Shown here in pieces: positions 1 through 64,000 of a stretch of DNA of 64,000 bases. The DNA comes from an uncultured bacterium. GTDB taxonomy: Bacteria; Acidobacteriota; Aminicenantia; Aminicenantales; CALLJL01. Where the stretch lies: positions 1 through 64,000 of the forward strand of contig CALLJL010000001.1 of the NCBI GenBank assembly GCA_938092135.1. Reading direction: 5' to 3'. Under the pieces are notes generated by a model that did not search any database, had not been told where the DNA came from, and saw only the letters and a program-made list of their open reading frames with translations. The position numbers and the translations under genes are program-made. Each line of letters opens with the position of its first letter. The stretch's first letter is position 1.

Positions 1-2360
1 TAAGCCGCGTTGGGCCGAAGATAATAATCATAGAGTTGCCACATAACACTCGGCCAGGCCGAATTTGTTTTCCAGAGAATAACTCCTGAGACTCGTTCCA
101 ATGACTGGTTGGCTGCTTCGAAAATGGCTCGATAATTTTCAGCATTAATTAGCTGGGCTTTCCAGACATAATCTTCGAGACTCCGGGGTTCGCCATAGCG
201 CTGTCGGATAGCCCTGTCATAGAGAGAATATTTCCCATTACCTTCACAGGCATCATGGAAGCCCCAGATATGATTTAGGGGAAAGGGAAGATCGGGCGAA
301 GGCTTAAGATCAGTCAGGAATTTTTTAAGACTGGGTAAAAGGGGCAAAGAGGGTAACCCCACTTCATTTTTAAAAAGCCAGTCCCGACCTCTGTCCGTTA
401 AGTTGAAATATTCCTTTGGATTAACCCAGAAGTAGGGTCCACCTGAATAGCTTCCCGAGGGTTGATTGTCGGGCCAGCTCAAGCCCCATTCTTCTGGTGG
501 CTCAGTGTAGCCCGAAGAGGGAAGGAAGGGTCTTGTCCCATCAAGTTGGGCCAGGATTTCATTCCTTAAAGGTTGGTAAATTTCCCTTCGAGGATAACCT
601 TCATTACCGGCCGTCCAGAGGAGGAGAGAAGGGTGATGACGGAGCCTCAAGGCAGTGCTTCTGGCATTTTCCAGAAAAACATCGCCTTCCAAGGGCCAGT
701 CGCGGCTTCCTTTGCCCCAGGTAGCCTGGCAGTCTCCCGTTATCCAGAAATCATGCCAGACCAGAAGGCCTAAATCATCGCAGATGTCAAAGAATTCATC
801 GGCCGGAGTTACTCCTCCACCCCAAAGACGAACTAGATTCAAATTAGCCTCGCGCCAGAGAAGTAATTCTTTTAATAGCCAATCAGGATTGGCTTCGCGA
901 CGAAGAAGCATTTCTGGTACCCAAGCTCCACCGCGAAGAAAAACCCGTTGCCCATTTATCAAGAAAAATCGCTGGGGCCAGCCATTTTTGCGGACGACTT
1001 GGGTTTCTATTTCTCTTATGCCAAATCTGATCTTTTCAACATCAGAGATTTCTCCGTCAATGAGAAAACTTATCTCCAATTCATAAAGATAGGGAGAACC
1101 GAGACCTGCTGGCCACCAAAGCTGTGGTCTTTCCAATAGAAGCTGGGGAAATTCCTCCTTTTCCAAAACTATTTCCCTGATTTCCCAAGGAGCCAAGTCA
1201 ATTTCCTTTTCCAGGATAATTTCCCCGAAGGAATCTTCCTTTTCAAGGGCCGAATTATTAGGTCCAAATTTTTCTTTTAATTTAGTTGATCTATTAAGAT
1301 AACCATCTGGCCCTTTAAAAGAATTATCTGAATGGCCATTGGAGCTGGTTTTTTCATTCTGGGAAAAATTGGACGGTTTTATTCTGGCTTTGATCAATCC
1401 TTTAAGGGCGGTCTTCTTTAAATTATGAATTATTGCTTTGATGATCAATTCGGCTTGAAAAGAGGTTGTCTCTGCGTTTTTAGCTTCTTTCTTTTTTCGT
1501 AACTTGGATATTACGAAGGGATATTTTATATCTACCGGACCTGTGGCCTTTAAAAGCACCGGTTGCCAGAGGCCGATGTTTCTATCGCGGACTTCGGGGA
1601 TCCAGTCCCAGCCAATGGAACATTGCATGGTCACATTTTTTCCGATATCTCCAGTTGGGCCCCCATTTACCCTGAAAGGACCGAAGGTTCGAAGCTGGGG
1701 TTCAGAAGGTAGCCCTGGATAATCAAGGGGATAAATTTTTATTGCCAAAGTATTTTTTTTATTAAAAAAGACATAAGAAGAGACATCAAATTCCCAACGG
1801 CCAAACATGCCCACGACGCTTTTCTGATCCGCGATTAGCTGGCCGTTGAGCCAAACTTCAGCTCGATAATTTATTCCCTTTAACCAGAGCCAGAGGTGTT
1901 TGTTCCGGAGAGAATCAGGAATTTCGAATTGATTCCAGAACCAGTAGGCATCCTGCCAGGGATTTCTCTTTTCGGGCAAATGGCTGTATCGATCTAAGTT
2001 GTATTTTCGACTGTAATCTTCATTTGCATCGGGTATTTTCATATTGTTTAAGCCAATTGTCGGTTCAGGATAAATTCCCTGGCAGACTAATGCAGCCAAA
2101 ACTGTTGTTGGCACCTCCGTTTTAAGCCAGCCCTTCGGTTTAAATTCAGGTGAGGAAATTTCTTCTCCTGAATACTTGACTAAATAGGAAGACTGGAAAA
2201 ACCAATTTTTCTGTAAAATAAGGTCAGATTCAGCAGTTGATTTATTTTTTATTTCTAAGATAATCTTTTTTTTATTTAGCAAGGGAAACATTTTACCAGC
2301 TGAAAACAATGGAGAAATTAATGAAAATATTAACGATGATAATAAGCAAAAAGTAATCAT
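1..2360 (-). CDS. Glycoside hydrolase family 2 protein (exo-beta-glucosaminidase/mannosidase-like), 3' end missing
   Basis: Reading the minus strand from the ATG at 2360 gives 786 open codons that run off the window edge; I confirmed the frame at several points. An in-frame TAA directly precedes the ATG. Residues 1-20 form a hydrophobic signal peptide, so the enzyme is exported. A galactose-binding-like jelly-roll region follows (WLWLKGINYRAEVWLNG near residue 145), then Ig-like and TIM-barrel regions. LLLWTAGNEG puts the probable acid/base Glu at residue 587, and KNEVGLPS puts the probable nucleophile at Glu666. Both match the two catalytic glutamates of GH2 enzymes. The layout resembles exo-beta-D-glucosaminidases and beta-mannosidases more than LacZ, but the substrate cannot be settled from sequence alone. 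It fits the other sugar-degrading genes in the window. Confidence 0.85.
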   Translation of the reverse strand, partial: MITFCLLSSLIFSLISPLFSAGKMFPLLNKKKIILEIKNKSTAESDLILQKNWFFQSSYLVKYSGEEISSPEFKPKGWLKTEVPTTVLAALVCQGIYPEPTIGLNNMKIPDANEDYSRKYNLDRYSHLPEKRNPWQDAYWFWNQFEIPDSLRNKHLWLWLKGINYRAEVWLNGQLIADQKSVVGMFGRWEFDVSSYVFFNKKNTLAIKIYPLDYPGLPSEPQLRTFGPFRVNGGPTGDIGKNVTMQCSIGWDWIPEVRDRNIGLWQPVLLKATGPVDIKYPFVISKLRKKKEAKNAETTSFQAELIIKAIIHNLKKTALKGLIKARIKPSNFSQNEKTSSNGHSDNSFKGPDGYLNRSTKLKEKFGPNNSALEKEDSFGEIILEKEIDLAPWEIREIVLEKEEFPQLLLERPQLWWPAGLGSPYLYELEISFLIDGEISDVEKIRFGIREIETQVVRKNGWPQRFFLINGQRVFLRGGAWVPEMLLRREANPDWLLKELLLWREANLNLVRLWGGGVTPADEFFDICDDLGLLVWHDFWITGDCQATWGKGSRDWPLEGDVFLENARSTALRLRHHPSLLLWTAGNEGYPRREIYQPLRNEILAQLDGTRPFLPSSGYTEPPEEWGLSWPDNQPSGSYSGGPYFWVNPKEYFNLTDRGRDWLFKNEVGLPSLPLLPSLKKFLTDLKPSPDLPFPLNHIWGFHDACEGNGKYSLYDRAIRQRYGEPRSLEDYVWKAQLINAENYRAIFEAANQSLERVSGVILWKTNSAWPSVMWQLYDYYLRPNAA

Positions 2361-2476
2361 TTATATTCCATGAACATAATCAATCCAATTATTATGGACC
2401 AGCCCATTGAGCCATAATTTATAGCTTTTATTTAGGCTGTGGCAATCAAAAAAGCTCACTCTATATTTCACTAAAA

Positions 2477-3664
2477 TTATTTATTTTTTTCATGGGTAAC
2501 AGTCCCTTTCCACAAAAATATTTCTCTAAGATAGAGGACCCATATTAAATAGGCCAGTAAAAGGGGATAATATTCCCAGATAAGGAGAAACATTGGGCCT
2601 GTGCCAGGAAGAGTCGCATTTTTGGCTGCGGTTAAAATTGAAAGAATATAGAGAAAGGGGTAAGCCCTGGCCTGGCCTTCGGTTTTCAGGATAAAGTAGC
2701 TTGGAACAAGCAAGAGAACATAGGAGTAATCTTTCATCCTTAAATTGACCAGGGCATAAACCAAGCAGAGGCCAAATAGAATTATTTTTTTTGTATCCTC
2801 GAGATTATATTTAATCAGCTTTTTATAAGCCTTATAACTTAAGATTAAGACCAAAGCAATGATGCCGACAAAAAGGGCGATTTGCCATTCTATATTAATG
2901 ACTATCGCTTGTCGTTTGGCCAATTGATCAAAGGCATCAAGGATAAAGCCGATGGTTGTGGGCGCAATTATTCTTTTTTCCATCAGAGTTCCCCGAGCTG
3001 CCCCCAGGAAAGCCAGGAATAAATCAGGCCAAAGTAAATATTGCAGCAGCATGTAGATCAGAAATGTTCCCACTGAGGAGAGAAAAAGCCAATATTTTTT
3101 CCGACTATTGGTAGTCAGAAGGAGAATAAGAAAAAATAAAGGAGTCAGTTTAAAGGCAGAGGCGAGAAGAAGAAAAGCGCAAAAAGGGTAGAGCCTGTTT
3201 TTTAGGAAAAAATAGAATCCTAACCAGAGAAGCCCCTGTTCCAGAATATTGATATTACCCGAACGCAAATCGAGATAAAGAGCGGCATTGAAAGCGAGGA
3301 TACAAAAGAAAAGGAAATCAGGTTCAAGGCGCTCGCCAAGAAAATATTTTGACCAAAAAAATAAAAGGAAAATGGTTATGGCTATTTTAATAAGAAAAAA
3401 GACAAGGCAGGCGGTGTCATAATTAAACAAATTAAAGAGGCGATAAAACCTTAAAGTAAGGGGTGGATAGGCATACCAGAGGGGAGTGCCAATTTCCTTT
3501 CGGGTAACTTCGGGGTCATAGGGATTCTTTCCCTCAGCCATGAGCCTGGCTGAGTGGTATTGCATTTGGAAATCCCAATGGTATTTCTCACGAAAGGCAA
3601 TCAGATGAAAGATACAGTAAGCAAAATAAAAAAGCCAAAGAATTAAGAAAATCTTTCTTATCAT
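2477..3664 (-). CDS. GT87/DUF2029-like polytopic membrane glycosyltransferase
   Basis: 395 aa, with about 9-10 hydrophobic segments. The first periplasmic loop reads KYHWDFQMQYHSARLMAEGK, then NPYD; the Asp in WDF (residue 31) matches the catalytic or cation-binding Asp in the first loop of GT-C mannosyltransferases of the GT87/DUF2029 type. Such enzymes move sugars from polyprenyl phosphate carriers to extracytoplasmic acceptors. The basic C-terminal tail would be cytoplasmic. It lies 116 bp downstream of the GH2 gene on the same strand, with a weak AGAAAG ribosome site before the ATG. The acceptor and donor cannot be predicted. Confidence 0.75.
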   Translation of the reverse strand: MIRKIFLILWLFYFAYCIFHLIAFREKYHWDFQMQYHSARLMAEGKNPYDPEVTRKEIGTPLWYAYPPLTLRFYRLFNLFNYDTACLVFFLIKIAITIFLLFFWSKYFLGERLEPDFLFFCILAFNAALYLDLRSGNINILEQGLLWLGFYFFLKNRLYPFCAFLLLASAFKLTPLFFLILLLTTNSRKKYWLFLSSVGTFLIYMLLQYLLWPDLFLAFLGAARGTLMEKRIIAPTTIGFILDAFDQLAKRQAIVINIEWQIALFVGIIALVLILSYKAYKKLIKYNLEDTKKIILFGLCLVYALVNLRMKDYSYVLLLVPSYFILKTEGQARAYPFLYILSILTAAKNATLPGTGPMFLLIWEYYPLLLAYLIWVLYLREIFLWKGTVTHEKNK

Positions 3665-4311
<647 letters not shown>

Positions 4312-4321
4312 AGGAGGTAAA

Positions 4322-4921
4322 ATGAGGCGGCGAGAATTTTTTAAAACATCTCTGGTGGCCGGGGGAAGTTTGTTTCTAATTAATAAAGCCTACCCCTTGA
4401 AGTTTTTCCCCAATCCAAGCAAGCATAAGTGGGCCATTGTTTTTGGCACTCGCTATGGTTCGAACCGAGATGCCGCTATCTGGATTTCAGAAGGTATGGG
4501 CGCGATTGCCGATGTCTTCGATGCTCGGGAAAATCCAGATCTCTCTTCCTTTGATTATCTGATTGTGGGCTCAGGGATTTATTATGGCCGAATCGCCGAG
4601 CCCCTTGAAGCCCTCATAAAAAATAATGCTTCCTTATTTTCCAAGAAAGTCAAAGCAGTTTTTGTCGTTTGTGGGGCGGGCGGAACAGATAGGGCAAAGC
4701 AGTATCTTGAGAATCTGGCTAAGCTCTGTGAAGCTGAGCCTGTTGTTATGAGATCTTTTCCTGGCCGAATAACTAAGAAACTGCTAAGTCCTGATGATTT
4801 TAAACTTTTAGAAGAATTTTACAAGAAGCGTAACCAGCCTTTTGAAGACTATGATAATCTCGAGCGCCGAGAATGCCTGCAATTGGGCGAAGAAATCCTC
4901 AAAAAATTAGTTCAGCCTTAG
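4322..4921 (+). CDS. Tat-exported flavodoxin-domain protein (HemG-like)
   Basis: 199 aa from the ATG at 4322, chosen because AGGAGG lies at 4312-4317. The upstream in-frame ATG at 4280 has no such site. The N-terminus MRRREFFKTSLVAGGSLFL is a good twin-arginine signal (RRxFFK then a hydrophobic stretch). The remainder is a flavodoxin fold: a first strand with phosphate loop GTRYGSNRDAA, DLSSFDYLIVGSGIYYGRI, and FVVCGAGG. This most resembles the flavodoxin family that includes menaquinone-dependent protoporphyrinogen oxidase HemG, but HemG is not normally Tat-exported. An FMN-carrying periplasmic electron carrier is the safer reading. Confidence 0.75.
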   Translation: MRRREFFKTSLVAGGSLFLINKAYPLKFFPNPSKHKWAIVFGTRYGSNRDAAIWISEGMGAIADVFDARENPDLSSFDYLIVGSGIYYGRIAEPLEALIKNNASLFSKKVKAVFVVCGAGGTDRAKQYLENLAKLCEAEPVVMRSFPGRITKKLLSPDDFKLLEEFYKKRNQPFEDYDNLERRECLQLGEEILKKLVQP

Positions 4922-5226
4922 GCGCTTCTCGAGGACAAATAATTTGATAGCTTGTATTATCCTTGACCTTCGCCTTGAGGTCCCCATCCCAGAATCTATC
5001 TTTACCAAAGCGGCTTTAAAATAAAGTTTGCTGGAAAAGGTTTGTCGGCCTTGGCAGGAAATTACCCCGGCCTAGAAAATGTTTCTATTTTCCAAAAGCC
5101 ATGTTTAAAGAGAGAGAGAATTTGTCCTATGGTTGAACTTTCTGAGTTTATTTTAAAACTCTAAGAAGTAATAAAAAAGTTAAGACTTCGGCTAAAAAAA
5201 GCCATCGTTATAGCCAGTCCTTAACC
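4922..5226. other. Intergenic, no gene seen
   Basis: About 300 bp between the flavodoxin gene and the tRNA promoter. I find no open frame with a ribosome site and no strong hairpin. Confidence 0.5.
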
Positions 5227-5255
5227 TTGACGGAAAATGCCTGATTTTGTATTAT
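5227..5255 (+). promoter_or_regulatory. Sigma-70-type promoter of tRNA-Ala
   Basis: TTGACG at 5227-5232, a 17-bp spacer and TATTAT at 5250-5255. It lies 17 bp before the first tRNA base. Confidence 0.75.
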
Positions 5256-5272
5256 ATTTGGAAGCTGCCGGT

Positions 5273-5348
5273 GGGGCTGTAGCTCAGCTGGGAGAGTGCT
5301 TGACTGGCAGTCAAGAGGTCGGGGGTTCGAGTCCCCTCAGCTCCACCA
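5273..5348 (+). tRNA. tRNA-Ala (anticodon GGC)
   Basis: Complete 76-nt cloverleaf. Acceptor arm GGGGCTG pairs with CAGCTCC (one G-U pair). The D-arm starts with GCTC. The anticodon stem CTTGA/TCAAG encloses loop CTGGCAG, so the anticodon is GGC. The T-arm GGGGG-TTCGAGT-CCCC is present, and the 3' CCA is encoded at 5346-5348. Confidence 0.97.
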
Positions 5349-5698
5349 TTTATTTTTTTTATAATGTTTTCATTTAATGTTTTCCTGTCAAATAAATGTT
5401 TCCCTATCTAATAATTAATTGCGAATAAAATAAATTTTTCCTCTTCAAGCCTTTTAATAGAAATTGAATCTTCTGAATTTAGGAGTTTTTAACCATCTAT
5501 TCAGCTGGACAAAAAAAATAAATTTTTTATATGCTAATTTTATTGAGTTGAAAATATCGGCAATAATCTGGGCATATCCGGAATTGATTTTCATGGGCAA
5601 CGTAAATCGACATTTAATAACCATAACAGATATTTTTATTTCCAACACACTTCTATCTTTAAACTTTTTCCAAAAGGCTCGGCCCGGGAAGGGTTTAG
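5349..5698. other. AT-rich intergenic spacer, no gene seen
   Basis: Short open frames occur on both strands (for example 5464-5706 +), but they lack ribosome sites and overlap the photolyase start. The T-run right after the tRNA may help termination, but no hairpin precedes it. Confidence 0.5.
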
Positions 5699-7084
5699 AT
5701 GACTAAGGTTTATCATATTCATGAAAAAAGGATTAAGGCCTTAAACAACAAGTCCATCCGCCAGGGCGATTACGTTCTTTACTGGATGCAGGCTTCCCAT
5801 CGCAGCGAAGATAACCATGCCCTTGAATATGCTATTGCCCTGGCTAATTCCTTAAAAAAACCACTTCTTGTTTTTTTCGGTTTGACCGAAAGATATCCTG
5901 AGGCTCAGGAAAGGCATTACTTTTTTATGCTTGAGGGATTGAAGGAGGTAGAGATTTTCCTCAAGAAAAGAGGCCTTAAATTTGTCATTTCTCGAATTTC
6001 TCCGGAAAAGGGAGCAGTTCAACTTGGTCGACGAGCTTTAGCTGTGGTCACTGATAGGGGCTACCTCCGCCTTCAGCGAAAGTGGCGTCAGTTTGTAGCT
6101 CATCGCCTCGAATGCCCCTGCCTTATGGTGGAAGCGGACGCCATTGTTCCAGTGGAAGTAGCTTCCCCCAAACAGGAATTTTCAGCCGCTACTTGGCGAC
6201 CTAAGATTAAAAAGAATCTTCAAGAATTCTTAAAGCCCCTCAAACCAATACCTGTGCATTTTGATTCTCTGGCGATTGACCCTGAAATAGACCCATTTCC
6301 CCTCGAAAATTTAACTCAAGCTATAGCTAGCTTAAGAATTAAAAGAGAAGCGAGAAAAGTTGATTTCTTCCACGGAGGAACCAGCGAGGCCAAAAAGAGA
6401 TTGAGACTCTTTATTGAGCAAAAACTTGAGAAATATCCGGATTTAAGAAATGATCCCACCGCCGATTGCCTGTCCAATCTCAGTCCTTACCTTCATTTTG
6501 GCCAGATTTCACCACTTTCTGTGGCCTTAGAGGTAATGGCCACAGGGAGTCAAGCCGCCGATGTTTTTCTTGAGGAACTTATTGTCCGGCGGGAATTAAG
6601 TTTAAATTATGTCTTTTATAATCCTCATTATGATTCCTTTGAAGGGCTGCCGGCCTGGGCAAAAAAAACGCTTCATGAGCACACCAAAGATCCTCGCTCT
6701 TATCTTTATTCCCTTGAGGAACTTGAAGAAGCGAGGACTCACGATCCTTACTGGAATGCCGCGCAGCTGGAAATGGTGATAACGGGGAAAATGCATGGTT
6801 ACATGAGAATGTACTGGGGCAAAAAGATTCTGGAATGGACCCGAACCCCCGAAGAGGCCTTCCAGATAGCCCTTTATCTCAACAATAAATATGAGCTTGA
6901 TGGCCGTGACCCTAATGGTTTCGTGGGTGTGGCCTGGTGCTTTGGCCTTCATGATCGGCCCTGGCCAGAAAGACATATTTTCGGCAAGGTGCGTTATATG
7001 AATGAGAGCGGCCTGCGCCGGAAATTTGATGCTGACGCCTATGTCCGTTTAATCGAAAATCTTAAAATAGAAAATAAAAGATAA
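5699..7084 (+). CDS. phrB: Class II CPD DNA photolyase
   Basis: 461 aa, the usual length for class II (metazoan/archaeal-type) cyclobutane pyrimidine dimer photolyases, which repair UV dimers using blue light and FADH-. The N-terminal antenna-like Rossmann domain starts YVLYWMQASHRSEDNHALEYA. The C-terminal helical FAD domain contains LSNLSPYLHFGQISP, ELIVRRELSLNYVFYNP, WNAAQLEMVITGKMHGYMRM and LDGRDPNGFVGVAWCFGLHD, all class II hallmarks. GGAAGGG precedes the ATG at 5699. It stands alone. In a mostly anaerobic gene setting it suggests at least ancestral exposure to light. Confidence 0.95.
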   Translation: MTKVYHIHEKRIKALNNKSIRQGDYVLYWMQASHRSEDNHALEYAIALANSLKKPLLVFFGLTERYPEAQERHYFFMLEGLKEVEIFLKKRGLKFVISRISPEKGAVQLGRRALAVVTDRGYLRLQRKWRQFVAHRLECPCLMVEADAIVPVEVASPKQEFSAATWRPKIKKNLQEFLKPLKPIPVHFDSLAIDPEIDPFPLENLTQAIASLRIKREARKVDFFHGGTSEAKKRLRLFIEQKLEKYPDLRNDPTADCLSNLSPYLHFGQISPLSVALEVMATGSQAADVFLEELIVRRELSLNYVFYNPHYDSFEGLPAWAKKTLHEHTKDPRSYLYSLEELEEARTHDPYWNAAQLEMVITGKMHGYMRMYWGKKILEWTRTPEEAFQIALYLNNKYELDGRDPNGFVGVAWCFGLHDRPWPERHIFGKVRYMNESGLRRKFDADAYVRLIENLKIENKR

Positions 7085-7207
7085 AAACACATAAAAGATC
7101 GCTTTTTTATTTTCTTGTTACCGGCTTTTAATTTTTATATTTAATCATTTAAAGAAAGATTTAATTTAAAGTTTAAATTCAGAGAAATTCAAAAAGGAGT
7201 TAAAGGA

Positions 7208-8125
7208 ATGAAAATATTTATGACTGGGGGGACTGGCTTTATTGGGGGTTATCTGACGAATTATCTTTTGAAGGAAGGCTATGAAATAACTGTTTTAACC
7301 CGATCGGCCCAGCGAGCTGAAAAAGCGCCAGAAGGGGAGAAGAAAGTATCTTATGTTGTCGGTGATCCGACCCGACCCGGGCCATGGCAACAGGTTGTTC
7401 CTGGACATAAAATTATTTTGAATTTGGCGGGAAGTTCTATTTTTTCTCGCTGGACAGAAGATTATAAAAAAGAAATAAGAACCAGCCGGATTGAAACTAC
7501 CCGTCGCCTGGTGGAGGCTTTGCCTCCCAGTCAGGGCGAGGGAGAAACTCTTTTGAATGCTTCGGCTATCGGTTATTATGGATTTACGGGCGAAGAAGAA
7601 TTAACAGAACAAGCTCCAGCCGGTAGCGATTTTTTAGCGACACTTTGCCAGGAATGGGAGAAAGAAGCGATGAAGGCTAAAGACAAGGGGTGGAGAGTTG
7701 TTTTAATGCGCTTTGGATTGGTTTTAGGTAAAGGAGGTGGTCTTCTCAGCCAGCTTATTCCTGTTTTTAAGAAGTTTTTAGGAGGCCGGCTCGGTCGGGG
7801 TGAGCAATGGTTTTCCTGGATTCACCTTGAAGATCTGGCAGAAGCCATCATATTTTTGATTAAGCACCCCACAATAGAAGGCGCCGTAAATCTTACTTCA
7901 TCTCATCCTGTCCGTCAGAAGGAGTTGGCTCGAGCCCTCGGCCGGGTTCTTAAACGACCTTCTTTTTTTCCTTTACCCGCACCGATATTACGCATATTTC
8001 TGGGTGAATTAGCGGCAATAGTTCTCCATGGACAGAAAGTTTACCCAGCCATACTTTTGGCTGAGGGATTTACCTTTCGCTATCCCCTAATTGAAGACGC
8101 CCTGGCTCAAATAGTCAAAAATTAA
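7208..8125 (+). CDS. TIGR01777-family NAD-dependent epimerase (YfcH-like)
   Basis: 305 aa. An N-terminal Rossmann fold with GGTGFIGG (residues 7-14) binds NAD(P). NASAIGYYG carries the YYG motif seen in this extended-SDR subfamily. HPVRQKELARALGRVLKRPS marks the C-terminal DUF1731-type region. A good ribosome site (AAAGGAGT) precedes the ATG. The biological substrate of this family is not established; members are often called cell-division inhibitor SulA-like or YfcH. The gene appears monocistronic. Confidence 0.88.
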   Translation: MKIFMTGGTGFIGGYLTNYLLKEGYEITVLTRSAQRAEKAPEGEKKVSYVVGDPTRPGPWQQVVPGHKIILNLAGSSIFSRWTEDYKKEIRTSRIETTRRLVEALPPSQGEGETLLNASAIGYYGFTGEEELTEQAPAGSDFLATLCQEWEKEAMKAKDKGWRVVLMRFGLVLGKGGGLLSQLIPVFKKFLGGRLGRGEQWFSWIHLEDLAEAIIFLIKHPTIEGAVNLTSSHPVRQKELARALGRVLKRPSFFPLPAPILRIFLGELAAIVLHGQKVYPAILLAEGFTFRYPLIEDALAQIVKN

Positions 8126-8481
8126 GACATGCATTGGCTTATTCTAATATATTTAAATTGGATTAAACATTCCAGTTGAATAGGGAAAGATAAATTTATT
8201 TAGACCTAAAAGATAAATTATATTTCCTCAAAACCATCTGTCGAAAGCAGGAAGTATCGATCTGGAAGCTTTCTTAATAACCTGCATAACCCGCTTGCCT
8301 TATCAACTTAATCAAAAGATTTTTATTTCATTGATAAAATATCTGAAATATGTTAATATTCTTATAAGAAGATTGGGAGAGATTAAAGATAGAAGGCAGA
8401 TGAGAAAATTTTTAAAAGGAGCAAAATGGTCGATATAAAGTCCATAAAAAACTAAAAAGATAGAAAGGAAAGAATGACTCA
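8126..8481. other. Intergenic spacer, no gene seen
   Basis: AT-rich and without a convincing open frame or repeat. It ends with AGGAAAG, the ribosome site of the methionine sulfoxide reductase gene. Confidence 0.5.
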
Positions 8482-9486
8482 ATGAAAATGATATCGAAAA
8501 TATCAATATTATTTTTAAGTATTTTAATTACTTGGGCAGGATGGAAAGCCCTTAATGCCTTATTTTTTCAAGAAACAATTAGCTTTTTTAATTCCAAAAA
8601 TGGAGTAACCTTGAGGAAAGTAAATAAAACGAAAGAGGAATGGAAAAAAATTCTTTCGCTAGAGCAATTTCGGGTTATGTTTGAAAAAGGAACTGAGCCG
8701 GCTTTCAGCGGCAAATATAATGATTTTTGGGAAAAGGGCTATTATCTCTGTGCGGCCTGTGGATCTGTCTTATTTTCTTCTGAAGACAAATATGACCACG
8801 GAACTGGCTGGCCAAGCTTTAAAGCCTCCTTTTCTGAAGCCAACCTCGAATATGCCCAAGATTATTCCCTTGGCTGGCCTCGCCTTGAAGTGATTTGTTC
8901 AAGCTGCGGGGCTCATCTTGGTCATCTTTTCTTTGACGGTCCTGAGCCTACTGGCCGTCATTATTGTCTCAATTCGGTAGCTTTGAATTTTGTCCCTGAA
9001 GATGAGATAAAAGAAAATCTTCCTGAAAAGGCTACCTTTGCCGGCGGTTGCTTCTGGGGTATCGAAGACAAATTCAGTCAGATCGAAGGAGTTTTGAATA
9101 CAGCCGTTGGCTTCAGTGGTGGACATTTAAAAAATCCCACCTATGAACAGGTTTGTTCTGGAAAAACTGGCCATGCTGAATCCGTTGAAATAGTTTATGA
9201 TCCGAAAAAAATTAGCTATGAAGATTTAGTTAGGAAGTTTTTTTCTTTTCACGATCCGACCCAGTTAAATCGGCAGGGACCGGATATCGGAACTCAATAC
9301 CGGTCAGTTATCTTTTATCGAGATGAGAAGCAGCGGCAAATAGCGATCCGGATCAAGGAGGAACTGGAAAAATCTGGCGTCTATGGCCGAAAGAAAATTG
9401 TCACCGAAATTGTCCCCTATGAAGAATTTTTCAGAGCCGAAGAATATCACCAGAAATACTTTTTGAAAAACAGAGCAAAGAAATAA
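8482..9486 (+). CDS. msrBA: Membrane-anchored MsrB-MsrA methionine sulfoxide reductase fusion
   Basis: 334 aa. Residues 5-30 form an N-terminal hydrophobic anchor or signal, so the enzyme probably faces the periplasm. The MsrB domain (about 50-175, reduces Met-R-sulfoxide) has zinc pairs C90/C93 and C139/C142 and a catalytic Cys in RHYCLNS (C162). The MsrA domain (about 185-330, Met-S-sulfoxide) has catalytic C190 in GGCFWG, plus GHAE and EYHQKYF. The order B then A is the reverse of the common MsrA-MsrB fusions and resembles Helicobacter- or Neisseria-type variants only partly. No thioredoxin-like domain is fused, so reductant must come from elsewhere. Confidence 0.95.
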   Translation: MKMISKISILFLSILITWAGWKALNALFFQETISFFNSKNGVTLRKVNKTKEEWKKILSLEQFRVMFEKGTEPAFSGKYNDFWEKGYYLCAACGSVLFSSEDKYDHGTGWPSFKASFSEANLEYAQDYSLGWPRLEVICSSCGAHLGHLFFDGPEPTGRHYCLNSVALNFVPEDEIKENLPEKATFAGGCFWGIEDKFSQIEGVLNTAVGFSGGHLKNPTYEQVCSGKTGHAESVEIVYDPKKISYEDLVRKFFSFHDPTQLNRQGPDIGTQYRSVIFYRDEKQRQIAIRIKEELEKSGVYGRKKIVTEIVPYEEFFRAEEYHQKYFLKNRAKK

Positions 9487-9717
9487 GCCTTAATCGCTCT
9501 TCTGTGGGAATTAAGGAAAAATATTTAGGTAAGAGCCAGATTTTAGTACCTTAATGATGGTAAGTTAGTACATTAATGATAATAAATAAGAATAATAAAT
9601 AAGTAAGACTAATGAACGAAAAAGACTAATAATCGAGCATAAACAAATCTATCACAAGGTTAATCTATTTCATCTTACCCCTTTAAAGGCCGAGAAATAT
9701 TTTTTATTTCTTTTTGA

Positions 9718-10425
9718 CTATGGCCATGGCTCAATTCTTGAGGCCCTTAAAAGGAGGCGAAGGCTTTCTGGTCCAAGACAGAAATAAAGGTCAAGGGCTG
9801 AAAGATTGGAACAGAATTCACCCCAAAATTGAGGATACTGGGGCAGGTCAAAATAATGAAGAAAAACCTGGATTCCCCTTTTTCTGAATTGACCAAGATC
9901 AACATGCTTAACGGCAAAAGAAGAGAGAAGAACCTCTTTGGCTTTTAAAAATTCGGCAATGGAGACCAAAAGTTCTGTACCTTGACCTGTAATTCCTAAG
10001 TCTGATTGCTTGACAAAGGGAGCTTTAAGACCAAAGGCATCACGTAGAAGCAGGAGCAATGATTCAACCATATCAAGAAAACGGTCATTTTGGTCATTGA
10101 CGATTCTGGCTATCTCTGAAAATAAAGGGTCAAAATAGATTGATTTGCCATAATAGTGACGAAGGGTGGCTAAAAATCTTTTGGCCCACCAAGACTTTTC
10201 ATGAATTTCTAAATCACGAATTTTTTGCCTCCCCCGTCCCTTTCTTTTCAAAGGCACAGTTATCCAAATCTCACCGTTTGGTCCTTTAAGGCGATTGCGG
10301 TTAACGAAGGTAAAGCCTTGAGCGAGAAGAGTGTCATCAAGAAGAATCATTTGGTCAACGTGGGCCATTCTGGCCCAGAAGCCGCCCCACGGAATAAAGG
10401 CTGGCTGATGAAAGCCGATTCTCAT
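9718..10425 (-). CDS. WbqC-like family protein
   Basis: 235 aa. It starts MRIGFHQPAFIPWGGFWARM, the usual opening of WbqC-like proteins (PF08889), with LLDDTLLAQGFTFVNRNRLKG and WITVPL following as in the family. WbqC proteins occur in O-antigen and polysaccharide loci and are thought to modify sugars or acyl groups, but their chemistry is not well defined. It stands alone, next to the IS remnant, and runs divergently from the MsrBA gene's direction. Confidence 0.85.
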   Translation of the reverse strand: MRIGFHQPAFIPWGGFWARMAHVDQMILLDDTLLAQGFTFVNRNRLKGPNGEIWITVPLKRKGRGRQKIRDLEIHEKSWWAKRFLATLRHYYGKSIYFDPLFSEIARIVNDQNDRFLDMVESLLLLLRDAFGLKAPFVKQSDLGITGQGTELLVSIAEFLKAKEVLLSSFAVKHVDLGQFRKRGIQVFLHYFDLPQYPQFWGEFCSNLSALDLYFCLGPESLRLLLRASRIEPWP

Positions 10426-10704
10426 TTTTATTCTAAAATATCATTTTTTGGGCTATAAGTTAAAAAATCCAGGGATAAAATTATAATATCAAATTGGGCC
10501 AAGAATAAATTAAATTTAATTCTGAGCCTATAGATTAACCTAATTTCTTCTATGATGACGTGAGGCAAGGACTTTCTTTGGGGCCTCCTATCTTCTGTTT
10601 TTTTTCTTCCTTCAGCCCTTGGTCTGGTGAACCTTTCTTCTATCCATGCCCTTAGACTGAAAGCTAAGTCGCCTACACTAACATTAGATCTCAGGCCCTA
10701 AATC

Positions 10705-11460
10705 TTATCTGGAAGGCGACCTCGGCAGCTTGGAAAGAAATGAGTGAAGACAGCCGATTCGTTCTCTTGAATATCTCCAATAGGGAAAATAGGAACGTTT
10801 CTCCTTTAATATATGGTAAATGATGGTCAGCAACCGCCGGGCTATTGCCACTTTTGCTGCGTTCACCCTCTTACTCTTTTTTAGTTTGTTGTAATAGCAC
10901 CGGAGGTCAAAATCCGCCCGCAGAGCCTGCCCGACCGCCTCCCAAAGCAATCTGCGATTTCCTTCCTTGATGACCTGGCCGTTAAAGCTCCTCACCCCTG
11001 AGCTATGTTTCGAGGGGATCACTTCAGCATAGGCAGGAAACTGGCTCACCTCTTCAAATCTTCCGATCTATTCGATCTCCACCGCCACCAAGCCCGCCAA
11101 AAATATATTAAATCCAGGAACGGTCTGGACGAGCTGCGCTGCGGGCATCTTCACCTCCAACTCCTTGACCAAAGCGTTTGTCTCGTTGATCCGGTCCTCG
11201 AGATGGGCATAAATCCGAAGCATGGCATCCACCAGCTTGGCCTATCTCCGGCAAGGCGAGACCCGGGAGGATTTTCATCCCCTTATCGGTGAAAAAGTTC
11301 TCCACCCGCTCCACCTCTTTCTGGCTTTCTTCTTTCTGCTGGGCTAAAAGAGCCCGCCACTGATTCTTTACCGCTGTCTGCTTGCCCACGTCAAAGGCCG
11401 GCTGATGCAACACCCTCTGCCAAATGATTCTACCGGGATCGGTTTTGTACCTCGCTGGAT
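10705..11460 (-). mobile_element. IS110-family transposase remnant (decayed)
   Basis: Three pieces on the minus strand together resemble an IS110/IS116/IS902 transposase. Near 11460-11240 is YKTDPGRIIWQRVLHQPAFD followed by a coiled region. A frameshift near 11240 then gives LVQTVPGFNIFLAGLVAVEI. An in-frame TAG at about 11070 precedes QFPAYAEVIPSKHSSGVRSF and LLWEAVGQALRADFDLRCYY (10705-11049), the C-terminal transposase_20-like part. The N-terminal DEDD nuclease part is absent. It is non-functional, and no terminal inverted repeats are expected for this family. Confidence 0.8.
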
Positions 11461-11639
11461 GTCCAGGCCAAACTTTTAAGGATCTTTGAACAGCAAGAAA
11501 TGAGGAGGCTCGGAGATACTGCCCTCAGATAGATTGATGACCGTTTCATTTTTGCCACCCACAGGGTGCTTGAAAAAAAGAAAAAAATGGAAAGTTCTGC
11601 CAGGATTTTTATTTCTGGATTAATTTTTTGAACCTAAGC

Positions 11640-12115
11640 ATTCCCCCAATGCGACAAAGAAGAGAAGATATTGTCCTGTTTATAAAAAAATTCATTAAAA
11701 AAATACGGATCTAAACGAAAGCAAGAGAACAAGCCATGATGCCCTGGAAATGTTCCTAAGATACTCTTTTCATAGAAATATCCGTGAACTCGAGAACATC
11801 CTTAGGATAGCCTTTGTTCTTATTGAGAGGAGAGAAATTCTGTCCAGAGATATTGTTTTTAAAAAATCAGAAGAAGAAATCGCGAAACTTTACAAAGGGA
11901 TGGTTTTAGGAGATAAAAGTTTCTGTGAAGCTGTTCATAAGCCTTTTCTTAGGTGAGACCTCAACCGGAGGCATGTCAATGCCATCCTGTCTCGAGGATT
12001 CGAAAAGACAAAAGCCTCATATAAAAAGCTCCTGCCAATGTTCCATATCGGCGAAAGCGAGAAAGATTACAAACTATTTATGGAGATGCTGGCTCTTCAT
12101 AAACTTCGCTAAATG
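11640..12115 (+). pseudogene. Decayed sigma-54-dependent activator (AAA+ C-terminal part)
   Basis: Readable fragments are SIPPMRQRREDIVLFIKKFI (about 11640-11715; compare IPPLRER-EDI). After a frameshift comes ALEMFLRYSFHRNIRELENI (11735-11840; compare YDWPGNVRELENV), then an in-frame TGA at 11954-11956. The same frame resumes with NRRHVNAILSRGFEKTKASY, then KKLLPMFHIGES, to a TAA at 12115. The tail resembles the non-Fis C-termini seen in some acidobacterial sigma-54 activators (my recollection, unchecked). At least one frameshift and one stop make it dead. It lies about 200 bp upstream of a sigma-54 promoter. Confidence 0.7.
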
Positions 12116-12120
12116 AAAAT

Positions 12121-12240
12121 TCCCATTTCAGGGAGATTTAGTCTTCAAAAAATGGAGACTTATTTAATTTCTTTTATTTGCAAAGATACTCAGATAATAA
12201 AGTAAGAATTTTTCTAGGCCCCACCTCCCCAAATGGGAGA
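12121..12240 (+). promoter_or_regulatory. Two TCCC-N5/6-GGGAGAT motifs upstream of the sigma-54 promoter (possible activator sites)
   Basis: TCCCATTTCAGGGAGAT starts at 12121 and TCCCCAAATGGGAGAT at 12226. Both have TCCC/GGGA dyad arms. They are 105 bp apart, close to ten helical turns, and lie about 90-190 bp before the -24 element. That spacing fits enhancer sites for a sigma-54 activator. The arms are short, so chance similarity is possible. Confidence 0.35.
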
Positions 12241-12312
12241 TATCCAAATTATTTCAAATTTTAAAGCTCCCCATAATCTCTTTTTATTACTATGTTACAT
12301 AAATTATTTAAG

Positions 12313-12330
12313 CTGGCACGAAACTTGCTA
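12313..12330 (+). promoter_or_regulatory. Sigma-54 (-24/-12) promoter
   Basis: CTGGCACGAAACTTGCTA matches the consensus TGGCACG-N4-TTGCW at every position, with GG and GC separated by the required 10 bp. The expected start site, near 12341, is about 40 nt before the first cysteine-rich peptide gene. Confidence 0.85.
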
Positions 12331-12380
12331 AACTTATTGGTTGAGATTTTAAATATTTAATTATAAAAAGGAGGTTTTTA

Positions 12381-12623
12381 ATGTTTAAAAATAAACACGC
12401 TTTATGGCTTATGGCTGCGGTTCTGGTCTTAGGCTTATCGGCAGTCTTAATAACTGGAGCAATCAAGCTTTTCGCGGGAGTGCCCTTATATTGTAAAGAC
12501 TTATTTCCGGGCTATTGCACCCAGGGTGGATGTGACGGGGAAGGGGGGTGGTATGCAGTGAATTGCACGATTCACTGCCGAACAGGACTGGAAATTAACT
12601 GCGGCCGTCCACCTGCCCATTAA
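12381..12623 (+). CDS. Small exported six-cysteine peptide 1
   Basis: 80 aa. Strong ribosome site AAGGAGG is 8 nt before the ATG. Residues 8-32 are hydrophobic (signal or anchor), then a mature-like part with six cysteines: C-X7-C-X4-C-X10-C-X3-C-X7-C, containing LFP, GGC and GWY, and ending CGRPPAH. The next gene has the same framework and spacing. I do not recognise a named family. General features (short leader, Cys- and Gly-rich tail, neighbouring propeller and redoxin-like genes) recall NVEALA-type peptides of Bacteroidetes. Bacteriocin, signal peptide or surface peptide are all possible. It is first behind the sigma-54 promoter. Confidence 0.8.
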   Translation: MFKNKHALWLMAAVLVLGLSAVLITGAIKLFAGVPLYCKDLFPGYCTQGGCDGEGGWYAVNCTIHCRTGLEINCGRPPAH

Positions 12624-12742
12624 AGCTTATCCTTATGTTGTCTATGGTAACACTTTGATACGAACGGAGAGAGGAAAATAGTCGCCAGCAATAATTCGAG
12701 CTATATTCGGCGTCATTACGCGGCATAAAAGGAGGTTCAACA

Positions 12743-12970
12743 ATGAAGAGAAGACTAAAACTTTTATACATATTCTTTTTAATAGAAATCTTTCTTTTTT
12801 TCTTAGGAATACAGGAAGCATTAGCAACAATCTGGTGTGAACACCTTTTTCCCGATAATTGCAAAATTGGTGGGTGTAACGCTGAGCCAGGTTGGTACAC
12901 TGGCTATTGTGTAATTTATTGCAGTAAAACCTCCGCAATTGTCTGTCGACCGCCTGGGTGGTACTTTTAA
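12743..12970 (+). CDS. Small exported six-cysteine peptide 2
   Basis: 75 aa, with ribosome site AAGGAGG before the ATG. A basic start (MKRRLK) and hydrophobic core (residues 8-25) end in GIQEALA, a plausible signal-peptidase site that resembles the NVEALA motif. The tail has six cysteines with exactly the spacing of peptide 1 (7-4-10-3-7), and shares LFP, GGC, GWY and CRPP(G). The sequences differ otherwise, so this is an old duplication or a family kept by selection. An even number of cysteines and a conserved frame suggest three disulfides. Function is unknown. Confidence 0.8.
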   Translation: MKRRLKLLYIFFLIEIFLFFLGIQEALATIWCEHLFPDNCKIGGCNAEPGWYTGYCVIYCSKTSAIVCRPPGWYF

Positions 12971-13173
12971 AAGGCAGGAACATTTCTGCGAGTTGCTTAG
13001 TCCAGTTTCCATAAGGGGTGTTGAAAATATTGAAAAGGGTGTGGGGCTTGCCTTAAGAAAGACAAACTTAAATCTTGCGAAGGGAAAGAAGAAGCACCTA
13101 TTTTAATTTAAAAATTTATTTTTGGTGCCAGGTTGGGCGTTAGCCTCTGAGCACGTAGTTTGTTGAATAGACG

Positions 13174-13644
13174 ATGGAAAAGGGAAAATGCTTTCTTTGG
13201 AAACAGAACGAAAAAATAATTTTTTTCTTAAGCATTTTCTTAGTCCTTATGGCCGTTGTTTTTTACTATTTTGCCAAAATTAATAATTGCATATATCTGC
13301 TGGAAAAACAGATCCGAAAACTGGGTCCTCAGTACACCGAAATCGGAACTTTGTTATATTTTATAAATGAAGTAAATACATTGTGCCGGCCATGTGCGAA
13401 ATATGAACAATTAAAAAATGATTATTTTCGGGTCCTTTTTCTTGTCAAGAAGGATTATTCTGATCATGATATTGAAAACTTCGCCCACTCCTTCAAGATC
13501 CTTCCTCATCATGAAATTCAGAGAATGACCGACGCCTGGGAACATGTTTATAAGGTATGCAATTCTAATCGTCGTGGAATTAATTATAATTTTTTAATTA
13601 TTATAGACGATAAAGGGAAAATAATAGAAATTAGGAGGTTCTGA
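13174..13644 (+). CDS. Membrane-anchored thioredoxin-like CXXC protein
   Basis: 156 aa. One transmembrane segment (residues about 15-37, IIFFLSIFLVLMAVVFYYFA) is followed by an exported domain with TLCRPCAKYEQL, a CXXC motif of the thioredoxin type, and then FRVLFLVKKDYSDHDIENF. IIIDDKGKIIEIRRF at the end resembles the last strand of redoxins. The usual thioredoxin cis-Pro region is not obvious, so fold assignment is an inference. The ATG has only a weak ribosome site. It overlaps the propeller gene by one base (TGATG). A role in oxidising, reducing or sensing the adjacent cysteine-rich peptides is plausible but unproven. Confidence 0.65.
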   Translation: MEKGKCFLWKQNEKIIFFLSIFLVLMAVVFYYFAKINNCIYLLEKQIRKLGPQYTEIGTLLYFINEVNTLCRPCAKYEQLKNDYFRVLFLVKKDYSDHDIENFAHSFKILPHHEIQRMTDAWEHVYKVCNSNRRGINYNFLIIIDDKGKIIEIRRF

Positions 13645-14681
13645 TGAATATGAGATGCCGTGCCTTCCTTGGATTGATTTGCTTGTTCTTTTTAGCTCCT
13701 TTATTAACCTCTCAAGATGTAGAAAAAGCTCTAGTTCACAGATTAAATCTGGCATTATCATTTCCCAGGGATGAAAATGTCTTTTTCCAGACTACCCCAT
13801 TTATTGCGTTAGATAATGAAAGAAATATTTATGCCGTTGATAACAGGCAGCACGTCATTTTTAAGTTAGATTCTAACGGAAAATTTATTTCAAAAATCGG
13901 GAGAAAAGGACAAGGTCCGGGGGATCTTGAATGGCCTTGGCTAATAAGCGTCTGGAATAAGGCTATTTTTGTAGCAGATAATACTTCAATTTCTATCTTT
14001 GATCTGCAAGGGAACTTTCGGAATAAATTTAGAACATTCCATCCTCTTATTTCATTGGCTCCCACCGATGATAAAATTTTTTTCGCCCAAATAGAAAATG
14101 GCAAAATAATTCATGCTTATGATTATAATGGCAATAAGTTATATTCTTTCGGTAATAAATATTCGGTTGATTATGTGATTTATAGAGGATGGTCAAATGG
14201 AGCAATCGATAACTGGCTTAACGCTGGCAAATTGCTCTATGCCGGGTCTAGAATATATTTTATAACTTCTTTGTTCGGGGATATCTTTGCCTATGATCTA
14301 AAAGGAAATCTGATCTCTCAAAAAAGGATGGAAACCAATGAATTTATCGAGAAAAACAGGGCTCTTTATTTCAAAAAAGGAATGGTCAATAAGGGTGATG
14401 GAGCTTTCTTTCATAACAAACTTTTTGAAGATGCTTACTATTATCAAGGAAAGATTTTTGTTTTATTATCATCGCCGGCCGGGAATTCATGTGGAGAAGA
14501 TATCTGGCAATTAGATGAAAAAACGCTCAAAATCGAAAAAAGGTACGTTTTGTTCAATAAAACTCAGCGCGATAAGAATTGGCTCAGAAGCTTGGTTGTC
14601 ACATCTGATCATACTGGAAATAATCTCTTTTATGTATCCCTCTATGATTCAAAAGATTTTGTAATCAACATCTATAAATAA
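13644..14681 (+). CDS. 6-bladed beta-propeller (NHL/BF3164-like) exported protein
   Basis: 345 aa. A signal peptide (residues 1-24) is followed by propeller repeats: IALDNERNIYAVDNRQHVIF, KLDSNGKFISKIGRKGQGPG, and further blades with FVADN, IFDLQGNF, YDYNGNKLYSFG and AYDLKGNL. The GRKGQGPG turn is typical of this 6-bladed propeller family, which in Bacteroidetes occurs as lipoproteins near TonB receptors or NVEALA peptides. No lipobox Cys is visible. AGGAGG at 13632-13637 supports the start. It closes the peptide/redoxin operon and could bind or sense the peptide. The ligand is unknown. Confidence 0.85.
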   Translation: MNMRCRAFLGLICLFFLAPLLTSQDVEKALVHRLNLALSFPRDENVFFQTTPFIALDNERNIYAVDNRQHVIFKLDSNGKFISKIGRKGQGPGDLEWPWLISVWNKAIFVADNTSISIFDLQGNFRNKFRTFHPLISLAPTDDKIFFAQIENGKIIHAYDYNGNKLYSFGNKYSVDYVIYRGWSNGAIDNWLNAGKLLYAGSRIYFITSLFGDIFAYDLKGNLISQKRMETNEFIEKNRALYFKKGMVNKGDGAFFHNKLFEDAYYYQGKIFVLLSSPAGNSCGEDIWQLDEKTLKIEKRYVLFNKTQRDKNWLRSLVVTSDHTGNNLFYVSLYDSKDFVINIYK

Positions 14682-14999
14682 AAAGAAGAGCACAGTCCAT
14701 AAACTTTTTAGATTGATCTTCTTTTTCAAGATTTACCCAAAAGGCCGAACAATTGAGTTTATAAAAAATATGAGCTTGGTCAAGAATAAAAACAAGAAGT
14801 GATGTTTTTTCCGAATATTCGATACCAAGGTAGATTCAACTGGAGACATTTTTTTATTAAGGTCTAAGAACCTGAGCTGTGTCTCTACAAATTGATGTGT
14901 ATGAGAGGGCAACTCGACGAGGCGCAACTTTAACAAGCTACGTCCTTGAACCCCAAAGATGTTACTTGCTTCGGGAAGGGAGAAGGTATAAATTATATA
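14682..14999. other. Intergenic region leading into the second IS remnant
   Basis: A minus-strand open frame continues here from the transposase remnant (to 14733), but its sequence no longer resembles a transposase. I read it as junction DNA. Confidence 0.45.
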
Positions 15000-15190
15000 G
15001 GAATGATTCTCTTTGGGCATCCGGTAGATAATGGTCAGTAACCTGCCTGCTATCGCCCCTTTCACTGCGTTTGTCCCCTTCCTGCTTTTTGGTCTGTCGT
15101 AATAGCACCGGAGGTCAAAATCCGCCCGCAGAGCCTGCCCGACCGCCTCCCAAAGCAATCAGCGATTTCCTTCCTTGATAATCTTATGGT
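15000..15190 (-). mobile_element. IS110-family transposase fragment, second copy
   Basis: A stretch of about 180 bp on the minus strand is clearly homologous to part of the remnant at 10.8-11.0 kb. The block encoding LLWEAVGQALRADFDLRCYY is almost identical (about 15109-15180 versus 10895-10970). The adjoining block encoding RLLTIIYRMPKENHSYI is diverged. Same orientation as the first copy. The two fragments bracket about 4 kb containing the peptide operon. Confidence 0.75.
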
Positions 15191-15408
15191 TACGACCGGC
15201 ATAATTCATCGGGGCACTTCCTATGTTCAAGATTCTCAAAGGGGAGTTTAGGAAATTCCCCGGGAGGGGCATCACGTCATGATATTATCTTAATCAAAGA
15301 AATTAAAGAGTTTTTTAATGAATTCTTGATTTAAGGACCAATCAAGTTTTCAACGATCGTCCCGATTCAGTAAAATAGGCCTGTAGATTTTATCTTAGGA
15401 GAAAATAA

Positions 15409-17070
15409 ATGAGAGGAAAGTCTGTGTTCTTAAGGAAAGTAAATTTTAGTTCTTTTTATTGGATAAATCGTCCCCTTCCCTCTTTTAAAGCCTTTAGCCT
15501 TTTTATTGTTCTATTTTCTTTCTTAGGGATACTCCTTCTTCCCAGTGCTCTTTATTCCAAACCTAATAATGGAGACCATCCTTATTCATCACCGCCGAAT
15601 TATTGTTCTTTAAGGGAAGATCAATCCGGGAGGCAGTTAAAACCAGATTGGTCAAAATTAGTTCCTCTGATCAGGCAATTTGTTCAATCTTCCATGAAGG
15701 AGATAGGAGTGCCTGGTCTGGCCCTGGCTATTGTTGAGAATAATAAAGTTGTTCTGGTTGAAGGATTTGGCTGGAGAGATATCGAAGCCCGTCTTCCCGT
15801 AACTTCTCAAACCTGTTTTATCCTGGGCTCCACCACCAAGGCCTTTACCACTCTGGCTATGGCTATGCTGGTTGAGGAGGGTAAAATCAGCTGGGATGAG
15901 CCGGTCAGAAATTATTTGCCCGAATTTGCCCTGAAGGACGAATGGGCCACCCTGCGCTGTACTCCCCGGGACCTCGTTACCCATCGCACCGGTCTTCCCC
16001 GGCATGATCTTGTCTGGAGCGGCGCCACGTTGGGACCTGAAGAAATCGTAAAAGTTCTTCGTTTTCTTGAACCGAGCCGTGATTTCCGAACTACCTATCA
16101 ATATAACAATTTAATGTATATCGTTGCAGGTGTTCTTATTGGCCGAGTGGCTGGCCTTCCCTGGGAAGATTTCCTTAAACAAAGAATTTTTACTCCCTTA
16201 GGGATGAAAAATTCTGGGTGTACTTTGCAGGAATATCTGGCTTCGCCTGAATATAGCCAGGCTTATAATCGAAGGGGAGAGGAATATCAAGCTCTGGTCT
16301 TTCCATCGCCCGAGAAGAAAATAATGTTTGGGCCTCGAGCTTCAGGCTCGGTTTTTTCCACGGCTAAGGATATGGCGAGATGGCTCCTTTTTCATTTAAA
16401 TGAGGGCGAAATTGAAGGCCAGAGATTGATTTCTGCGGCTCGATTGAGAGAATTACATACCCCTCAAATAATTCGACCAGTTAATCCGGCTGAAATTCCC
16501 GATATTGACCATCCCAGTTATGCTCTGGGTTGGATGATTGATTCTTACCGGGGCCATTATCGGGTTCATCACGGGGGAAGTACCATGGGTTTTTCTTCTT
16601 ATGTAGTTTTATTCCCTCGCGAAAAATTTGGCGCGGCCCTTTTAACTAACCTGAATTCCAATTTACCTTTACTTGTTGCCAATTATATAAGCGATTTAGC
16701 TCTGGGCTTGCCGCCCATTGACTGGAGGAAAAGGCTCAGTTCAGGGCCAAAACCTTCATCTCCTCCAAAACCCTTTGCCTCTTCTGAATTTAAACCAATT
16801 AGCCCTCTGGCTGATTACACCGGAGAATTCAGCCATCCAGCCTATGGTCAAATAAAGGTTAACCTGGAAGGCGATAAACTCTTTTTAATCTTTCGCGATG
16901 AAAAAATTGAGCTTCTGGCTTTCGGGCCCGACCTTTTTCGACCAAGAGAAGCTTCCTGGCAGCGCTTTTCCGTTCATTTTGAAAGGGATCAGCAGGGGAT
17001 GATTACTTCAGTAGCTATTCCTTTTGAGCCGGCAATAAAAGAAATAACTTTTATTAAAAAAATGAATTAA
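15409..17070 (+). CDS. Exported serine hydrolase of the class C beta-lactamase family with DUF3471-type tail
   Basis: 553 aa. TAGGAG precedes the ATG. An N-terminal hydrophobic stretch (residues 28-50) exports the protein. The catalytic domain has S141-T-T-K144 (SXXK), Y232-N-N, and HHGGSTMGFS near residue 383 in the KTG-like position, so the Ser/Lys/Tyr machinery is complete. GVPGLALAIVE and LVTHRTGLPRHD are typical of PF00144 esterases and D-peptidases. The last about 95 residues (ADYTGEFSHPAYGQIKVNLE onward) match the DUF3471 beta-domain found downstream in such hydrolases. Substrate could be a peptide, ester or beta-lactam; resistance should not be assumed. Confidence 0.92.
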   Translation: MRGKSVFLRKVNFSSFYWINRPLPSFKAFSLFIVLFSFLGILLLPSALYSKPNNGDHPYSSPPNYCSLREDQSGRQLKPDWSKLVPLIRQFVQSSMKEIGVPGLALAIVENNKVVLVEGFGWRDIEARLPVTSQTCFILGSTTKAFTTLAMAMLVEEGKISWDEPVRNYLPEFALKDEWATLRCTPRDLVTHRTGLPRHDLVWSGATLGPEEIVKVLRFLEPSRDFRTTYQYNNLMYIVAGVLIGRVAGLPWEDFLKQRIFTPLGMKNSGCTLQEYLASPEYSQAYNRRGEEYQALVFPSPEKKIMFGPRASGSVFSTAKDMARWLLFHLNEGEIEGQRLISAARLRELHTPQIIRPVNPAEIPDIDHPSYALGWMIDSYRGHYRVHHGGSTMGFSSYVVLFPREKFGAALLTNLNSNLPLLVANYISDLALGLPPIDWRKRLSSGPKPSSPPKPFASSEFKPISPLADYTGEFSHPAYGQIKVNLEGDKLFLIFRDEKIELLAFGPDLFRPREASWQRFSVHFERDQQGMITSVAIPFEPAIKEITFIKKMN

Positions 17071-17139
17071 ATAGAGGGGCAAAAATTATCTTAGAAAAAT
17101 AAATGAAGGGAGCCAAATTTTAAAAATGGACCAGGGAAA

Positions 17140-17997
17140 ATGAGGAGGAAAAAAGATCTCAAGATTAAAATAATTCCCCTTTATAAAAAATTTTTCGACT
17201 TTCTTGAGCGGATGGAAAGAGGTGAGCGGGCCTGGCCAGCCTATTGGCGTTATTATTATTTTCCCCATCGCCATTTTTTTAAGGCTTATTTTTCTCTTTT
17301 CCCTTTGCTTGATAAGGAAGCCCTGAAAAAGAGGGTAGAAGCAATTAAAGTTCATCATTATAACCGCCTTCGTTTGCTTCTTGAGCGAAACTCCGCTGAA
17401 AAGATTCTTCAGGCCATCCATAAACGCTGTTTGATGTTTCTCGGCCCGAAGAATTTAAATCAAGTTAAGGTTTATTTAATAATTGGTTTTTTCAGTCCAG
17501 AGGCCTTTCTTTTAAAGTTGAAACAGGAAAAAGTGATTGTTTTTGGCTTGGAAAGATTTCGCGACCTTTCTTCGCTTGATCTTTTCTATGCCCACGAATA
17601 TGGCCATTGGCTCCTGGAGGAAAAAGGGATCAAAATTCCCGATGAAAAAAGAGCCTTTTGGTATTTAATTTCGGAAGGTCTGGCCTGCTGGTTTTCTTCT
17701 CTTGTTCTGCCCGAAAGACCTTTAACGGATCATCTCTTTTTAAGACGAGACCGGCTTAATTGGTGTCTGGCTAATGAGTCAGCCCTGAAGGAAATTTTCC
17801 AAGTTTATGGTCACGACCTGGAAAAAATAATAACTCTTGAAGAACAGGGTGATTCCTCCCTCGGTCTTCCTCCCCGAACTCTCCATTTCTTGGGCTTCCG
17901 CGCGATTGATAATTATGTCCGCCATTTAGGCAGGGCTAACTTTTTCGACTTAATTGATCAGCCTGAAAAATTATTTGATTTAAGTTTTGATGATTAA
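17140..17997 (+). CDS. Predicted zinc metalloprotease-like protein with HEYGH motif
   Basis: 285 aa, cytoplasmic, no signal peptide. H152-E-Y-G-H156 is an HEXXH zinc motif, and LISEGLA (E179) offers a third ligand 23 residues downstream, the gluzincin pattern used by DUF2268-like predicted Zn proteases. The C-terminal GFRAIDNYVRHLG also fits that family. The N-terminal half is basic and unassigned. It follows the serine hydrolase by 69 bp and could share its transcript. Natural substrate unknown. Confidence 0.65.
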   Translation: MRRKKDLKIKIIPLYKKFFDFLERMERGERAWPAYWRYYYFPHRHFFKAYFSLFPLLDKEALKKRVEAIKVHHYNRLRLLLERNSAEKILQAIHKRCLMFLGPKNLNQVKVYLIIGFFSPEAFLLKLKQEKVIVFGLERFRDLSSLDLFYAHEYGHWLLEEKGIKIPDEKRAFWYLISEGLACWFSSLVLPERPLTDHLFLRRDRLNWCLANESALKEIFQVYGHDLEKIITLEEQGDSSLGLPPRTLHFLGFRAIDNYVRHLGRANFFDLIDQPEKLFDLSFDD

Positions 17998-18142
17998 TTG
18001 GATACTTAGGTCAAATCAAAGGAACAAGTTTTTGAAGAAAGAGTAAAAACGCTTTCCTTTCCCAATAGAATTTTATTACTCTGCTCTTACTTTAAAAATT
18101 CAAAAGACTATAAATAAAATTTTTCCAGAAAAAATTCAGGCC

Positions 18143-19723
18143 TTAGCTCGAAAGAATCTTTTCCACCTCTTCGCGATCAACTTCGAGAATATAGGGAATA
18201 CCAGAAATAGAGGCCGCCTCTTTGGTTAATGCGGCGATGTCGTCTCGGGTAATGTAGGCGAGGGCAAACTTGCGATTACCGGCCATTAACTGGCGAAGGC
18301 CTTGACTGAGTCGTTTAAAATAGCTGTAGAGACCCATAGCCCCAGTAGGAATTTCATTGAAGCGTTCTCCATATTTTCGCTTGAGTTCGGGAGCAACAAC
18401 AAAAATCTCTTCAATGCTAGATCCAAAGCGTTCCACATAAACAGGAATTTGCCCTTCAATTATTCTACGCCCAATCGTTTTGCCGACCATGGTCGCGGCC
18501 ATTGGCCCCCTGGCCATGCCTATAGCCTTAACATAAGGCGCGCCAAGAGCAAGGGCTTTAAATATTTGGTCTTCAAAGGTAATTCCTCCCGCAAAAGCGA
18601 TGTCGGGAACATATTCTCCGGCTTTAGCCAAACGGTGAGCATATTGATAGGCCAATGACCAAATTTCAACTCCCGGAATTCCCCATTCGTTCATCATGCG
18701 CCAGGGGCTCATGCCAGTGCCTCCGCCCGCGCCATCTATGGTTAAAAGGTCAATTTTGGCTTTAGAAGAATATTTGATTGCTCTGGCCAGGTCGGCTGGC
18801 CTATAGGCTCCGGTTTTTAAGAAAACATATTTAGCCCCTATTTTCCTTAATTCTTCAACCCTCTTTAGAAAACTTTCTTCCTCAACCATGCCCAGTCTGG
18901 AGTGTCGCTCAAATTCGCGAAAGCTTCCTCTTTTAAAAGCTTCTATTACATTGGGATCTTCAGGATCTGGAAGGACTATATAACCTCGCCGTTTCAGCTC
19001 TTGAGCTTTTTCCAAGCTCTTAATTTTAACTTCACCACCAATGTCTTTAGCTCCTTGACCCCACTTGAGTTCAACAATCTCGACTCCAAGTTTTTCGATG
19101 GCATATTCATGAACACCAAGTCTTGTATCTTCAACATTGGCTTGAACCACAACTCCGCCATATCCATCTTCCTGCCAACTTTGGAAGAGTCGAACCCTTG
19201 TTTCCATATCAGGGGAACGGACAATTCGGCCGTTTCGAATTTCGGCCTCCTCATCCATGCCGCAGACATTTTCCCCAATGGTCAAGATGGTTCCAACTAA
19301 GGCTGCGCCTACAGCCAAGCCAGCCCAATTTTGTCTGGCCACATTAGTTGAGCCCATAGCTGAAATGATAAAGGGAACGCGGAGCTTTATTCCCTTATCC
19401 CGGCCTATCCTTGTTTCTATATTTACTTTTTCAAATGTGGCTATATCTGGATCGGCTTCGACTCCGTAAGCTCCGACCGCTGTTCCCATGATACTGAAAT
19501 GGGAAAGATCGACGGGATAATCTTTTTCCGAAGCAGCCGTGATAATGCCGAAAGGCTGGGGATAGAGAACCTCCGGCCCTCGATAGGCTGATTTGCCAAT
19601 TTCGCACATGCCAATACAGCCATCGACACAGGTAACACACATGCCGCTGAAAGGCGAAATAGAACCTTCCGTTCTGTTTTTAGTTAAGGTTGCGGCGCTT
19701 CGATTAAGTTTGGTCAATGACAT
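18143..19723 (-). CDS. Glutamate synthase-like FMN domain protein (GltB-type, no glutaminase domain)
   Basis: 526 aa. An N-terminal cysteine cluster (C29, C32, C36, C40) precedes the FMN-binding TIM barrel of glutamate synthase, with FIISAMGSTNVA, LKWGQGAKDIGGEV, LLTIDGAGGGTGMSPWRMMN and DIAFAGGITFEDQ. The class II amidotransferase domain and GXGXG C-domain of full GltB are missing, so it must get ammonia or another substrate otherwise. It is the last gene of a four-gene operon with NuoG-, NuoF-GltD- and NuoE-like proteins, which could feed it electrons. ATG is preceded by AAGGAGG. Role as an archaeal-type GltB or a related FMN oxidoreductase is unresolved. Confidence 0.85.
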   Translation of the reverse strand: MSLTKLNRSAATLTKNRTEGSISPFSGMCVTCVDGCIGMCEIGKSAYRGPEVLYPQPFGIITAASEKDYPVDLSHFSIMGTAVGAYGVEADPDIATFEKVNIETRIGRDKGIKLRVPFIISAMGSTNVARQNWAGLAVGAALVGTILTIGENVCGMDEEAEIRNGRIVRSPDMETRVRLFQSWQEDGYGGVVVQANVEDTRLGVHEYAIEKLGVEIVELKWGQGAKDIGGEVKIKSLEKAQELKRRGYIVLPDPEDPNVIEAFKRGSFREFERHSRLGMVEEESFLKRVEELRKIGAKYVFLKTGAYRPADLARAIKYSSKAKIDLLTIDGAGGGTGMSPWRMMNEWGIPGVEIWSLAYQYAHRLAKAGEYVPDIAFAGGITFEDQIFKALALGAPYVKAIGMARGPMAATMVGKTIGRRIIEGQIPVYVERFGSSIEEIFVVAPELKRKYGERFNEIPTGAMGLYSYFKRLSQGLRQLMAGNRKFALAYITRDDIAALTKEAASISGIPYILEVDREEVEKILSS

Positions 19724-19765
19724 GATTATGACCTCCTTCTTGTTTTCTTTTTTATAAATTTAAGC

Positions 19766-20479
19766 TCATAGCTTAGAAGCCGCAGAGGTATTTTTCTTTT
19801 CACGAGCTTCCCTTACACAGGTGCCGCAGCGACCAGCATCATACATCCAACACTGAAGTTCGTTGTAATAGTCCAAGCAGGTTGGATCCAGAGTCAAGCA
19901 GGCATTACAGACAGCGGTTTCTGCCTCTGGCCCTTGGCAACGCAGCTGGCAAGCAGGGCAGATGTAAATACAGCCGCCGCAGAGGCGGCACTCTTCGGAG
20001 CGAAGGTCAAAGGGAGTTGAAATTTTTCGACGATAACCTCGGTTCTGAAACCCAATAGCCCGGCCATCCATTTGTTCGGCACACATCCTGACGCAGAGAC
20101 CGCAGAGAATGCATTCTTCATTTCTAATTTTAAACCTGACCTGGGTAACTCCAAATTTAGAAGCTAAATCTTGAATTGTCTTTGAATTGGGGGCAACAGA
20201 GAGCATGAGTTCGATCATCATTCGGCGGGCAGCGATAACTCTTTTAGTGTCGGTATGAACAATTAGCCCTTCTTCAGCCGGATAAGTGCAGGATGTAACC
20301 AACCTGGCCTTCGATCCCTCGCCAATTTCGACAAGACAGAGGCGGCAGCCTCCAAAAACACTTAAGCCCTCGTGATAACAGAGAGTTGGAATTTCCAGCC
20401 CATAAAAGCGAGCTGTCTGGAGGAGGGTCCACCCCTCTTCTGCCTGAACTTCCAAGCCATTCATAATTAAACGAATCAT
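19766..20479 (-). CDS. NuoG N-terminal-like iron-sulfur protein
   Basis: 237 aa. The plant-type [2Fe-2S] domain has C34, C45, C48 and C64. The middle helix has no His/Cys N5-type cluster. Two [4Fe-4S] motifs follow, CILCGLCVRMC and CRLCGGCIYICPAC, then a cysteine-rich tail (CNAC, CLDYY, CWMY, CGTC) with no match I recognise. This corresponds to the front part of NuoG/HydA without the H-cluster or molybdopterin domain, so it should be an electron-wiring subunit. Its ATG overlaps the end of the NuoF-GltD gene (ATGA), showing translational coupling. StnA of Sporomusa-type transhydrogenase is a candidate homologue. Confidence 0.85.
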   Translation of the reverse strand: MIRLIMNGLEVQAEEGWTLLQTARFYGLEIPTLCYHEGLSVFGGCRLCLVEIGEGSKARLVTSCTYPAEEGLIVHTDTKRVIAARRMMIELMLSVAPNSKTIQDLASKFGVTQVRFKIRNEECILCGLCVRMCAEQMDGRAIGFQNRGYRRKISTPFDLRSEECRLCGGCIYICPACQLRCQGPEAETAVCNACLTLDPTCLDYYNELQCWMYDAGRCGTCVREAREKKNTSAASKL

Positions 20480-23400
20480 TTTTCTCTCCTCATGGCCATC
20501 TTGGCCTCTTCAGTTTCTAAGTCGCAGCGCAGACATCTCTTAGCTTCAAGGATAGCCTGGTTTTCTGAAAGACCCTGCTCAACTTCCTTGAAGCTTGATT
20601 TTCGAAGTTTCATTGATATTTTAGTCAATTTTGGCCTGCGGGCCTTTTCCAGCTCATCTTCAGATAGTTTGACTTGTTCTACCCAGATGGAAGGCCTTTT
20701 TAATTTATATTCCATTTTGATTTTTCCCGTCGACACATATTCTTCAATTGTCTTGGCTGCCTTTTTGCCGGCAGCCATGGCCTCAACTACCGTGGCTGGC
20801 CCTGTTACCACATCGCCGCCGGCAAAGACACCAGGAAGATTCGTCATGAAACTTTCGCGGTCAACAACAATTGTTTCCTCCTTAGTTACCTGTATTCTAT
20901 CTACATTCTGTAAGTAGGAAATGTCGGGGCGCTCACCAATGGCAGGAATAACCATATTGACATCAACTATGAATTCAGATCCTTCAATAGGAATTGGGCG
21001 TCTTCGACCACTTGAGTCTGGCTCCCCAAGCTTCATGCGAAGACATTCAAGACCGATCACCTTTCCCTCTTTAACGATGATTCTTTTGGGAGCAGTTAAA
21101 AATTGTATCTCCACCCCTTCTTCCAGGGCGGATTCAATTTCTTCCTTGAAGGCTGGCATTTCATTGATGGTTCTTCGATAAAGAATAATAACTTTCTGAC
21201 AATTTTCATTTCTGATCGCAACCCGAGCGGCGTCGATGGCTGCATTACCGCCACCAATTATAGCTATTTTTCCTCTTAATTCGACCTTTTCCCCAAAATT
21301 AATTTTTTTGAGTAGCTCAGTAGCTTGAATAACTCCTTCAGCTTCCTCACCAGGAATACCAAGCTTAATTGAGCGGTGAGCTCCCGTTGCCAAAAAAATG
21401 GCTTTAAAACCCTGGTTAAACAAATCAGCCAGGGAAAAGTCTCGACCTAAGGTGGCGTTAGTCCTAATCTCAATGCCGGTCTTAATTATGTTGTCAATGT
21501 CCCTTTGCAAAAGCTCTCTGGGCAGACGATGCTTGGGAATGCCTTTAATCAGCCACCCGCCTGGTTGAGGGAGGGAATCAAAAATGGTCACTTGAAAGCC
21601 CCTGAGGCTCAAATAATAGCCGGCGGTTAACCCAGCTGGTCCAGCGCCAATTATCGCTACTCTTTCCCTGGATTTTTCGGTTGAGGGGATATTTGGTTGG
21701 ATATTATGCTCTCTGGCCCAATCGATGACAAAACGTTTCAGGGCCCTGATCGCAATAGGTTCACCCCCTTCTCCGGCGCGGCAGACTGATTCACAAGGGT
21801 GATGGCAAACTCGACTACAAACGGACGGCAAAGGATTGTCTTTAAGGATAACATTATAGGCTTCCTCAAAGCGACCTTGAGCTATAAGCGCAATATAAGT
21901 TGAGGCTTCTTGATCTATTGGACAAATGTAGTGGCAAGGTGAAGATATGATGTCTTTACATACCAGAGCCGGACACTTCTTATATTTTATATGGGCTTCA
22001 TACTCATCGCGGAAATAGCGAAGGGTAGAAAGGACAGGATTGGGCGCTGTCTGCCCTAATCCACAAAGGGAAGCGTCTTTAACAGCCATGGCCAGTTCTT
22101 CAAGAAGAGCCAGATGATCCATCGTCCCTTTGCCTTTAGTTATTTCAGTAACAATTTCCCAGAGGCGCTGGGTCCCTTCCCGGCAAGAAAGGCATTTGCC
22201 GCAGGATTCATCGCGCAGAAAATTGAGAAAGTAACGGGCCACATCAACCATGCAGGTTCGGTCATCCATAACAATCATGCCGCCTGAACCCATGATTGAG
22301 CCAGCTTGAGTCAGGCTTTCATAATCAATAGGCAGATCTATAAGTTTTTCCGGTAAGCACCCGCCCGAAGGACCACCAGTCTGGACGGCCTTGAATTTTC
22401 GACTTTGAGGTATACCGCCGCCAATATCAAAAATAATTTCCCGCAGGGTAATTCCCATCGGCACTTCCACCAAGCCTGTGTTGTTTATTTTGCCCACCAG
22501 GCTGAAGATTTTTGTCCCTTTACTGCCGTTGGTGCCTATGGAGGCAAACCAATCAGCTCCTTTTTCAAGAATAATGGGCACATTACCCCAAGTTTCAACG
22601 TTGTTAATAACGGTTGGTTTACCCCACAGGCCTTTAACTGCCGGATAGGGTGGTCTTTGTCTTGGCTCGCCCACCCGGCCTTCAATTGAGGCTATTAAGG
22701 CTGTTTCTTCCCCGCAAACGAAAGCCCCGGCTCCTTTAGCAATATGGAGGTCAAAATTGAATCCGGTACCCAAAATGTTTTCGCCGAGCAGGCCAAGTTT
22801 TCGGGCCTGCTCAAGGGCAATAGAAACGTTGGCTACCGCCAAAGGATACTCATCACGAACATAGATGTAGCCTTCAGAAGCACCAATAGCATAAGCCCCT
22901 ATGATCATACCTTCAATCACTCGATGGGGATTTCCCTCAAGGAGGCTTCGGTCCATATAAGCCCCAGGATCGCCTTCATCGGCATTACAGATAATATATT
23001 TTAGTTCGCTCTTTTGGGCTCGCGCGAATTCCCATTTTTTCCCGGTGGGAAAGCCAGCCCCACCTCTGCCTCTTAATCCTGATTTCTTAATGGTCTCAAT
23101 TACTTCTTCAGGAGATAAAGAGCTCAGAGTTTTTAATAAAGAACTGTAGCCCCCGATCGAAAAATAATCGTAGATATCTAAGGGATCGATTAAGGGATTG
23201 GCTCCGAGAACAATTCTCCTTTGCTTTCGATAAAAAGAAATTTCTCCTTCCCGAATCGCTTTCTGGCCATTGGTTGGATCAACGTAAAGAAAAGAATCAA
23301 TAATTTCTCCTTTTAAGATTGTTCTTTGAATTATTTCTTGGGCATTTTTTGGTGCGAGCTTTTGATAAAAAATACCCTCGGGATAAATAATAACATTGGG

Positions 23401-23646
23401 TTCAGCCTCACAGAATCCGTGGCAACCAGTGGATTTTAAAATTATTTTATCCTGAAGGTTTTCTTGACGTATAGCCTTTTTGAATGCCTCGGTTAGCTTT
23501 TCTGAGCCCCGGGCCCGACCGCATGTCCCGGAAGAAATGGAGATGATGGGCCTGGTTTCTTTTTCCCTTTTTTCCTTTTCTTTGTTTATTAAATCTTCTA
23601 ATTCAGAAAGGCGACGCAATTTTTTAACCCTTTTCCTTGGATTCAT
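20476..23646 (-). CDS. NuoF-GltD fusion flavoprotein (StnB-like electron-bifurcating subunit candidate)
   Basis: 1056 aa. In order: a thioredoxin-like [2Fe-2S] domain (C42, C75, C79); a NuoF/HydB NADH-FMN domain (GRGGAGFPTGKKW about 193-205, NADEGDPGAYMDRSLLEGNP); a [4Fe-4S] N3-type site (ESCGKCLSCREGTQRL); then from about residue 560 a GltD/NfnB-like domain with two 4Fe-4S-type Cys motifs (CSRVCHHPCESVC), FAD site GAGPAGLTAGYYLS, NADPH site IGGGNAAIDAARVA and GVFAGGDVVTGPATVVEAMA. The fusion joins NADH- and NADP-linked flavin sites in one chain, as known for the StnB subunit of Sporomusa-type Nfn. Bifurcation itself is an inference. Confidence 0.92.
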   Translation of the reverse strand: MNPRKRVKKLRRLSELEDLINKEKEKREKETRPIISISSGTCGRARGSEKLTEAFKKAIRQENLQDKIILKSTGCHGFCEAEPNVIIYPEGIFYQKLAPKNAQEIIQRTILKGEIIDSFLYVDPTNGQKAIREGEISFYRKQRRIVLGANPLIDPLDIYDYFSIGGYSSLLKTLSSLSPEEVIETIKKSGLRGRGGAGFPTGKKWEFARAQKSELKYIICNADEGDPGAYMDRSLLEGNPHRVIEGMIIGAYAIGASEGYIYVRDEYPLAVANVSIALEQARKLGLLGENILGTGFNFDLHIAKGAGAFVCGEETALIASIEGRVGEPRQRPPYPAVKGLWGKPTVINNVETWGNVPIILEKGADWFASIGTNGSKGTKIFSLVGKINNTGLVEVPMGITLREIIFDIGGGIPQSRKFKAVQTGGPSGGCLPEKLIDLPIDYESLTQAGSIMGSGGMIVMDDRTCMVDVARYFLNFLRDESCGKCLSCREGTQRLWEIVTEITKGKGTMDHLALLEELAMAVKDASLCGLGQTAPNPVLSTLRYFRDEYEAHIKYKKCPALVCKDIISSPCHYICPIDQEASTYIALIAQGRFEEAYNVILKDNPLPSVCSRVCHHPCESVCRAGEGGEPIAIRALKRFVIDWAREHNIQPNIPSTEKSRERVAIIGAGPAGLTAGYYLSLRGFQVTIFDSLPQPGGWLIKGIPKHRLPRELLQRDIDNIIKTGIEIRTNATLGRDFSLADLFNQGFKAIFLATGAHRSIKLGIPGEEAEGVIQATELLKKINFGEKVELRGKIAIIGGGNAAIDAARVAIRNENCQKVIILYRRTINEMPAFKEEIESALEEGVEIQFLTAPKRIIVKEGKVIGLECLRMKLGEPDSSGRRRPIPIEGSEFIVDVNMVIPAIGERPDISYLQNVDRIQVTKEETIVVDRESFMTNLPGVFAGGDVVTGPATVVEAMAAGKKAAKTIEEYVSTGKIKMEYKLKRPSIWVEQVKLSEDELEKARRPKLTKISMKLRKSSFKEVEQGLSENQAILEAKRCLRCDLETEEAKMAMRREK

Positions 23647-23648
23647 GG

Positions 23649-24116
23649 TTACTCCCTCTTACTTAGCGGTTTTAAAATGCGACTGACTTTGCGAATTGTC
23701 ATGTGAGCATGGTAATTACCATCAGCAACGACCACCGGTCCGATGGCACAGCAGCCAAGACAATTAACTGTTTCTAAAGTAAATTTTTTGTCCGGGGTAG
23801 TTTCCCCTGCTTTTATCCCCAATTTCCTTTCAAATTCTTCCAGAACTTTTGGCCCACCCCGAACATGACAGGCAGTTCCAAGGCAGACTGTAATTTGGTG
23901 CCGACCCTTGGGCTTTAAACTAAAGGCTCGATAAAAAGTGGCCACACTAACCACATCGATGAGGGGTATACCTAACTTTTTAGAGACAAGACGAAGGGCT
24001 TCCTCTGGTAGATAATTGTAAGTTTCCTGAATTTCCTGGAGAATGGCGATGAGCGCTTTTTTTTGAGCTTTGTATTTATCGATAATTGCTGGAACTAAGG
24101 ATAGGTTCGCTTCCAC
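23649..24116 (-). CDS. NuoE-like [2Fe-2S] thioredoxin-fold subunit
   Basis: 155 aa, the usual NuoE/HydC length. GTG start at 24116 with GGGAGGC upstream. N-terminal helical part (LPEEALRLVSKKLGIPLIDV), then the four cluster cysteines in VCLGTACHVRGG and NCLGCCAIGPVV. First gene of the operon and separated by only 2 bp from the NuoF-GltD gene. It should wire electrons in an NADH-dependent flavin complex, as HydC/StnC do. Confidence 0.92.
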   Translation of the reverse strand: MEANLSLVPAIIDKYKAQKKALIAILQEIQETYNYLPEEALRLVSKKLGIPLIDVVSVATFYRAFSLKPKGRHQITVCLGTACHVRGGPKVLEEFERKLGIKAGETTPDKKFTLETVNCLGCCAIGPVVVADGNYHAHMTIRKVSRILKPLSKRE

Positions 24117-24529
24117 TTTTATGCCTCCCGTGTAAAATTAGATTGTTAAAAATAGAAAAACTTTTTGAGCAGGAAGGTTTAAATGGATAGATAAAAAGGA
24201 TTTTGGTTATGATTAAAATGATAACTATAACTCCTTCTTAACCCAATATTATATATCTTCTGTTATAAAAATAGAAAAAACAGGCAAATTTTTATATCAA
24301 AAGAAAAAAGGTTTTGTCAAGACAATTAGTCTAAAGCACTCAGGCTGAAAAGGCATCCGAATTAACCTGGAAAGGGACAGAAGAATAGCTCTCGCCTCTC
24401 TTTCCTTCTTTCCTCCGACCGAAATTCCCTACCTTGGCCAAAGGATGTTAACCAATAAGAAAATTGAAGTTAATTTTATAAAGGAGTAATATTTGACCCG
24501 CCAAAAAAATTTAAGATTAAAAAGAGGGA
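24117..24529. other. Divergent intergenic region between the NuoE operon and rhaA
   Basis: About 410 bp. Contains the NuoE-operon promoter and a roughly 170-nt leader on the minus strand. I found no riboswitch-like fold that I could name. Confidence 0.5.
24291..24320 (-). promoter_or_regulatory. Sigma-70-type promoter of the NuoE-NuoF/GltD-NuoG-GltB operon
   Basis: On the minus strand, TTGACA (24320-24315), an 18-bp spacer and TATAAA (24296-24291). The start site would lie near 24284, giving a leader of about 170 nt before the GTG at 24116. Confidence 0.65.
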
Positions 24530-24538
24530 TTGGCAAGA

Positions 24539-25807
24539 ATGAATAAGTCAAAGAGAATAGAGCAGGCTTATTTAAGGGCTAAAGAAAGATACGCTGAATT
24601 GGGGGTAAAGACGGATGAAGCTCTTCAGGAGCTAAGCCAAGTTTCCCTATCCCTTCCTTGCTGGCAGGGAGATGACCTTAAAGGCTTTGAGGCACCGGAA
24701 ACCTCAGGCGACTCAGCCATCCTGGTCACAGGGAATTATCCAGGCCGGGCAAGAAATCCTGAGGAGCTTCGTTCAGATGCTGATTTCGTCTTTAGCCTTA
24801 TTCCCGGACGCCATCGGTTCAATCTTCATGCCATTTATGGAGAATTTAGAGGGAAAAAGATCGATCGCGATGAAATTTCACCCGAACACTTTGAAGGCTG
24901 GATTGAATGGGCCAAAGAAAGAAAAAGAGGGCTTGATTTTAATCCAACCTGTTTTGCCCATCCAAAGGCTCGCCAAGGGTTCACGCTGGCCCATCCTGAC
25001 CGAGTCATCAGGAAGTTCTGGATTGCCCACTGCCTTGCCTGCCGCCGCATTGGGGAGGCTATGGGACGAGCCTTGAATCAGAGAACAGTAACCAATCTGT
25101 GGATTCCCGATGGGATGAAGGACAATCCCGTTGACCGGCGGGGCTTTCGCGATCGTCTTGAGTCATCTTTGGACGAAATTTATTCAGTTTCTATCGATAA
25201 ACGCTTCAACATCGATTCCGTCGAGGGCAAACTTTTTGCCCCGGGAAGTGAAAGTTTTACAGTTGGATCCCATGAGTTTTATTTCGGCTATGCCCTGAAG
25301 AAGCAAATTTACTTAACCCTTGATTCCGGGCATTTCCATCCCACTGAATCCTTAGCCGATAAGATATCCAGTATCCTTCGTTTTCTTCCTGGCCTTGTCC
25401 TTCATTTGAGTCGAGGTGTTCGCTGGGATAGTGACCATGTCGTTATTCTGGATGAGGAGCTTAAAGCGGTGGCTCAAGAAATTGTTCGGGGAAATTATCT
25501 CTCTCAGGTTCATTTAGCCCTTGATTTTTTTGATGCCTCAATCAATCGCGTCGCTGCTTGGGTTATAGGAGCAAGAGCCGTTCTGAAAGCCTTTTTATTC
25601 GCATGGCTTGAACCCCGAAACTTGCTTCAGGAAATGGAGGCTTCGGGAGATTATACTGGACGGCTTTTGCTCCTGGAAGAATTAAAAATTCTGCCATTTA
25701 ATGATGTCTGGGATTATTATTGCCTGATCAATGACGTTCCGACGGGTCTTGCCTTATTAGAGCAAATAAGAAATTATGAGGCCAAAATTCAAAGCCAAAG
25801 AATTTAA
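24539..25807 (+). CDS. rhaA: L-rhamnose isomerase
   Basis: 422 aa from the ATG at 24539, preferred over the TTG at 24530 because GAGGG (24524-24528) is well spaced for the ATG. It converts L-rhamnose to L-rhamnulose. Strong similarity to the E. coli enzyme runs end to end: LPCWQGDDLKGFE, TGNYPGRARN, FNLHAIYGE, GLDFNPTCFAHP, NLWIPDGMKD, LTLDSGHFHPTESLADKIS, RWDSDHVV and ALDFFDASINRVAAWVIG. These include the metal-binding Glu/Asp/His residues. rhaB follows 115 bp downstream. No aldolase gene is in this window. Confidence 0.97.
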   Translation: MNKSKRIEQAYLRAKERYAELGVKTDEALQELSQVSLSLPCWQGDDLKGFEAPETSGDSAILVTGNYPGRARNPEELRSDADFVFSLIPGRHRFNLHAIYGEFRGKKIDRDEISPEHFEGWIEWAKERKRGLDFNPTCFAHPKARQGFTLAHPDRVIRKFWIAHCLACRRIGEAMGRALNQRTVTNLWIPDGMKDNPVDRRGFRDRLESSLDEIYSVSIDKRFNIDSVEGKLFAPGSESFTVGSHEFYFGYALKKQIYLTLDSGHFHPTESLADKISSILRFLPGLVLHLSRGVRWDSDHVVILDEELKAVAQEIVRGNYLSQVHLALDFFDASINRVAAWVIGARAVLKAFLFAWLEPRNLLQEMEASGDYTGRLLLLEELKILPFNDVWDYYCLINDVPTGLALLEQIRNYEAKIQSQRI

Positions 25808-25922
25808 TTTGCATTTTTTTATTTTTTGGCGATTTTTAGTCTTTTCCTGCATGTTAGAAAATTAAATTTGAAAATTAATTAAAAAATGACCTATTTTAAG
25901 CAAAAAAATTAAAAAATAAATT

Positions 25923-27446
25923 ATGAGTAATGAAATGAAAAATAAATCAAAAGTTTATGTAGCTATCGATCTGGGCGCTGAAAGTGGCCGAGTGATGGCC
26001 GGCCTTTGGGATGGGACCGAAGTTAAACTTGAAGAAATCCATCGCTTTCCTAATGGCCCGGTCCTTTGGGCCAATACTTTAAGATGGAATGTCCTCTATT
26101 TATGGAATGAAATTCTTCATGGACTTGCTTTAGCTTGGCAACGCTATAGCCACCAGATAATTTCCATCGGCGTCGATACCTGGGGAGTTGATTTCGCTCT
26201 TTTAAGCCGCCAAGATGAACTGATCGGTTTGCCCTATCATTACCGGGATGAAAGAACCAAGGGGATAATGCCTCAAGCCTTTAAGGTTGTTTCCAAAGAA
26301 AAAATCTACAGGCTCACGGGAATTCAATTTATGCCCATAAATACCCTTTATCAGCTTTTGGCTTTCAAAACGAAGCATCCAGAATTGCTTTCGGTGGTCA
26401 GAAAATTGCTTATGATGCCAGATTTTTTTCACTGGCTTCTCAGCGGAAGTAAAGTTGTCGAATATACCATTGGCACAACCTCCCAAGGCTTTAATGTTCA
26501 CCGAAGAAAATGGTCCAAGAGCTTGCTCGAAGCTTTTGACCTCCCTCTTCATATTTTCCCAGCCGTTATTTTTCCAGGGACATTCTTAGGCTTTATCAGG
26601 CCAGAAGTCCGAGAGAAAACAGGTTTGGGTGATAAGGTAAAAGTGATAGCGCCAGCTTCTCATGATACAGCTTCGGCGGTGGTGGCTGTGCCAACCCAAT
26701 TTTCCGGTTCAGAGCGCTGGGCTTATTTAAGTTCTGGCACCTGGTCACTAATGGGAATTGAAACCAAGCGACCGAATCTTTCCTCTGAAGCTTTTAAATT
26801 AAACCTGACTAATGAAGGAGGCCTTGATGGAAATTACCGTCTTTTAAAAAACATCATGGGCTTGTGGCTGGTTCAGCAATGCAAGCGCTCCTTTGAAGGG
26901 TCAGGTTTTAGGCTAAGTTATCCCCAGTTAATACGCCTGGCCAAACGGGCTAAATCCTTTCCAGCCATCATAGATCCCGATGATTCTTCTTTTCTTAACC
27001 CACCGGATATGGTGCAAGCAGTCAAAGATTTCTGTTTGGCCACAGGTCAAAGGGTTCCTCAGAGTGAAGGCGAATTGATCCGTTGCCTTTTGGAGAGCCT
27101 GGCCCTGAAATATCGTCAGGTTCTCGGCTATTTAGAAAAGCTGACTCAAAAAAGAATTGAAGTAATTCATATTGTGGGTGGTGGAGCTAAAAATTCTTTT
27201 TTAAATCAACTCACAGCCGATGCCTGCCAGCGGCCTGTCGTTGCCGGTCCCTTTGAGGCTACAGCCATGGGTAACATTCTGGTTCAGCTCAGAGCTGATG
27301 GTGAACTCAGCTCGATCAAAGAAATGAGAGAAGTGAGTTTAAAATCAACCCAAACCAGAACCTACTGGCCAGGAAAGTCCGAACTTTGGGAAGAGGCTGC
27401 CTTTCGTCTGGCCAATTTGTTTTCTTTTCTGAAGTCCCCACTATAA
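25923..27446 (+). CDS. rhaB: Rhamnulokinase (FGGY family)
   Basis: 507 aa, about the usual FGGY length. It phosphorylates L-rhamnulose with ATP. N-terminal ATPase fold YVAIDLGAESGRVMAG; SIGVDTWGVDFALL; substrate-side YRDERT; ASHDTASAVVAVP; ATP-binding IVGGGAKNSFLNQLTADACQ with GPFEATAMGNILVQ at the C-terminus. All domains are intact. The AT-rich 115-bp spacer after rhaA has no clear hairpin, so co-transcription is likely. The ribosome site is weak. Confidence 0.95.
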   Translation: MSNEMKNKSKVYVAIDLGAESGRVMAGLWDGTEVKLEEIHRFPNGPVLWANTLRWNVLYLWNEILHGLALAWQRYSHQIISIGVDTWGVDFALLSRQDELIGLPYHYRDERTKGIMPQAFKVVSKEKIYRLTGIQFMPINTLYQLLAFKTKHPELLSVVRKLLMMPDFFHWLLSGSKVVEYTIGTTSQGFNVHRRKWSKSLLEAFDLPLHIFPAVIFPGTFLGFIRPEVREKTGLGDKVKVIAPASHDTASAVVAVPTQFSGSERWAYLSSGTWSLMGIETKRPNLSSEAFKLNLTNEGGLDGNYRLLKNIMGLWLVQQCKRSFEGSGFRLSYPQLIRLAKRAKSFPAIIDPDDSSFLNPPDMVQAVKDFCLATGQRVPQSEGELIRCLLESLALKYRQVLGYLEKLTQKRIEVIHIVGGGAKNSFLNQLTADACQRPVVAGPFEATAMGNILVQLRADGELSSIKEMREVSLKSTQTRTYWPGKSELWEEAAFRLANLFSFLKSPL

Positions 27447-27766
27447 GAAAAAACACCTGGATTACTACTGGCATAGAAAAAAGCCGAAGAGATAGAGCTT
27501 GGCATAGAGTTCATTGCCAAAGTGACCTTCCCTAAGGAAAATATTCGTCCAGGCACCTAATTGAAAAATAAGTTATTTAACCGAAAGTCTAACCCAGAGT
27601 TCTTGATTAGATGAATCATGCCATTTTATTCTTAGGCTGCTTTTTCATGAATTATCAGGCAAGATTCCAGAAATCTAAATAATTTCTTTTAATTTTTAGG
27701 CAAGGCAATTCACCCCTCTTAACATTTTTTTTTGGGTTAAAATCTTAAAGGTTAAAAGGGAAAAAA
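27447..27766. other. Intergenic spacer at the left edge of the redoxin/propeller insertion
   Basis: 320 bp with no gene. A TGGCAT...TTGCC pair near 27505 has the wrong spacing for sigma-54. Confidence 0.5.
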
Positions 27767-28777
27767 TTGCCGAAAAGATTCGTTGCTTATTTAATCTTTT
27801 TGGGCATTTATTTTTATAATTATTATTCCAATAGCCCTCAATCAAGAGAGAATGCTTTTTTAGACATATCTAATTTAAAGCTTGTCGATCTTGATGGGCA
27901 TATAGTTCCCATGGACAAAGTTAATGATAAATATATTCTTTTTCTTTATTTTGATTCCTTAAGATTAAGAGATAAAGAAATCCTCAGCTATGCTGAAGTT
28001 TTGTATCGAAAATATAAGCACAATGGCCTTAAAATTTTGGGGATTTGCTCTGGAAACGAAGCTGGTTGTAGAGAATTTCGCTCCAGGGCGGGTTTTTCTT
28101 TTCCATTTATTTTAGATAGAGAAAATGTTCTTAAGCATTTTTTAAATGTTGATTATTGTTGCGGGGCCACATTATTAATTGAAAAGAACGGGGTAATCAA
28201 GTTTCGTTCGCCCTTATTAATTAGTCAAGAAAATCTTCGGCAGCTTTTGGAAAAAGAAATTAAGGGGAAAATTGATTATAATTTGCCGCCGCCTCTTATT
28301 TCCGTACGAGATATAAAAAAAAGGCTTTTCTCTCTTTCATTTATTGATTTGGAAACCCACGAAATTAAGCAAATAAAAAATTTAGTTAACTTCGATTTCA
28401 CAATTATGAATTTCTACTTTAATTTTTGTCCCGGATGTAAACAAGCCAGGCGAAATATTACTTTAAAAACACTTAAGGAAGCCACTTTAAATTATAAAAT
28501 AAAAGCAGAAATATTTATTATTTTTCCATCTTTTTATACTGATAAAGATATTATCGAAGTAACAAAATATATTGATTTCCCTTTTCCGAAGCTAATCTAT
28601 TTCGGTGACTTTTTCTCTGATAATGAGAAATATGTTGCTGAACCGAGTAAAAAACTAGACCAGCTTATTTTGGTTTTAGATACTAACTTTAATATAGTTT
28701 TTATGGAATCACCAGATCAAGATGAATTATTTATACAAAATAGTATTTTGAGCTTAATAAAAAATATAAAAAAATGA
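27767..28777 (+). CDS. Exported tandem redoxin (TlpA/AhpC-like plus CXXC domain)
   Basis: 336 aa from a TTG start with AAAAGGG upstream. Residues 4-20 form a signal or anchor. The first domain (about 32-170) has a redoxin outline, LVDLDGHIVPMDKVNDKYIL then GLKILGICSGNEAGCREF and a C-C pair in VDYCCGATLLIE, but lacks CXXC in the normal place. The second (about 190-335) has FNFCPGCKQARRN, a proper CXXC after the first strand, and ends LILVLDTNFNIVFMESP like TlpA-type redoxins. Low GC compared with rhaAB. Overlaps the next gene by 4 bp (ATGA). A thiol-redox partner for the nearby Cys-rich peptide is plausible. Confidence 0.7.
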   Translation: MPKRFVAYLIFLGIYFYNYYSNSPQSRENAFLDISNLKLVDLDGHIVPMDKVNDKYILFLYFDSLRLRDKEILSYAEVLYRKYKHNGLKILGICSGNEAGCREFRSRAGFSFPFILDRENVLKHFLNVDYCCGATLLIEKNGVIKFRSPLLISQENLRQLLEKEIKGKIDYNLPPPLISVRDIKKRLFSLSFIDLETHEIKQIKNLVNFDFTIMNFYFNFCPGCKQARRNITLKTLKEATLNYKIKAEIFIIFPSFYTDKDIIEVTKYIDFPFPKLIYFGDFFSDNEKYVAEPSKKLDQLILVLDTNFNIVFMESPDQDELFIQNSILSLIKNIKK

Positions 28778-29523
28778 AATTTTTTTTAAAAAAATCTTTG
28801 CTTATTGTCGGATTATTAGCTTTAGTTATTTTGTTCTCATGTTTACCTCAATCTTCTTCTAGTTTGATTCACACGGAAGATATTGAAATTGAGCCTTTAT
28901 TTTCCTTAGAAAATTTTAGTGCGGAGATAATCAACACAGCCATTTTATATGGTAATTCTCTTTGTCAGGATAAAAATGAAAATTTTTATTTCTTAGAGAC
29001 AACTAATCATCGGATCATAAAAACTGACGTTCAAGGAAAAATCCTTAGTCAAATTGGCCAAATTGGCCAGGATGAAGGTGATCTTTATTATCCCTTTGGT
29101 TTTTATCTCTTAGGAGAATATCTCTATATTTTGAACAATACAGGAAAAGAAATTAAGATATTTTCTATTGAAGGAAGATATATTAATTCGTTTAAAATTA
29201 ATGACGTCTTTCAGGCTCAATCTATTGTTACTAATTCAAAATTAATTTTCGCGGATTTCAGATATAAAAATTGGAAAGCTCATGATAATTCCCATTTAAT
29301 TACAAGTTTATCCGTTGAAGGCAAGATAATAAATAGATTTGGTGCATTAATTGAATCAGATAACCTTTCAGGATATGTAAATTTTAATTTAGTTTATCTT
29401 TCTTTAGTCGATGATTTTCTTTTCGGTGCCTTCCATTATGTTTTGTTTTTTGCTCAGTTATCGGTCAGTCAGTGGCTGCACCGCCTATGCCTATTGTGGG
29501 GGAACGCAGGTTGCTTTTTGTGA
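28774..29523 (+). pseudogene. 6-bladed beta-propeller lipoprotein, 3'-truncated
   Basis: 249 aa. A lipoprotein signal (VILFSCLPQS, Cys at about 23) is followed by propeller blades: LCQDKNENFYFLETTNHRII, KTDVQGKILSQIGQIGQDEG, LYILNNTGKEIKIFSIEGRY. After about residue 220 the sequence stops looking like a propeller and runs out of frame into the cysteine-rich peptide coding region below. Normal members are about 340-390 aa, so a deletion probably joined the front of this gene to the back of a peptide gene near 29440. It is likely inactive. Confidence 0.65.
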
Positions 29524-29641
29524 GACATGGGGGTATTGCGAAAATGCCCATTGCTCAGCCATAGACTGTATCGCCGCAAGATGTCAATGTGATGGGGATA
29601 GGATAACCGCTATATGTGATCCTGGAGGATGCTCCCAATAA
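29411..29641 (+). pseudogene. Ten-cysteine peptide, leader lost by deletion
   Basis: In the frame 29411-29641, residues from about 21 on read SGCTAYAYCGGTQVAFC, ETWGYCENAHCSAIDC and IAARCQCDGDRITAICDPGG, with ten cysteines and no homologous spacing to the peptides at 12.4-13.0 kb. The upstream part of the frame belongs to the truncated propeller gene read in another phase, so the original signal sequence is missing. A short MFCFLLSYRSVSG start could be used, but I see no good ribosome site. The next propeller gene starts 22 bp after its stop. Confidence 0.5.
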
Positions 29642-29663
29642 AAATATTTCCAAGGAAGAGTTT

Positions 29664-30791
29664 ATGAAGAGATTTCTTAAATTGAAACTAAAAGGTTTGC
29701 CAAACCATGTAGTCTTCATATTTATTGTCTCGGGGCTGTTCTCCTCTCAGCAAGTAATTAATGAAAAACCAAAATATGGAAATTTTCGCTTCGATTTAAT
29801 AGAGGATGTCGTCATAAGGGAATCTTCAGTTGATGAGCCCTATATCTTTTCGAAACTTATTAATGACCTCCAAATTGACTCTAAAGGAAACCTTTACATT
29901 CTTGATACCGAAAAGCTGGTCAAATTTGATTCTCAGGGAAATTTTCTCAAGAAGATAGGTAGAAAGGGAGAAGGCCCAGGAGAATATCTGAATCCCTTTA
30001 ATATCTTTATTGATAATGAAGATAACGTTTATGTTTGTGACCGGGGAGTTTTAATTATTAAATACGATCCTGAGGGAAATTTTATTGACCAGATTCGATT
30101 GAAATTAACGATTCCCTTTATGCCTTTTGAAGCCAGAAATTTCTTTATCGATAAAGAGGAGAATATAATTTCTTTTTACCGCGAATTTTCAGAAAAAGGC
30201 GCTGACCGAACTTTAATTAAATCGAATAAAAGCGGAGTTTTGATTAGGAAAATATTTTCTTTTCCTGATATGGCTTTACAAGTTAAAGGCAAAGGAGGCC
30301 TTGGTGGAGTAGTCGGGGCAACAATTCATGCCTATACACCCAGTTGTTATTTTTGTCCATTAGCAAAGGACAGATTCTGTTATGGAGAAAATACTAATTA
30401 TAAAATTTTTATTTTTGATGGAAAGGGTGAGATTAATAAGGAATTCAGTCTGAAAGAAGAACCTCAACCTGTAACCTCATCTGAACGGGCTCTTTTTGTT
30501 AAGAGTAAAGACATCTTTCTTCCTAAATATCGGCCTTTTTTTAAAGCCATCCTATGCGATGAGGTCGGAAGGATCTATGTTGTCAGAACCAAATTACTTC
30601 AAGATAAGAGCAACCTTGAGGAAATTGACATTTTTAATGCGGAAGGGGTTTATCTTTACCGGGCTCGCTTAAATTTTCTGCCTCGAATCATAAAAAACGG
30701 CTATTTCTATGTTATCGACCAAAGGTCAGATGGCTTAAGAGAAATTAAAAGATTGAAGATTAAAAATTATCGCGACCTTGCTTCTTCTTAG
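29664..30791 (+). CDS. 6-bladed beta-propeller (NHL-like) exported protein
   Basis: 375 aa from the ATG at 29664, chosen for AAGGAAGAG just upstream; an in-frame GTG at 29616 would overlap the peptide gene. Hydrophobic residues 10-28 form a signal. Blades include LQIDSKGNLYILDTEKLVKF, DSQGNFLKKIGRKGEGPGEY, IFIDNEDNVYVCDRG and ILCDEVGRIYVV. The GRKGEGPGEY turn parallels GRKGQGPGDL in the propeller at 13.6 kb. It appears full-length, unlike its upstream relative. The ligand is unknown; location beside a peptide gene repeats the first locus. Confidence 0.85.
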   Translation: MKRFLKLKLKGLPNHVVFIFIVSGLFSSQQVINEKPKYGNFRFDLIEDVVIRESSVDEPYIFSKLINDLQIDSKGNLYILDTEKLVKFDSQGNFLKKIGRKGEGPGEYLNPFNIFIDNEDNVYVCDRGVLIIKYDPEGNFIDQIRLKLTIPFMPFEARNFFIDKEENIISFYREFSEKGADRTLIKSNKSGVLIRKIFSFPDMALQVKGKGGLGGVVGATIHAYTPSCYFCPLAKDRFCYGENTNYKIFIFDGKGEINKEFSLKEEPQPVTSSERALFVKSKDIFLPKYRPFFKAILCDEVGRIYVVRTKLLQDKSNLEEIDIFNAEGVYLYRARLNFLPRIIKNGYFYVIDQRSDGLREIKRLKIKNYRDLASS

Positions 30792-31613
30792 ACCGAATAT
30801 CTTAACCGCTTCCCCTTCAAGTCAATCGAGATTAGCTGGGATTACAGGTTGCCGAAAAATGGCAATTTAACAGGCAGAAAAGCCGACATAATTCAAACTA
30901 TTTTTATTACCGAAGGAAAAAGAGACAGGATTGCTTCATTGAACCCCATACTTATTTTATCTCCAGTTTCGTTTTACTATCTTATTCTAAAGCTTTGATC
31001 ATTAGTTCGCTGACTTTTAGCAGTGATTGAAGTTGAATAGGTGAGGTAAATCTTACTCGAAAGCTATGGGCATTAATTCGCCGATACCGTGGCTATCAAT
31101 AAGCTTAAAAGGGTCATCAGGCCAGATTCAATGAAACCGATTAGCCCTTTTTCCAGCAACTCTTGATAATCTCTGAGACCATTATAGGCAAGAATTACCT
31201 TCCTTGGGGTTAAATACTTTAAATTGGGTTTAAATTCTTTTAAAGTGAATACCACATTAAATCGGCTGGGCAAATTGGTTAGCGAAATGTTCTCTCTATT
31301 AGCTATTATTCATTAGGTGAAAAAATTTAATAAATTTGTTAAAAAATGGCTCTTCCGGGCTTTATCTAGGTAAATCTGAAGAATCAATGATATCTGAGGC
31401 GGTAAAAAGAGCTTTTTAAATAGGGGCTTCAAAGGAAATTTGATGCGGGCGCTCTCGTATCTTATTGATAATCTATCAATTAGCTTCATCAATAATGAAC
31501 TCGCACAGTGTGATGCGATATTAGGTGCGAGGAGAGCTCTCTTTTTACTCACAGCAAAGCCTGATGAGCCAAAAAAATTAAAAAATAAAATTTAATTTAG
31601 GGGGCAGGTAAAA
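30792..31613. other. Long intergenic region with unassigned short frames
   Basis: 820 bp. Minus-strand frames at 31073-31273 (contains VVFTLKEFKPNLKYLTPRKV) and 31313-31552, and a 50-codon plus-strand frame from about 31444 have protein-like composition but weak or no ribosome sites. I do not recognise any of them. They may be gene debris at the right edge of the inserted segment. No hairpins stand out. Confidence 0.4.
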
Positions 31614-34403
31614 ATGAGGTTTCTAAAATTACAAGAAAAGATAAATGGCAAATTAAAAGGAAATAAATCAGATAGAGCAAAAAAGATAATAGGGATTCTG
31701 ACAATCTTTCTCCGCGATTTCATCACGATCTCGGCCCTTTTTTTAATCCTTTCAGGCCTGAGTTATTTGGGTCAAAAAGTTATGGCTGCTGAAAACATTG
31801 AGCCCCTCCCCCCTTTTGATCTGAGAGTCGAATATCTTCGAAATCCTCTGGGTGTGGATACACCTTATCCAAGATTTTTCTGGAAAAACCGCCATCTCAA
31901 GCGGGGGCAAAAGCAAACTGCCTATCAGCTCATTGTTTCTTCCCGTCAAGAGGCCAGCTCTGGTGATCTCTGGGATTCAGGCAAGGTTCAAGATGATTCT
32001 TCGATTCAGATCGTCTATCGCGGCAAGCCTCTAGAGAGCAATCGGACCTATTACTGGAAAGTTCGGGTGTGGGACAAAGATGGAAAAGTTAGCCCCTGGA
32101 GTGAAGTCGCTCGCTTTGATACTGGTCTTTTTCAAGCTTCGGACTGGAAAGGCGAATTGATAACTGGAGACAACCTCTTTCGCCATGAGTTTGAATTAAA
32201 GGATGCACCTCGTCGGGCTCGGGCTTATATCTGTGGCCTCGGCTATTATGAGCTCAGAATTAATGGCCAGAAGATTGGTGACCATGTTCTTGATCCTGGC
32301 TGGACAACTTACTCCAAGCGAGTTCTCTATGTTACCTATGATGTAACCTCTTCTTTGAGAAAAGGAAGAAATGCTATTGGAGTCATGCTCGGTTATGGCT
32401 GGTCAAAAACTAAAATTTTACTTTTTCAGCTTTATGTCGAAACCCAGGATGGCCAATTGATAGAAATTCACTCTGACGAGCAATGGAAAACAGCTCGAGG
32501 CCCCATCGTTGAAGACAGTATTTATCATGGGGAAACCTATGATGCAAGACTGGAGGAACAGGGTTGGGACCTTCCCGGTTTTAATGATCAAGCCTGGAAG
32601 AAAGCCCAGAAAGCTGAGCCGCCCGGAGGCGTTCTGTCTTCCCAGATGATGCCAGCCATTAAAATTGTGGACACCCTGGTTCCCATTAAAATGACGAGCC
32701 CGGCTCCTGGCGTTTATGTTTTCGATTTAGGCCAGAATATCAGTGGCTGGGCTCAGCTAAAAGTTAGTGGTCCCCGGGGAACGGACATTCGCCTGCGCTT
32801 TGCTGAGCTTCTTTATGAGAACGGGATGATAAACCAAGAAAATTTGCGCTCAGCCCGAGCTGAAGACCATTATATTTTGAAAGGAGAAGGCGAGGAAATC
32901 TGGGAGCCCCGTTTCACCTATCATGGCTTTCGCTATATTGAAGTTACAGGCTTTCCTGGGACGCCGAAAATTGATTCAATTAGGGGAAGAGTCGTCCACA
33001 CGGCCGTTTCGGCGGTGGGCAATTTTGCCTGCTCCAACGGGCTTCTCAATGATCTGCAGAGGATCATTCTTTGGGGGCAAAAAACAAATTTACACAGCAT
33101 CCCGACCGACTGCTGTCAGCGAGATGAGCGGATGGGCTGGCTGGGCGATGCCCATGTCACGGCAGAAGAAGCCATTATGAATTTTGACCTGGCTGCCTTT
33201 TATACCAATTTTTTGCGAAATATCCGTGATGTTCAAGGTGAGGATGGCTCGATTACCGATACCGTTCCCCATGTCTGGGGGAGCCGGCCGGCTGATCCAG
33301 CCTGGGGCACGGCCTATCCTCTTATTGCCTGGTATATGTATCTTTATTATGGCGACAGACGTCTTCTTGAAGAGCATTATGAACCGTTAAAAAAATATGT
33401 CGAATTTCTCAGAAGCAAAGCTGAAAATGATCTGGTCAAATTCAGTCATTATGGCGACTGGGTGGCCATTGACAAATGCCCGGGGAGCCTTGTTTCTTCC
33501 TTCTATTATTATTACGATGTCAAAATTCTGGCTGAAATAGCCCGAATTCTTGGACAAATGAAAGAGGCCGATTATTATTCAAAGCTGGCCATTTCCATTA
33601 AGGAGGCCTTTAACCGCGAATATTTTGATCCAGCCACCCGGAATTATGCCGGTGGAAGCCAAACGGCTAACACCTTGCCCTTATTTCTTGACCTTGTGCC
33701 TGACCAATATCGCCGAGGCGTTTGGGCAAATCTATTTAATGATCTGGTTTATAAGAATGATTCCCATTTAACCACAGGCATTATCGGCACTAAATATATT
33801 TTTGATGTTCTCACTCGATTTGGAAATTCAGACCTGGCCTATGATCTTCTCACCAAAACTGATTATCCAAGCTATGGCTATATGATTAAAAATGGGGCCA
33901 CAACCCTCTGGGAGCTCTGGCAGCTGAGAGAAGGACCTTCGATGAATTCCCATAATCATCCCATGTTCGGTAGCGTCGGGGCCTGGCTTTATCGAGCTCT
34001 GGTCGGTATCAATCTTGCCTTGAATCCTCAAGGTGGGGCTGAGCTTACGCCCGAGGGAATAGCTTTTAAAAAAATAATCATCAAACCCCAGATGGTTAGG
34101 GATTTAACTTATGCTTCCGCTTCGATAAATACGATCATCGGTGAGATCAGTTGTTCCTGGGAAAAGGGCGATCGGAAAATAAAGCTGGAGGTCAATATTC
34201 CCGTTGGCTGTGAGGCCGAAATTTACCTTCCCCCTTTTCGTCTGAGAAATTTAAGGCTTCAAGAAAGTAGTATTCCTATTTGGTCTGAAGGCGAAACAAA
34301 AGTCCAAGCCGTCTCCGGCCTTGAAAGCGTTGAGTTTAAAGCCGGTTATGTAATTGTTCAAGTTGGTTCAGGGAAATATTTCTTTGAATTAATAGGAAAT
34401 TAA
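31614..34403 (+). CDS. Alpha-L-rhamnosidase, GH78
   Basis: 929 aa. A signal or anchor at residues 33-58 ends in a plausible cleavage site (KVMAAE), so the enzyme is exported. In order: an Ig-like N-domain (PPFDLRVEYLRNPLGVD), the rhamnosidase N-domain with LGYYELRINGQKIGDHVLDP and LGYGWSK, the jelly-roll domain, then the (alpha/alpha)6 barrel with DCCQRDERMGWLGDAHVTAE (acidic residues of the general acid region), WVAIDKCPGS and GATTLWELWQLREGP, plus a C-terminal beta-domain. It cleaves terminal alpha-L-rhamnose from glycans or glycosides, supplying RhaA and RhaB. Confidence 0.96.
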   Translation: MRFLKLQEKINGKLKGNKSDRAKKIIGILTIFLRDFITISALFLILSGLSYLGQKVMAAENIEPLPPFDLRVEYLRNPLGVDTPYPRFFWKNRHLKRGQKQTAYQLIVSSRQEASSGDLWDSGKVQDDSSIQIVYRGKPLESNRTYYWKVRVWDKDGKVSPWSEVARFDTGLFQASDWKGELITGDNLFRHEFELKDAPRRARAYICGLGYYELRINGQKIGDHVLDPGWTTYSKRVLYVTYDVTSSLRKGRNAIGVMLGYGWSKTKILLFQLYVETQDGQLIEIHSDEQWKTARGPIVEDSIYHGETYDARLEEQGWDLPGFNDQAWKKAQKAEPPGGVLSSQMMPAIKIVDTLVPIKMTSPAPGVYVFDLGQNISGWAQLKVSGPRGTDIRLRFAELLYENGMINQENLRSARAEDHYILKGEGEEIWEPRFTYHGFRYIEVTGFPGTPKIDSIRGRVVHTAVSAVGNFACSNGLLNDLQRIILWGQKTNLHSIPTDCCQRDERMGWLGDAHVTAEEAIMNFDLAAFYTNFLRNIRDVQGEDGSITDTVPHVWGSRPADPAWGTAYPLIAWYMYLYYGDRRLLEEHYEPLKKYVEFLRSKAENDLVKFSHYGDWVAIDKCPGSLVSSFYYYYDVKILAEIARILGQMKEADYYSKLAISIKEAFNREYFDPATRNYAGGSQTANTLPLFLDLVPDQYRRGVWANLFNDLVYKNDSHLTTGIIGTKYIFDVLTRFGNSDLAYDLLTKTDYPSYGYMIKNGATTLWELWQLREGPSMNSHNHPMFGSVGAWLYRALVGINLALNPQGGAELTPEGIAFKKIIIKPQMVRDLTYASASINTIIGEISCSWEKGDRKIKLEVNIPVGCEAEIYLPPFRLRNLRLQESSIPIWSEGETKVQAVSGLESVEFKAGYVIVQVGSGKYFFELIGN

Positions 34404-34691
34404 AGCTAATTCATAGCTCATCTTTTCCCGGATCGCATTTTCTCGCATCTTCTCCCAGATCGCATTTTCTCTCAAATCGCATCAATCCAAATAACAGGAT
34501 GTTCCTAAGAAAAGAGCCTCGACCGAAACTCCTTAATCGTCTCATTCAATCCCTTCCGCATCGGCGATACCTAGGAAGCTCTGGATCCCTTATGAACCTA
34601 AGAGCCTGGGAAAGCGCTCTGTCTTCCCGATTGAAACCCCATTAATAAAAACATCTTGAACTAATAAAATTTAAGTCAAAAAAAAGGTACT
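34404..34691. other. Intergenic spacer with short direct repeats
   Basis: Contains three diverged copies of GATCGCATTTTCTC between about 34430 and 34485. No gene seen. Confidence 0.45.
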
Positions 34692-34871
34692 TTAACTCGA
34701 TCTTCTTCGTGAGAGGCTAAGTCCGGCCAGAATGAAGTAAGATAGGGAAACTAAAAGAAAGGCCAACTTAAATTCAGGTTCTTTGATCATCCCTTTGAAA
34801 CTCAAATAAGACAGAATTAAACAACCAAAAAGAGATAATATGGCCATAATCTTTAACCAGATTTTCTTCAC
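34692..34871 (-). CDS. Small two-helix membrane protein coupled to the NCS1 permease
   Basis: 59 aa from a GTG at 34871 that overlaps the permease stop (GTGA). Two hydrophobic helices (about residues 5-25 and 36-53) flank a charged loop (MIKEPEFK), and the tail is SRRRSS. Stop codon at 34692-34694. Translational coupling and the helix-rich make-up argue for a real gene, possibly an accessory subunit of the transporter, although NCS1 carriers usually act alone. No family recognised. Confidence 0.6.
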   Translation of the reverse strand: MKKIWLKIMAILSLFGCLILSYLSFKGMIKEPEFKLAFLLVSLSYFILAGLSLSRRRSS

Positions 34872-36232
34872 GATTTTTCTCTCGAAGAAAGATTAAGAAG
34901 AACATAAAGAATGATGGTAAAAAAATAAGCAGGAAGCCACTTAAAATAAAGGTGTAAGGGCAGTAAAAAGGCGAAAATAAGACTGGCCATCCAGACGAAG
35001 GCTACCTTCCAGTTAAATAATTTTTCCTTTTCTTCCGCTTGATAACGCTTCAACTTAAGCCAGGGAAAAAGCCAGTGCTCAGCAAGAACAATGCCCCCGA
35101 TGGGCATTAGAATAAGTCCATAAATAGCGACATATTCAAGCAATTTCATAAAAAACAGCGGAAAACAGGAAAGAATAGAGGTTGCGGCGCCGGCGATTAA
35201 AGTTATTTTCCAGCGCGGCCAGCCAGTGACAGTTTGGAGAGCCAGGCCAGCTCGATAAAGAGTTGGATTGGCCGTTGTCCAGCCAGCTAACATGACCGCC
35301 GCGGCTCCAGCTAATCCCAAAGCTTCGAAGGCCATTAAGCCAGGATGCATTTTGCGGCCAATAGCCGCGACCATAATTCCTGAACAAATCCAAGCAAGAA
35401 AATGTCCAGTATACATGCCGAAAGCTGAATAAAAGCCATAGGTCCATTTTTTGGCATAACGGAAAAGAGCCATATCAGAAAGGCCTACATGCATGGCCAG
35501 GTTGCAGAACCAGGCAAAGAACATGACATGCCAGAAGCCGAATTTTTCCTGACCAGAAACGGGCAGGCCATTCCAGATTCTGGTGGTCGCTATCTCCCAG
35601 AAATGGCTAAAATCAGCTTTAATACCGAGCTTTGGTAAAGAAACTAAAGCGCCGGCTATAAAAACAAGGAAAATCCACGGCGAAGCGACAGAGGCAAAGC
35701 GGCTCAGCTTTTCAAAGCCAAGAATGGCCAGGAAAGTAAAAAGTAACCCGAGAGAAAGGCAGACAATAACCCAAAGCCAATTGCTGGGCCAGATATCATT
35801 AAGGGCCGGGACTTTCATTTTAAAGGCCAGACCGACGGCTGTCGCTGAAACCGAGATCATAGCCCCGGCTAAAATGCAATAAAGAAAAGCATTAGCCAGA
35901 TTGTAGATTATCATTACGCCAGGGCCGGCTATTTTTCTTAAATACCAATAAAGGGTTAGTCTGGTGCTTGCTGCTATCGGCGCACAAAGAAAAGTCCAGC
36001 TCAGGACAGCCAGCAAATTACCGATGATTAAACCGAAAAGGAGTTCTTTGGCCCCAAGGCCATGAAGGACAAAGAAAGCGCCAATGACGAATTCGGTTGC
36101 CGCCACATGCTCGCCGGCAAAGACGCTGGCGAAAAGACTGCCGCCTTTGAGCTTTTCAGGCGAAACTGGTTCCCGATCGAATTCATAAAAACGGTCCATT
36201 TGGCGGGCCATCTGCGCCATTTTAATTCCCAT
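34868..36232 (-). CDS. NCS1-family permease (cytosine/purine/allantoin-type)
   Basis: 454 aa with about 12 transmembrane segments, as usual for NCS1 (APC superfamily, sodium- or proton-coupled). GEHVAATEFVIGAFFVLHGL near the start, NLANAFLYCILAGAMISVSA, and LAGWTTANPTLYRAGLALQT (the family's WTTxxxNxY-like helix 8 motif) are diagnostic. Substrates of the family are nucleobases, allantoin, hydantoins and thiamine; which one here is unknown. A secreted ADP-ribosylglycohydrolase-like gene lies 3 kb away on the same strand, which hints at nucleoside-related scavenging. Confidence 0.85.
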   Translation of the reverse strand: MGIKMAQMARQMDRFYEFDREPVSPEKLKGGSLFASVFAGEHVAATEFVIGAFFVLHGLGAKELLFGLIIGNLLAVLSWTFLCAPIAASTRLTLYWYLRKIAGPGVMIIYNLANAFLYCILAGAMISVSATAVGLAFKMKVPALNDIWPSNWLWVIVCLSLGLLFTFLAILGFEKLSRFASVASPWIFLVFIAGALVSLPKLGIKADFSHFWEIATTRIWNGLPVSGQEKFGFWHVMFFAWFCNLAMHVGLSDMALFRYAKKWTYGFYSAFGMYTGHFLAWICSGIMVAAIGRKMHPGLMAFEALGLAGAAAVMLAGWTTANPTLYRAGLALQTVTGWPRWKITLIAGAATSILSCFPLFFMKLLEYVAIYGLILMPIGGIVLAEHWLFPWLKLKRYQAEEKEKLFNWKVAFVWMASLIFAFLLPLHLYFKWLPAYFFTIILYVLLNLSSREKS

Positions 36233-36430
36233 TTTTATTTACCCTCGATTTTTCAATTGAGCCATTATAAATAAAAAATTAAAATAAATCGATTTTTCTT
36301 ATTTTAACCAGGAATGAAAAATCCCGAAAAATTAACCCTATTTCTCCCCAAATGGTTCGCTTTCAGCCAAACTGAGGTTGGGATCAGTTGACTAGATTTG
36401 AAGTTTAGTTTCTTTGAAAAATTTAGAGTG
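36233..36430. other. Intergenic, no gene seen
   Basis: AT-rich, contains no clear repeats. It precedes a small gene fragment. Confidence 0.4.
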
Positions 36431-36574
36431 ATGTTTGACTCAGATCGCAGCAGGAGGGGGCAGTTTGTTATTTCCGAAAATCAGGATGGCCGGTTCGAAC
36501 CTTTGAAGTTGATAAAACATGAATTTAAACTAACAGGGGAACTGAATGAGGTCAATTTAAAAAATAAAAAATAA
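36431..36574 (+). other. Possible C-terminal gene fragment or small ORF
   Basis: 47 codons from the ATG at 36431: FDSDRSRRGQFVISENQDG followed by RFEPLKLIKHEFKLTGEL. Composition looks like coding sequence, but there is no clear ribosome site and an in-frame stop lies 14 codons upstream. It is probably the tail of a decayed protein. Confidence 0.25.
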
Positions 36575-36655
36575 CAGAAGAGGATGTTTATATCTCTTTC
36601 ATAGTGAATTGAGATAAAAAGTCAGGATTCTTCTTTAATTAATAGATTGGCAGCT

Positions 36656-38239
36656 CTAATAGCTCATTTTGGTGAAGCCGATTTCTCGAGTCAGGGGAAC
36701 GCCAGAAGAAAGAGGGAGGGAAATTTTCAAAATATAATCTCCAGGCATTAAAGTCCGCAGATTTAAATTAATTAGAGCGCTCCAGACCTTAGTCTTTCTA
36801 TCCCAGGAATCGCCAACTATTTCTGCTTCGACAGATGAAATCATTCTTTCGCCTCGAAAAAGGGAAAATTGAGGCAAGGGCGGGTCAGATTCGTTGGGCA
36901 GGTAAGCTTGAAGAAAAACATAGGGTTCTTCCTGTAAACCGAATCCATTGGTCACGGTCGGATAAAATCTCAGCTTGCCATATTCTAAGGCGCCATCTTC
37001 CTTTGCCAGGTTAAAGGCCTTTTTCCCAGCTTTTGACGACTGGACTGCGACGCCCACCAGGAAATTGAAAATTGAGGCTTTCTTGTCTTTTTTTTGATCA
37101 GGTAAGGAAAGAGAAGTGGTCCAAGTGCCGATTTCATCAGTCTGATTATCCTGGAGAGCAAAGATAGCCTCATAATCTTGACCAGCCAAGGGCATTTCAG
37201 CTGTTTTGTAATGTAAGCATAAATAATCGAGGCTGGCCGCCATTTCCCGAAGAGAATCGTCAACCTTGAAAGGTAAATTTATTTGGGCCCCGAAAGCTCT
37301 TTCGCCGCTTTTCTTACTCTTTACCCAAACATGGAGAGTAAAACTCAGGGAATCCACACCTTTGGCCCTTTCCAGAAGAAGTTCTCTCGTAGGTAAGGCC
37401 AGATTAATCCAGGGCTCAAATTTATCAGCTCCCCTATAAAAGAAAGCGAACTCACCCACAAAAGGCAAATCCTTGAATAATTCAGGATTATAAAAAGCCG
37501 AAACAAGACGCAACCTTCCTTCCTCATCGGCCGAATAATCGGTATAGCCTTTTCTGGCTCTAACGTCACAGCCAGATCGCTTCACCTTAACTTCAATTTT
37601 GTGATAGGCGTTGTCAGGTTCTTTTCGAGGCGGATAATAGCTCAGCTGATAATAATAATATAAATCCGTGGTTAAAACATTGGTAAATTCCTGATATTTG
37701 GTTGAGCCGAGAAAAGAGGCTCCACCTGTCTCCTCGGCTAACCATCTTAGGTTTTGAACCCGAGAGATTCTATCTTGCTGCCGGAAAGCGATCAATTGCT
37801 TTGCCTCCTCAAGGAGAAAGGTTTCGGCGGTTGATTCTAAAAGATATTTCATCCAGGTCTCCGGATCGAGGGCATAAACCGAAATATTATGGGCATTGGC
37901 AAAACAGATGAATTCCCGGATAACCTCCTCAACACTCAGGTTTTTCTTCTTCTGGAGGATATTAAAGGGATCGAAGACTCGGATGATATCCGTTTCTTTT
38001 CTTATATCCAGATGAGGTGTTCTGGCTCCACTCGTTGTTCCGGCTGTTGTTCCGGAATAGGCTTCAGTTATTTTGGTATCTATGGTTTTGGTGGTCAATT
38101 CAGGGAAACCGTCACTTATAAGCAATAATGATTTTCTTCCCGGAATATATTTAATGATATTAGCTACAGAGAGAAGGCCGCCCATGAGTTTTTCAAACTG
38201 CCGGCGCCATAAAAAAAGATACTCTTCTTCAAGAAAAGG
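36656..38239 (-). pseudogene. VWFA-related protein, C-terminal part after in-frame stop
   Basis: After the TAA at 38240-38242 the same frame continues PFLEEEYLFLWRRQFEKLMG and then IIKYIPGRKSLLLISDGFPE, the second half of a von Willebrand factor A-like domain. It goes on with LRWLAEETGGASFLGSTK, LTTDLYYYYQLSYYPPRKEP and HKIEVKVKRSGCDVRARKGY, all typical of the acidobacterial VWFA-related family (TIGR03436-like). About 300 residues of beta-rich tail follow. The total with the N-terminal part would be 744 codons, a normal length. Independent initiation at the ATG at 38185 would give a VWFA fragment without its first strand. Confidence 0.75.
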
Positions 38240-38890
38240 TTAAACCAGTTCAGAATAGGGAACGCCCCTTTCGCCAATTTCAGCGTCCGTAAGCCCCACT
38301 TCTCTTAAAAGAGCCAGGGCGTCCTCGGATCTGTCCATCCAGATTGTCCCTGAAGCTCGGACCAAGGCTCGACGGATAGCCTGTTCATCAGTTGTGAAAG
38401 GCTGTAAAATTTCTAATCCGCGTTTCTCTGAAAGCTGAACAATCATGACCTCGTTACCAATTTTGGCCAGAGAGACCAGTCCATCGACAATTTTTCGGGC
38501 TCCCTGCCTCGGGTTCCTTGTAAAGGAGCAGAGGCCATCAAAAATAACCACGAACTGCTTTTTAACCGGCTCTGGAGAGGACCGGGCGATTTCTTTTTTC
38601 TGGGCAGCAATTTCCCTTTCCCCAAAGCTGATGAGCTCAAAGGAATTGATGGGCCTTTTGACCCCGTCTTCGTAAAGTTCAAAATCATCTTCGGTCAAGT
38701 CAGTCACAAACTGGCCATCCTTAGTGACAATAACATCAACTATGATCAGCCTCACTTTAACTTCATGCCGTTCAGGCTGAAGAGGTTTCTCCTGCTCAGC
38801 CAAAGTTGAGACAGAAGATAGGTTTAAAATGGAAAGAAGTAAAGACAAAGTGACAAATATTAATAATTTCGAAAGCCCACTGCTTTTCAT
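38240..38890 (-). pseudogene. VWFA-related secreted protein, N-terminal part
   Basis: 216 aa, AGGGAGG before the ATG, signal peptide at residues 8-31. It contains KVRLIIVDVIVTKDGQFVTD, then LTEDDFELYEDGV, the start of the VWFA-related acidobacterial domain, and FVVIFDGLC. The frame closes with TAA after VPYSELV, and the remaining 528 codons continue in that same frame without indels. One base change or a sequencing error in the TAA would restore the gene. No selenocysteine or readthrough signal is apparent. Confidence 0.75.
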
Positions 38891-39412
38891 TTCCTCCCTT
38901 TCTGCTTTTTTATCTTATCAAAATCCTGAAATTAAGGAAGCATCAGGATTTTCAAGCAATTATATATTTCAGAAATCAAGATTTTTCATCTCCTGACCTT
39001 CATGGGAGAAAGTTAATTTCTTTCAAAGTTTGGCCCTGGATTCTTAAAAGGGAACAGAAGATTTTTAGTTAATAATTTTCTTAATATTTTTGAGAGCCAG
39101 GATATGAAAAAATAGAGAGAATAAAAAATAGATGAAGGAGGGCCAAAATGAACTTCTGGGAATGGCTTTAGCCGATGATATCTCTACCTTTGACCAGCTT
39201 ATTCATTTTTGGCGCCACTTTTTTAACCTGATTCCTTTTAAGTTAGACTTTAAATCAGAAGAAAGAATTATGTTAGTATTTCTGAGGGCCATCATGATGA
39301 TCTGATAGAAATTGGAGCAAAGCCCTGATATTGATTATTTCTGGAAAATTTCTCGATTGATTCTCCCTAATTTCTGAACATTGAAATTGAAATTGCAAAG
39401 ATTAAACCTGAA
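38891..39412. other. Intergenic region with a decayed short frame
   Basis: About 520 bp. GGAGG near 39136 is followed by an ATG whose frame stops after seven codons. A shifted frame reads MALADDISTFDQLIHFWRHF and 27 more codons. This looks like gene debris that I cannot name. No strong terminator. Confidence 0.35.
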
Positions 39413-41014
39413 TTATAAATTAAAATCTTGCGAGGATGGTTTTTTATCGTAGATAACAAGATCATCAAGCTGAATGTCAGCCTTGGGTGAAGGTTCACTA
39501 ATCTGGAGAAAGAGGCGATGTTTTCCTGGTCGGAGATTGAAGCGAAAGAAAGGCGTTGGATTCCGTAGCCAGGGATGGGCCGGAAGAATGGCGGCCCCAA
39601 GCAGGCGCCCGTCAACGACTAGAGCCACGCGATAAGTATGATCCTCGGTTACTTTTTTGACTATGCGGCCATTAATTGCAAATCCTGTGCCCTCAAATTC
39701 GATGATTGTTTCGCTGTTAATTTCGGAGAGACGAAGATTTAGCTCTCGTCTTTCTTTGGGAAAATGATTAGGAAAATTGACTTCATAGGGAAGGGGAGAA
39801 GGGCGACTTCGGGGAATAAAAAGATTATCTCCTTCCATTTTTCCTCCATTCTTTTTTATCATCTCCAGGGCCAATTGGAAAGAAAGGTCCTTGGCTTCCT
39901 CTATGGAGAGACCGAGTCCTTTTGGCCTCAAAATTTCAATTTCCTTAAGCCCCTTTTTCCAGTCAGCAGGAATCTGGGAGAAACCTAATAAAGTTCCCAC
40001 AATCCCCCCGGCAGCGGCCGCATTACTGTCTGTATCATCACCACAGCGAACTGTGATCTCCAGAGTGCGCCCAAAGTCTCCATGACCATAGAGGAGGCCA
40101 ATTGTAATCCAAGCTGAATTAGCTTTCCCATCGCAATTCAAAGGCCTAAAAAGACTTTCGGGGCACATTTTTTTCTGGCCCCATTTCTTCTGAATAACTT
40201 CCCAGGTTTTCTTCCAATCATCGGGAAAGCGACGATAATTCTCAAGAACATCGGTGATAACTTGGGCAAAAGAAGCCTTAGGGGGGAAAATTTTCAGCGC
40301 CTCCTTAATCAATGATTCAGGTTTATCATAAACAAAGGCTAGAGAATAAAGAGAGGCTATATATATTCCTCCATAATAGCCATCACCAAAAGAGATGATA
40401 TGGCCGAGACGTTGACCGAGCTTTATCACAGGCTTTATCATTCCAGGAGAAATCAGGCCGATAAAATCAGCGGCTTTCTGGAAGTCGTTGTCGTCAGCAT
40501 GGGGGTTGTTAAGCCAATGACCTGTCTTGGGTGGCTTAAGGCCAATTAAAAGATTATGCCGGGCCATCTGCAAACCATGATGAAGCAAGAAAGGAGTTCG
40601 CCTAAAAGTACTGGCCAGATCTTTTGATGAGGCCTTAAGCCCTTTTTTCCCTATGATATCTAGGAAAAGCAAATCAAGGAAAAGGTCGTCGTAAAGATCA
40701 GGATTATTTCGCCAGGAGGAAGCGAGCAGCTCGGGTGTCCAGGAAAGAGACGTTGTTTCCGGAATAAGGTTGGATTGAAATTTATGCTCATAGTGAATTC
40801 CCAGGGCACAGCCAAGGAGCTGCCCTGTCCAACCACCTCTGATTTTGTCAAGTAACGTACTTTGAGGAAGAGCAAGCGTTTCTTTTCGGGAAGCGGCACT
40901 TTCTAAAGAAAAAAAGGTTAATAAAATTAAGCCGAGCAAGGTCATCAAGGTGGAAAAAAGGGCCAAGTATTTTAATTTAATAGTCGGTTTGGCTGATTGA
41001 TTAAATCCCGTCAT
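39413..41014 (-). CDS. Membrane-anchored or secreted ADP-ribosylglycohydrolase-family protein
   Basis: 533 aa. N-terminal hydrophobic segment (residues 14-37) for export or anchoring. The ADP-ribosylglycohydrolase fold (PF03747) follows: LLDKIRGGWTGQLLGCALGI, NNPHADDNDFQKAADF, then RCGDDTDSNAAAAGGIVGTL. The DDTD motif supplies metal-binding Asp residues as in DraG and ARH enzymes. The last about 110 residues form an extra beta-rich domain (FEGTGFAINGRIVKK through FNLRPGKHRLFLQIS). DraG-like enzymes are normally cytosolic, so export suggests another substrate such as a nucleoside or glycoside. Confidence 0.85.
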   Translation of the reverse strand: MTGFNQSAKPTIKLKYLALFSTLMTLLGLILLTFFSLESAASRKETLALPQSTLLDKIRGGWTGQLLGCALGIHYEHKFQSNLIPETTSLSWTPELLASSWRNNPDLYDDLFLDLLFLDIIGKKGLKASSKDLASTFRRTPFLLHHGLQMARHNLLIGLKPPKTGHWLNNPHADDNDFQKAADFIGLISPGMIKPVIKLGQRLGHIISFGDGYYGGIYIASLYSLAFVYDKPESLIKEALKIFPPKASFAQVITDVLENYRRFPDDWKKTWEVIQKKWGQKKMCPESLFRPLNCDGKANSAWITIGLLYGHGDFGRTLEITVRCGDDTDSNAAAAGGIVGTLLGFSQIPADWKKGLKEIEILRPKGLGLSIEEAKDLSFQLALEMIKKNGGKMEGDNLFIPRSRPSPLPYEVNFPNHFPKERRELNLRLSEINSETIIEFEGTGFAINGRIVKKVTEDHTYRVALVVDGRLLGAAILPAHPWLRNPTPFFRFNLRPGKHRLFLQISEPSPKADIQLDDLVIYDKKPSSQDFNL

Positions 41015-41394
41015 TTTTACTATTCATGCTTTCTGCCGAAAACTAAATTTTTGATTTTTCAAAAACTTATTTATTCACAAGTCACTTTTTGGCCAAAAAA
41101 ATTATTTTAAGGCTAAGCCTTTATATTTTAATCCACTTTGATTAATTATTAAATCAATTTAACATTATTTATGGAATTATCAAAAGTTGTCAAAAAATTT
41201 CTCTATTTTTTAGGGAATTTACTCACCCCATAGGGCTAAATTAGATATTAAAAATTTAGTTCCGGATTTTTCCCTTGACTTTTAGCTTCTTAATTATTTA
41301 TAAGAATTCCTGTGGTAAAAAAACTTTTTTATATTTTTGGGGGATGATTAAAATAACTTTTTGAGAGAAAATAAAACTTAAAAAAGGAGGACGG
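41015..41394. other. Divergent intergenic region upstream of the TonB-dependent receptor
   Basis: 380 bp, strongly AT-rich. Contains the receptor promoter at 41275-41304 and no gene. Confidence 0.5.
41275..41304 (+). promoter_or_regulatory. Sigma-70-type promoter of the TonB-dependent receptor
   Basis: TTGACT at 41275-41280, an 18-bp spacer and TATAAG at 41299-41304. The leader would be about 85 nt. Confidence 0.55.
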
Positions 41395-44178
41395 ATGAAA
41401 GGTTTAAAAACCCTTAGTCTAGTTTTTGGTTTATTCTTTCTTTTCTCCTCGAGCTTTCCCCAAGCTGCGGGAACAAGGGGTTCTGTTTCTGGTGTGGTGA
41501 GAAGCACAGAGGGCGTAACTTTAGCCCAGGCTAAAGTGAGGATTTCCGGACCATTATTGCCAGCTGGTCGAGAATATATCACAACTGAAAATGGAGTTTT
41601 CCGTTTCGCCAGCCTTATTCCTGGCAAATACAAGCTAGAAATAACTCACCCGGAGATGATTGATCTTACCCTTGAAGTTATTGTTTCCCTTGATAGAGAA
41701 ACTCAGGTCGAGGCAATTATGGTGCCTGTGGGTAAAATCGAAGAGGAAGTTACGGTTACGGCCGCTGCTCCTCTTGTGGATACAAGATCAACTGAAATAT
41801 CAACCAATATTGATTCCAAGACAATTCAGAGTTTACCCCTTGGCCGAACCTACGCTTCTTTAATTGCTTTAGCTCCCGGAGTCGCGGGCGGCCGGTTAAA
41901 TGCTGGTGGTAACCAGCAGGATAATGTTTTCCTTTATGATGGTTCCAATGTGACCAATCCTTTTTTTGCCAATTTGTTTTCCAATTTTTCCGAGCTTGAT
42001 ATTCAGGAAATTAACATTAAAAGAGGAGCTGTTTCGGCCGAATTTGGTCGGGCCGTGGGGATGGTGACCAACGCGATTACCAAATCTGGGACAAACAGCC
42101 TTTCTGGCACGGCGCGGTTTGTTTTCGAGCCTGCCAACTGGTATGCGAAATTCAAGGATCCCACGATTGTTACCAAGACAAATGTCACTCGGCCCTCTTT
42201 TGGCTTCGGCGGTCCCTTTATCAGAGATAAACTCTGGTGGTACTTCTCAGCCAACCTTCCCTATTCCAAAACGACAGGCCGAACAAATAAATGGGGACCA
42301 GTTCCTGATTCAAAATACCCAACTAAGGAATTTTTCTTTAAGGCCAATGCTACTCCCCACCCTAAATTCCAACTTGTCGCTAGTCTTAGAAATAGTTCGA
42401 CAGAAGGGAAGAATGCTGGTATCGGCGTCTATGATAATCCTTCTTGCGCGACTAATTATAAGGGAACAGAGAGAATTTATTATTTTTCCGGAACCTGGGT
42501 CATCAGTCCCAATTCCTACCTGGAAATAAAGTATGACCATGTGGATCAGAAAAATAAAGATGTTCCCGTCATTGAATTAGGGTATAAGCCTTCACCTTTT
42601 GATCCCACTAGATTGGATAAAATGGGCTACTTCCGCACCGTTGCTGGCTATCTGTTTGGGGCTCCTGAAGTGGGTCTTTATGTGGGCGCCGCGACCATGT
42701 ACAATACCCAGAATTTCTTCCGGGATGAACTTAAATTGGTTTTCACTCAGTATCTCGATTTTCCTGGTCATTCCCACGTGATTAAAGCTGGATTTGGCTA
42801 TGATTATGGTGGAGAATATCTCGACCGTAAGGCCAATGGCTGGGGAACAGTAGCCTATGTGGCCAACATTGCTCCCTATGTCGGTGGCTCAACCCGTCCT
42901 GGTTTCAGCGCCCGCTATTATCCTGATGGTTCAAAGCAGAAATCAGCCGGAAGAACTTATGCTGCCTTTATCCAGGATACAGTGACCATCAGAGAGAGAT
43001 TAACTCTTTATCTGGGAATGCTTTTGAACCGCGATGAATATCTTACCTTTGGCAAAAATGAATTTAACTTTTTGGTTAATAAAGATGCCTATATTGCCAA
43101 TGCAGCCACTGGTTATGAAACCCGAAAATTTTATTTTGATTTCATGGACGAAATTCAGCCTAGAATTGGCTTTACCTTAGTTCTGGATAAAAGAGCTGGT
43201 GATAAGCTTTACGGTAATTTTGGCCGCTATTATGCCCTTGATAATAAAAGCATTGCTCGCGCCGCCGCTCCCAAAAGAATCTTTTATGTCGACGCCTACT
43301 TTGAGCTAAGTGGCGGTTCACCAATAAAAGAAATCCCATCAGCGGCTGAAACTGGGAAAGTCATTGATCCTGAGATCAAGCCCACTTATCAAGATGAAAC
43401 TGTTTTTGGCTACAGCCGGCCTCTTTTTAATAAAAAGTGGGTTGTTGACCTATGGTATCAATATCGAACTGTAAAAAATGTCATTGAAGATTATCCTCTC
43501 GTTAACTATGGCAAATGGGCAGCTCCATCGCGTTTTATTTACAGCCATGTACCCTGGGCTCATCGTCGTTATCGAGCCTTCAATTTTCAGCTTCAGCGTC
43601 GCTTCGAAGGCAGATGGTCTTTTCTTTTAATGTATACCTGGAGCAAACTCTGGGGTAATTGGGATCTCGATTATGCTGAATCCCTTTTCTATGCTTCCTC
43701 AGCTCTTGATGATTGTCCAGGCCTTTATATGATTGATCCAAATCGGGAGGGAATCCTTCTAGGTGATAGAACCCATATTCTTAAAATTTTTACCACCTGG
43801 GAGTTTATAAAGAATGCCTACGTAGGTGCCTATTTCCGTTATCAAAGTGGAGCCCCCTGGCAGGCTCAGGGAAGAAGCTGGTGGTATGGCTACCGAACTT
43901 ACCTTGAGAAGGCTGGCTCGAGAAGAGTTGACCCATGGGCCAATCTTGATCTTCAAATTAATTATAATATTCCTTTCGGCAAATTGAATGCAGTTGTGGA
44001 AGCTCGAATAATGAATGTTTTCAATAACCAAGCTGTTCTTTATGTAGACCCAACAAAATATTTCAGTGTAGTTACCTGGGATCCCTATACGCCAAAAGAT
44101 GAAAATCCCAATTTTGGTAAACCAACTTCTTATGCGAGTCCTCGAAGATTTATTATTTCTCTTTACTTCAATTTTTGA
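41395..44178 (+). CDS. Oar-like TonB-dependent receptor with carboxypeptidase-regulatory N-domain
   Basis: 927 aa, preceded by AAAGGAGGA. Signal peptide at residues 1-26. A carboxypeptidase regulatory-like domain (about 28-110, GSVSGVVRSTEGVTLAQAKV) is followed by a plug with EEEVTVTAAAPLVDTRSTEI, GRTYASLIALAPGVAGG and EINIKRGAVSAEFGRAVGMV. A 22-strand-type outer membrane barrel ends in FIISLYFNF with a C-terminal Phe. Oar-like receptors are abundant in Acidobacteria and take up unknown ligands, often glycans or peptides. No SusD-like partner is adjacent, and the flanking genes are on the other strand, so this receptor is transcribed alone. Confidence 0.93.
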   Translation: MKGLKTLSLVFGLFFLFSSSFPQAAGTRGSVSGVVRSTEGVTLAQAKVRISGPLLPAGREYITTENGVFRFASLIPGKYKLEITHPEMIDLTLEVIVSLDRETQVEAIMVPVGKIEEEVTVTAAAPLVDTRSTEISTNIDSKTIQSLPLGRTYASLIALAPGVAGGRLNAGGNQQDNVFLYDGSNVTNPFFANLFSNFSELDIQEINIKRGAVSAEFGRAVGMVTNAITKSGTNSLSGTARFVFEPANWYAKFKDPTIVTKTNVTRPSFGFGGPFIRDKLWWYFSANLPYSKTTGRTNKWGPVPDSKYPTKEFFFKANATPHPKFQLVASLRNSSTEGKNAGIGVYDNPSCATNYKGTERIYYFSGTWVISPNSYLEIKYDHVDQKNKDVPVIELGYKPSPFDPTRLDKMGYFRTVAGYLFGAPEVGLYVGAATMYNTQNFFRDELKLVFTQYLDFPGHSHVIKAGFGYDYGGEYLDRKANGWGTVAYVANIAPYVGGSTRPGFSARYYPDGSKQKSAGRTYAAFIQDTVTIRERLTLYLGMLLNRDEYLTFGKNEFNFLVNKDAYIANAATGYETRKFYFDFMDEIQPRIGFTLVLDKRAGDKLYGNFGRYYALDNKSIARAAAPKRIFYVDAYFELSGGSPIKEIPSAAETGKVIDPEIKPTYQDETVFGYSRPLFNKKWVVDLWYQYRTVKNVIEDYPLVNYGKWAAPSRFIYSHVPWAHRRYRAFNFQLQRRFEGRWSFLLMYTWSKLWGNWDLDYAESLFYASSALDDCPGLYMIDPNREGILLGDRTHILKIFTTWEFIKNAYVGAYFRYQSGAPWQAQGRSWWYGYRTYLEKAGSRRVDPWANLDLQINYNIPFGKLNAVVEARIMNVFNNQAVLYVDPTKYFSVVTWDPYTPKDENPNFGKPTSYASPRRFIISLYFNF

Positions 44179-44336
44179 TGGCTTACAGATTGATTAAAGG
44201 AGATAACAGGGTCGAAAAAATTATATACTGAATAAGTTTAAATTAATTACAAAGAAATTTAAGGATTAAATACAAAAAATCAAAGGATTAAATTGTTCCT
44301 AGAGGAATAAAAAAGGTAGCTCTTTGGAATGAGAAA

Positions 44337-44359
44337 GGGGGAGGGCAAAGCCCTCCCCC
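44337..44359 (-). terminator. Strong hairpin after gdhA
   Basis: GGGGGAGGGC, loop AAA, GCCCTCCCCC: a perfect 10-bp stem between convergent genes, about 27 bp beyond the gdhA stop. On the minus strand it is followed by CTTTCTC, a modest U-rich tract, so termination of gdhA is the best reading. Confidence 0.65.
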
Positions 44360-44385
44360 CGGGGTTAAGAAGGAGTATGAAGTTA

Positions 44386-45684
44386 TTAGGTCGCTCGACC
44401 GAGGGAAGCTAAGCTATCGGCCACCCGGCCAACAGCCAAGACATAGGCAGCTTCACGAAGAGTCAGCTTATGTTTTTCGGCCACAGCCACGACATCAGCA
44501 AAGGCCTTCTTCATTTTCTTTTTTGTCTTTTCCAAAATTTCTTCCTCTGAGAAAAAGTACCTTTGCAAATCCTGAACCCATTCTAGGTAAGATACAGTTA
44601 CTCCACCGGCATTGGCCAAAATATCAGGAACGACAAGGACACCCTTATCCTTGAGGATATCGTCAGCTTCTATGGTTGTTGGTCCATTGGCTCCTTCAAG
44701 AACAATCCGGGCTTTGACCTTGGCTGCATTTTCGCGATTAATCTGGCCTTCGCAAGCCGCCGGGATAAGAAAGTCACAGGGAAGTGAAATTAAAGTCTCA
44801 TTGTCGATTGGCTCTGTTTCCGGAAAGCCAACTACAGACCCGGTTCGGCTGACATGCTTTTCCAGCGCAAAGGGATCAATTCCATGGAGGTTAAGGATAC
44901 CACCGAAGATATCCGTGACCGCAATAATCTGGCATCCAGCCTGGTAAATCAATTTGGCAATCGAAGAACCAACATTGCCGAAGCCCAGAATGGCGGCCCT
45001 CTTGCCTTCTATGTTCATCCCGAGATAACGGCAGGCTTCCTCCAAAATGAAAAACAGTCCATAGCCAGTCGCCATAGCTCGCCCATGCGACCCCCAGAGC
45101 TGGAGGGGTTTTCCTGTGACCACAGCAGGCTCAAGATAGCCCACACTCTGGCTATACGCATCGGCAATCCAGGCCATTGTTTGAGCATTGGTGAACATAT
45201 CTGGGGCGGGTATATCTTTGAAAGGACCAATGATATCTCTAATGGCCAAAGTATATTCTTTAGTTAATTTTCTTAATTCATTTTCAGACATTTGGAGGGG
45301 GTCGCAAATTACTGCCCCTTTCCCTCCGCCAAAGGGTAGATCAAGGACAGCGCATTTCCAAGTCATCCATGCGGCCAAAGCCTTACATTCGCTGAGAGAA
45401 GCATTGGGGCTATATCTTATTCCTCCCTTGGCCGGACCTCGAACGGTTGAATGTTGAACCCTGAAACCAGTGAATGATTCGACCCGCCCGCTATCGAGGG
45501 TAATGACTAAATGGACGATCAATTCCTTCTCAGGATATTTAAGCCGCTGGTAAATCCATGGATCAAGGTCAAGAAAATTAGCCGCTCTCTCAAATTGAAG
45601 GGTGGCCTCGATAAAAGGGTCGTATTCTTTTTCTTTTGGAACAGCCGGGGTAATATATTTAATCTTGGCTGCTTCTTGAGACAT
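44386..45684 (-). CDS. gdhA: Glutamate dehydrogenase (Glu/Leu/Phe/Val family)
   Basis: 432 aa. Interconverts glutamate and 2-oxoglutarate plus ammonia with NAD(P). The substrate domain has GFRVQHSTVRGPAKGGIRYS, MTWKCAVLDLPFGGGKGAV (catalytic Lys region) and PAPDMFTNAQTMAWIADAYS. The Rossmann domain has AILGFGNVGSSIA and IVLEGANGPTT, with NAGGVTVSYLEWVQDLQ. It is the hexameric type of about 420-430 aa. A small basic protein gene sits 11 bp upstream, and the pair follows a sigma-54-like promoter next to a sigma-54 two-component system, which suggests nitrogen control. Confidence 0.96.
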   Translation of the reverse strand: MSQEAAKIKYITPAVPKEKEYDPFIEATLQFERAANFLDLDPWIYQRLKYPEKELIVHLVITLDSGRVESFTGFRVQHSTVRGPAKGGIRYSPNASLSECKALAAWMTWKCAVLDLPFGGGKGAVICDPLQMSENELRKLTKEYTLAIRDIIGPFKDIPAPDMFTNAQTMAWIADAYSQSVGYLEPAVVTGKPLQLWGSHGRAMATGYGLFFILEEACRYLGMNIEGKRAAILGFGNVGSSIAKLIYQAGCQIIAVTDIFGGILNLHGIDPFALEKHVSRTGSVVGFPETEPIDNETLISLPCDFLIPAACEGQINRENAAKVKARIVLEGANGPTTIEADDILKDKGVLVVPDILANAGGVTVSYLEWVQDLQRYFFSEEEILEKTKKKMKKAFADVVAVAEKHKLTLREAAYVLAVGRVADSLASLGRAT

Positions 45685-45695
45685 GGTATACCTCC

Positions 45696-45932
45696 TTAGC
45701 CAATTTCTTTTACCAGAAGTTTCAGGAGCCGATCGTAACCCGCCTTTTTGAATTGGGTAATCGGTATTTTTTTGTCCTTATAAAAAAGATAATTGCCCAC
45801 AATTCTGGCCTTTTTCTGGGCCTTCCTTTTCCTCTTCTTTTTGATCTCGGGAAAAGGGATAATTTCAGCCAGAATTTTTTCTTCTGAGGGAATGACCTCA
45901 GCCTTTTTAATTGCTTGTGAATTAGTTTTCAT
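45696..45932 (-). CDS. Small lysine-rich protein upstream of gdhA
   Basis: 78 aa with ribosome site GGGAGG before the ATG. N-terminal acidic/aliphatic part (VIPSEEKILAEIIPFPEI) is followed by KKKRKRKAQKKARIVGNYLF and a C-terminal helix (YDRLLKLLVKEIG). No transmembrane segment, no known family. Lies 11 bp from gdhA, so translation is probably linked. Its charge would allow nucleic acid or protein binding; it may regulate or stabilise the dehydrogenase, but that is a guess. Confidence 0.6.
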   Translation of the reverse strand: MKTNSQAIKKAEVIPSEEKILAEIIPFPEIKKKRKRKAQKKARIVGNYLFYKDKKIPITQFKKAGYDRLLKLLVKEIG

Positions 45933-45964
45933 TTTATGACCTCCCTATGATCGCATAAAATAAA

Positions 45965-45981
45965 AGCAAGAAGTGGGCCAT
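45965..45981 (-). promoter_or_regulatory. Putative sigma-54 promoter of the small ORF-gdhA operon
   Basis: On the minus strand TGGCCCACTTCTTGCT: GG and GC are separated by exactly 10 bp, and 9 of the key consensus positions hold, although CCC replaces CAC. The start site would be near 45954, about 22 nt before the ATG at 45932. Confidence 0.6.
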
Positions 45982-46030
45982 TTTATAACTTATTGAAGAT
46001 AAAGGAAATATAAAAAAGAAGAGGTATTAT

Positions 46031-46062
46031 AATTGCATTTTGCTATATGGCAAAATGCAATT
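46031..46062. promoter_or_regulatory. 13-bp perfect inverted repeat, possible activator site and/or terminator
   Basis: AATTGCATTTTGC, loop of 6 bases, GCAAAATGCAATT. It lies 8 bp after the response regulator stop and is centred about 92 bp upstream of the predicted gdhA transcription start. Enhancers for NtrC-like proteins lie at such distances. It could also be a terminator for the response regulator gene, but lacks a U-tract right after the stem. Confidence 0.6.
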
Positions 46063-46069
46063 TAAAAGA

Positions 46070-47437
46070 TCAGGGATTAGATTTCAGTTTTCGAAAAAGG
46101 GTAGTCGGGTTGATGCCAAGAATACGAGCAGCCTGGCTTTTATTGTTCTTAGTAATTTTAAGAATATGGTCAATATAAGCTTTTTCTAATTCCTCAAGAG
46201 TTGGCAGCCTTTCTTCAGAGATGATTTCCTCAAGCCACTTTTGGCCAGCCGATTTATGATGGCTTCGGACCTCCAGAGGAAGGTGATGAAGCTTAATTTG
46301 TGTATCCACATGGAGCGACATTATTCTTTCAATTATATTTCGTAATTCCCGAACATTTCCAGGCCATGGATAGTTAACCATAATTTCAGCTGCCTCGGGC
46401 GAAATGCCTTCATAGGCGCGATGAAGTTCCTGATTTAGTTCCTGAATGAAGTGCAAGGCCAAAGGGATTATATCTTCTGGTCTCTCCCTTAGGGGAGGGA
46501 TTTTAATAGGTACAACGTTGAGGCGGTAAAAGAGGTCAGAGCGAAAGGTGCCTTTTTCGACGGCTTTGGATAAATTAATATTAGTAGCGGCAATGACCCT
46601 TATGTTTACCCTTATCTCTTTATGACCGCCAAGGCGAGTAAAAGTTCCTTCTTCAAGAACTCGGAGAAGCTTGGCTTGGAGATTAAGGGACATGTCGCCA
46701 ATTTCATCTAAAAAAAGAGTTCCTTCATGGGCTTTCTCAATCAGCCCAATTTTTCTTTTTCGAGCATCGGTAAAGGCTCCGGCTTCATAGCCAAACAATT
46801 CACTTTCCAGGAGAGTATCGGGAATGGCGGCACAATTTATTTCTATTAATGGTTTTTCAGCCCTTGGACTGTGATAGTGAATAGCTTTAGCTAAAAGCTC
46901 TTTGCCTGTGCCGCTTTCCCCTAGTAAAAGGACGGTGGTTTTATCGGCGACGGCGACCCTTTTGGCTAAATTAACCACTTCTTTCATTGCCTGACTTTCC
47001 GCGACAATTCGCCCGAAATAATAACGGCCCCTTTCTAATTCAAGGTGGTCGAGGACTCTTATTCTTAGTTTTAAAGTTTCCAGCGCCCGACGAACTGAGT
47101 TTCGTAAATCATTAAGTTTGAAAGGTTTGAGAAGATAATCATACGCCCCAAGTTTCATGGCTTCAACTGCTTTTTCGAGAATCTCATAGGCAGTCATCAT
47201 AATCACTACAGTTTCACCATCGTTTTCTTTTATTTTTCTCAGGACTTCGATACCTGAGATTCCTGGAAGCATAAGGTCAAGAAGAACAAGTTGGGGCTTA
47301 AATTTATCGAAAATTTCTAAAGCCGCTTCTCCTGTATCAGCTATTAAAACCTCATAGCCTTCCTTTTCTAATACTTTCTTTAAATTATTTAAGGTTAGGA
47401 TTTCGTCATCAACAATAAGGATAGTAGCTCGATTCAT
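46070..47437 (-). CDS. Sigma-54-dependent response regulator (NtrC-type)
   Basis: 455 aa. Receiver domain with acidic pocket D10/D11 and phosphoacceptor D54, and YLLKPF. AAA+ domain: Walker A GESGTGKE, ELFGYEAGAFTDARKRK (GAFTGA loop with D in fifth position), Walker B EGTLFLDEIGDM, FRSDLFYRLNVVPIKIPPLR and YPWPGNVRELRN. Fis-type HTH NNKSQAARILGINPTTLFRK. It activates sigma-54 promoters on phosphorylation by the kinase upstream, with which it overlaps by 4 bp. Likely targets include the nearby gdhA promoter. Confidence 0.95.
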   Translation of the reverse strand: MNRATILIVDDEILTLNNLKKVLEKEGYEVLIADTGEAALEIFDKFKPQLVLLDLMLPGISGIEVLRKIKENDGETVVIMMTAYEILEKAVEAMKLGAYDYLLKPFKLNDLRNSVRRALETLKLRIRVLDHLELERGRYYFGRIVAESQAMKEVVNLAKRVAVADKTTVLLLGESGTGKELLAKAIHYHSPRAEKPLIEINCAAIPDTLLESELFGYEAGAFTDARKRKIGLIEKAHEGTLFLDEIGDMSLNLQAKLLRVLEEGTFTRLGGHKEIRVNIRVIAATNINLSKAVEKGTFRSDLFYRLNVVPIKIPPLRERPEDIIPLALHFIQELNQELHRAYEGISPEAAEIMVNYPWPGNVRELRNIIERIMSLHVDTQIKLHHLPLEVRSHHKSAGQKWLEEIISEERLPTLEELEKAYIDHILKITKNNKSQAARILGINPTTLFRKLKSNP

Positions 47438-49590
47438 GAGGTCTTTTCTTCCTCCTGAAAAACAGTTCGACCTGTTTGTCTAATGGGCAGAAGTATTGTA
47501 AACGTCGTCCCCTGGCCAACCACACTTTTGACATTTATTTCGCCGCCATGGTTTCGGATATAGCTTAAGCTGATACTAAGACCAAGGCCAGTTCCCTTTT
47601 TTTTGGTAGAAAAGAAAGGTTCAAAAATTTTTTTCAGATTTTCAGGGGGGATGCCACAGCCAGTATCACTAATATCAATCTGAACAAAATCTTTGAATTT
47701 CACTTTGATTGTGACAACTTTTAGTAGGCCGCCTTCAGGCATGGCCTGGGCTGCGTTAATGAAAATATTGGTTAGAACCTGTCGAATCTGGTTTAAATCG
47801 GCGGTAATTGGAGGCAAAGTCGGGGCCAGCACTTTCTCAATTTTTATTTTTTTGAAAATGGGCTGATAACTAAGGAAGGCGAGGGTGTCCTCAATTAGAT
47901 GATTCAAATTAAGCTTGGTAAATTGGGGAGGCGATGGTCGAGCGAAATTGAGCAGACCCCGTATTGTTTCCGATATTCGAGCGACGTTTTCCAGAACCAG
48001 ACTTATTTCCTCCTTTTCTTCCTCGGTTGTCGTTTGTTCCGCCAATGATTCCAGATAGGAAGAAATTCCCTGTAAAGGGTTGTTGATTTCATGGGCTGCG
48101 CCCAAGGCGAGCTGGCTCAAAGCCGAAAGTTTTTCGTATTCTGCCAGCTGCTGCTGAAGTTTTTCTCTTTCAGTAATGTTTTCAATTAGCAGGCTTACGC
48201 CTTGGATATTTCCGTGGCCATTAAAAATGGGGAATAAAGACAGACGGTAATATTCATCCGGGCGAGTACTAAAAGTTTTCCTCTCAATCTGGTGAGCTTG
48301 GCCGGTCATGATTGTTTTTTCAAAGGCTAATTCGAGCTCCGGGTCATTGAACCAGGGGATAGAACGGAAAAAGCTGTCTCCTCTTTGTAGTTCAGGTAAA
48401 GCGAACATGACTCGAAAAGAATGATTAAAATGAGTAATTTTGCCGTGAATATCAAGACCGATAACACCAGGAGTCAGGCTATCGATGAGCTGAAGAACAT
48501 ATTCCTTGGACAGACGGAGCTCTTCAGCCAGCCTCTCAGTTTCTCTAACCTTATTAGCTAATTCTAAATTGAGATTATCAAGGGCCTGGCCCTTTTTCTT
48601 AGCCTCATCAAGAGCCAGACGAAGTCCTTCGGTTAGTTTTTTAATAATAGATGTGGTTCTCCTCGAATGGAAATGAGATAGCGTGGTCAGAACAATAAAA
48701 AAAATAGTGAAAATAAAAATAATTGTTCGATTGGCCTTAGTGACGGGAAGCAGAGCTTCTTTGAGATCAACTTCAGAAACAAGAATCATGTCAGTCGAGG
48801 GGATTTTTTCATAAGCACAGAGAACCTTCTGGCCTCTGTAATCGAGATGAACAATTACTCCCTTTTCCCTTTTATGGGGATTACCCTGGGGCTGGTAAAA
48901 GCCGAAGTCGTGAAGTGGTCGACCGCCTAATTTAGTTGGCGAAAGAAGCAGGCCAGCTTCGTTAATCAGGAAAAGTTCGGATGTTTCACCTATTCTTAGG
49001 TCAAAAAGGAGATCATAAAAATATTTTAATTTAAGGGAGGCACATAAGACGCCAATGGCTTCGCCTGATCGGTTAACGAGTGGTTGAGAGAAAATAAGAG
49101 CTGGTTGTTGAAGGAGATCAGAGAAGAAAATACTTGAATTGAAGAAATGACCCCCTTTGGAAGCAAGAAAATAAGGCCTGGAAGCGATTGATTCATTAAG
49201 CAGGCGATTATCACTGGAAAAGACAATGAGGCCTTCGAAATTAGCAATGAAAAAGAAATCATACCAAGGTTTGTTCTTTATTACTTGCTGGAAAACAGGG
49301 CGGAGAAGTTCAACCTCAGTAAGAGAATTGATTTGAGTTTGCTGATAAGAGCGGAAATCAGCCTCCTTATCATTAAGAAAAAGATTAATAATTTTGGCAT
49401 TCTCTTCAACAATTGTGGCCAGTTGATTAAAAGATTGCTTTTGAATTATTTTTGATAAGCTGAAATTAATAAAAATCAGAAGCAAAATGAAAGGGGTAAT
49501 GAAGATAAGTAAGGTAAAAAGGGTATTCCGTCTGGTGAGCCGGCGATATTCTTGCCCTTCAGTCTTATCCTGGTTAGCTTTTTTTGGCAT
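47434..49590 (-). CDS. Sensor histidine kinase (dCache-PAS-HisKA)
   Basis: 718 aa from the ATG at 49590, after a TTG in the same frame. Two transmembrane segments (about 28-50 and 295-315) flank a periplasmic sensor of dCache type ([40 protein letters not shown]). Then comes a coiled coil, a PAS domain ([20 protein letters not shown]), HisKA with H-box [20 protein letters not shown], and HATPase with [20 protein letters not shown] and GTGLGLSIS. The layout resembles DctB/AtoS-like kinases that sense small organic acids or amino acids. Partner of the overlapping regulator gene. Confidence 0.94.
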
Positions 49591-49597
49591 CAATTTA

Positions 49598-49603
49598 ATT
49601 TTA
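49598..49603 (-). promoter_or_regulatory. -10 box of the histidine kinase gene
   Basis: TAAAAT on the minus strand lies 7 bp before the ATG at 49590, with CAGACA 17 bp upstream. The transcript would have almost no leader. Confidence 0.45.
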
Positions 49604-49670
49604 ACAAAATTTTTTAGCCTTGTCTGCGCAGCTTTATTCTTCTAAAATATGGGCCATTGAGGTGGTCAAG

Positions 49671-50546
49671 GTGGTCCTTAAAATAATTAAGGCGATGAGG
49701 CCGGCTCAATGGACTAAAAATGTTTTTCTTTTTGCTGCTTTAATTTTTGCCCGTAAATTTTTTGATTGGCCAAGTTTTCTTAAAGTGGTCGAAGCTTTTC
49801 TTCTCTACTGTCTTCTTACCGGTTCTCTTTATCTTTTTAATGATTTTATGGATCTAAAGGAGGATAGAGCCCACCCAATCAAGCGTTACCGTCCTTTGGC
49901 TTCAGGCACAATTTCTTCAGGTCTAGCTTTATCTTTATTTCTCGCTGGCAGCTTACTTGCTCTTTTCTGGGCCCTCAGTTTAAACTGGCCATTTTTTCTA
50001 ATCACCTTAACTTATTTTTTACTTCAGGTTGCTTATTCTCTGAAGCTTAAACATATAAATATTATTGATATTTTTGTTCTAGCCTCAGGCTTTGTCATCC
50101 GGGTAGCGGCTGGTGCCCTGGTTATTGGTGTTCCTATTTCCTCGTGGCTCCTTATCTGCACATCTTTGCTTGCCCTTTTCGTTGGCCTATGTAAAAGACG
50201 TCATGAATTGGTTTTACTTGAGGATAGGGCTTCGAATCATCGGCCCATATTAAAAGAATATAGTCCCTATCTTCTCGATCAAATGATTTCTGTGGTTACC
50301 GCTTCAACGGTTATCGCCTACTGTCTTTATACTATTTCGCCTGAAACGGTGGAAAAATTCGGGACAAGAAATCTTATTTTTAGTTCAATTTTTGTTCTTT
50401 ATGGAATTTTTCGTTACCTCTATCTTGTTCATCAAAAAGGGTCAGGGGGAAATCCTGAAGAACTGGTTATTAAAGATAAACCCTTGCTTTTAGATATAAT
50501 CCTTTGGGGCGTTTTCATTTTCTTAATTATTTATGTCTTGAGGTAA
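49671..50546 (+). CDS. UbiA-family prenyltransferase (decaprenyl-phosphate phosphoribosyltransferase-like)
   Basis: 291 aa from the GTG at 49671, chosen because GAGGTGG lies 5 nt before it and the protein then starts VVLKIIKAMRPAQWTKNVFL, like its relatives. Upstream in-frame starts reach 49620. Eight to nine transmembrane helices. NDFMDLKEDRAHPIKRYRPL is the first Asp-rich motif plus HPxKxxRPLASG, and a weak second region lies around CKRRHELVLLED. The HP-K-RP signature fits DPPR synthase-like members that make polyprenyl-phospho-ribose. The DUF362 gene follows after 3 bp, suggesting one operon. Confidence 0.8.
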   Translation: MVLKIIKAMRPAQWTKNVFLFAALIFARKFFDWPSFLKVVEAFLLYCLLTGSLYLFNDFMDLKEDRAHPIKRYRPLASGTISSGLALSLFLAGSLLALFWALSLNWPFFLITLTYFLLQVAYSLKLKHINIIDIFVLASGFVIRVAAGALVIGVPISSWLLICTSLLALFVGLCKRRHELVLLEDRASNHRPILKEYSPYLLDQMISVVTASTVIAYCLYTISPETVEKFGTRNLIFSSIFVLYGIFRYLYLVHQKGSGGNPEELVIKDKPLLLDIILWGVFIFLIIYVLR

Positions 50547-50549
50547 ACC

Positions 50550-51632
50550 ATGGAAAGAGCGAAAGTGGCTGTGGTAAAAACAACTCCTGAAACAGTGCTG
50601 GAAGATATAAAAAAGGTAATGCATTTAGCTGAATATCAGAAGTATTTGCCTAAGGGTCCGGAGATTGCCCTAAAAATTAATATTTCTTGGCATCACTATT
50701 ATCCCGCTTGCTCCACTACTCCCTGGCAGCTTGAAGGAGTAATTAAAACTTTAATTGAAGATGGCTATCCCCGCGATCTTATTTACGCTTGCCATAATCG
50801 CACGGTGGTTGTTTCGGCCAAAAAGGGCGAAAGACGAAATAAACACCTTCCTGTTGTTCAGAAATATGGTCTAAGAAATATTCATCTCTATGAAGGAGAG
50901 GAGTGGGTTAAGTATGAGCCCAAAGGGAAAATCAGGGTTCTCCATTCGATTTTTCCGGAAGGAATTCAAATTCCCCGTCGTTTTATTGGGTCCAATATTA
51001 TTCATTTGCCGACGATGAAAACCCATGTTTTTACCACCATGACCGGCGCCATGAAAAATGCCTTTGGCGGTCTTTTACAGGAAAAGAGGCACTGGACTCA
51101 CAGTGTTATTCATGAAACTTTAGTTGACCTGCTAGTAATTCAGAAAGAAATTCATTCCGGTCTTTTTGCAGTCATGGATGGGACAATTGCCGGCGATGGT
51201 CCTGGACCGAGATGCCTGGTGCCGCATATCAAAAATTATCTTTTAGCTAGTGCTGATCAGGTAGCCATTGATGCTATCGCCGCTAAAATGATGGGCTTTG
51301 ATCCTCTGGAACTGAGATTCATTCGCCTCGCCCATGAGGATGGCCTTGGTTGTGGCGATCCAAGAGAAATTGAAGTTGTGGGTGAAGATATTTCTGAAGT
51401 TAATTTTCACTTCACTAAATCGGCCAATACTCTGGCCAGTTTCGGCCAAAAACTTATTTACTGGGGACCTTTAAAACCCCTGGAAAAAATTCTTCTTCGA
51501 TCATTTATTACTCCTTGGTCTTATGTAGCTTCAGTTGTTTTTCATGACTGGATCTGGCACCCCTTTATTGGGCGGCGACGCACCCGAAAAATGCTTAAAA
51601 CCCCTTGGGGAGAACTTTTTAAAAAATATTGA
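50550..51632 (+). CDS. DUF362 domain protein
   Basis: 360 aa, soluble, preceded closely by the prenyltransferase gene. DUF362 signatures: ALKINISWHHYYPACSTTPW at the start, IIHLPTMKTHVFTTMTGAMK then AFGGLLQEKRHWTHS, AVMDGTIAGDGPGPR and DQVAIDAIAAKMMGFDPLE. The C-terminal ferredoxin domain found in some members is missing. Biochemical role of the family is not settled; genomic links are with iron-sulfur and lipid-related enzymes. Translational coupling implies shared function with the prenyltransferase. Confidence 0.85.
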   Translation: MERAKVAVVKTTPETVLEDIKKVMHLAEYQKYLPKGPEIALKINISWHHYYPACSTTPWQLEGVIKTLIEDGYPRDLIYACHNRTVVVSAKKGERRNKHLPVVQKYGLRNIHLYEGEEWVKYEPKGKIRVLHSIFPEGIQIPRRFIGSNIIHLPTMKTHVFTTMTGAMKNAFGGLLQEKRHWTHSVIHETLVDLLVIQKEIHSGLFAVMDGTIAGDGPGPRCLVPHIKNYLLASADQVAIDAIAAKMMGFDPLELRFIRLAHEDGLGCGDPREIEVVGEDISEVNFHFTKSANTLASFGQKLIYWGPLKPLEKILLRSFITPWSYVASVVFHDWIWHPFIGRRRTRKMLKTPWGELFKKY

Positions 51633-51827
51633 GGCCGATTTATTTTAGTTTTTCAAGTGGGTAATTCTCATAGAGGACTTAAATTTCAAGGAAAGAACCG
51701 AAAATAAATATCCAACTTTAAGAAGCAAAAAGACTTTACGAGAATTTTAATTTAGAAAGTTCGGATTAAATTGTTCTTCTTTAATTTCTGTTATGAAAAA
51801 AGCTTTCGTGGCCCGTATCTTTTCCCA

Positions 51828-52322
51828 TCAAGCAGGGACTTTGCCCATGAGGAAATCAACAGCCTCTTTGAGTGTCATTTTTTTTCGCTCCACATCCCGG
51901 TAATAATTCATAACAAAGCTAAAAATATCTCCCTTAAGCCCCTCACAAAAGCAATAATATTCCTTATCATCAAATAAAAAAGATGATTCCTGTTGATGGA
52001 AGGGGCAGCGGGCCAAAAAAAGATGGCTGGTCCCTGCTGGTTCGCCACTGATGCCAAATTCCTTTAAGACATCGACAAGACTCAAAGATTTCTTGATTGT
52101 TTCCATTTTTTCCTGAAGTCGGGTATCAGCTCCATGAATGGAGCGCAGATTGAGGAAGACATTACCCAGCCCTTCCTGAAAACAATCATCACAAATGAAG
52201 GCCATTTCCTGACTGTTTAAAATCTGGCGCTGATTAGATTCGCCTTTTACCTGTTGAATGGTAATAACATGATAGGTAAAATTAGGGTCAATTGACTTAC
52301 CGCAGATATTGCAATTAGCCAT
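51828..52322 (-). CDS. Stand-alone CHC2 zinc-finger protein
   Basis: 164 aa. The N-terminal half has a paired-Cys knuckle (CNICGK at the start and FICDDCFQ at about residue 43). The C-terminal half is a CHC2-type primase zinc finger: LSLVDVLKEFGISGEPAGTS, ARCPFHQQESSFLFDDKEYY, CFCEGLKGDIFSFVMNYYRD. It lacks the TOPRIM catalytic domain of DnaG, so it is not a primase by itself. Preceded by AGGAG. It lies 63 bp after recO on the same strand. A DNA-binding accessory or regulatory role is possible, but unknown. Confidence 0.75.
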   Translation of the reverse strand: MANCNICGKSIDPNFTYHVITIQQVKGESNQRQILNSQEMAFICDDCFQEGLGNVFLNLRSIHGADTRLQEKMETIKKSLSLVDVLKEFGISGEPAGTSHLFLARCPFHQQESSFLFDDKEYYCFCEGLKGDIFSFVMNYYRDVERKKMTLKEAVDFLMGKVPA

Positions 52323-52385
52323 CTCTTCTCCTTTCTTTTATAAACGAATAAGAAATTTTCTATTATCATTTTTTTTCACTTAAAA

Positions 52386-53114
52386 TCAAGTTTTAAGAAA
52401 TTTCAAACTCCTAGGTTCTTTTTCTAGATGATAAATAAGCCAGGATTGAATTATGGGGGCTAGCTGACGGCTGATATCAGGGGAAAGGGGAGCTCTTTCA
52501 AAAGGCGAATTCTTTTTTGTCCAATTAATGAATGTTATCAAATCTGATGGTAAAGGTTCCTTTTTTTCAAGAGAACAGCGCTCGCACAAAAAGCCATCTT
52601 TTTTTGGCGAAAGCCAGACTTGCTGACTGAGCTGACGATGACAGCGCTGGCATCTTCGGGTGTCGGGCAAAAGACCGCTCAACCGCAGGAGCCAGATTTC
52701 AAAGTAGTTAGTAATAAAGTGCCGATTCCCACCTTCTTTTAACGCCCTTAGACATGAGAGGAGAAGACGAAAAAGGAGTTCCTCTTTGATTCTGGCCGGA
52801 TAAAATTCCTCGATTAGCTCTGCCCAATAGCTTAAAAAGCAGGATGTTTCGAAATCTGTCTGTAGGTCTAAAAAAGATTCAAGGAGATCGCACTGGCTGA
52901 TGGTGACAAAATCTTGTCTTTCTTTTTCATAATAGAAGACTTTGACATAAGACATGGGCTCGAGACTACTGCCAAAACGATTGCCAAACTTTCGGGCTCC
53001 CTTAGCTCGGCCCTTGATAAGACCTTTATCGCGAGAAAAAAAAACTACAATTTTATCCAGTTCGCCGCTTGGAAAACTTCTCAGAACTATCGCTTCAGTA
53101 AAATCTAGGGGCAT
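52386..53114 (-). CDS. recO: DNA repair protein RecO
   Basis: 242 aa. N-terminal OB fold (FTEAIVLRSFPSGELDKIVV, GLIKGRAKGARKF) and helical C-domain with a complete zinc site (CQRC...CERC). RecO loads RecA with RecR and anneals ssDNA. It is the last clearly coupled gene of the rodZ-ntrY-ntrX-recO run, 5 bp downstream of ntrX. Confidence 0.93.
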   Translation of the reverse strand: MPLDFTEAIVLRSFPSGELDKIVVFFSRDKGLIKGRAKGARKFGNRFGSSLEPMSYVKVFYYEKERQDFVTISQCDLLESFLDLQTDFETSCFLSYWAELIEEFYPARIKEELLFRLLLSCLRALKEGGNRHFITNYFEIWLLRLSGLLPDTRRCQRCHRQLSQQVWLSPKKDGFLCERCSLEKKEPLPSDLITFINWTKKNSPFERAPLSPDISRQLAPIIQSWLIYHLEKEPRSLKFLKT

Positions 53115-53119
53115 AAGAA

Positions 53120-54481
53120 CTAATCAATTAAAGTGATATTCAGAGTTTTGATTGTCTTTTGTAGTTCCTCCGGTAGCAGCTTGAGCTCCTGAGCCGTTTT
53201 TTTAATATCCCATTTATTTTTGGTTAGAATCTTATGAATATAATGTCTTTCAAATACTCGCCTCGCTTCCTCAAGAGATTGACCCTCAGGCGGGGAAAGG
53301 GAAATTTCAAGCTCTCGAGCTTCAACCAGAAGAGCAAGATGGTCAGAGGTTATTATTTCATCAGGAACGAGAATAACAAATCGTTCGATCACATTCATCA
53401 ATTCACTTACATTGCCAGGCCACATATAGTTGAGAAAAGCTTCCAAAGCTTCAGGGCTTATTTTCTTTGGTTTTTTGCCATATTCCCGGGAAAAATAATC
53501 GAGAAAGTGTTCAATGAGAATGGGGATATCTTCCGTCCGTTCTCTTAAAGGGGGAATTATTAAAGGGATAACATTTAGTTTAAAAAAGAGATCCTCACGA
53601 AAGTTTCCCCTATTTATTAATTCTTTAAGGTTTTTACTCGAAGCAGCAATTATTCTTATATTTATTGGAATGCTCTGGCTAATTCCAGGAACTTCAACTT
53701 TTTCTTCTTCAAGCACTTTAACTAGCCTCGCCTGAATTTTCAGGTTCATGTCTCCTATTTCGTTAAGAAAAAGGGTTCCTCCGTTTGCCAGGAGAATTTT
53801 GCCTCGACGATCTTTGCCTATTCCTGGTGAAAGCTCGGTTTGATAACCGAAAAGTTCGCCTTCAATAAGCTGATCAGGGATAGCTGAACAGTTAATTTCC
53901 ACAAAGCGCTTATCGCGTCGGGGACTTAGCTGGTGAATAAAGCGAGCAATATAATCTTTGCCTGTGCCATTTTCTCCATAGATTAAGACTCGGCTGTTGG
54001 AGGGAGCGATCTTCGTGATTTCGTCTTGAAGCCTTTTTATTGACCGACTTTGGCCAAGTAAATAAAATTTACCCTTTTCCTTTTCGCGAAGCTGAAGGTT
54101 TTCTTCTTCGAGCTTTTTTTGTCTTAGAGCATTCCTGACAGTCAAGACAACTTTTTCTAAAGTAAGAGGTTTCTCTAGAAAATCAAAAGCGCCCATTTTT
54201 GTGGCTTTAACAGCCGATTCAATCGTGCCATGTCCAGAAATCATAATAACCTGAAGATTCTCATCATTTTCTTTGAAACGACGAAGGGCCTCCAGGCCAT
54301 TCATTTCTGGAAGCCAGATGTCTAACAAGATTAGATCGAAGCTTTGCTCTCGGAGTAACAAGAGACCTTCTTCAGCTGTTTCCACAGTCATAACCTCATA
54401 ACCCTCGTCTTCAAGAATAGCCTTAAGAGTGCTGCAAATACTTAATTCGTCATCTATTACCAGAATTCTTTCAGGGCTCAT
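53120..54481 (-). CDS. NtrX-like response regulator with degenerate sigma-54 AAA+ motifs
   Basis: 453 aa. Receiver intact (D10/D11, D54). The AAA+ domain is altered at several key places: Walker A GENGTGKD; GAFTGA loop replaced by ELSPGI in LFGYQTELSPGIGKDRRGK; Walker B GGTLFLNEIGDM (Asp to Asn); FREDLFFKLNVIPL (Arg to Lys). The C-terminal HTH (KNKWDIKKTAQELKLLPEEL) is present. It probably still binds DNA and is phosphorylated by the NtrY-like kinase 7 bp upstream, but is unlikely to activate sigma-54 RNA polymerase normally. NtrX family placement comes from the NtrY partner. Confidence 0.9.
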   Translation of the reverse strand: MSPERILVIDDELSICSTLKAILEDEGYEVMTVETAEEGLLLLREQSFDLILLDIWLPEMNGLEALRRFKENDENLQVIMISGHGTIESAVKATKMGAFDFLEKPLTLEKVVLTVRNALRQKKLEEENLQLREKEKGKFYLLGQSRSIKRLQDEITKIAPSNSRVLIYGENGTGKDYIARFIHQLSPRRDKRFVEINCSAIPDQLIEGELFGYQTELSPGIGKDRRGKILLANGGTLFLNEIGDMNLKIQARLVKVLEEEKVEVPGISQSIPINIRIIAASSKNLKELINRGNFREDLFFKLNVIPLIIPPLRERTEDIPILIEHFLDYFSREYGKKPKKISPEALEAFLNYMWPGNVSELMNVIERFVILVPDEIITSDHLALLVEARELEISLSPPEGQSLEEARRVFERHYIHKILTKNKWDIKKTAQELKLLPEELQKTIKTLNITLID

Positions 54482-54488
54482 TTTACCT

Positions 54489-56654
54489 TCAAGCGGGCAA
54501 TTGAATTATGAACTTTGCTCCATGGGGCAAATTGTCATCAACCGAGATAGAACCATTGTGTTCCTTTATTATTTGATGGACAATGGCTAGACCCAAGCCA
54601 GTTCCTTTTCTTTTCGTGGAAAAATAAGGAAGAAAAAGTTTATTTTTATCTTCGGCGGGAATTCCCGGCCCGTTATCTGCTATTTCGATTAAGACCCGAT
54701 TTTGAATCTTATCCCACCTTGTCTTCAAACTAATCTTTCCCTTTTTATTCATGGCTTCAATGGCATTATCAAAGAGATTGATGAGAACGCGTTTTATCCC
54801 TTCAGGATCGATCATAAGTGGTGAGGGGACGTCTTGAGCTAAGTCAACTTCAAAATTTATTTCACTGAAAATTCCCCGAAAGAGAGAGACTACCTGAGAA
54901 ATAGTTTCATGGAGGTCATGGGGTTGAAGCTGAACTCGGGGTAAGCGGGCAAAATTGGAAAATTCATCAACCAGAGCTTTAATACTTCGAGCTTCTTGAA
55001 GAATGGTTTTGGCTCCTTCTTCTATAACCTCTGGCTTAGCCAAATTTTCTTTCTGAATGGTTTTTAGGATTCTTTCAGCTGAAAGCTGAATGGGGGTTAA
55101 GGGATTTTTAATTTCATGGGCCACTCTCTGGGCCACCTCTTTCCAGGCAGCCATTTTTTGGGCTTGGATAAGCTGAGTCAGATTGTCGAGAACCACAATC
55201 AGGCCCGAAAAAGTATTATCAGCTCGACGAAGAGGGATAAGGCTCAAGCTGATGGTTACCGTTTGACCATTGATGATGAGATTGAGTTCCCGGTCGCTTA
55301 ATCTCGTTTTATTTTTTAATCCCCAATCAATATGATGACAGATTTCTTGATATTGAGATGCTTTCAGGATTTCCTGATATCCAAGTCCAGGTTGATTGTT
55401 TCTTGGCAAACCGAGCATCTCCCGGGCTGAAGGGTTAATAGTGACAATTTTCCCTTCTTCATCTAAGGTTATGACACCAGTTGTTATATTATAAAGAATA
55501 GTTTCAATATAATGTCTTCTATTTTCCAGCTCAGCCGTTTTCTGGGCTATGTTTTTTTGACTTTCCCTAAGATCGGCGATCATTTGATTAAAAGACTCAA
55601 TCAGAGTGCCAATTTCGTCGGAAGCCGGATCTTCTACCCGAACATCAAGATTTCCCTTTGAGACTTCCTTAGTAGCCAAAGCTAATTTTTCAATGGGCAC
55701 CGTTATGCTCTTAGCTAGATGAAAGCCAATCCAGCTGGCCGCAAAGACAATCAACAAAGTTACAAACAGAAGAGTAATAAAGTAAAAGGCTTTCATGGGA
55801 TTTCTCTGAATCATAAGAAGGCGATAGCGTTCGATATATCCGCTGATGTTTTTTATTTTTTGAGCATAACTGTGGGGAATGAATTTGCCCGTAGCGACGA
55901 AAATATGGCCCAGCTCAGGCATTGAAAAAGAAACACCTCGACGAATCATTTCTCCCTGTCCCATCGGTTCAATGCTTTGGAAGACCTCGCCCAGATGGGC
56001 TCTTTGAATCATGTTGGCCTGAATCGGTCGATAGTCTTGTAAAGGTAAATTGGGATTAAGATAAGTAAAGAGTTCTTCATCTTCAAGATAAAGACCAATT
56101 TCATCGAGTTGGTATTCAGTGAGTTTGCTCCAGATAAAATCACGCAGAAGAAGCCGATTTTCTAAAGCTGCCAGCCTTTGGCGACGAATTGTCTCGGCTA
56201 ACTGTTGAGCATAATGATAGGTGATATCTCCTGTGGAGCGATAGAAACCCTCGGCGACCTCTTTGGTGTCGGCCATTATTCGATCGAAGGGAGTTTGAAA
56301 CCAGCGGTCAATATTTCGGCTGATGAGATCAGAGGCAAAGAGGAAAAGAAGCAAGGTGGGAATTAAAGAAAGGCCAATGAAGAAAAAAACTAGCTTGGTC
56401 TTAAAGTGGGCACCAACAACTTTATGTTTTCTTTCCAAATAAAGCTTGGCTAAATTTCGGCCAAGGACAAAGAGTAAAATGAGAAAAAGGAGAAGGACGA
56501 TTATTTGGAGGGAAGAGAGAAGGAGATTGGTAAAAGAGGTCGGCGAGAATTCCTGGGTTTCCCGGATGAAAAACTCGATGGTGAAAAATAAAATAATTAA
56601 TAGTATAATTAACGCACCGATTAGGCGCGCCCCCTTCTGTCTTGATGGTTCCAT
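54489..56654 (-). CDS. NtrY-like sensor histidine kinase
   Basis: 721 aa. Three or four transmembrane helices (about 10-30, 40-65, 87-108 and near 295-315), a periplasmic region of about 185 residues, a HAMP domain (LAKSITVPIEKLALATKEVS), PAS (YNITTGVITLDEEGKIVTIN), HisKA with VAHEIKNPLTPIQLSAERIL, and HATPase with DNAIEAMNKKGKI, DNGPGIPAEDK and GTGLGLAIVHQI. Domain order matches NtrY. It lies between rodZ (5 bp upstream) and ntrX (7 bp downstream). Confidence 0.94.
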   Translation of the reverse strand: MEPSRQKGARLIGALIILLIILFFTIEFFIRETQEFSPTSFTNLLLSSLQIIVLLLFLILLFVLGRNLAKLYLERKHKVVGAHFKTKLVFFFIGLSLIPTLLLFLFASDLISRNIDRWFQTPFDRIMADTKEVAEGFYRSTGDITYHYAQQLAETIRRQRLAALENRLLLRDFIWSKLTEYQLDEIGLYLEDEELFTYLNPNLPLQDYRPIQANMIQRAHLGEVFQSIEPMGQGEMIRRGVSFSMPELGHIFVATGKFIPHSYAQKIKNISGYIERYRLLMIQRNPMKAFYFITLLFVTLLIVFAASWIGFHLAKSITVPIEKLALATKEVSKGNLDVRVEDPASDEIGTLIESFNQMIADLRESQKNIAQKTAELENRRHYIETILYNITTGVITLDEEGKIVTINPSAREMLGLPRNNQPGLGYQEILKASQYQEICHHIDWGLKNKTRLSDRELNLIINGQTVTISLSLIPLRRADNTFSGLIVVLDNLTQLIQAQKMAAWKEVAQRVAHEIKNPLTPIQLSAERILKTIQKENLAKPEVIEEGAKTILQEARSIKALVDEFSNFARLPRVQLQPHDLHETISQVVSLFRGIFSEINFEVDLAQDVPSPLMIDPEGIKRVLINLFDNAIEAMNKKGKISLKTRWDKIQNRVLIEIADNGPGIPAEDKNKLFLPYFSTKRKGTGLGLAIVHQIIKEHNGSISVDDNLPHGAKFIIQLPA

Positions 56655-56659
56655 GGTTT

Positions 56660-57436
56660 CTAAGAATTATTTTCTTTCAAATTAGTGAAGGAAGAATTGA
56701 TTGTTGATGTGTCTTCAAGGAAGTCCTTGATATTTTCAAGGGTTATGTGAATATTTTTAACCACATCTCCTGATCGGCCAAGTCTTTTGCCTTTGAAGCC
56801 ATTAAGCATATAGGTAATCCCTCCAGCATTGCCCAAATGGATAAGCAACTCTTTCGTAGCCGTAGTTTCAAAGGCATCACCAGGATTTTTTATTCCGTCA
56901 AGCTTTTTTGAACCATCTACGTATACTTGAATCCAGGTTCTTTCCTGGAAATTTATTTTTAAATTTATTTCGTTAGGAGGGAAAGCCGGTTTCTTTTCCT
57001 CAATCAAAGCCGGAGGCAAAATAACGGGTTCAACAATCCTAGCCCTGTTTATTAAAGGCTCTGGTTTTGGCCTCATCTGGAAAACCAGATAAAGAAAGCC
57101 AAAACCGGCAGCGAGAAAAAAGAGAGCTAGGAAAATTTTGGCCCAGGGAAAATGTCGATGAAGCCATTCCCTGTCTTTACTTTTATTTAAAAGAGCCTCT
57201 TTTTTAGAATAAAGACTTTCGTAACGGCTGATAAATGAGCCTTCATCGAGGCCAAGATAACGGAGGTAAGCCCGAAGAAACGCCCGATTAAAAAAACCTC
57301 CGGGCAAGAGTTCAAAATTGTCATTCTCAATGGCTTGAAGGAAGCGGAGGCTGATTCTGGTAACTCGGCTAATTTCTTCGAGCGAAATTCCCCTTTTTTC
57401 CCTTTCCTGTTTTAATTCCTGCCCGAGAGATGCCAT
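56660..57436 (-). CDS. rodZ: RodZ-like helix-turn-helix membrane protein
   Basis: 258 aa. Cytoplasmic Cro/C1-type HTH (EISRVTRISLRFLQAIENDN), the typical GGFFNRAFLRAYLRYLGLDE segment, a single transmembrane helix at about 100-120, and a periplasmic beta-domain of the DUF4115 type (ERTWIQVYVDGSKKLDG...KELLIHLGNAGGITYMLNG). RodZ links MreB to cell-wall elongation. First gene of an operon with ntrY, ntrX and recO, behind a strong promoter that leaves almost no leader. Confidence 0.9.
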   Translation of the reverse strand: MASLGQELKQEREKRGISLEEISRVTRISLRFLQAIENDNFELLPGGFFNRAFLRAYLRYLGLDEGSFISRYESLYSKKEALLNKSKDREWLHRHFPWAKIFLALFFLAAGFGFLYLVFQMRPKPEPLINRARIVEPVILPPALIEEKKPAFPPNEINLKINFQERTWIQVYVDGSKKLDGIKNPGDAFETTATKELLIHLGNAGGITYMLNGFKGKRLGRSGDVVKNIHITLENIKDFLEDTSTINSSFTNLKENNS

Positions 57437-57443
57437 TAATCCA

Positions 57444-57472
57444 ATTTTAAGTTAAGTGGCAGGCAGTGTCAA
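57444..57472 (-). promoter_or_regulatory. Sigma-70 promoter of the rodZ operon
   Basis: TTGACA (57472-57467), a 17-bp spacer and TAAAAT (57449-57444) on the minus strand. Only 7 bp separate the -10 box from the ATG, so the mRNA would start at or next to the start codon. Confidence 0.75.
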
Positions 57473-57623
57473 CCAAAGGGCGCAGTTGATTTTAGATTTA
57501 AAATTAAAAAAAACAGGGAGAATAATGAAATGAGCTGATCAGCGTACCTTTCGTATTTTTATTTTTTATCCTAAATTATAAAATTGTTTAGGAAATAATA
57601 ATTTATATGCCCATGGGAAAGAG

Positions 57624-58271
57624 GTGTCTCCCTTTAATTTCGACAAAGCTCGCCGACTCCAGGATATCTTAGCTCAAAAAATAAGGCTTGAGCCCCTTAA
57701 TAGGCCGCTGAAATTTATTGGAGGGGCTGATTTTGCCGCTTCGGAAACTCAGGGGAAAATCGCAGCCGCCCTGATTGTTCTTGATGCTATCTTCCTGGAA
57801 ATAGTGGATAAAGTAATACTGATTAAAAGAATTAACTTCCCTTATTTACCCGGATTCCTCTGTTTCCGAGAAGGTCCCGTTTTTCTTTCAGCTCTAAAAA
57901 AAATAAAATTCCCTCCCTCAGTTTGGTTCATTGATGGCAATGGGCTGGCCCACCCCCGCCATCTGGGCCTGGCCTCCTTTGTTGGGGTTATGGCCGATAT
58001 CCCTACAATTGGCTGTGCCAAAAGCGCCTTTTTTCCCTATGAAGAGCCTGATAATTTCCGCGGCTCCTTTACTATCTATCGAGATCGAAAGGGCGACCAG
58101 GTCGGTTATTGTTTGCGAACAAGAACCGGGGTTAAACCTCTCTTTGTTTCTCCTGGTCATAAGGTAAGTTTTGAGGATGCCCTTTTTTTGACCCTTGAAT
58201 TTTCCCGATTTCGATTGCCTGAGCCTCTGCGCCTGGCCCATTTTCTAGCCCGCCAGATTTTTAAATCTTAA
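57624..58271 (+). CDS. nfi: Endonuclease V (deoxyinosine 3' endonuclease)
   Basis: 215 aa from a GTG start with GGAAAG just before. Nicks DNA near deoxyinosine. Family motifs: FIGGADFAASETQGKIAAAL (motif with catalytic Asp; here GADFA instead of the usual GVDVSF), RINFPYLPGFLCFREGPVFL, FIDGNGLAHPRHLGLASFVG and IPTIGCAKSAF. The first motif Asp is kept. It overlaps ftsX by 11 bp at the convergent 3' ends. Confidence 0.92.
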   Translation: MSPFNFDKARRLQDILAQKIRLEPLNRPLKFIGGADFAASETQGKIAAALIVLDAIFLEIVDKVILIKRINFPYLPGFLCFREGPVFLSALKKIKFPPSVWFIDGNGLAHPRHLGLASFVGVMADIPTIGCAKSAFFPYEEPDNFRGSFTIYRDRKGDQVGYCLRTRTGVKPLFVSPGHKVSFEDALFLTLEFSRFRLPEPLRLAHFLARQIFKS

Positions 58272-59157
58272 GAAAGCGGGCCAGAGAGCTAAAGCTACCA
58301 ACAAAACCGATAATTCCTCCACTGAAGATTAGGATGATCACTTGAGAAGAAGTTAAAGAACGGAGCTGGAAGATTTCCTTGAAGGCACCGAGGGAATGGC
58401 CCACATAAAGGGGAAATAGGCTTATAATTAACCAGAGAAAGCCAATGGCAATGAGACTGCCAAGGATGCCAAGGATAATTCCCTCGAGCACAAAGGGAAG
58501 ACGAATGAAGTTGTTAGTCGCTCCAACAAGGCGGAGAATACTTATTTCCTCTTGCCTGTTAACCACGCTCAAACGGATGACATTGGAAATGATAAAAAGA
58601 GAGGCCAGAAGAAGAAGGCTTCCCAAAAAAAGACCAATAGCTCTAACAAGTCGATCAAAGGACTCGATTCTTTCTACCCAGTCTAAATTAAATTGAATAT
58701 CCTGAACACCCTTTTCCCTTTTCAGGCTGTCGAGAAAAGATGTGACGAGATGAGAGCGGGAATATCGAGGCTGAATAGTAATTTCCAGAGAAGGCGGAAA
58801 GGGATTGGTTCCGAGATCTTGGAGAAGGGGTTGCAAATCAGGAAATTTTTGGATAAACCTGGTCATGGCTTGCTCTTGAGTGACATAGTCTATTCTGGCC
58901 ACGAGGGGTGACTGTTTGATTTTTTCCTCTAAAGCACCTTTTTCTTGGGGGGTTAAGTTTTTATCAAGGAAAACAATAACCGCCAAATTGCGAGCTAGCT
59001 CTGTGGCCAGATTGTTAAGGTTGTTAGATAAAGAGATGAAAATGCCTATAACTAAAAAGGAAAAACTGATGATGAGGATAGAGAAAAAGTGGCGTCCTCT
59101 ATTTCTCCACAGACTACTGACCGTTTCAGAAATAAAATATCTTATTTTTTCGAAGAT
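58261..59157 (-). CDS. ftsX: FtsX, cell division ABC transporter permease; probable non-ATG start
   Basis: 298 aa if it starts at the ATC at 59157, giving the normal FtsX length. The N-terminal region FEKIRYFISETVSSLWRNRG, then FSILIISFSFLVIGIF (first transmembrane helix) is clearly family-like and precedes the first canonical-type start (TTG, 58986). Between the upstream in-frame TAA and this helix there is no ATG, GTG or TTG. AAAGGAAG is 8 nt before the ATC. The extracellular domain and three C-terminal helices (LLLASLFIISNVIRLSVVNR...) follow. FtsEX controls peptidoglycan hydrolases at the septum. Confidence 0.85.
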   Translation of the reverse strand: MFEKIRYFISETVSSLWRNRGRHFFSILIISFSFLVIGIFISLSNNLNNLATELARNLAVIVFLDKNLTPQEKGALEEKIKQSPLVARIDYVTQEQAMTRFIQKFPDLQPLLQDLGTNPFPPSLEITIQPRYSRSHLVTSFLDSLKREKGVQDIQFNLDWVERIESFDRLVRAIGLFLGSLLLLASLFIISNVIRLSVVNRQEEISILRLVGATNNFIRLPFVLEGIILGILGSLIAIGFLWLIISLFPLYVGHSLGAFKEIFQLRSLTSSQVIILIFSGGIIGFVGSFSSLARFLKI

Positions 59158-59822
59158 GGGAAAACTTCCTTTCCGATTAATTTCCCTTTATGCAGAAAAA
59201 AAACCTTTTCGCCAAAATGGCGAATGATCTCCCGATCGTGGGTACAGATGATAACAGTTGCCCCGCGTTTGTTTATTTCTTTAAAAAGGCTAATTATTTC
59301 AAAGGCCAGGTCAGGATCGAGATTCCCTGTGGGTTCATCAGCCAGAATTATTCTGGGCTCATTAACTATGGCTCGAGCGATAGCCACCCGTTGTTGCTCC
59401 CCATAGGAAAGTTGATAGGGATAATCCCACATTTTCTGATGAAGATTAACCTGCCGAAGGGCATTGAAAACCCTTCGTCTTATTTCTTTTGTGGACAAAC
59501 CAAGAACCCTTAGCGAGATGGCCACATTGTCAAAGACACGGCGCTCGTAGAGGAGTCGAAAATCTTGAAATACAATCCCCATCTGACGGCGAAGACGGTA
59601 GATCAAATGATCCGGTATTTTGAGAACATTGAGGCCATCAATAATTATCTGACCTTCCGTTGGCAGAATTTCCCGAAAGATTATTTTGAGAAGGGTAGTT
59701 TTGCCTGATCCGCTAGGACCGGTAATAAAGCAAAATTCACCATTACGAATGGTTAAAGAAATATCGGCCAAAGCCCAGTCCGGTTTTTGATATTGCTTCC
59801 AGATATGATAAAGTTCAATCAT
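59142..59822 (-). CDS. ftsE: FtsE, cell division ABC transporter ATPase
   Basis: 226 aa. Walker A GPSGSGKTTLL, Q-loop (VFQDFRLL), signature LSYGEQQRVAIARAI, Walker B RIILADEPTGNLDP and His switch CTHD. Full length for FtsE. Its ATG overlaps the gatB stop (ATGA), and its stop lies inside the 5' end of ftsX, so gatB, ftsE and ftsX are translationally chained. Confidence 0.95.
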   Translation of the reverse strand: MIELYHIWKQYQKPDWALADISLTIRNGEFCFITGPSGSGKTTLLKIIFREILPTEGQIIIDGLNVLKIPDHLIYRLRRQMGIVFQDFRLLYERRVFDNVAISLRVLGLSTKEIRRRVFNALRQVNLHQKMWDYPYQLSYGEQQRVAIARAIVNEPRIILADEPTGNLDPDLAFEIISLFKEINKRGATVIICTHDREIIRHFGEKVFFLHKGKLIGKEVFPSSKK

Positions 59823-61285
59823 GATTGACTGACCAATTCGTCCAGCCTGGCCTTAAGCCAAGTCTGAACGAGTTGGGGATCAGCCTGACCATGGGTTTCT
59901 TTCATAACCTGTCCCATTAGAAAGCCGAGGACCTGGGTTTTCCCTTGCTTATATTGATTTACGGGTCCTGGGTTTTTTTCAAGCACTTGGTCAATTATAG
60001 CTTTTATTGTTTTTTCATCGCTTATTCGTAACAAACCCTTTTCTTCAATAATTTTTAGGGGAGAGCGAGGTTGGGCGATCATTTCTGGGAATATAATGTC
60101 CTTGGCCGTAGCCATGGTGATTTTCTTGCTTTCAACTAGGCGTATGAGTTCAGCCAGATAAGTCGGCGGAACAGGAAAATTCTCAATGGATAGATTTTTT
60201 TCCTTTAAAAAACGGAGAATCTCTCTCATAATCCAATTACTGGCACTTTTAGGTGCCTGACAATCGGCTACTGTCTTTTCAAAATAATCAGCTAAAGCTC
60301 GAGAAGAGGTTAAGATTTTAGCATCATAAAGAGGCAAATTATATTGAGTCATAAATCTTTCAATTTTTTCATGGGGTAATTCGGGCAGGCTTTGGCGGGC
60401 TTCCTCAATCATTTCAGAATCAAGAATTAAAGGCGGCAAATCGGGTTCAGGAAAATAGCGGTAATCATGAGCTTCTTCTTTGCTTCGCATAGGGAAGGTT
60501 TTATTTTCGTCAGGGTCAAAGAGACGGGTTTCCTGATGGATAACTTTCCCTGAAGTCAGAAGCTCAGCCTGGCGCTTGGCTTCGTATTCCAAAGCTTTTT
60601 GGAGAAAACGAAAAGAATTGAGATTCTTAATTTCAGTTTTTACCCCCAGTTTGTTACTGCCCTTCGGCCGAACAGAAATATTGGCATCGCAGCGCAGGCT
60701 CCCCTCTTCCATGTTGCCGTCGCAGATTTCCAAATAAAGGAGAAGGGTTCGAAGGGCCTGAAGGAATTCCACGGCCTCTTCAGGTGAATGAATTTCTGGA
60801 AGGCCAACGATTTCAAGAAGCGGTACTCCACAACGATTAAAATCTAAGCTACTTCTCAAGGCTGAATCGGGAAGACCATCGTGGATAGATTTGCCCGCAT
60901 CCTCCTCAAGATTAATTCTTTCAAGGCCAATTGTCTTTCGGCCCTCCGCTGTGATGAGAACAATCGAGCCACCTGTGGCGATGGGATGTTCATATTGAGT
61001 TATTTGATATCCCTTTGGAAGGTCTGGATAAAAATAATGCTTGCGACTGAATTCAGAGAAGAGATTTATTTTGGCGCCGACAGCCAAGCCAAATTTAATT
61101 GCCATGAAAACTGCTTCCCTATTGACGACGGGCAAAGCTCCAGGAAGACCAAGGCAAACTGGGCAGGTTTGGGTGTTGGGTGGCTGACCATAGGCAGTGC
61201 TACATCCACAAAAGAGCTTACTTCGAGTGAGAAGTTGAGCATGAATTTCAAGGCCAATGACAACTTCGAAGTCGTTAATGTTCAT
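59819..61285 (-). CDS. gatB: Asp/Glu-tRNA amidotransferase subunit B
   Basis: 488 aa from ATG 61285 (MNINDFEVVIGLEIHAQLLT); an in-frame TTG at 61327 falls within the promoter. It transfers ammonia to activated Glu-tRNA(Gln) or Asp-tRNA(Asn) with GatA and GatC, which are not in this window. Zinc site CGCSTAYG and CPVCLGLPG, LNLEEDAGKSIHD-like ERINLEEDAGKSIHDG, SLRCDANISVRPKG, and the YqeY-like tail ending KETHGQADPQLVQTWLKARL. Complete. Confidence 0.96.
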   Translation of the reverse strand: MNINDFEVVIGLEIHAQLLTRSKLFCGCSTAYGQPPNTQTCPVCLGLPGALPVVNREAVFMAIKFGLAVGAKINLFSEFSRKHYFYPDLPKGYQITQYEHPIATGGSIVLITAEGRKTIGLERINLEEDAGKSIHDGLPDSALRSSLDFNRCGVPLLEIVGLPEIHSPEEAVEFLQALRTLLLYLEICDGNMEEGSLRCDANISVRPKGSNKLGVKTEIKNLNSFRFLQKALEYEAKRQAELLTSGKVIHQETRLFDPDENKTFPMRSKEEAHDYRYFPEPDLPPLILDSEMIEEARQSLPELPHEKIERFMTQYNLPLYDAKILTSSRALADYFEKTVADCQAPKSASNWIMREILRFLKEKNLSIENFPVPPTYLAELIRLVESKKITMATAKDIIFPEMIAQPRSPLKIIEEKGLLRISDEKTIKAIIDQVLEKNPGPVNQYKQGKTQVLGFLMGQVMKETHGQADPQLVQTWLKARLDELVSQS

Positions 61286-61297
61286 TTTTTTCAAGCG

Positions 61298-61327
61298 ATT
61301 ATACCATAGAGAAAAAAACCTTGACAA
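61298..61327 (-). promoter_or_regulatory. Sigma-70 promoter of gatB-ftsEX
   Basis: On the minus strand TTGTCA (61327-61322), 18-bp spacer, TATAAT (61303-61298). Only 12 bp separate the -10 box from the ATG at 61285, and there is no good ribosome site. Confidence 0.7.
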
Positions 61328-61505
61328 ATAGACAGAATTCTATTGAAGGCCTTCTTTAAGCAAATTTCCCCTTAATCAGAAAAAAGGAAGATAGGAGTAA
61401 ATTAGACGCGACTTGATTGAGCTTTGAAAATCCATTAAAAATAAAAAAAATAGTTATTTAAAAAAGATTTCTATTAAGTTGAATTTTTTACCCCCAAAAA
61501 AAATC

Positions 61506-61685
61506 TCAACGCGCAAAGAGGAACATAAACCAGCCGAAAAGGAGGGCGCCTCCAACCATTATAAGAAATAAGGAAATGATATAGCGAAGGCGACTTTTGA
61601 GATCGTCGCGCCTGAGGAGTCCCAGAACAATGGAGACAAGCAAGGCGTAGAGAACCATTGAAAGGAGGTGACTTTCTAATTTCAT
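61506..61685 (-). CDS. Small two-helix membrane protein
   Basis: 59 aa. Starts with an ATG (61685) that overlaps the stop of the upstream gene (ATGA). Two hydrophobic helices (about residues 7-25 and 38-57) with basic loop RRDDLKSRLR. No family recognised. Translational coupling to the DUF6677-like gene supports a real product, probably acting with it in the membrane. Confidence 0.65.
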   Translation of the reverse strand: MKLESHLLSMVLYALLVSIVLGLLRRDDLKSRLRYIISLFLIMVGGALLFGWFMFLFAR

Positions 61686-62050
61686 GATTTTTTTCCTCGA
61701 GCTATATCGAAAGCATCGAGAGCGACGAGGTAATTGAGAAGGCCGGCTCCGGCGAGATAGGCTGTGCCAAATTCAAAAGTCGTTCTTTCAAGCACCCCCG
61801 TTCCTATGGGCAAAAGCTGAGCCAGAATAAAGAGAAGGCTGTTGCCAAGATCAGCAAAAACAGTGAGGACCATCAATGGGTTATCAAATCGAAAAAAATA
61901 GATCTTTCCACCCATGACCAGTCCCAGCGTAGCCATTCCAGCGATACAAACCAGGAAAATAAGACCCCGAACAATTTTTTTTTGAATAATATGTCCCAGG
62001 CCAGGAATAAGCCATCCGGCTAAAAAGCAGAGCCAAGCCTTCATTTTCAT
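61682..62050 (-). CDS. DUF6677/TM2-like small membrane protein
   Basis: 122 aa from ATG 62050 (MKMKAWLCFLAGWLIPGLGH), preferred over the TTG at 62083, which lies in the promoter. The start GWLIPGLGHIIQKKIVRGLI is the glycine-rich helical hairpin seen in DUF6677-like and TM2-like proteins. Three to four hydrophobic helices follow. The function of the family is unknown. Divergent from mutM, with promoters back to back. Confidence 0.7.
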   Translation of the reverse strand: MKMKAWLCFLAGWLIPGLGHIIQKKIVRGLIFLVCIAGMATLGLVMGGKIYFFRFDNPLMVLTVFADLGNSLLFILAQLLPIGTGVLERTTFEFGTAYLAGAGLLNYLVALDAFDIARGKKS

Positions 62051-62059
62051 GAGAAAAGC

Positions 62060-62088
62060 ATAATAGACAAAAAATAATTTCAAATCAA
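62060..62088 (-). promoter_or_regulatory. Promoter of the DUF6677-like gene
   Basis: On the minus strand TTGATT (62088-62083), 17-bp spacer, TATTAT (62065-62060). The -10 box is 9 bp from the ATG. Confidence 0.5.
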
Positions 62089-62099
62089 GTTTTATTCTA

Positions 62100-62105
62100 T
62101 ATAAT
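62100..62105 (+). promoter_or_regulatory. -10 box of mutM
   Basis: TATAAT 8 bp before the ATG at 62114. The -35 region is poor (ATTTCA with 17-bp spacing). Confidence 0.5.
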
Positions 62106-62113
62106 ATAAAACT

Positions 62114-62935
62114 ATGCCTGAATTACCTGAAGCTGAAACAATCTGTCGGTCTTTAAGACCAAGAATAAAGGGAAAATTAATAACCGATATTAAACTTTTG
62201 TGGCCGTCTCTTTTAAAAGGAAGTGGGGCTGAAGACCTTGAACGATGGAAAGAGGCGCGCCTGGTGCAAATCAGGCGGCGGGGTAAGATGATTCTCTTTG
62301 ATTCCGATCGAGGCGAAACTATGCTCTTTCATCTAAAAATGACCGGCCAGCTTTATTTATGTTCAGAGAAAGAACCTTTGGACAAGCATATTCGGTTAAT
62401 CCTTAGATTTGAAGATGGTAAACTTGAGCTCAGGTTTCGGGATCCAAGAAAATTTGGTTATATAAAAATTTTTGAGACATTAAAGGAAAGGGAAGTTCAG
62501 CCGCTCGCCCAACTTGGCCCGGAACCTCTTGAACTCTCCCTTAGCGCTTTCTTAACTTTGTTCAAAAAACCTAAAGGAAAAATTAAACCCCTTTTGCTCC
62601 GCCAAAATTTTATTGCCGGTCTTGGTAATATTTATAGCGATGAAATTCTTTATCGGGCAAGGATAAATCCTAAAAAACTGGTCCCATTTCTATCCAAGCC
62701 AGAGTTGGTCCGTCTATATAAGGCGATGATTCATGTTCTTGGTGAAGCTATTAAGCTACGGGGAACCTCGGTGCGTAATTACCGGGATGGACTAGGTAAA
62801 ATCGGCAGTTTTCAAAATCATCTCCGAGTTTATGGTCGGGAGGGCCTGCCCTGTTATCGTTGCCATCAGCCAATAAGGCGGGAAAAAATCGGGGGTCGAA
62901 GTGCCTTTTTCTGTTCCCAATGTCAAACTCTTTAA
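62114..62935 (+). CDS. mutM: Formamidopyrimidine-DNA glycosylase
   Basis: 273 aa. Starts MPELPEAETICRSLRPRIKG: catalytic Pro2 and Glu3 after Met removal. Lys in RRRGKMILF and Arg/Lys of DPRKFGY match the family, FIAGLGNIYSDEILYRARIN is the helix-two-turn-helix, and the C-terminal zinc finger is CYRCHQPIRREKIGGRSAFF plus CSQC. It removes 8-oxoguanine and cleaves the abasic site. Complete. Confidence 0.96.
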   Translation: MPELPEAETICRSLRPRIKGKLITDIKLLWPSLLKGSGAEDLERWKEARLVQIRRRGKMILFDSDRGETMLFHLKMTGQLYLCSEKEPLDKHIRLILRFEDGKLELRFRDPRKFGYIKIFETLKEREVQPLAQLGPEPLELSLSAFLTLFKKPKGKIKPLLLRQNFIAGLGNIYSDEILYRARINPKKLVPFLSKPELVRLYKAMIHVLGEAIKLRGTSVRNYRDGLGKIGSFQNHLRVYGREGLPCYRCHQPIRREKIGGRSAFFCSQCQTL

Positions 62936-62952
62936 ATGGAAAGTCTTTATGA

Positions 62953-62980
62953 TTGACAACAAAAAGTGGTCGAATATAAT
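62953..62980 (+). promoter_or_regulatory. Consensus sigma-70 promoter of the rubrerythrin operon
   Basis: TTGACA (62953-62958), 16-bp spacer, TATAAT (62975-62980), both hexamers perfect. Confidence 0.8.
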
Positions 62981-63002
62981 AGAAAACTGAAATATAATTA
63001 TG

Positions 63003-63022
63003 ATTTCTGTTTTAACAGAAAT
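63003..63022. promoter_or_regulatory. Operator-like palindrome in the rubrerythrin leader
   Basis: ATTTCTGTT-TT-AACAGAAAT: 9-bp arms with a 2-bp centre, 22 bp beyond the -10 box. A repressor bound here would block transcription of the oxidative-stress operon. It does not match the Fur/PerR box. Confidence 0.55.
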
Positions 63023-63076
63023 GTTATATAAAAAAGAAATATTATTATTTCACAAATTTCAATAAAGGACTAAGAA

Positions 63077-63529
63077 ATGTCGAAAATGAATTGGCATCAA
63101 GCTATTGAAATCGCTATTAATCGAGAAATTGAGGCTGCTTCAACCTATCAGCGGCTCGCTGAAAGGGTTAAAGATCCTGCTGTAAAAGAGCTTTTAATTG
63201 ATTTGACCAAGGAGGAAGAGAAGCATAGAGAAAGGCTGGAAAATTTGGATTGGACAAGTATAAAAGAAGAAAGTTTACTAGAACCCCAAGATCTTGGTTT
63301 AACCGATAATCTCCTAGCTGAATCTCTTTCTCCTGAAATGGGGATTCAAGATCTTCTTATTAAGGCGGCCCAAAAAGAAAAGCAGGCCGCAACTTTCTAT
63401 GCCGCTCTAGCTATGGCGGCCAAATCGTCCCGTCTGAAAAGATTTTTTCGTTTTCTTGAAAAACAGGAAAAGTCACATAAACTCCGTCTTGAACTCGAAT
63501 ATGAGCGGCTTTTTCTGCCTGAAGACTGA
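63077..63529 (+). CDS. Rubrerythrin/ferritin-like di-iron protein
   Basis: 150 aa. Four-helix bundle with two EXXH-type half-sites: [14 protein letters not shown] with [13 protein letters not shown], and [16 protein letters not shown] with [14 protein letters not shown]. It lacks the fused C-terminal rubredoxin domain, but a separate rubredoxin gene follows after 35 bp. Likely reduces peroxide with electrons from rubredoxin. Behind a consensus promoter and a palindrome. Confidence 0.85.
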
Positions 63530-63564
63530 TCAGGCAGTTTATAAAATTACAAGGAGGAAAGATT

Positions 63565-63735
63565 ATGGCTATGGAAAAATGGGAATGTACGGCCTGCGGG
63601 TATATTTATGATCCGGAAAAGGGCGATCCTGAGGGTGGAATAAGTCCTGGAACCCCCTTTGAATCATTGCCTGATGACTGGGTCTGTCCTCAATGCGGGG
63701 TAAGTAAGGACTTCTTCCAAAAAATGGAAAGTTAG
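63565..63735 (+). CDS. Rubredoxin
   Basis: 56 aa. Starts [20 protein letters not shown] and has the second Cys pair in [13 protein letters not shown]; the four Cys bind one iron. Ribosome site AAGGAGG. Second gene of the oxidative stress operon, between the rubrerythrin and a flavoprotein that may reduce it. Confidence 0.96.
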
Positions 63736-63744
63736 GAAATAGTT

Positions 63745-64000
63745 ATGAGAGTTCTTATAATTGGCAATGGCATCGCCGGCACCATGGCGGCCAAAACTTT
63801 GAGAGAACTAAACCAAGAAATCGAAATCTGTCTCTTCTCTGATGAAAGATATCCCTATTATCCCCGGCCCAATTTGATTGAATTTCTGGCCGGTCTGAGG
63901 CCACAGGAAAAAATATATGCCTTTCCTGAGGACTGGAACGTTCGACAAAAAATTGATGTTTTTTTGTCAAGCCCAGTAATAAGCGTGAATCCAGAGAAAA
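63745..64000 (+). CDS. NAD(P)H-dependent FAD oxidoreductase (rubredoxin reductase-like), 3' end missing
   Basis: 85 codons visible before the window ends. The start MRVLIIGNGIAGTMAAKTLR is a GXGXXG FAD-binding fold, and YPYYPRPNLIEFLAGL resembles NADH:rubredoxin reductase and nitrite-reductase-type flavoproteins (NROR-like). AGGAAAT precedes the ATG, 9 bp after rubredoxin. It probably passes NAD(P)H electrons to the upstream rubredoxin, and so to rubrerythrin. Confidence 0.85.
   Translation, partial: MRVLIIGNGIAGTMAAKTLRELNQEIEICLFSDERYPYYPRPNLIEFLAGLRPQEKIYAFPEDWNVRQKIDVFLSSPVISVNPEK

Follow-up and report, generated by a model that had tools for sequence, protein, structure and literature searches.

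In Bacteroides, NVEALA (PF14055) loci encode a short exported cysteine peptide near propellers of the DUF5128 type and TlpA-like proteins. To our knowledge, neither sigma-54 control nor a cysteine framework of the six-cysteine or CX6C/CX6C kind is among the known features of these loci. Another example is the mau cluster of methylamine dehydrogenase, in which a propeller (MauB), a cysteine-rich protein (MauA) and a thioredoxin-like protein (MauD) are found. A third case is NHLRC2, where a thioredoxin-like domain lies beside an NHL propeller and a cleft with a cysteine motif has been proposed to bind a ligand or a partner (PMC6107167). An operon with components of these kinds is described here from the window, that is, the whole stretch of 64,000 nucleotides that was analysed, which comes from an uncultured bacterium of the Aminicenantales. 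In the literature searched (most subscription journals lay outside its scope), no description of a peptide–thioredoxin–propeller system was found, and the same search returned nothing on NVEALA and nothing on Aminicenantes with sigma-54.

The operon in the window

The features of the operon and of its flanks are, in window coordinates:

10705..11413, - strand: transposase remnant of the IS110/IS116 type, left flank (PF02371 at E 3e-4 for 10705-11049; ORFs)
11430..12116 (approximate limits), + strand: decayed NtrC-type sigma-54 activator gene with frameshifts and stops, directly upstream of the promoter
12314..12329, + strand: sigma-54 -24/-12 promoter element TGGCACGAAACTTGCT, a perfect match
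12370..12374, + strand: ribosome binding site GGAGG of pep1, from the sequence
12381..12623, + strand: pep1, exported peptide of 80 aa with six cysteines (ORF and homologues)
12730..12735, + strand: ribosome binding site AGGAGG of pep2, from the sequence
12743..12970, + strand: pep2, 75 aa, paralogue of pep1 (ORF; 38% identical to pep1)
13174..13644, + strand: membrane-anchored thioredoxin-fold protein (the CXXC protein), 156 aa, with CRPC (C71, C74) (predicted structure; homologues adjoin peptides)
13644..14681, + strand: exported six-bladed beta-propeller of the DUF5128/NHL type, 345 aa (PF17170, NHL structures)
14733..15158, - strand: similar transposase remnant, right flank (N-terminal part close to the left remnant, by eye)

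The promoter letters TGGCACG-AAAC-TTGCT, with their GG-N10-GC core, lie directly 5' of pep1, and a scan of the 64-kb window at no more than one mismatch returned this as the sole site (0.31 expected). Genome-wide (2.84 Mb) there are three perfect -24/-12 sites, the window site among them; of the remaining two, one precedes a gene for an exported protein of 363 aa and the other a pilin-like gene, which itself follows a sigma-54 activator gene. The same genome encodes rpoN and about a dozen sigma-54 activators. The promoter before the peptides, which the initial annotation had called near-perfect, is in fact a perfect element. Judged by its sequence, sigma-54 together with an activator would switch the peptides on upon a specific signal, with a transcript start expected near 12341. 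In the decayed activator gene just upstream, PF00158 is recognised at 11452-11586 (E 5e-7), with a stop, and the C-terminal part was identified by eye (ORF 11750-11956). This gene and the transposase remnants on both flanks point to a probable rearrangement of the locus.

The two small exported cysteine-rich peptides fit the framework first proposed for them exactly, with identical spacing in both (C-X7-C-X4-C-X10-C-X3-C-X7-C) and GGAGG before each ATG. In pep1 the cysteines are C38, C46, C51, C62, C66 and C74, and W57 is invariant. For pep2, pN is 0.41 and pS 0.65; a dN/dS above 1 in one pep6 pair is based on so few changes that it carries no meaning. The peptides would leave the cytoplasm through an N-terminal hydrophobic signal, presumably by Sec export, and fold outside it with three disulfides each, as the six invariant cysteines suggest. 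The fold of the mature peptide is poorly predicted by AF2 (pLDDT about 46-54, too weak for a fold search). Neither Pfam nor NCBIfam has a model that matches this six-cysteine family or the four-cysteine family described below; PADLOC has no model for the window peptide, its only matches being of ABC/AAA ATPase models to one protein, and the peptide profiles had no meaningful match among PDB sequences. NVEALA (PF14055) was also considered as the peptide family and rejected, the window peptides being unmatched at E<=1; the best match of that model in their own genome lies elsewhere (E 0.83), and none of 59 genomes of the same order has a match above its cut-off.

The AF2 model of the CXXC protein (pLDDT 86) has a long predicted N-terminal, transmembrane helix at 11-50 followed by a thioredoxin fold, with CRPC (71-74) at the predicted start of the first helix of that fold. 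Foldseek matched it to peroxiredoxins and TlpA-type thioredoxins with probability 1.00 and modest TM-scores (0.4-0.5), and no thioredoxin family of Pfam matched at E<=1. The anchored thioredoxin-like protein of the initial annotation is therefore confirmed by predicted structure and not by a Pfam match. This protein would act as the dedicated thiol-disulfide factor of the peptides. The propeller, also as annotated, scores 24.9 bits against PF17170 (DUF5128, '6-bladed beta-propeller'; cut-off 22.9) and matches NHL structures at E 1e-16; its presumed role is to bind the peptide, in the periplasm or at the cell surface.

The gene order between 12381 and 14681 is pep1, pep2, CXXC gene and propeller, the last two overlapping by one base. 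Between pep2 and the CXXC gene lies a gap of 203 bases, in which no terminator-like site was found on the + strand, and co-transcription of all four genes despite this gap is likely from the sequence. All four genes lie on the + strand, in agreement with the initial annotation. The operon contains no ABC transporter, recognised immunity gene, maturase or leader peptidase. Further along the window (27767-30791, + strand), a second and apparently unrelated set of thioredoxin-like protein, propellers and cysteine-rich peptide was observed:

27767-28777, + strand: thioredoxin-like protein with CPGC
28774-29523, + strand: short propeller ORF
29411-29641, + strand: 76-aa cysteine-rich peptide, partly overlapping the short propeller ORF in another frame
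29616-30791, + strand: further propeller

Six-cysteine triads in related genomes

About a dozen genomes of the Aminicenantia encode homologues of the six-cysteine peptide; next to them, the redox protein and the propeller of the window also have homologues. Searches of the 59 same-order genomes with pep1 and the CXXC protein gave neighbouring matches in seven genomes of another family (g12), mostly Candidatus Saccharicenans together with other Aminicenantes MAGs. In the Saccharicenans-type genomes the pep1 homologues match at E 1e-11 to 1e-18, and the propeller homologues of the six-cysteine triads at E 1e-46 to 1e-57. Profile searches, for the later of which the propeller HMM was cleaned of one non-propeller protein, add triads in G100, G095 (two loci), G094 and the sister species G001. 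A search of GTDB contigs with the single pep1 sequence found nothing; a profile search of the same contigs did find homologues of the six-cysteine peptide. The order of the genes is CXXC-propeller-peptide in the g12 genomes, where they abut or overlap, and peptide-propeller-CXXC in G094. In the aligned peptides (alignments A2 and A6) all six cysteines, a GGC motif and W57 are invariant. Both the six conserved cysteines and the recurrent neighbourhood of peptide, CXXC protein and propeller thus exist outside the window.

Decay has also occurred. The genome of the window carries at C8:87039-88220 (L048, L275) a copy with stops that runs from a CXXC gene to a six-cysteine peptide in the order seen in the relatives, and in G021 a decayed peptide gene lies between hypA- and guaA-like genes, where three relatives have an intact triad. 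The second cysteine of the CXXC motif is variable as well: the relatives at L039, L041 and L258 share CRPC with the window protein, whereas five others have CCNL, CRPL (three) or CRSL, the first cysteine being invariant. These relatives keep all six peptide cysteines, and the loss indicates that dithiol catalysis is dispensable in some six-cysteine sets.

The sigma-54 element is absent from all other six-cysteine triads inspected, so that its pairing with a six-cysteine peptide in the window is so far a single case; the co-occurrence expected by the initial annotation does not extend to these relatives, which use other promoters. Five of the seven g12 loci carry a T9-T14 tract behind TTGACA, within the promoter spacer; homopolymers of this kind (8 or more) are often so scarce there that 11-18 kb contain hardly any others. 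In G041 a G9 tract separates TTGACT from TATATT. Tract-bearing promoters were seen at L039, L041, L042, L044 and L045 (upstream of the CXXC gene) and at L046. The tract looks like a slippage-prone spacer, possibly of a phase-variable promoter.

One locus of G095 (L269, 2284-4372) has neighbours of another kind. Directly upstream of a triad of CXXC protein, propeller and cysteine-rich peptide, it encodes an AlbA-like radical-SAM protein (its best score is to the subtilosin maturase AlbA, and its N-terminus weakly resembles PqqD) and a C39-type peptidase that looks exported; a further set of peptide, CPKC protein and propeller follows downstream.

Four-cysteine peptide operons under sigma-54

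A strict pattern of promoter, ribosome binding site and ATG was searched for in the 59 same-order genomes, with the reversed pattern as control. It gave 64 matches in 34 genomes, the control none. Apart from the window, seven loci (L092, L097, L106, L128, L133, L146 and L149) have a short first gene with at least three cysteines and enough downstream sequence, and all seven encode four-cysteine peptides. These are exported, 69-81 aa long and of the form CX6C...CX6C, and are followed by a propeller and then by a thioredoxin-like CxxC protein, that of L092 having a CFSC motif and falling outside the profile. In sequence the four- and six-cysteine peptide families are unrelated. With a profile of the former (A4), relatives were detected in 75 of 142 genomes of the class, all but one in the order of the window, and across 396 genomes of the phylum its matches at E<=1e-4 are confined to members of the order.

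Sixty four-cysteine loci were then taken by peptide profile alone, ignoring the promoter; they span several families and are mutually related, so their counts are not independent events. Their downstream genes include a propeller in 48, a thioredoxin in 37 and an ABC component in 21. The propeller count leaves out matches with E above 1e-26 and was made with an HMM that included one non-propeller protein; matches of this HMM to genes that follow the thioredoxin gene, at about E 1e-15 to 1e-36, were disregarded. A sigma-54 element with at most two mismatches is present in 49 of the 60, against 0.35 expected from dinucleotide shuffles, and in most of these it lies 41-44 nt upstream of the start of the peptide gene. 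The thioredoxin of one such operon matches AhpC-TSA/redoxin (E 3e-10), and the permease is ABC-2-like. The genome of the window itself has a full operon of this type at C23:157742-161200 (L214), with sigma-54 element, peptide, propeller, thioredoxin, ABC-2 permease and ATPase.

The cysteines of these operons are well kept: 45 of 46 thioredoxins have an intact CxxC, and 69 of 72 peptides have the full CX6C...CX6C pair. The remaining three peptides are orphan copies that have lost both C1 and C4, which suggests a C1-C4 bond and, with C2-C3 as the second bond, a helical hairpin. The one peptide pair measured has a dN/dS of 0.33-0.41, that is, ordinary purifying selection. A TGTGAC/GTTGAC motif, a candidate activator site, occurs in 37 of 56 four-cysteine promoters vs 6 of 53 other sigma-54 promoters and is absent at the window promoter. 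Its most frequent position is 80-100 nt upstream of the -24 element (for example, in L214, L231, L215 and L217), an agreement in position that is partly due to the relatedness of the loci.

Several other observations concern these genomes. Orphan four-cysteine peptide genes occur in the genome of the window (C8:116654, L231) and in G001 (L234), and each adjoins a divergent VKOR-like (disulfide-forming) gene, recognised by eye. In four-cysteine operons without ABC genes, a recurrent protein of about 330 aa with a weak DUF4145 match follows the thioredoxin gene (L128 2896-3885, with equivalents in L133, L149 and L201-L203). Other recurrent targets of the strict promoter in the 59 genomes (L090-L148), all assigned by eye, are outer-membrane-like proteins of about 250 aa, ComE-like helix-hairpin proteins, small DxNxDG-repeat proteins beside two-component genes, and an exported protein of about 350 aa.

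Function of the operon and alternative explanations

The four-cysteine operons share the same kinds of partner and sigma-54 with the window operon, which is thus one variant of a recurrent architecture of exported cysteine peptide, dedicated thioredoxin and propeller, commonly under sigma-54. We see an even chance that the operon serves to produce, oxidise and present a secreted disulfide peptide by means of a thioredoxin-fold protein and a propeller dedicated to it, and we lean towards a peptide that is secreted and acts from cell to cell. Against this reading are the loss of the second CXXC cysteine in several relatives whose peptides keep all six cysteines, the lack of a sigma-54 element in the other six-cysteine triads inspected, the lack of the TGTGAC/GTTGAC motif at the window promoter and of an ABC transporter in the window operon, and the weak fold prediction for the mature peptide. 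The same design recurs across Aminicenantales with the non-homologous four-cysteine peptides, where sigma-54 and an intact CxxC are usual and ABC-2 genes frequent. More tentatively, these would be order-wide sigma-54 peptide systems with interchangeable disulfide peptides (six-cysteine, CX6C/CX6C hairpin and others), each with its own thioredoxin and a propeller as receptor or carrier, and would constitute a new kind of peptide signalling or contact. The export, folding or sensing system proposed in the initial annotation remains plausible as regards export and folding, although dithiol catalysis is not needed in every six-cysteine set.

Alternatively, the peptides may be bacteriocin-like antagonists, sometimes as a two-peptide pair, with the propeller and an ABC-2 transporter serving self-protection or delivery. 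We consider this rather unlikely. Tandem peptide pairs in many loci would fit it, as would an ABC-2 permease and an ATPase in the same operon (in the four-cysteine operons), the patchy gain and decay of six-cysteine triads and the homopolymer tracts in the promoter spacers of relatives, as in phase-variable genes; the ATPase also has matches, far under the cut-offs, to subfamilies for daunorubicin resistance and lantibiotic protection. On the other hand, the four-cysteine peptides are conserved over an order and, in the one pair measured, under purifying selection instead of being diversified, no immunity gene is recognised, and the window operon is without an ABC transporter.

The invariant C51-X5-W57 of the six-cysteine peptide, and the presence of one propeller per one or two peptides in abutting or overlapping genes, could also reflect a periplasmic enzyme or binding complex, in which the propeller would be the large subunit, the peptide the disulfide-rich small subunit and the thioredoxin an assembly factor, on the model of methylamine dehydrogenase. 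In agreement with this, the thioredoxin of the four-cysteine operon has a weak match to MauD, far short of the cut-off (E 8e-4). However, the window proteins match no amine dehydrogenase subunit family in Pfam or NCBIfam, the operon has no heme or quinone-cofactor genes, and the four-cysteine peptides have no conserved tryptophan; the explanation is an unlikely one. Still less probable is a RiPP that is modified by an enzyme from another locus, with thioredoxin and propeller as accessories: the peptides look Sec-exported and no modification enzyme is found in the window operon or in the other triads, the G095 triad directly downstream of the AlbA-like protein and the C39-type peptidase being a single case. 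Finally, that the promoter is a chance motif before unrelated neighbours is very improbable, for despite the 203-nt gap, the transposase remnants on both flanks and the lack of a sigma-54 site in other six-cysteine triads, the element is perfect and rightly placed, the reversed pattern has no match in 59 genomes, and the triad recurs in other families.

Significance and comparison with known systems

The reading as a secreted disulfide peptide with dedicated partners is of interest because Aminicenantota are mostly uncultured and two peptide families that no database model covers, one or both of them order-wide, have been found there. Both occur with partner proteins of the same kinds, and the larger is associated with one promoter class and a candidate activator site; oxidation by the thioredoxin and binding by the propeller are therefore testable in a heterologous host. 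If the thioredoxin does oxidise the peptide and the propeller bind it, this would suggest why loci of propeller, TlpA-like protein and peptide recur, as in Bacteroides. An exported cysteine peptide with a propeller and a thioredoxin-like partner is already known in kind, and there is a fair chance that the function is new.

The likeness to the NVEALA loci lies in the short exported cysteine peptide, the DUF5128-type propeller and the TlpA-like protein. Bacteriocin and RiPP cassettes with an ABC-2 transporter resemble the four-cysteine operons in their tandem small peptides, ABC-2 permease and ATPase, but the systems described here have no maturase or leader peptidase and instead have a propeller, a thioredoxin and a sigma-54 promoter. 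The mau cluster likewise brings together a propeller, a small disulfide-rich subunit and a thioredoxin-like factor, although the window proteins are without a match to its subunit families (MADH/QHNDH) and the operon is without genes for making a cofactor. Finally, in NHLRC2 a thioredoxin fold and an NHL propeller are paired as they are here; there the two form one chain, whereas in the window they are encoded by separate genes, the thioredoxin is membrane-anchored, and a peptide is present as a third component.
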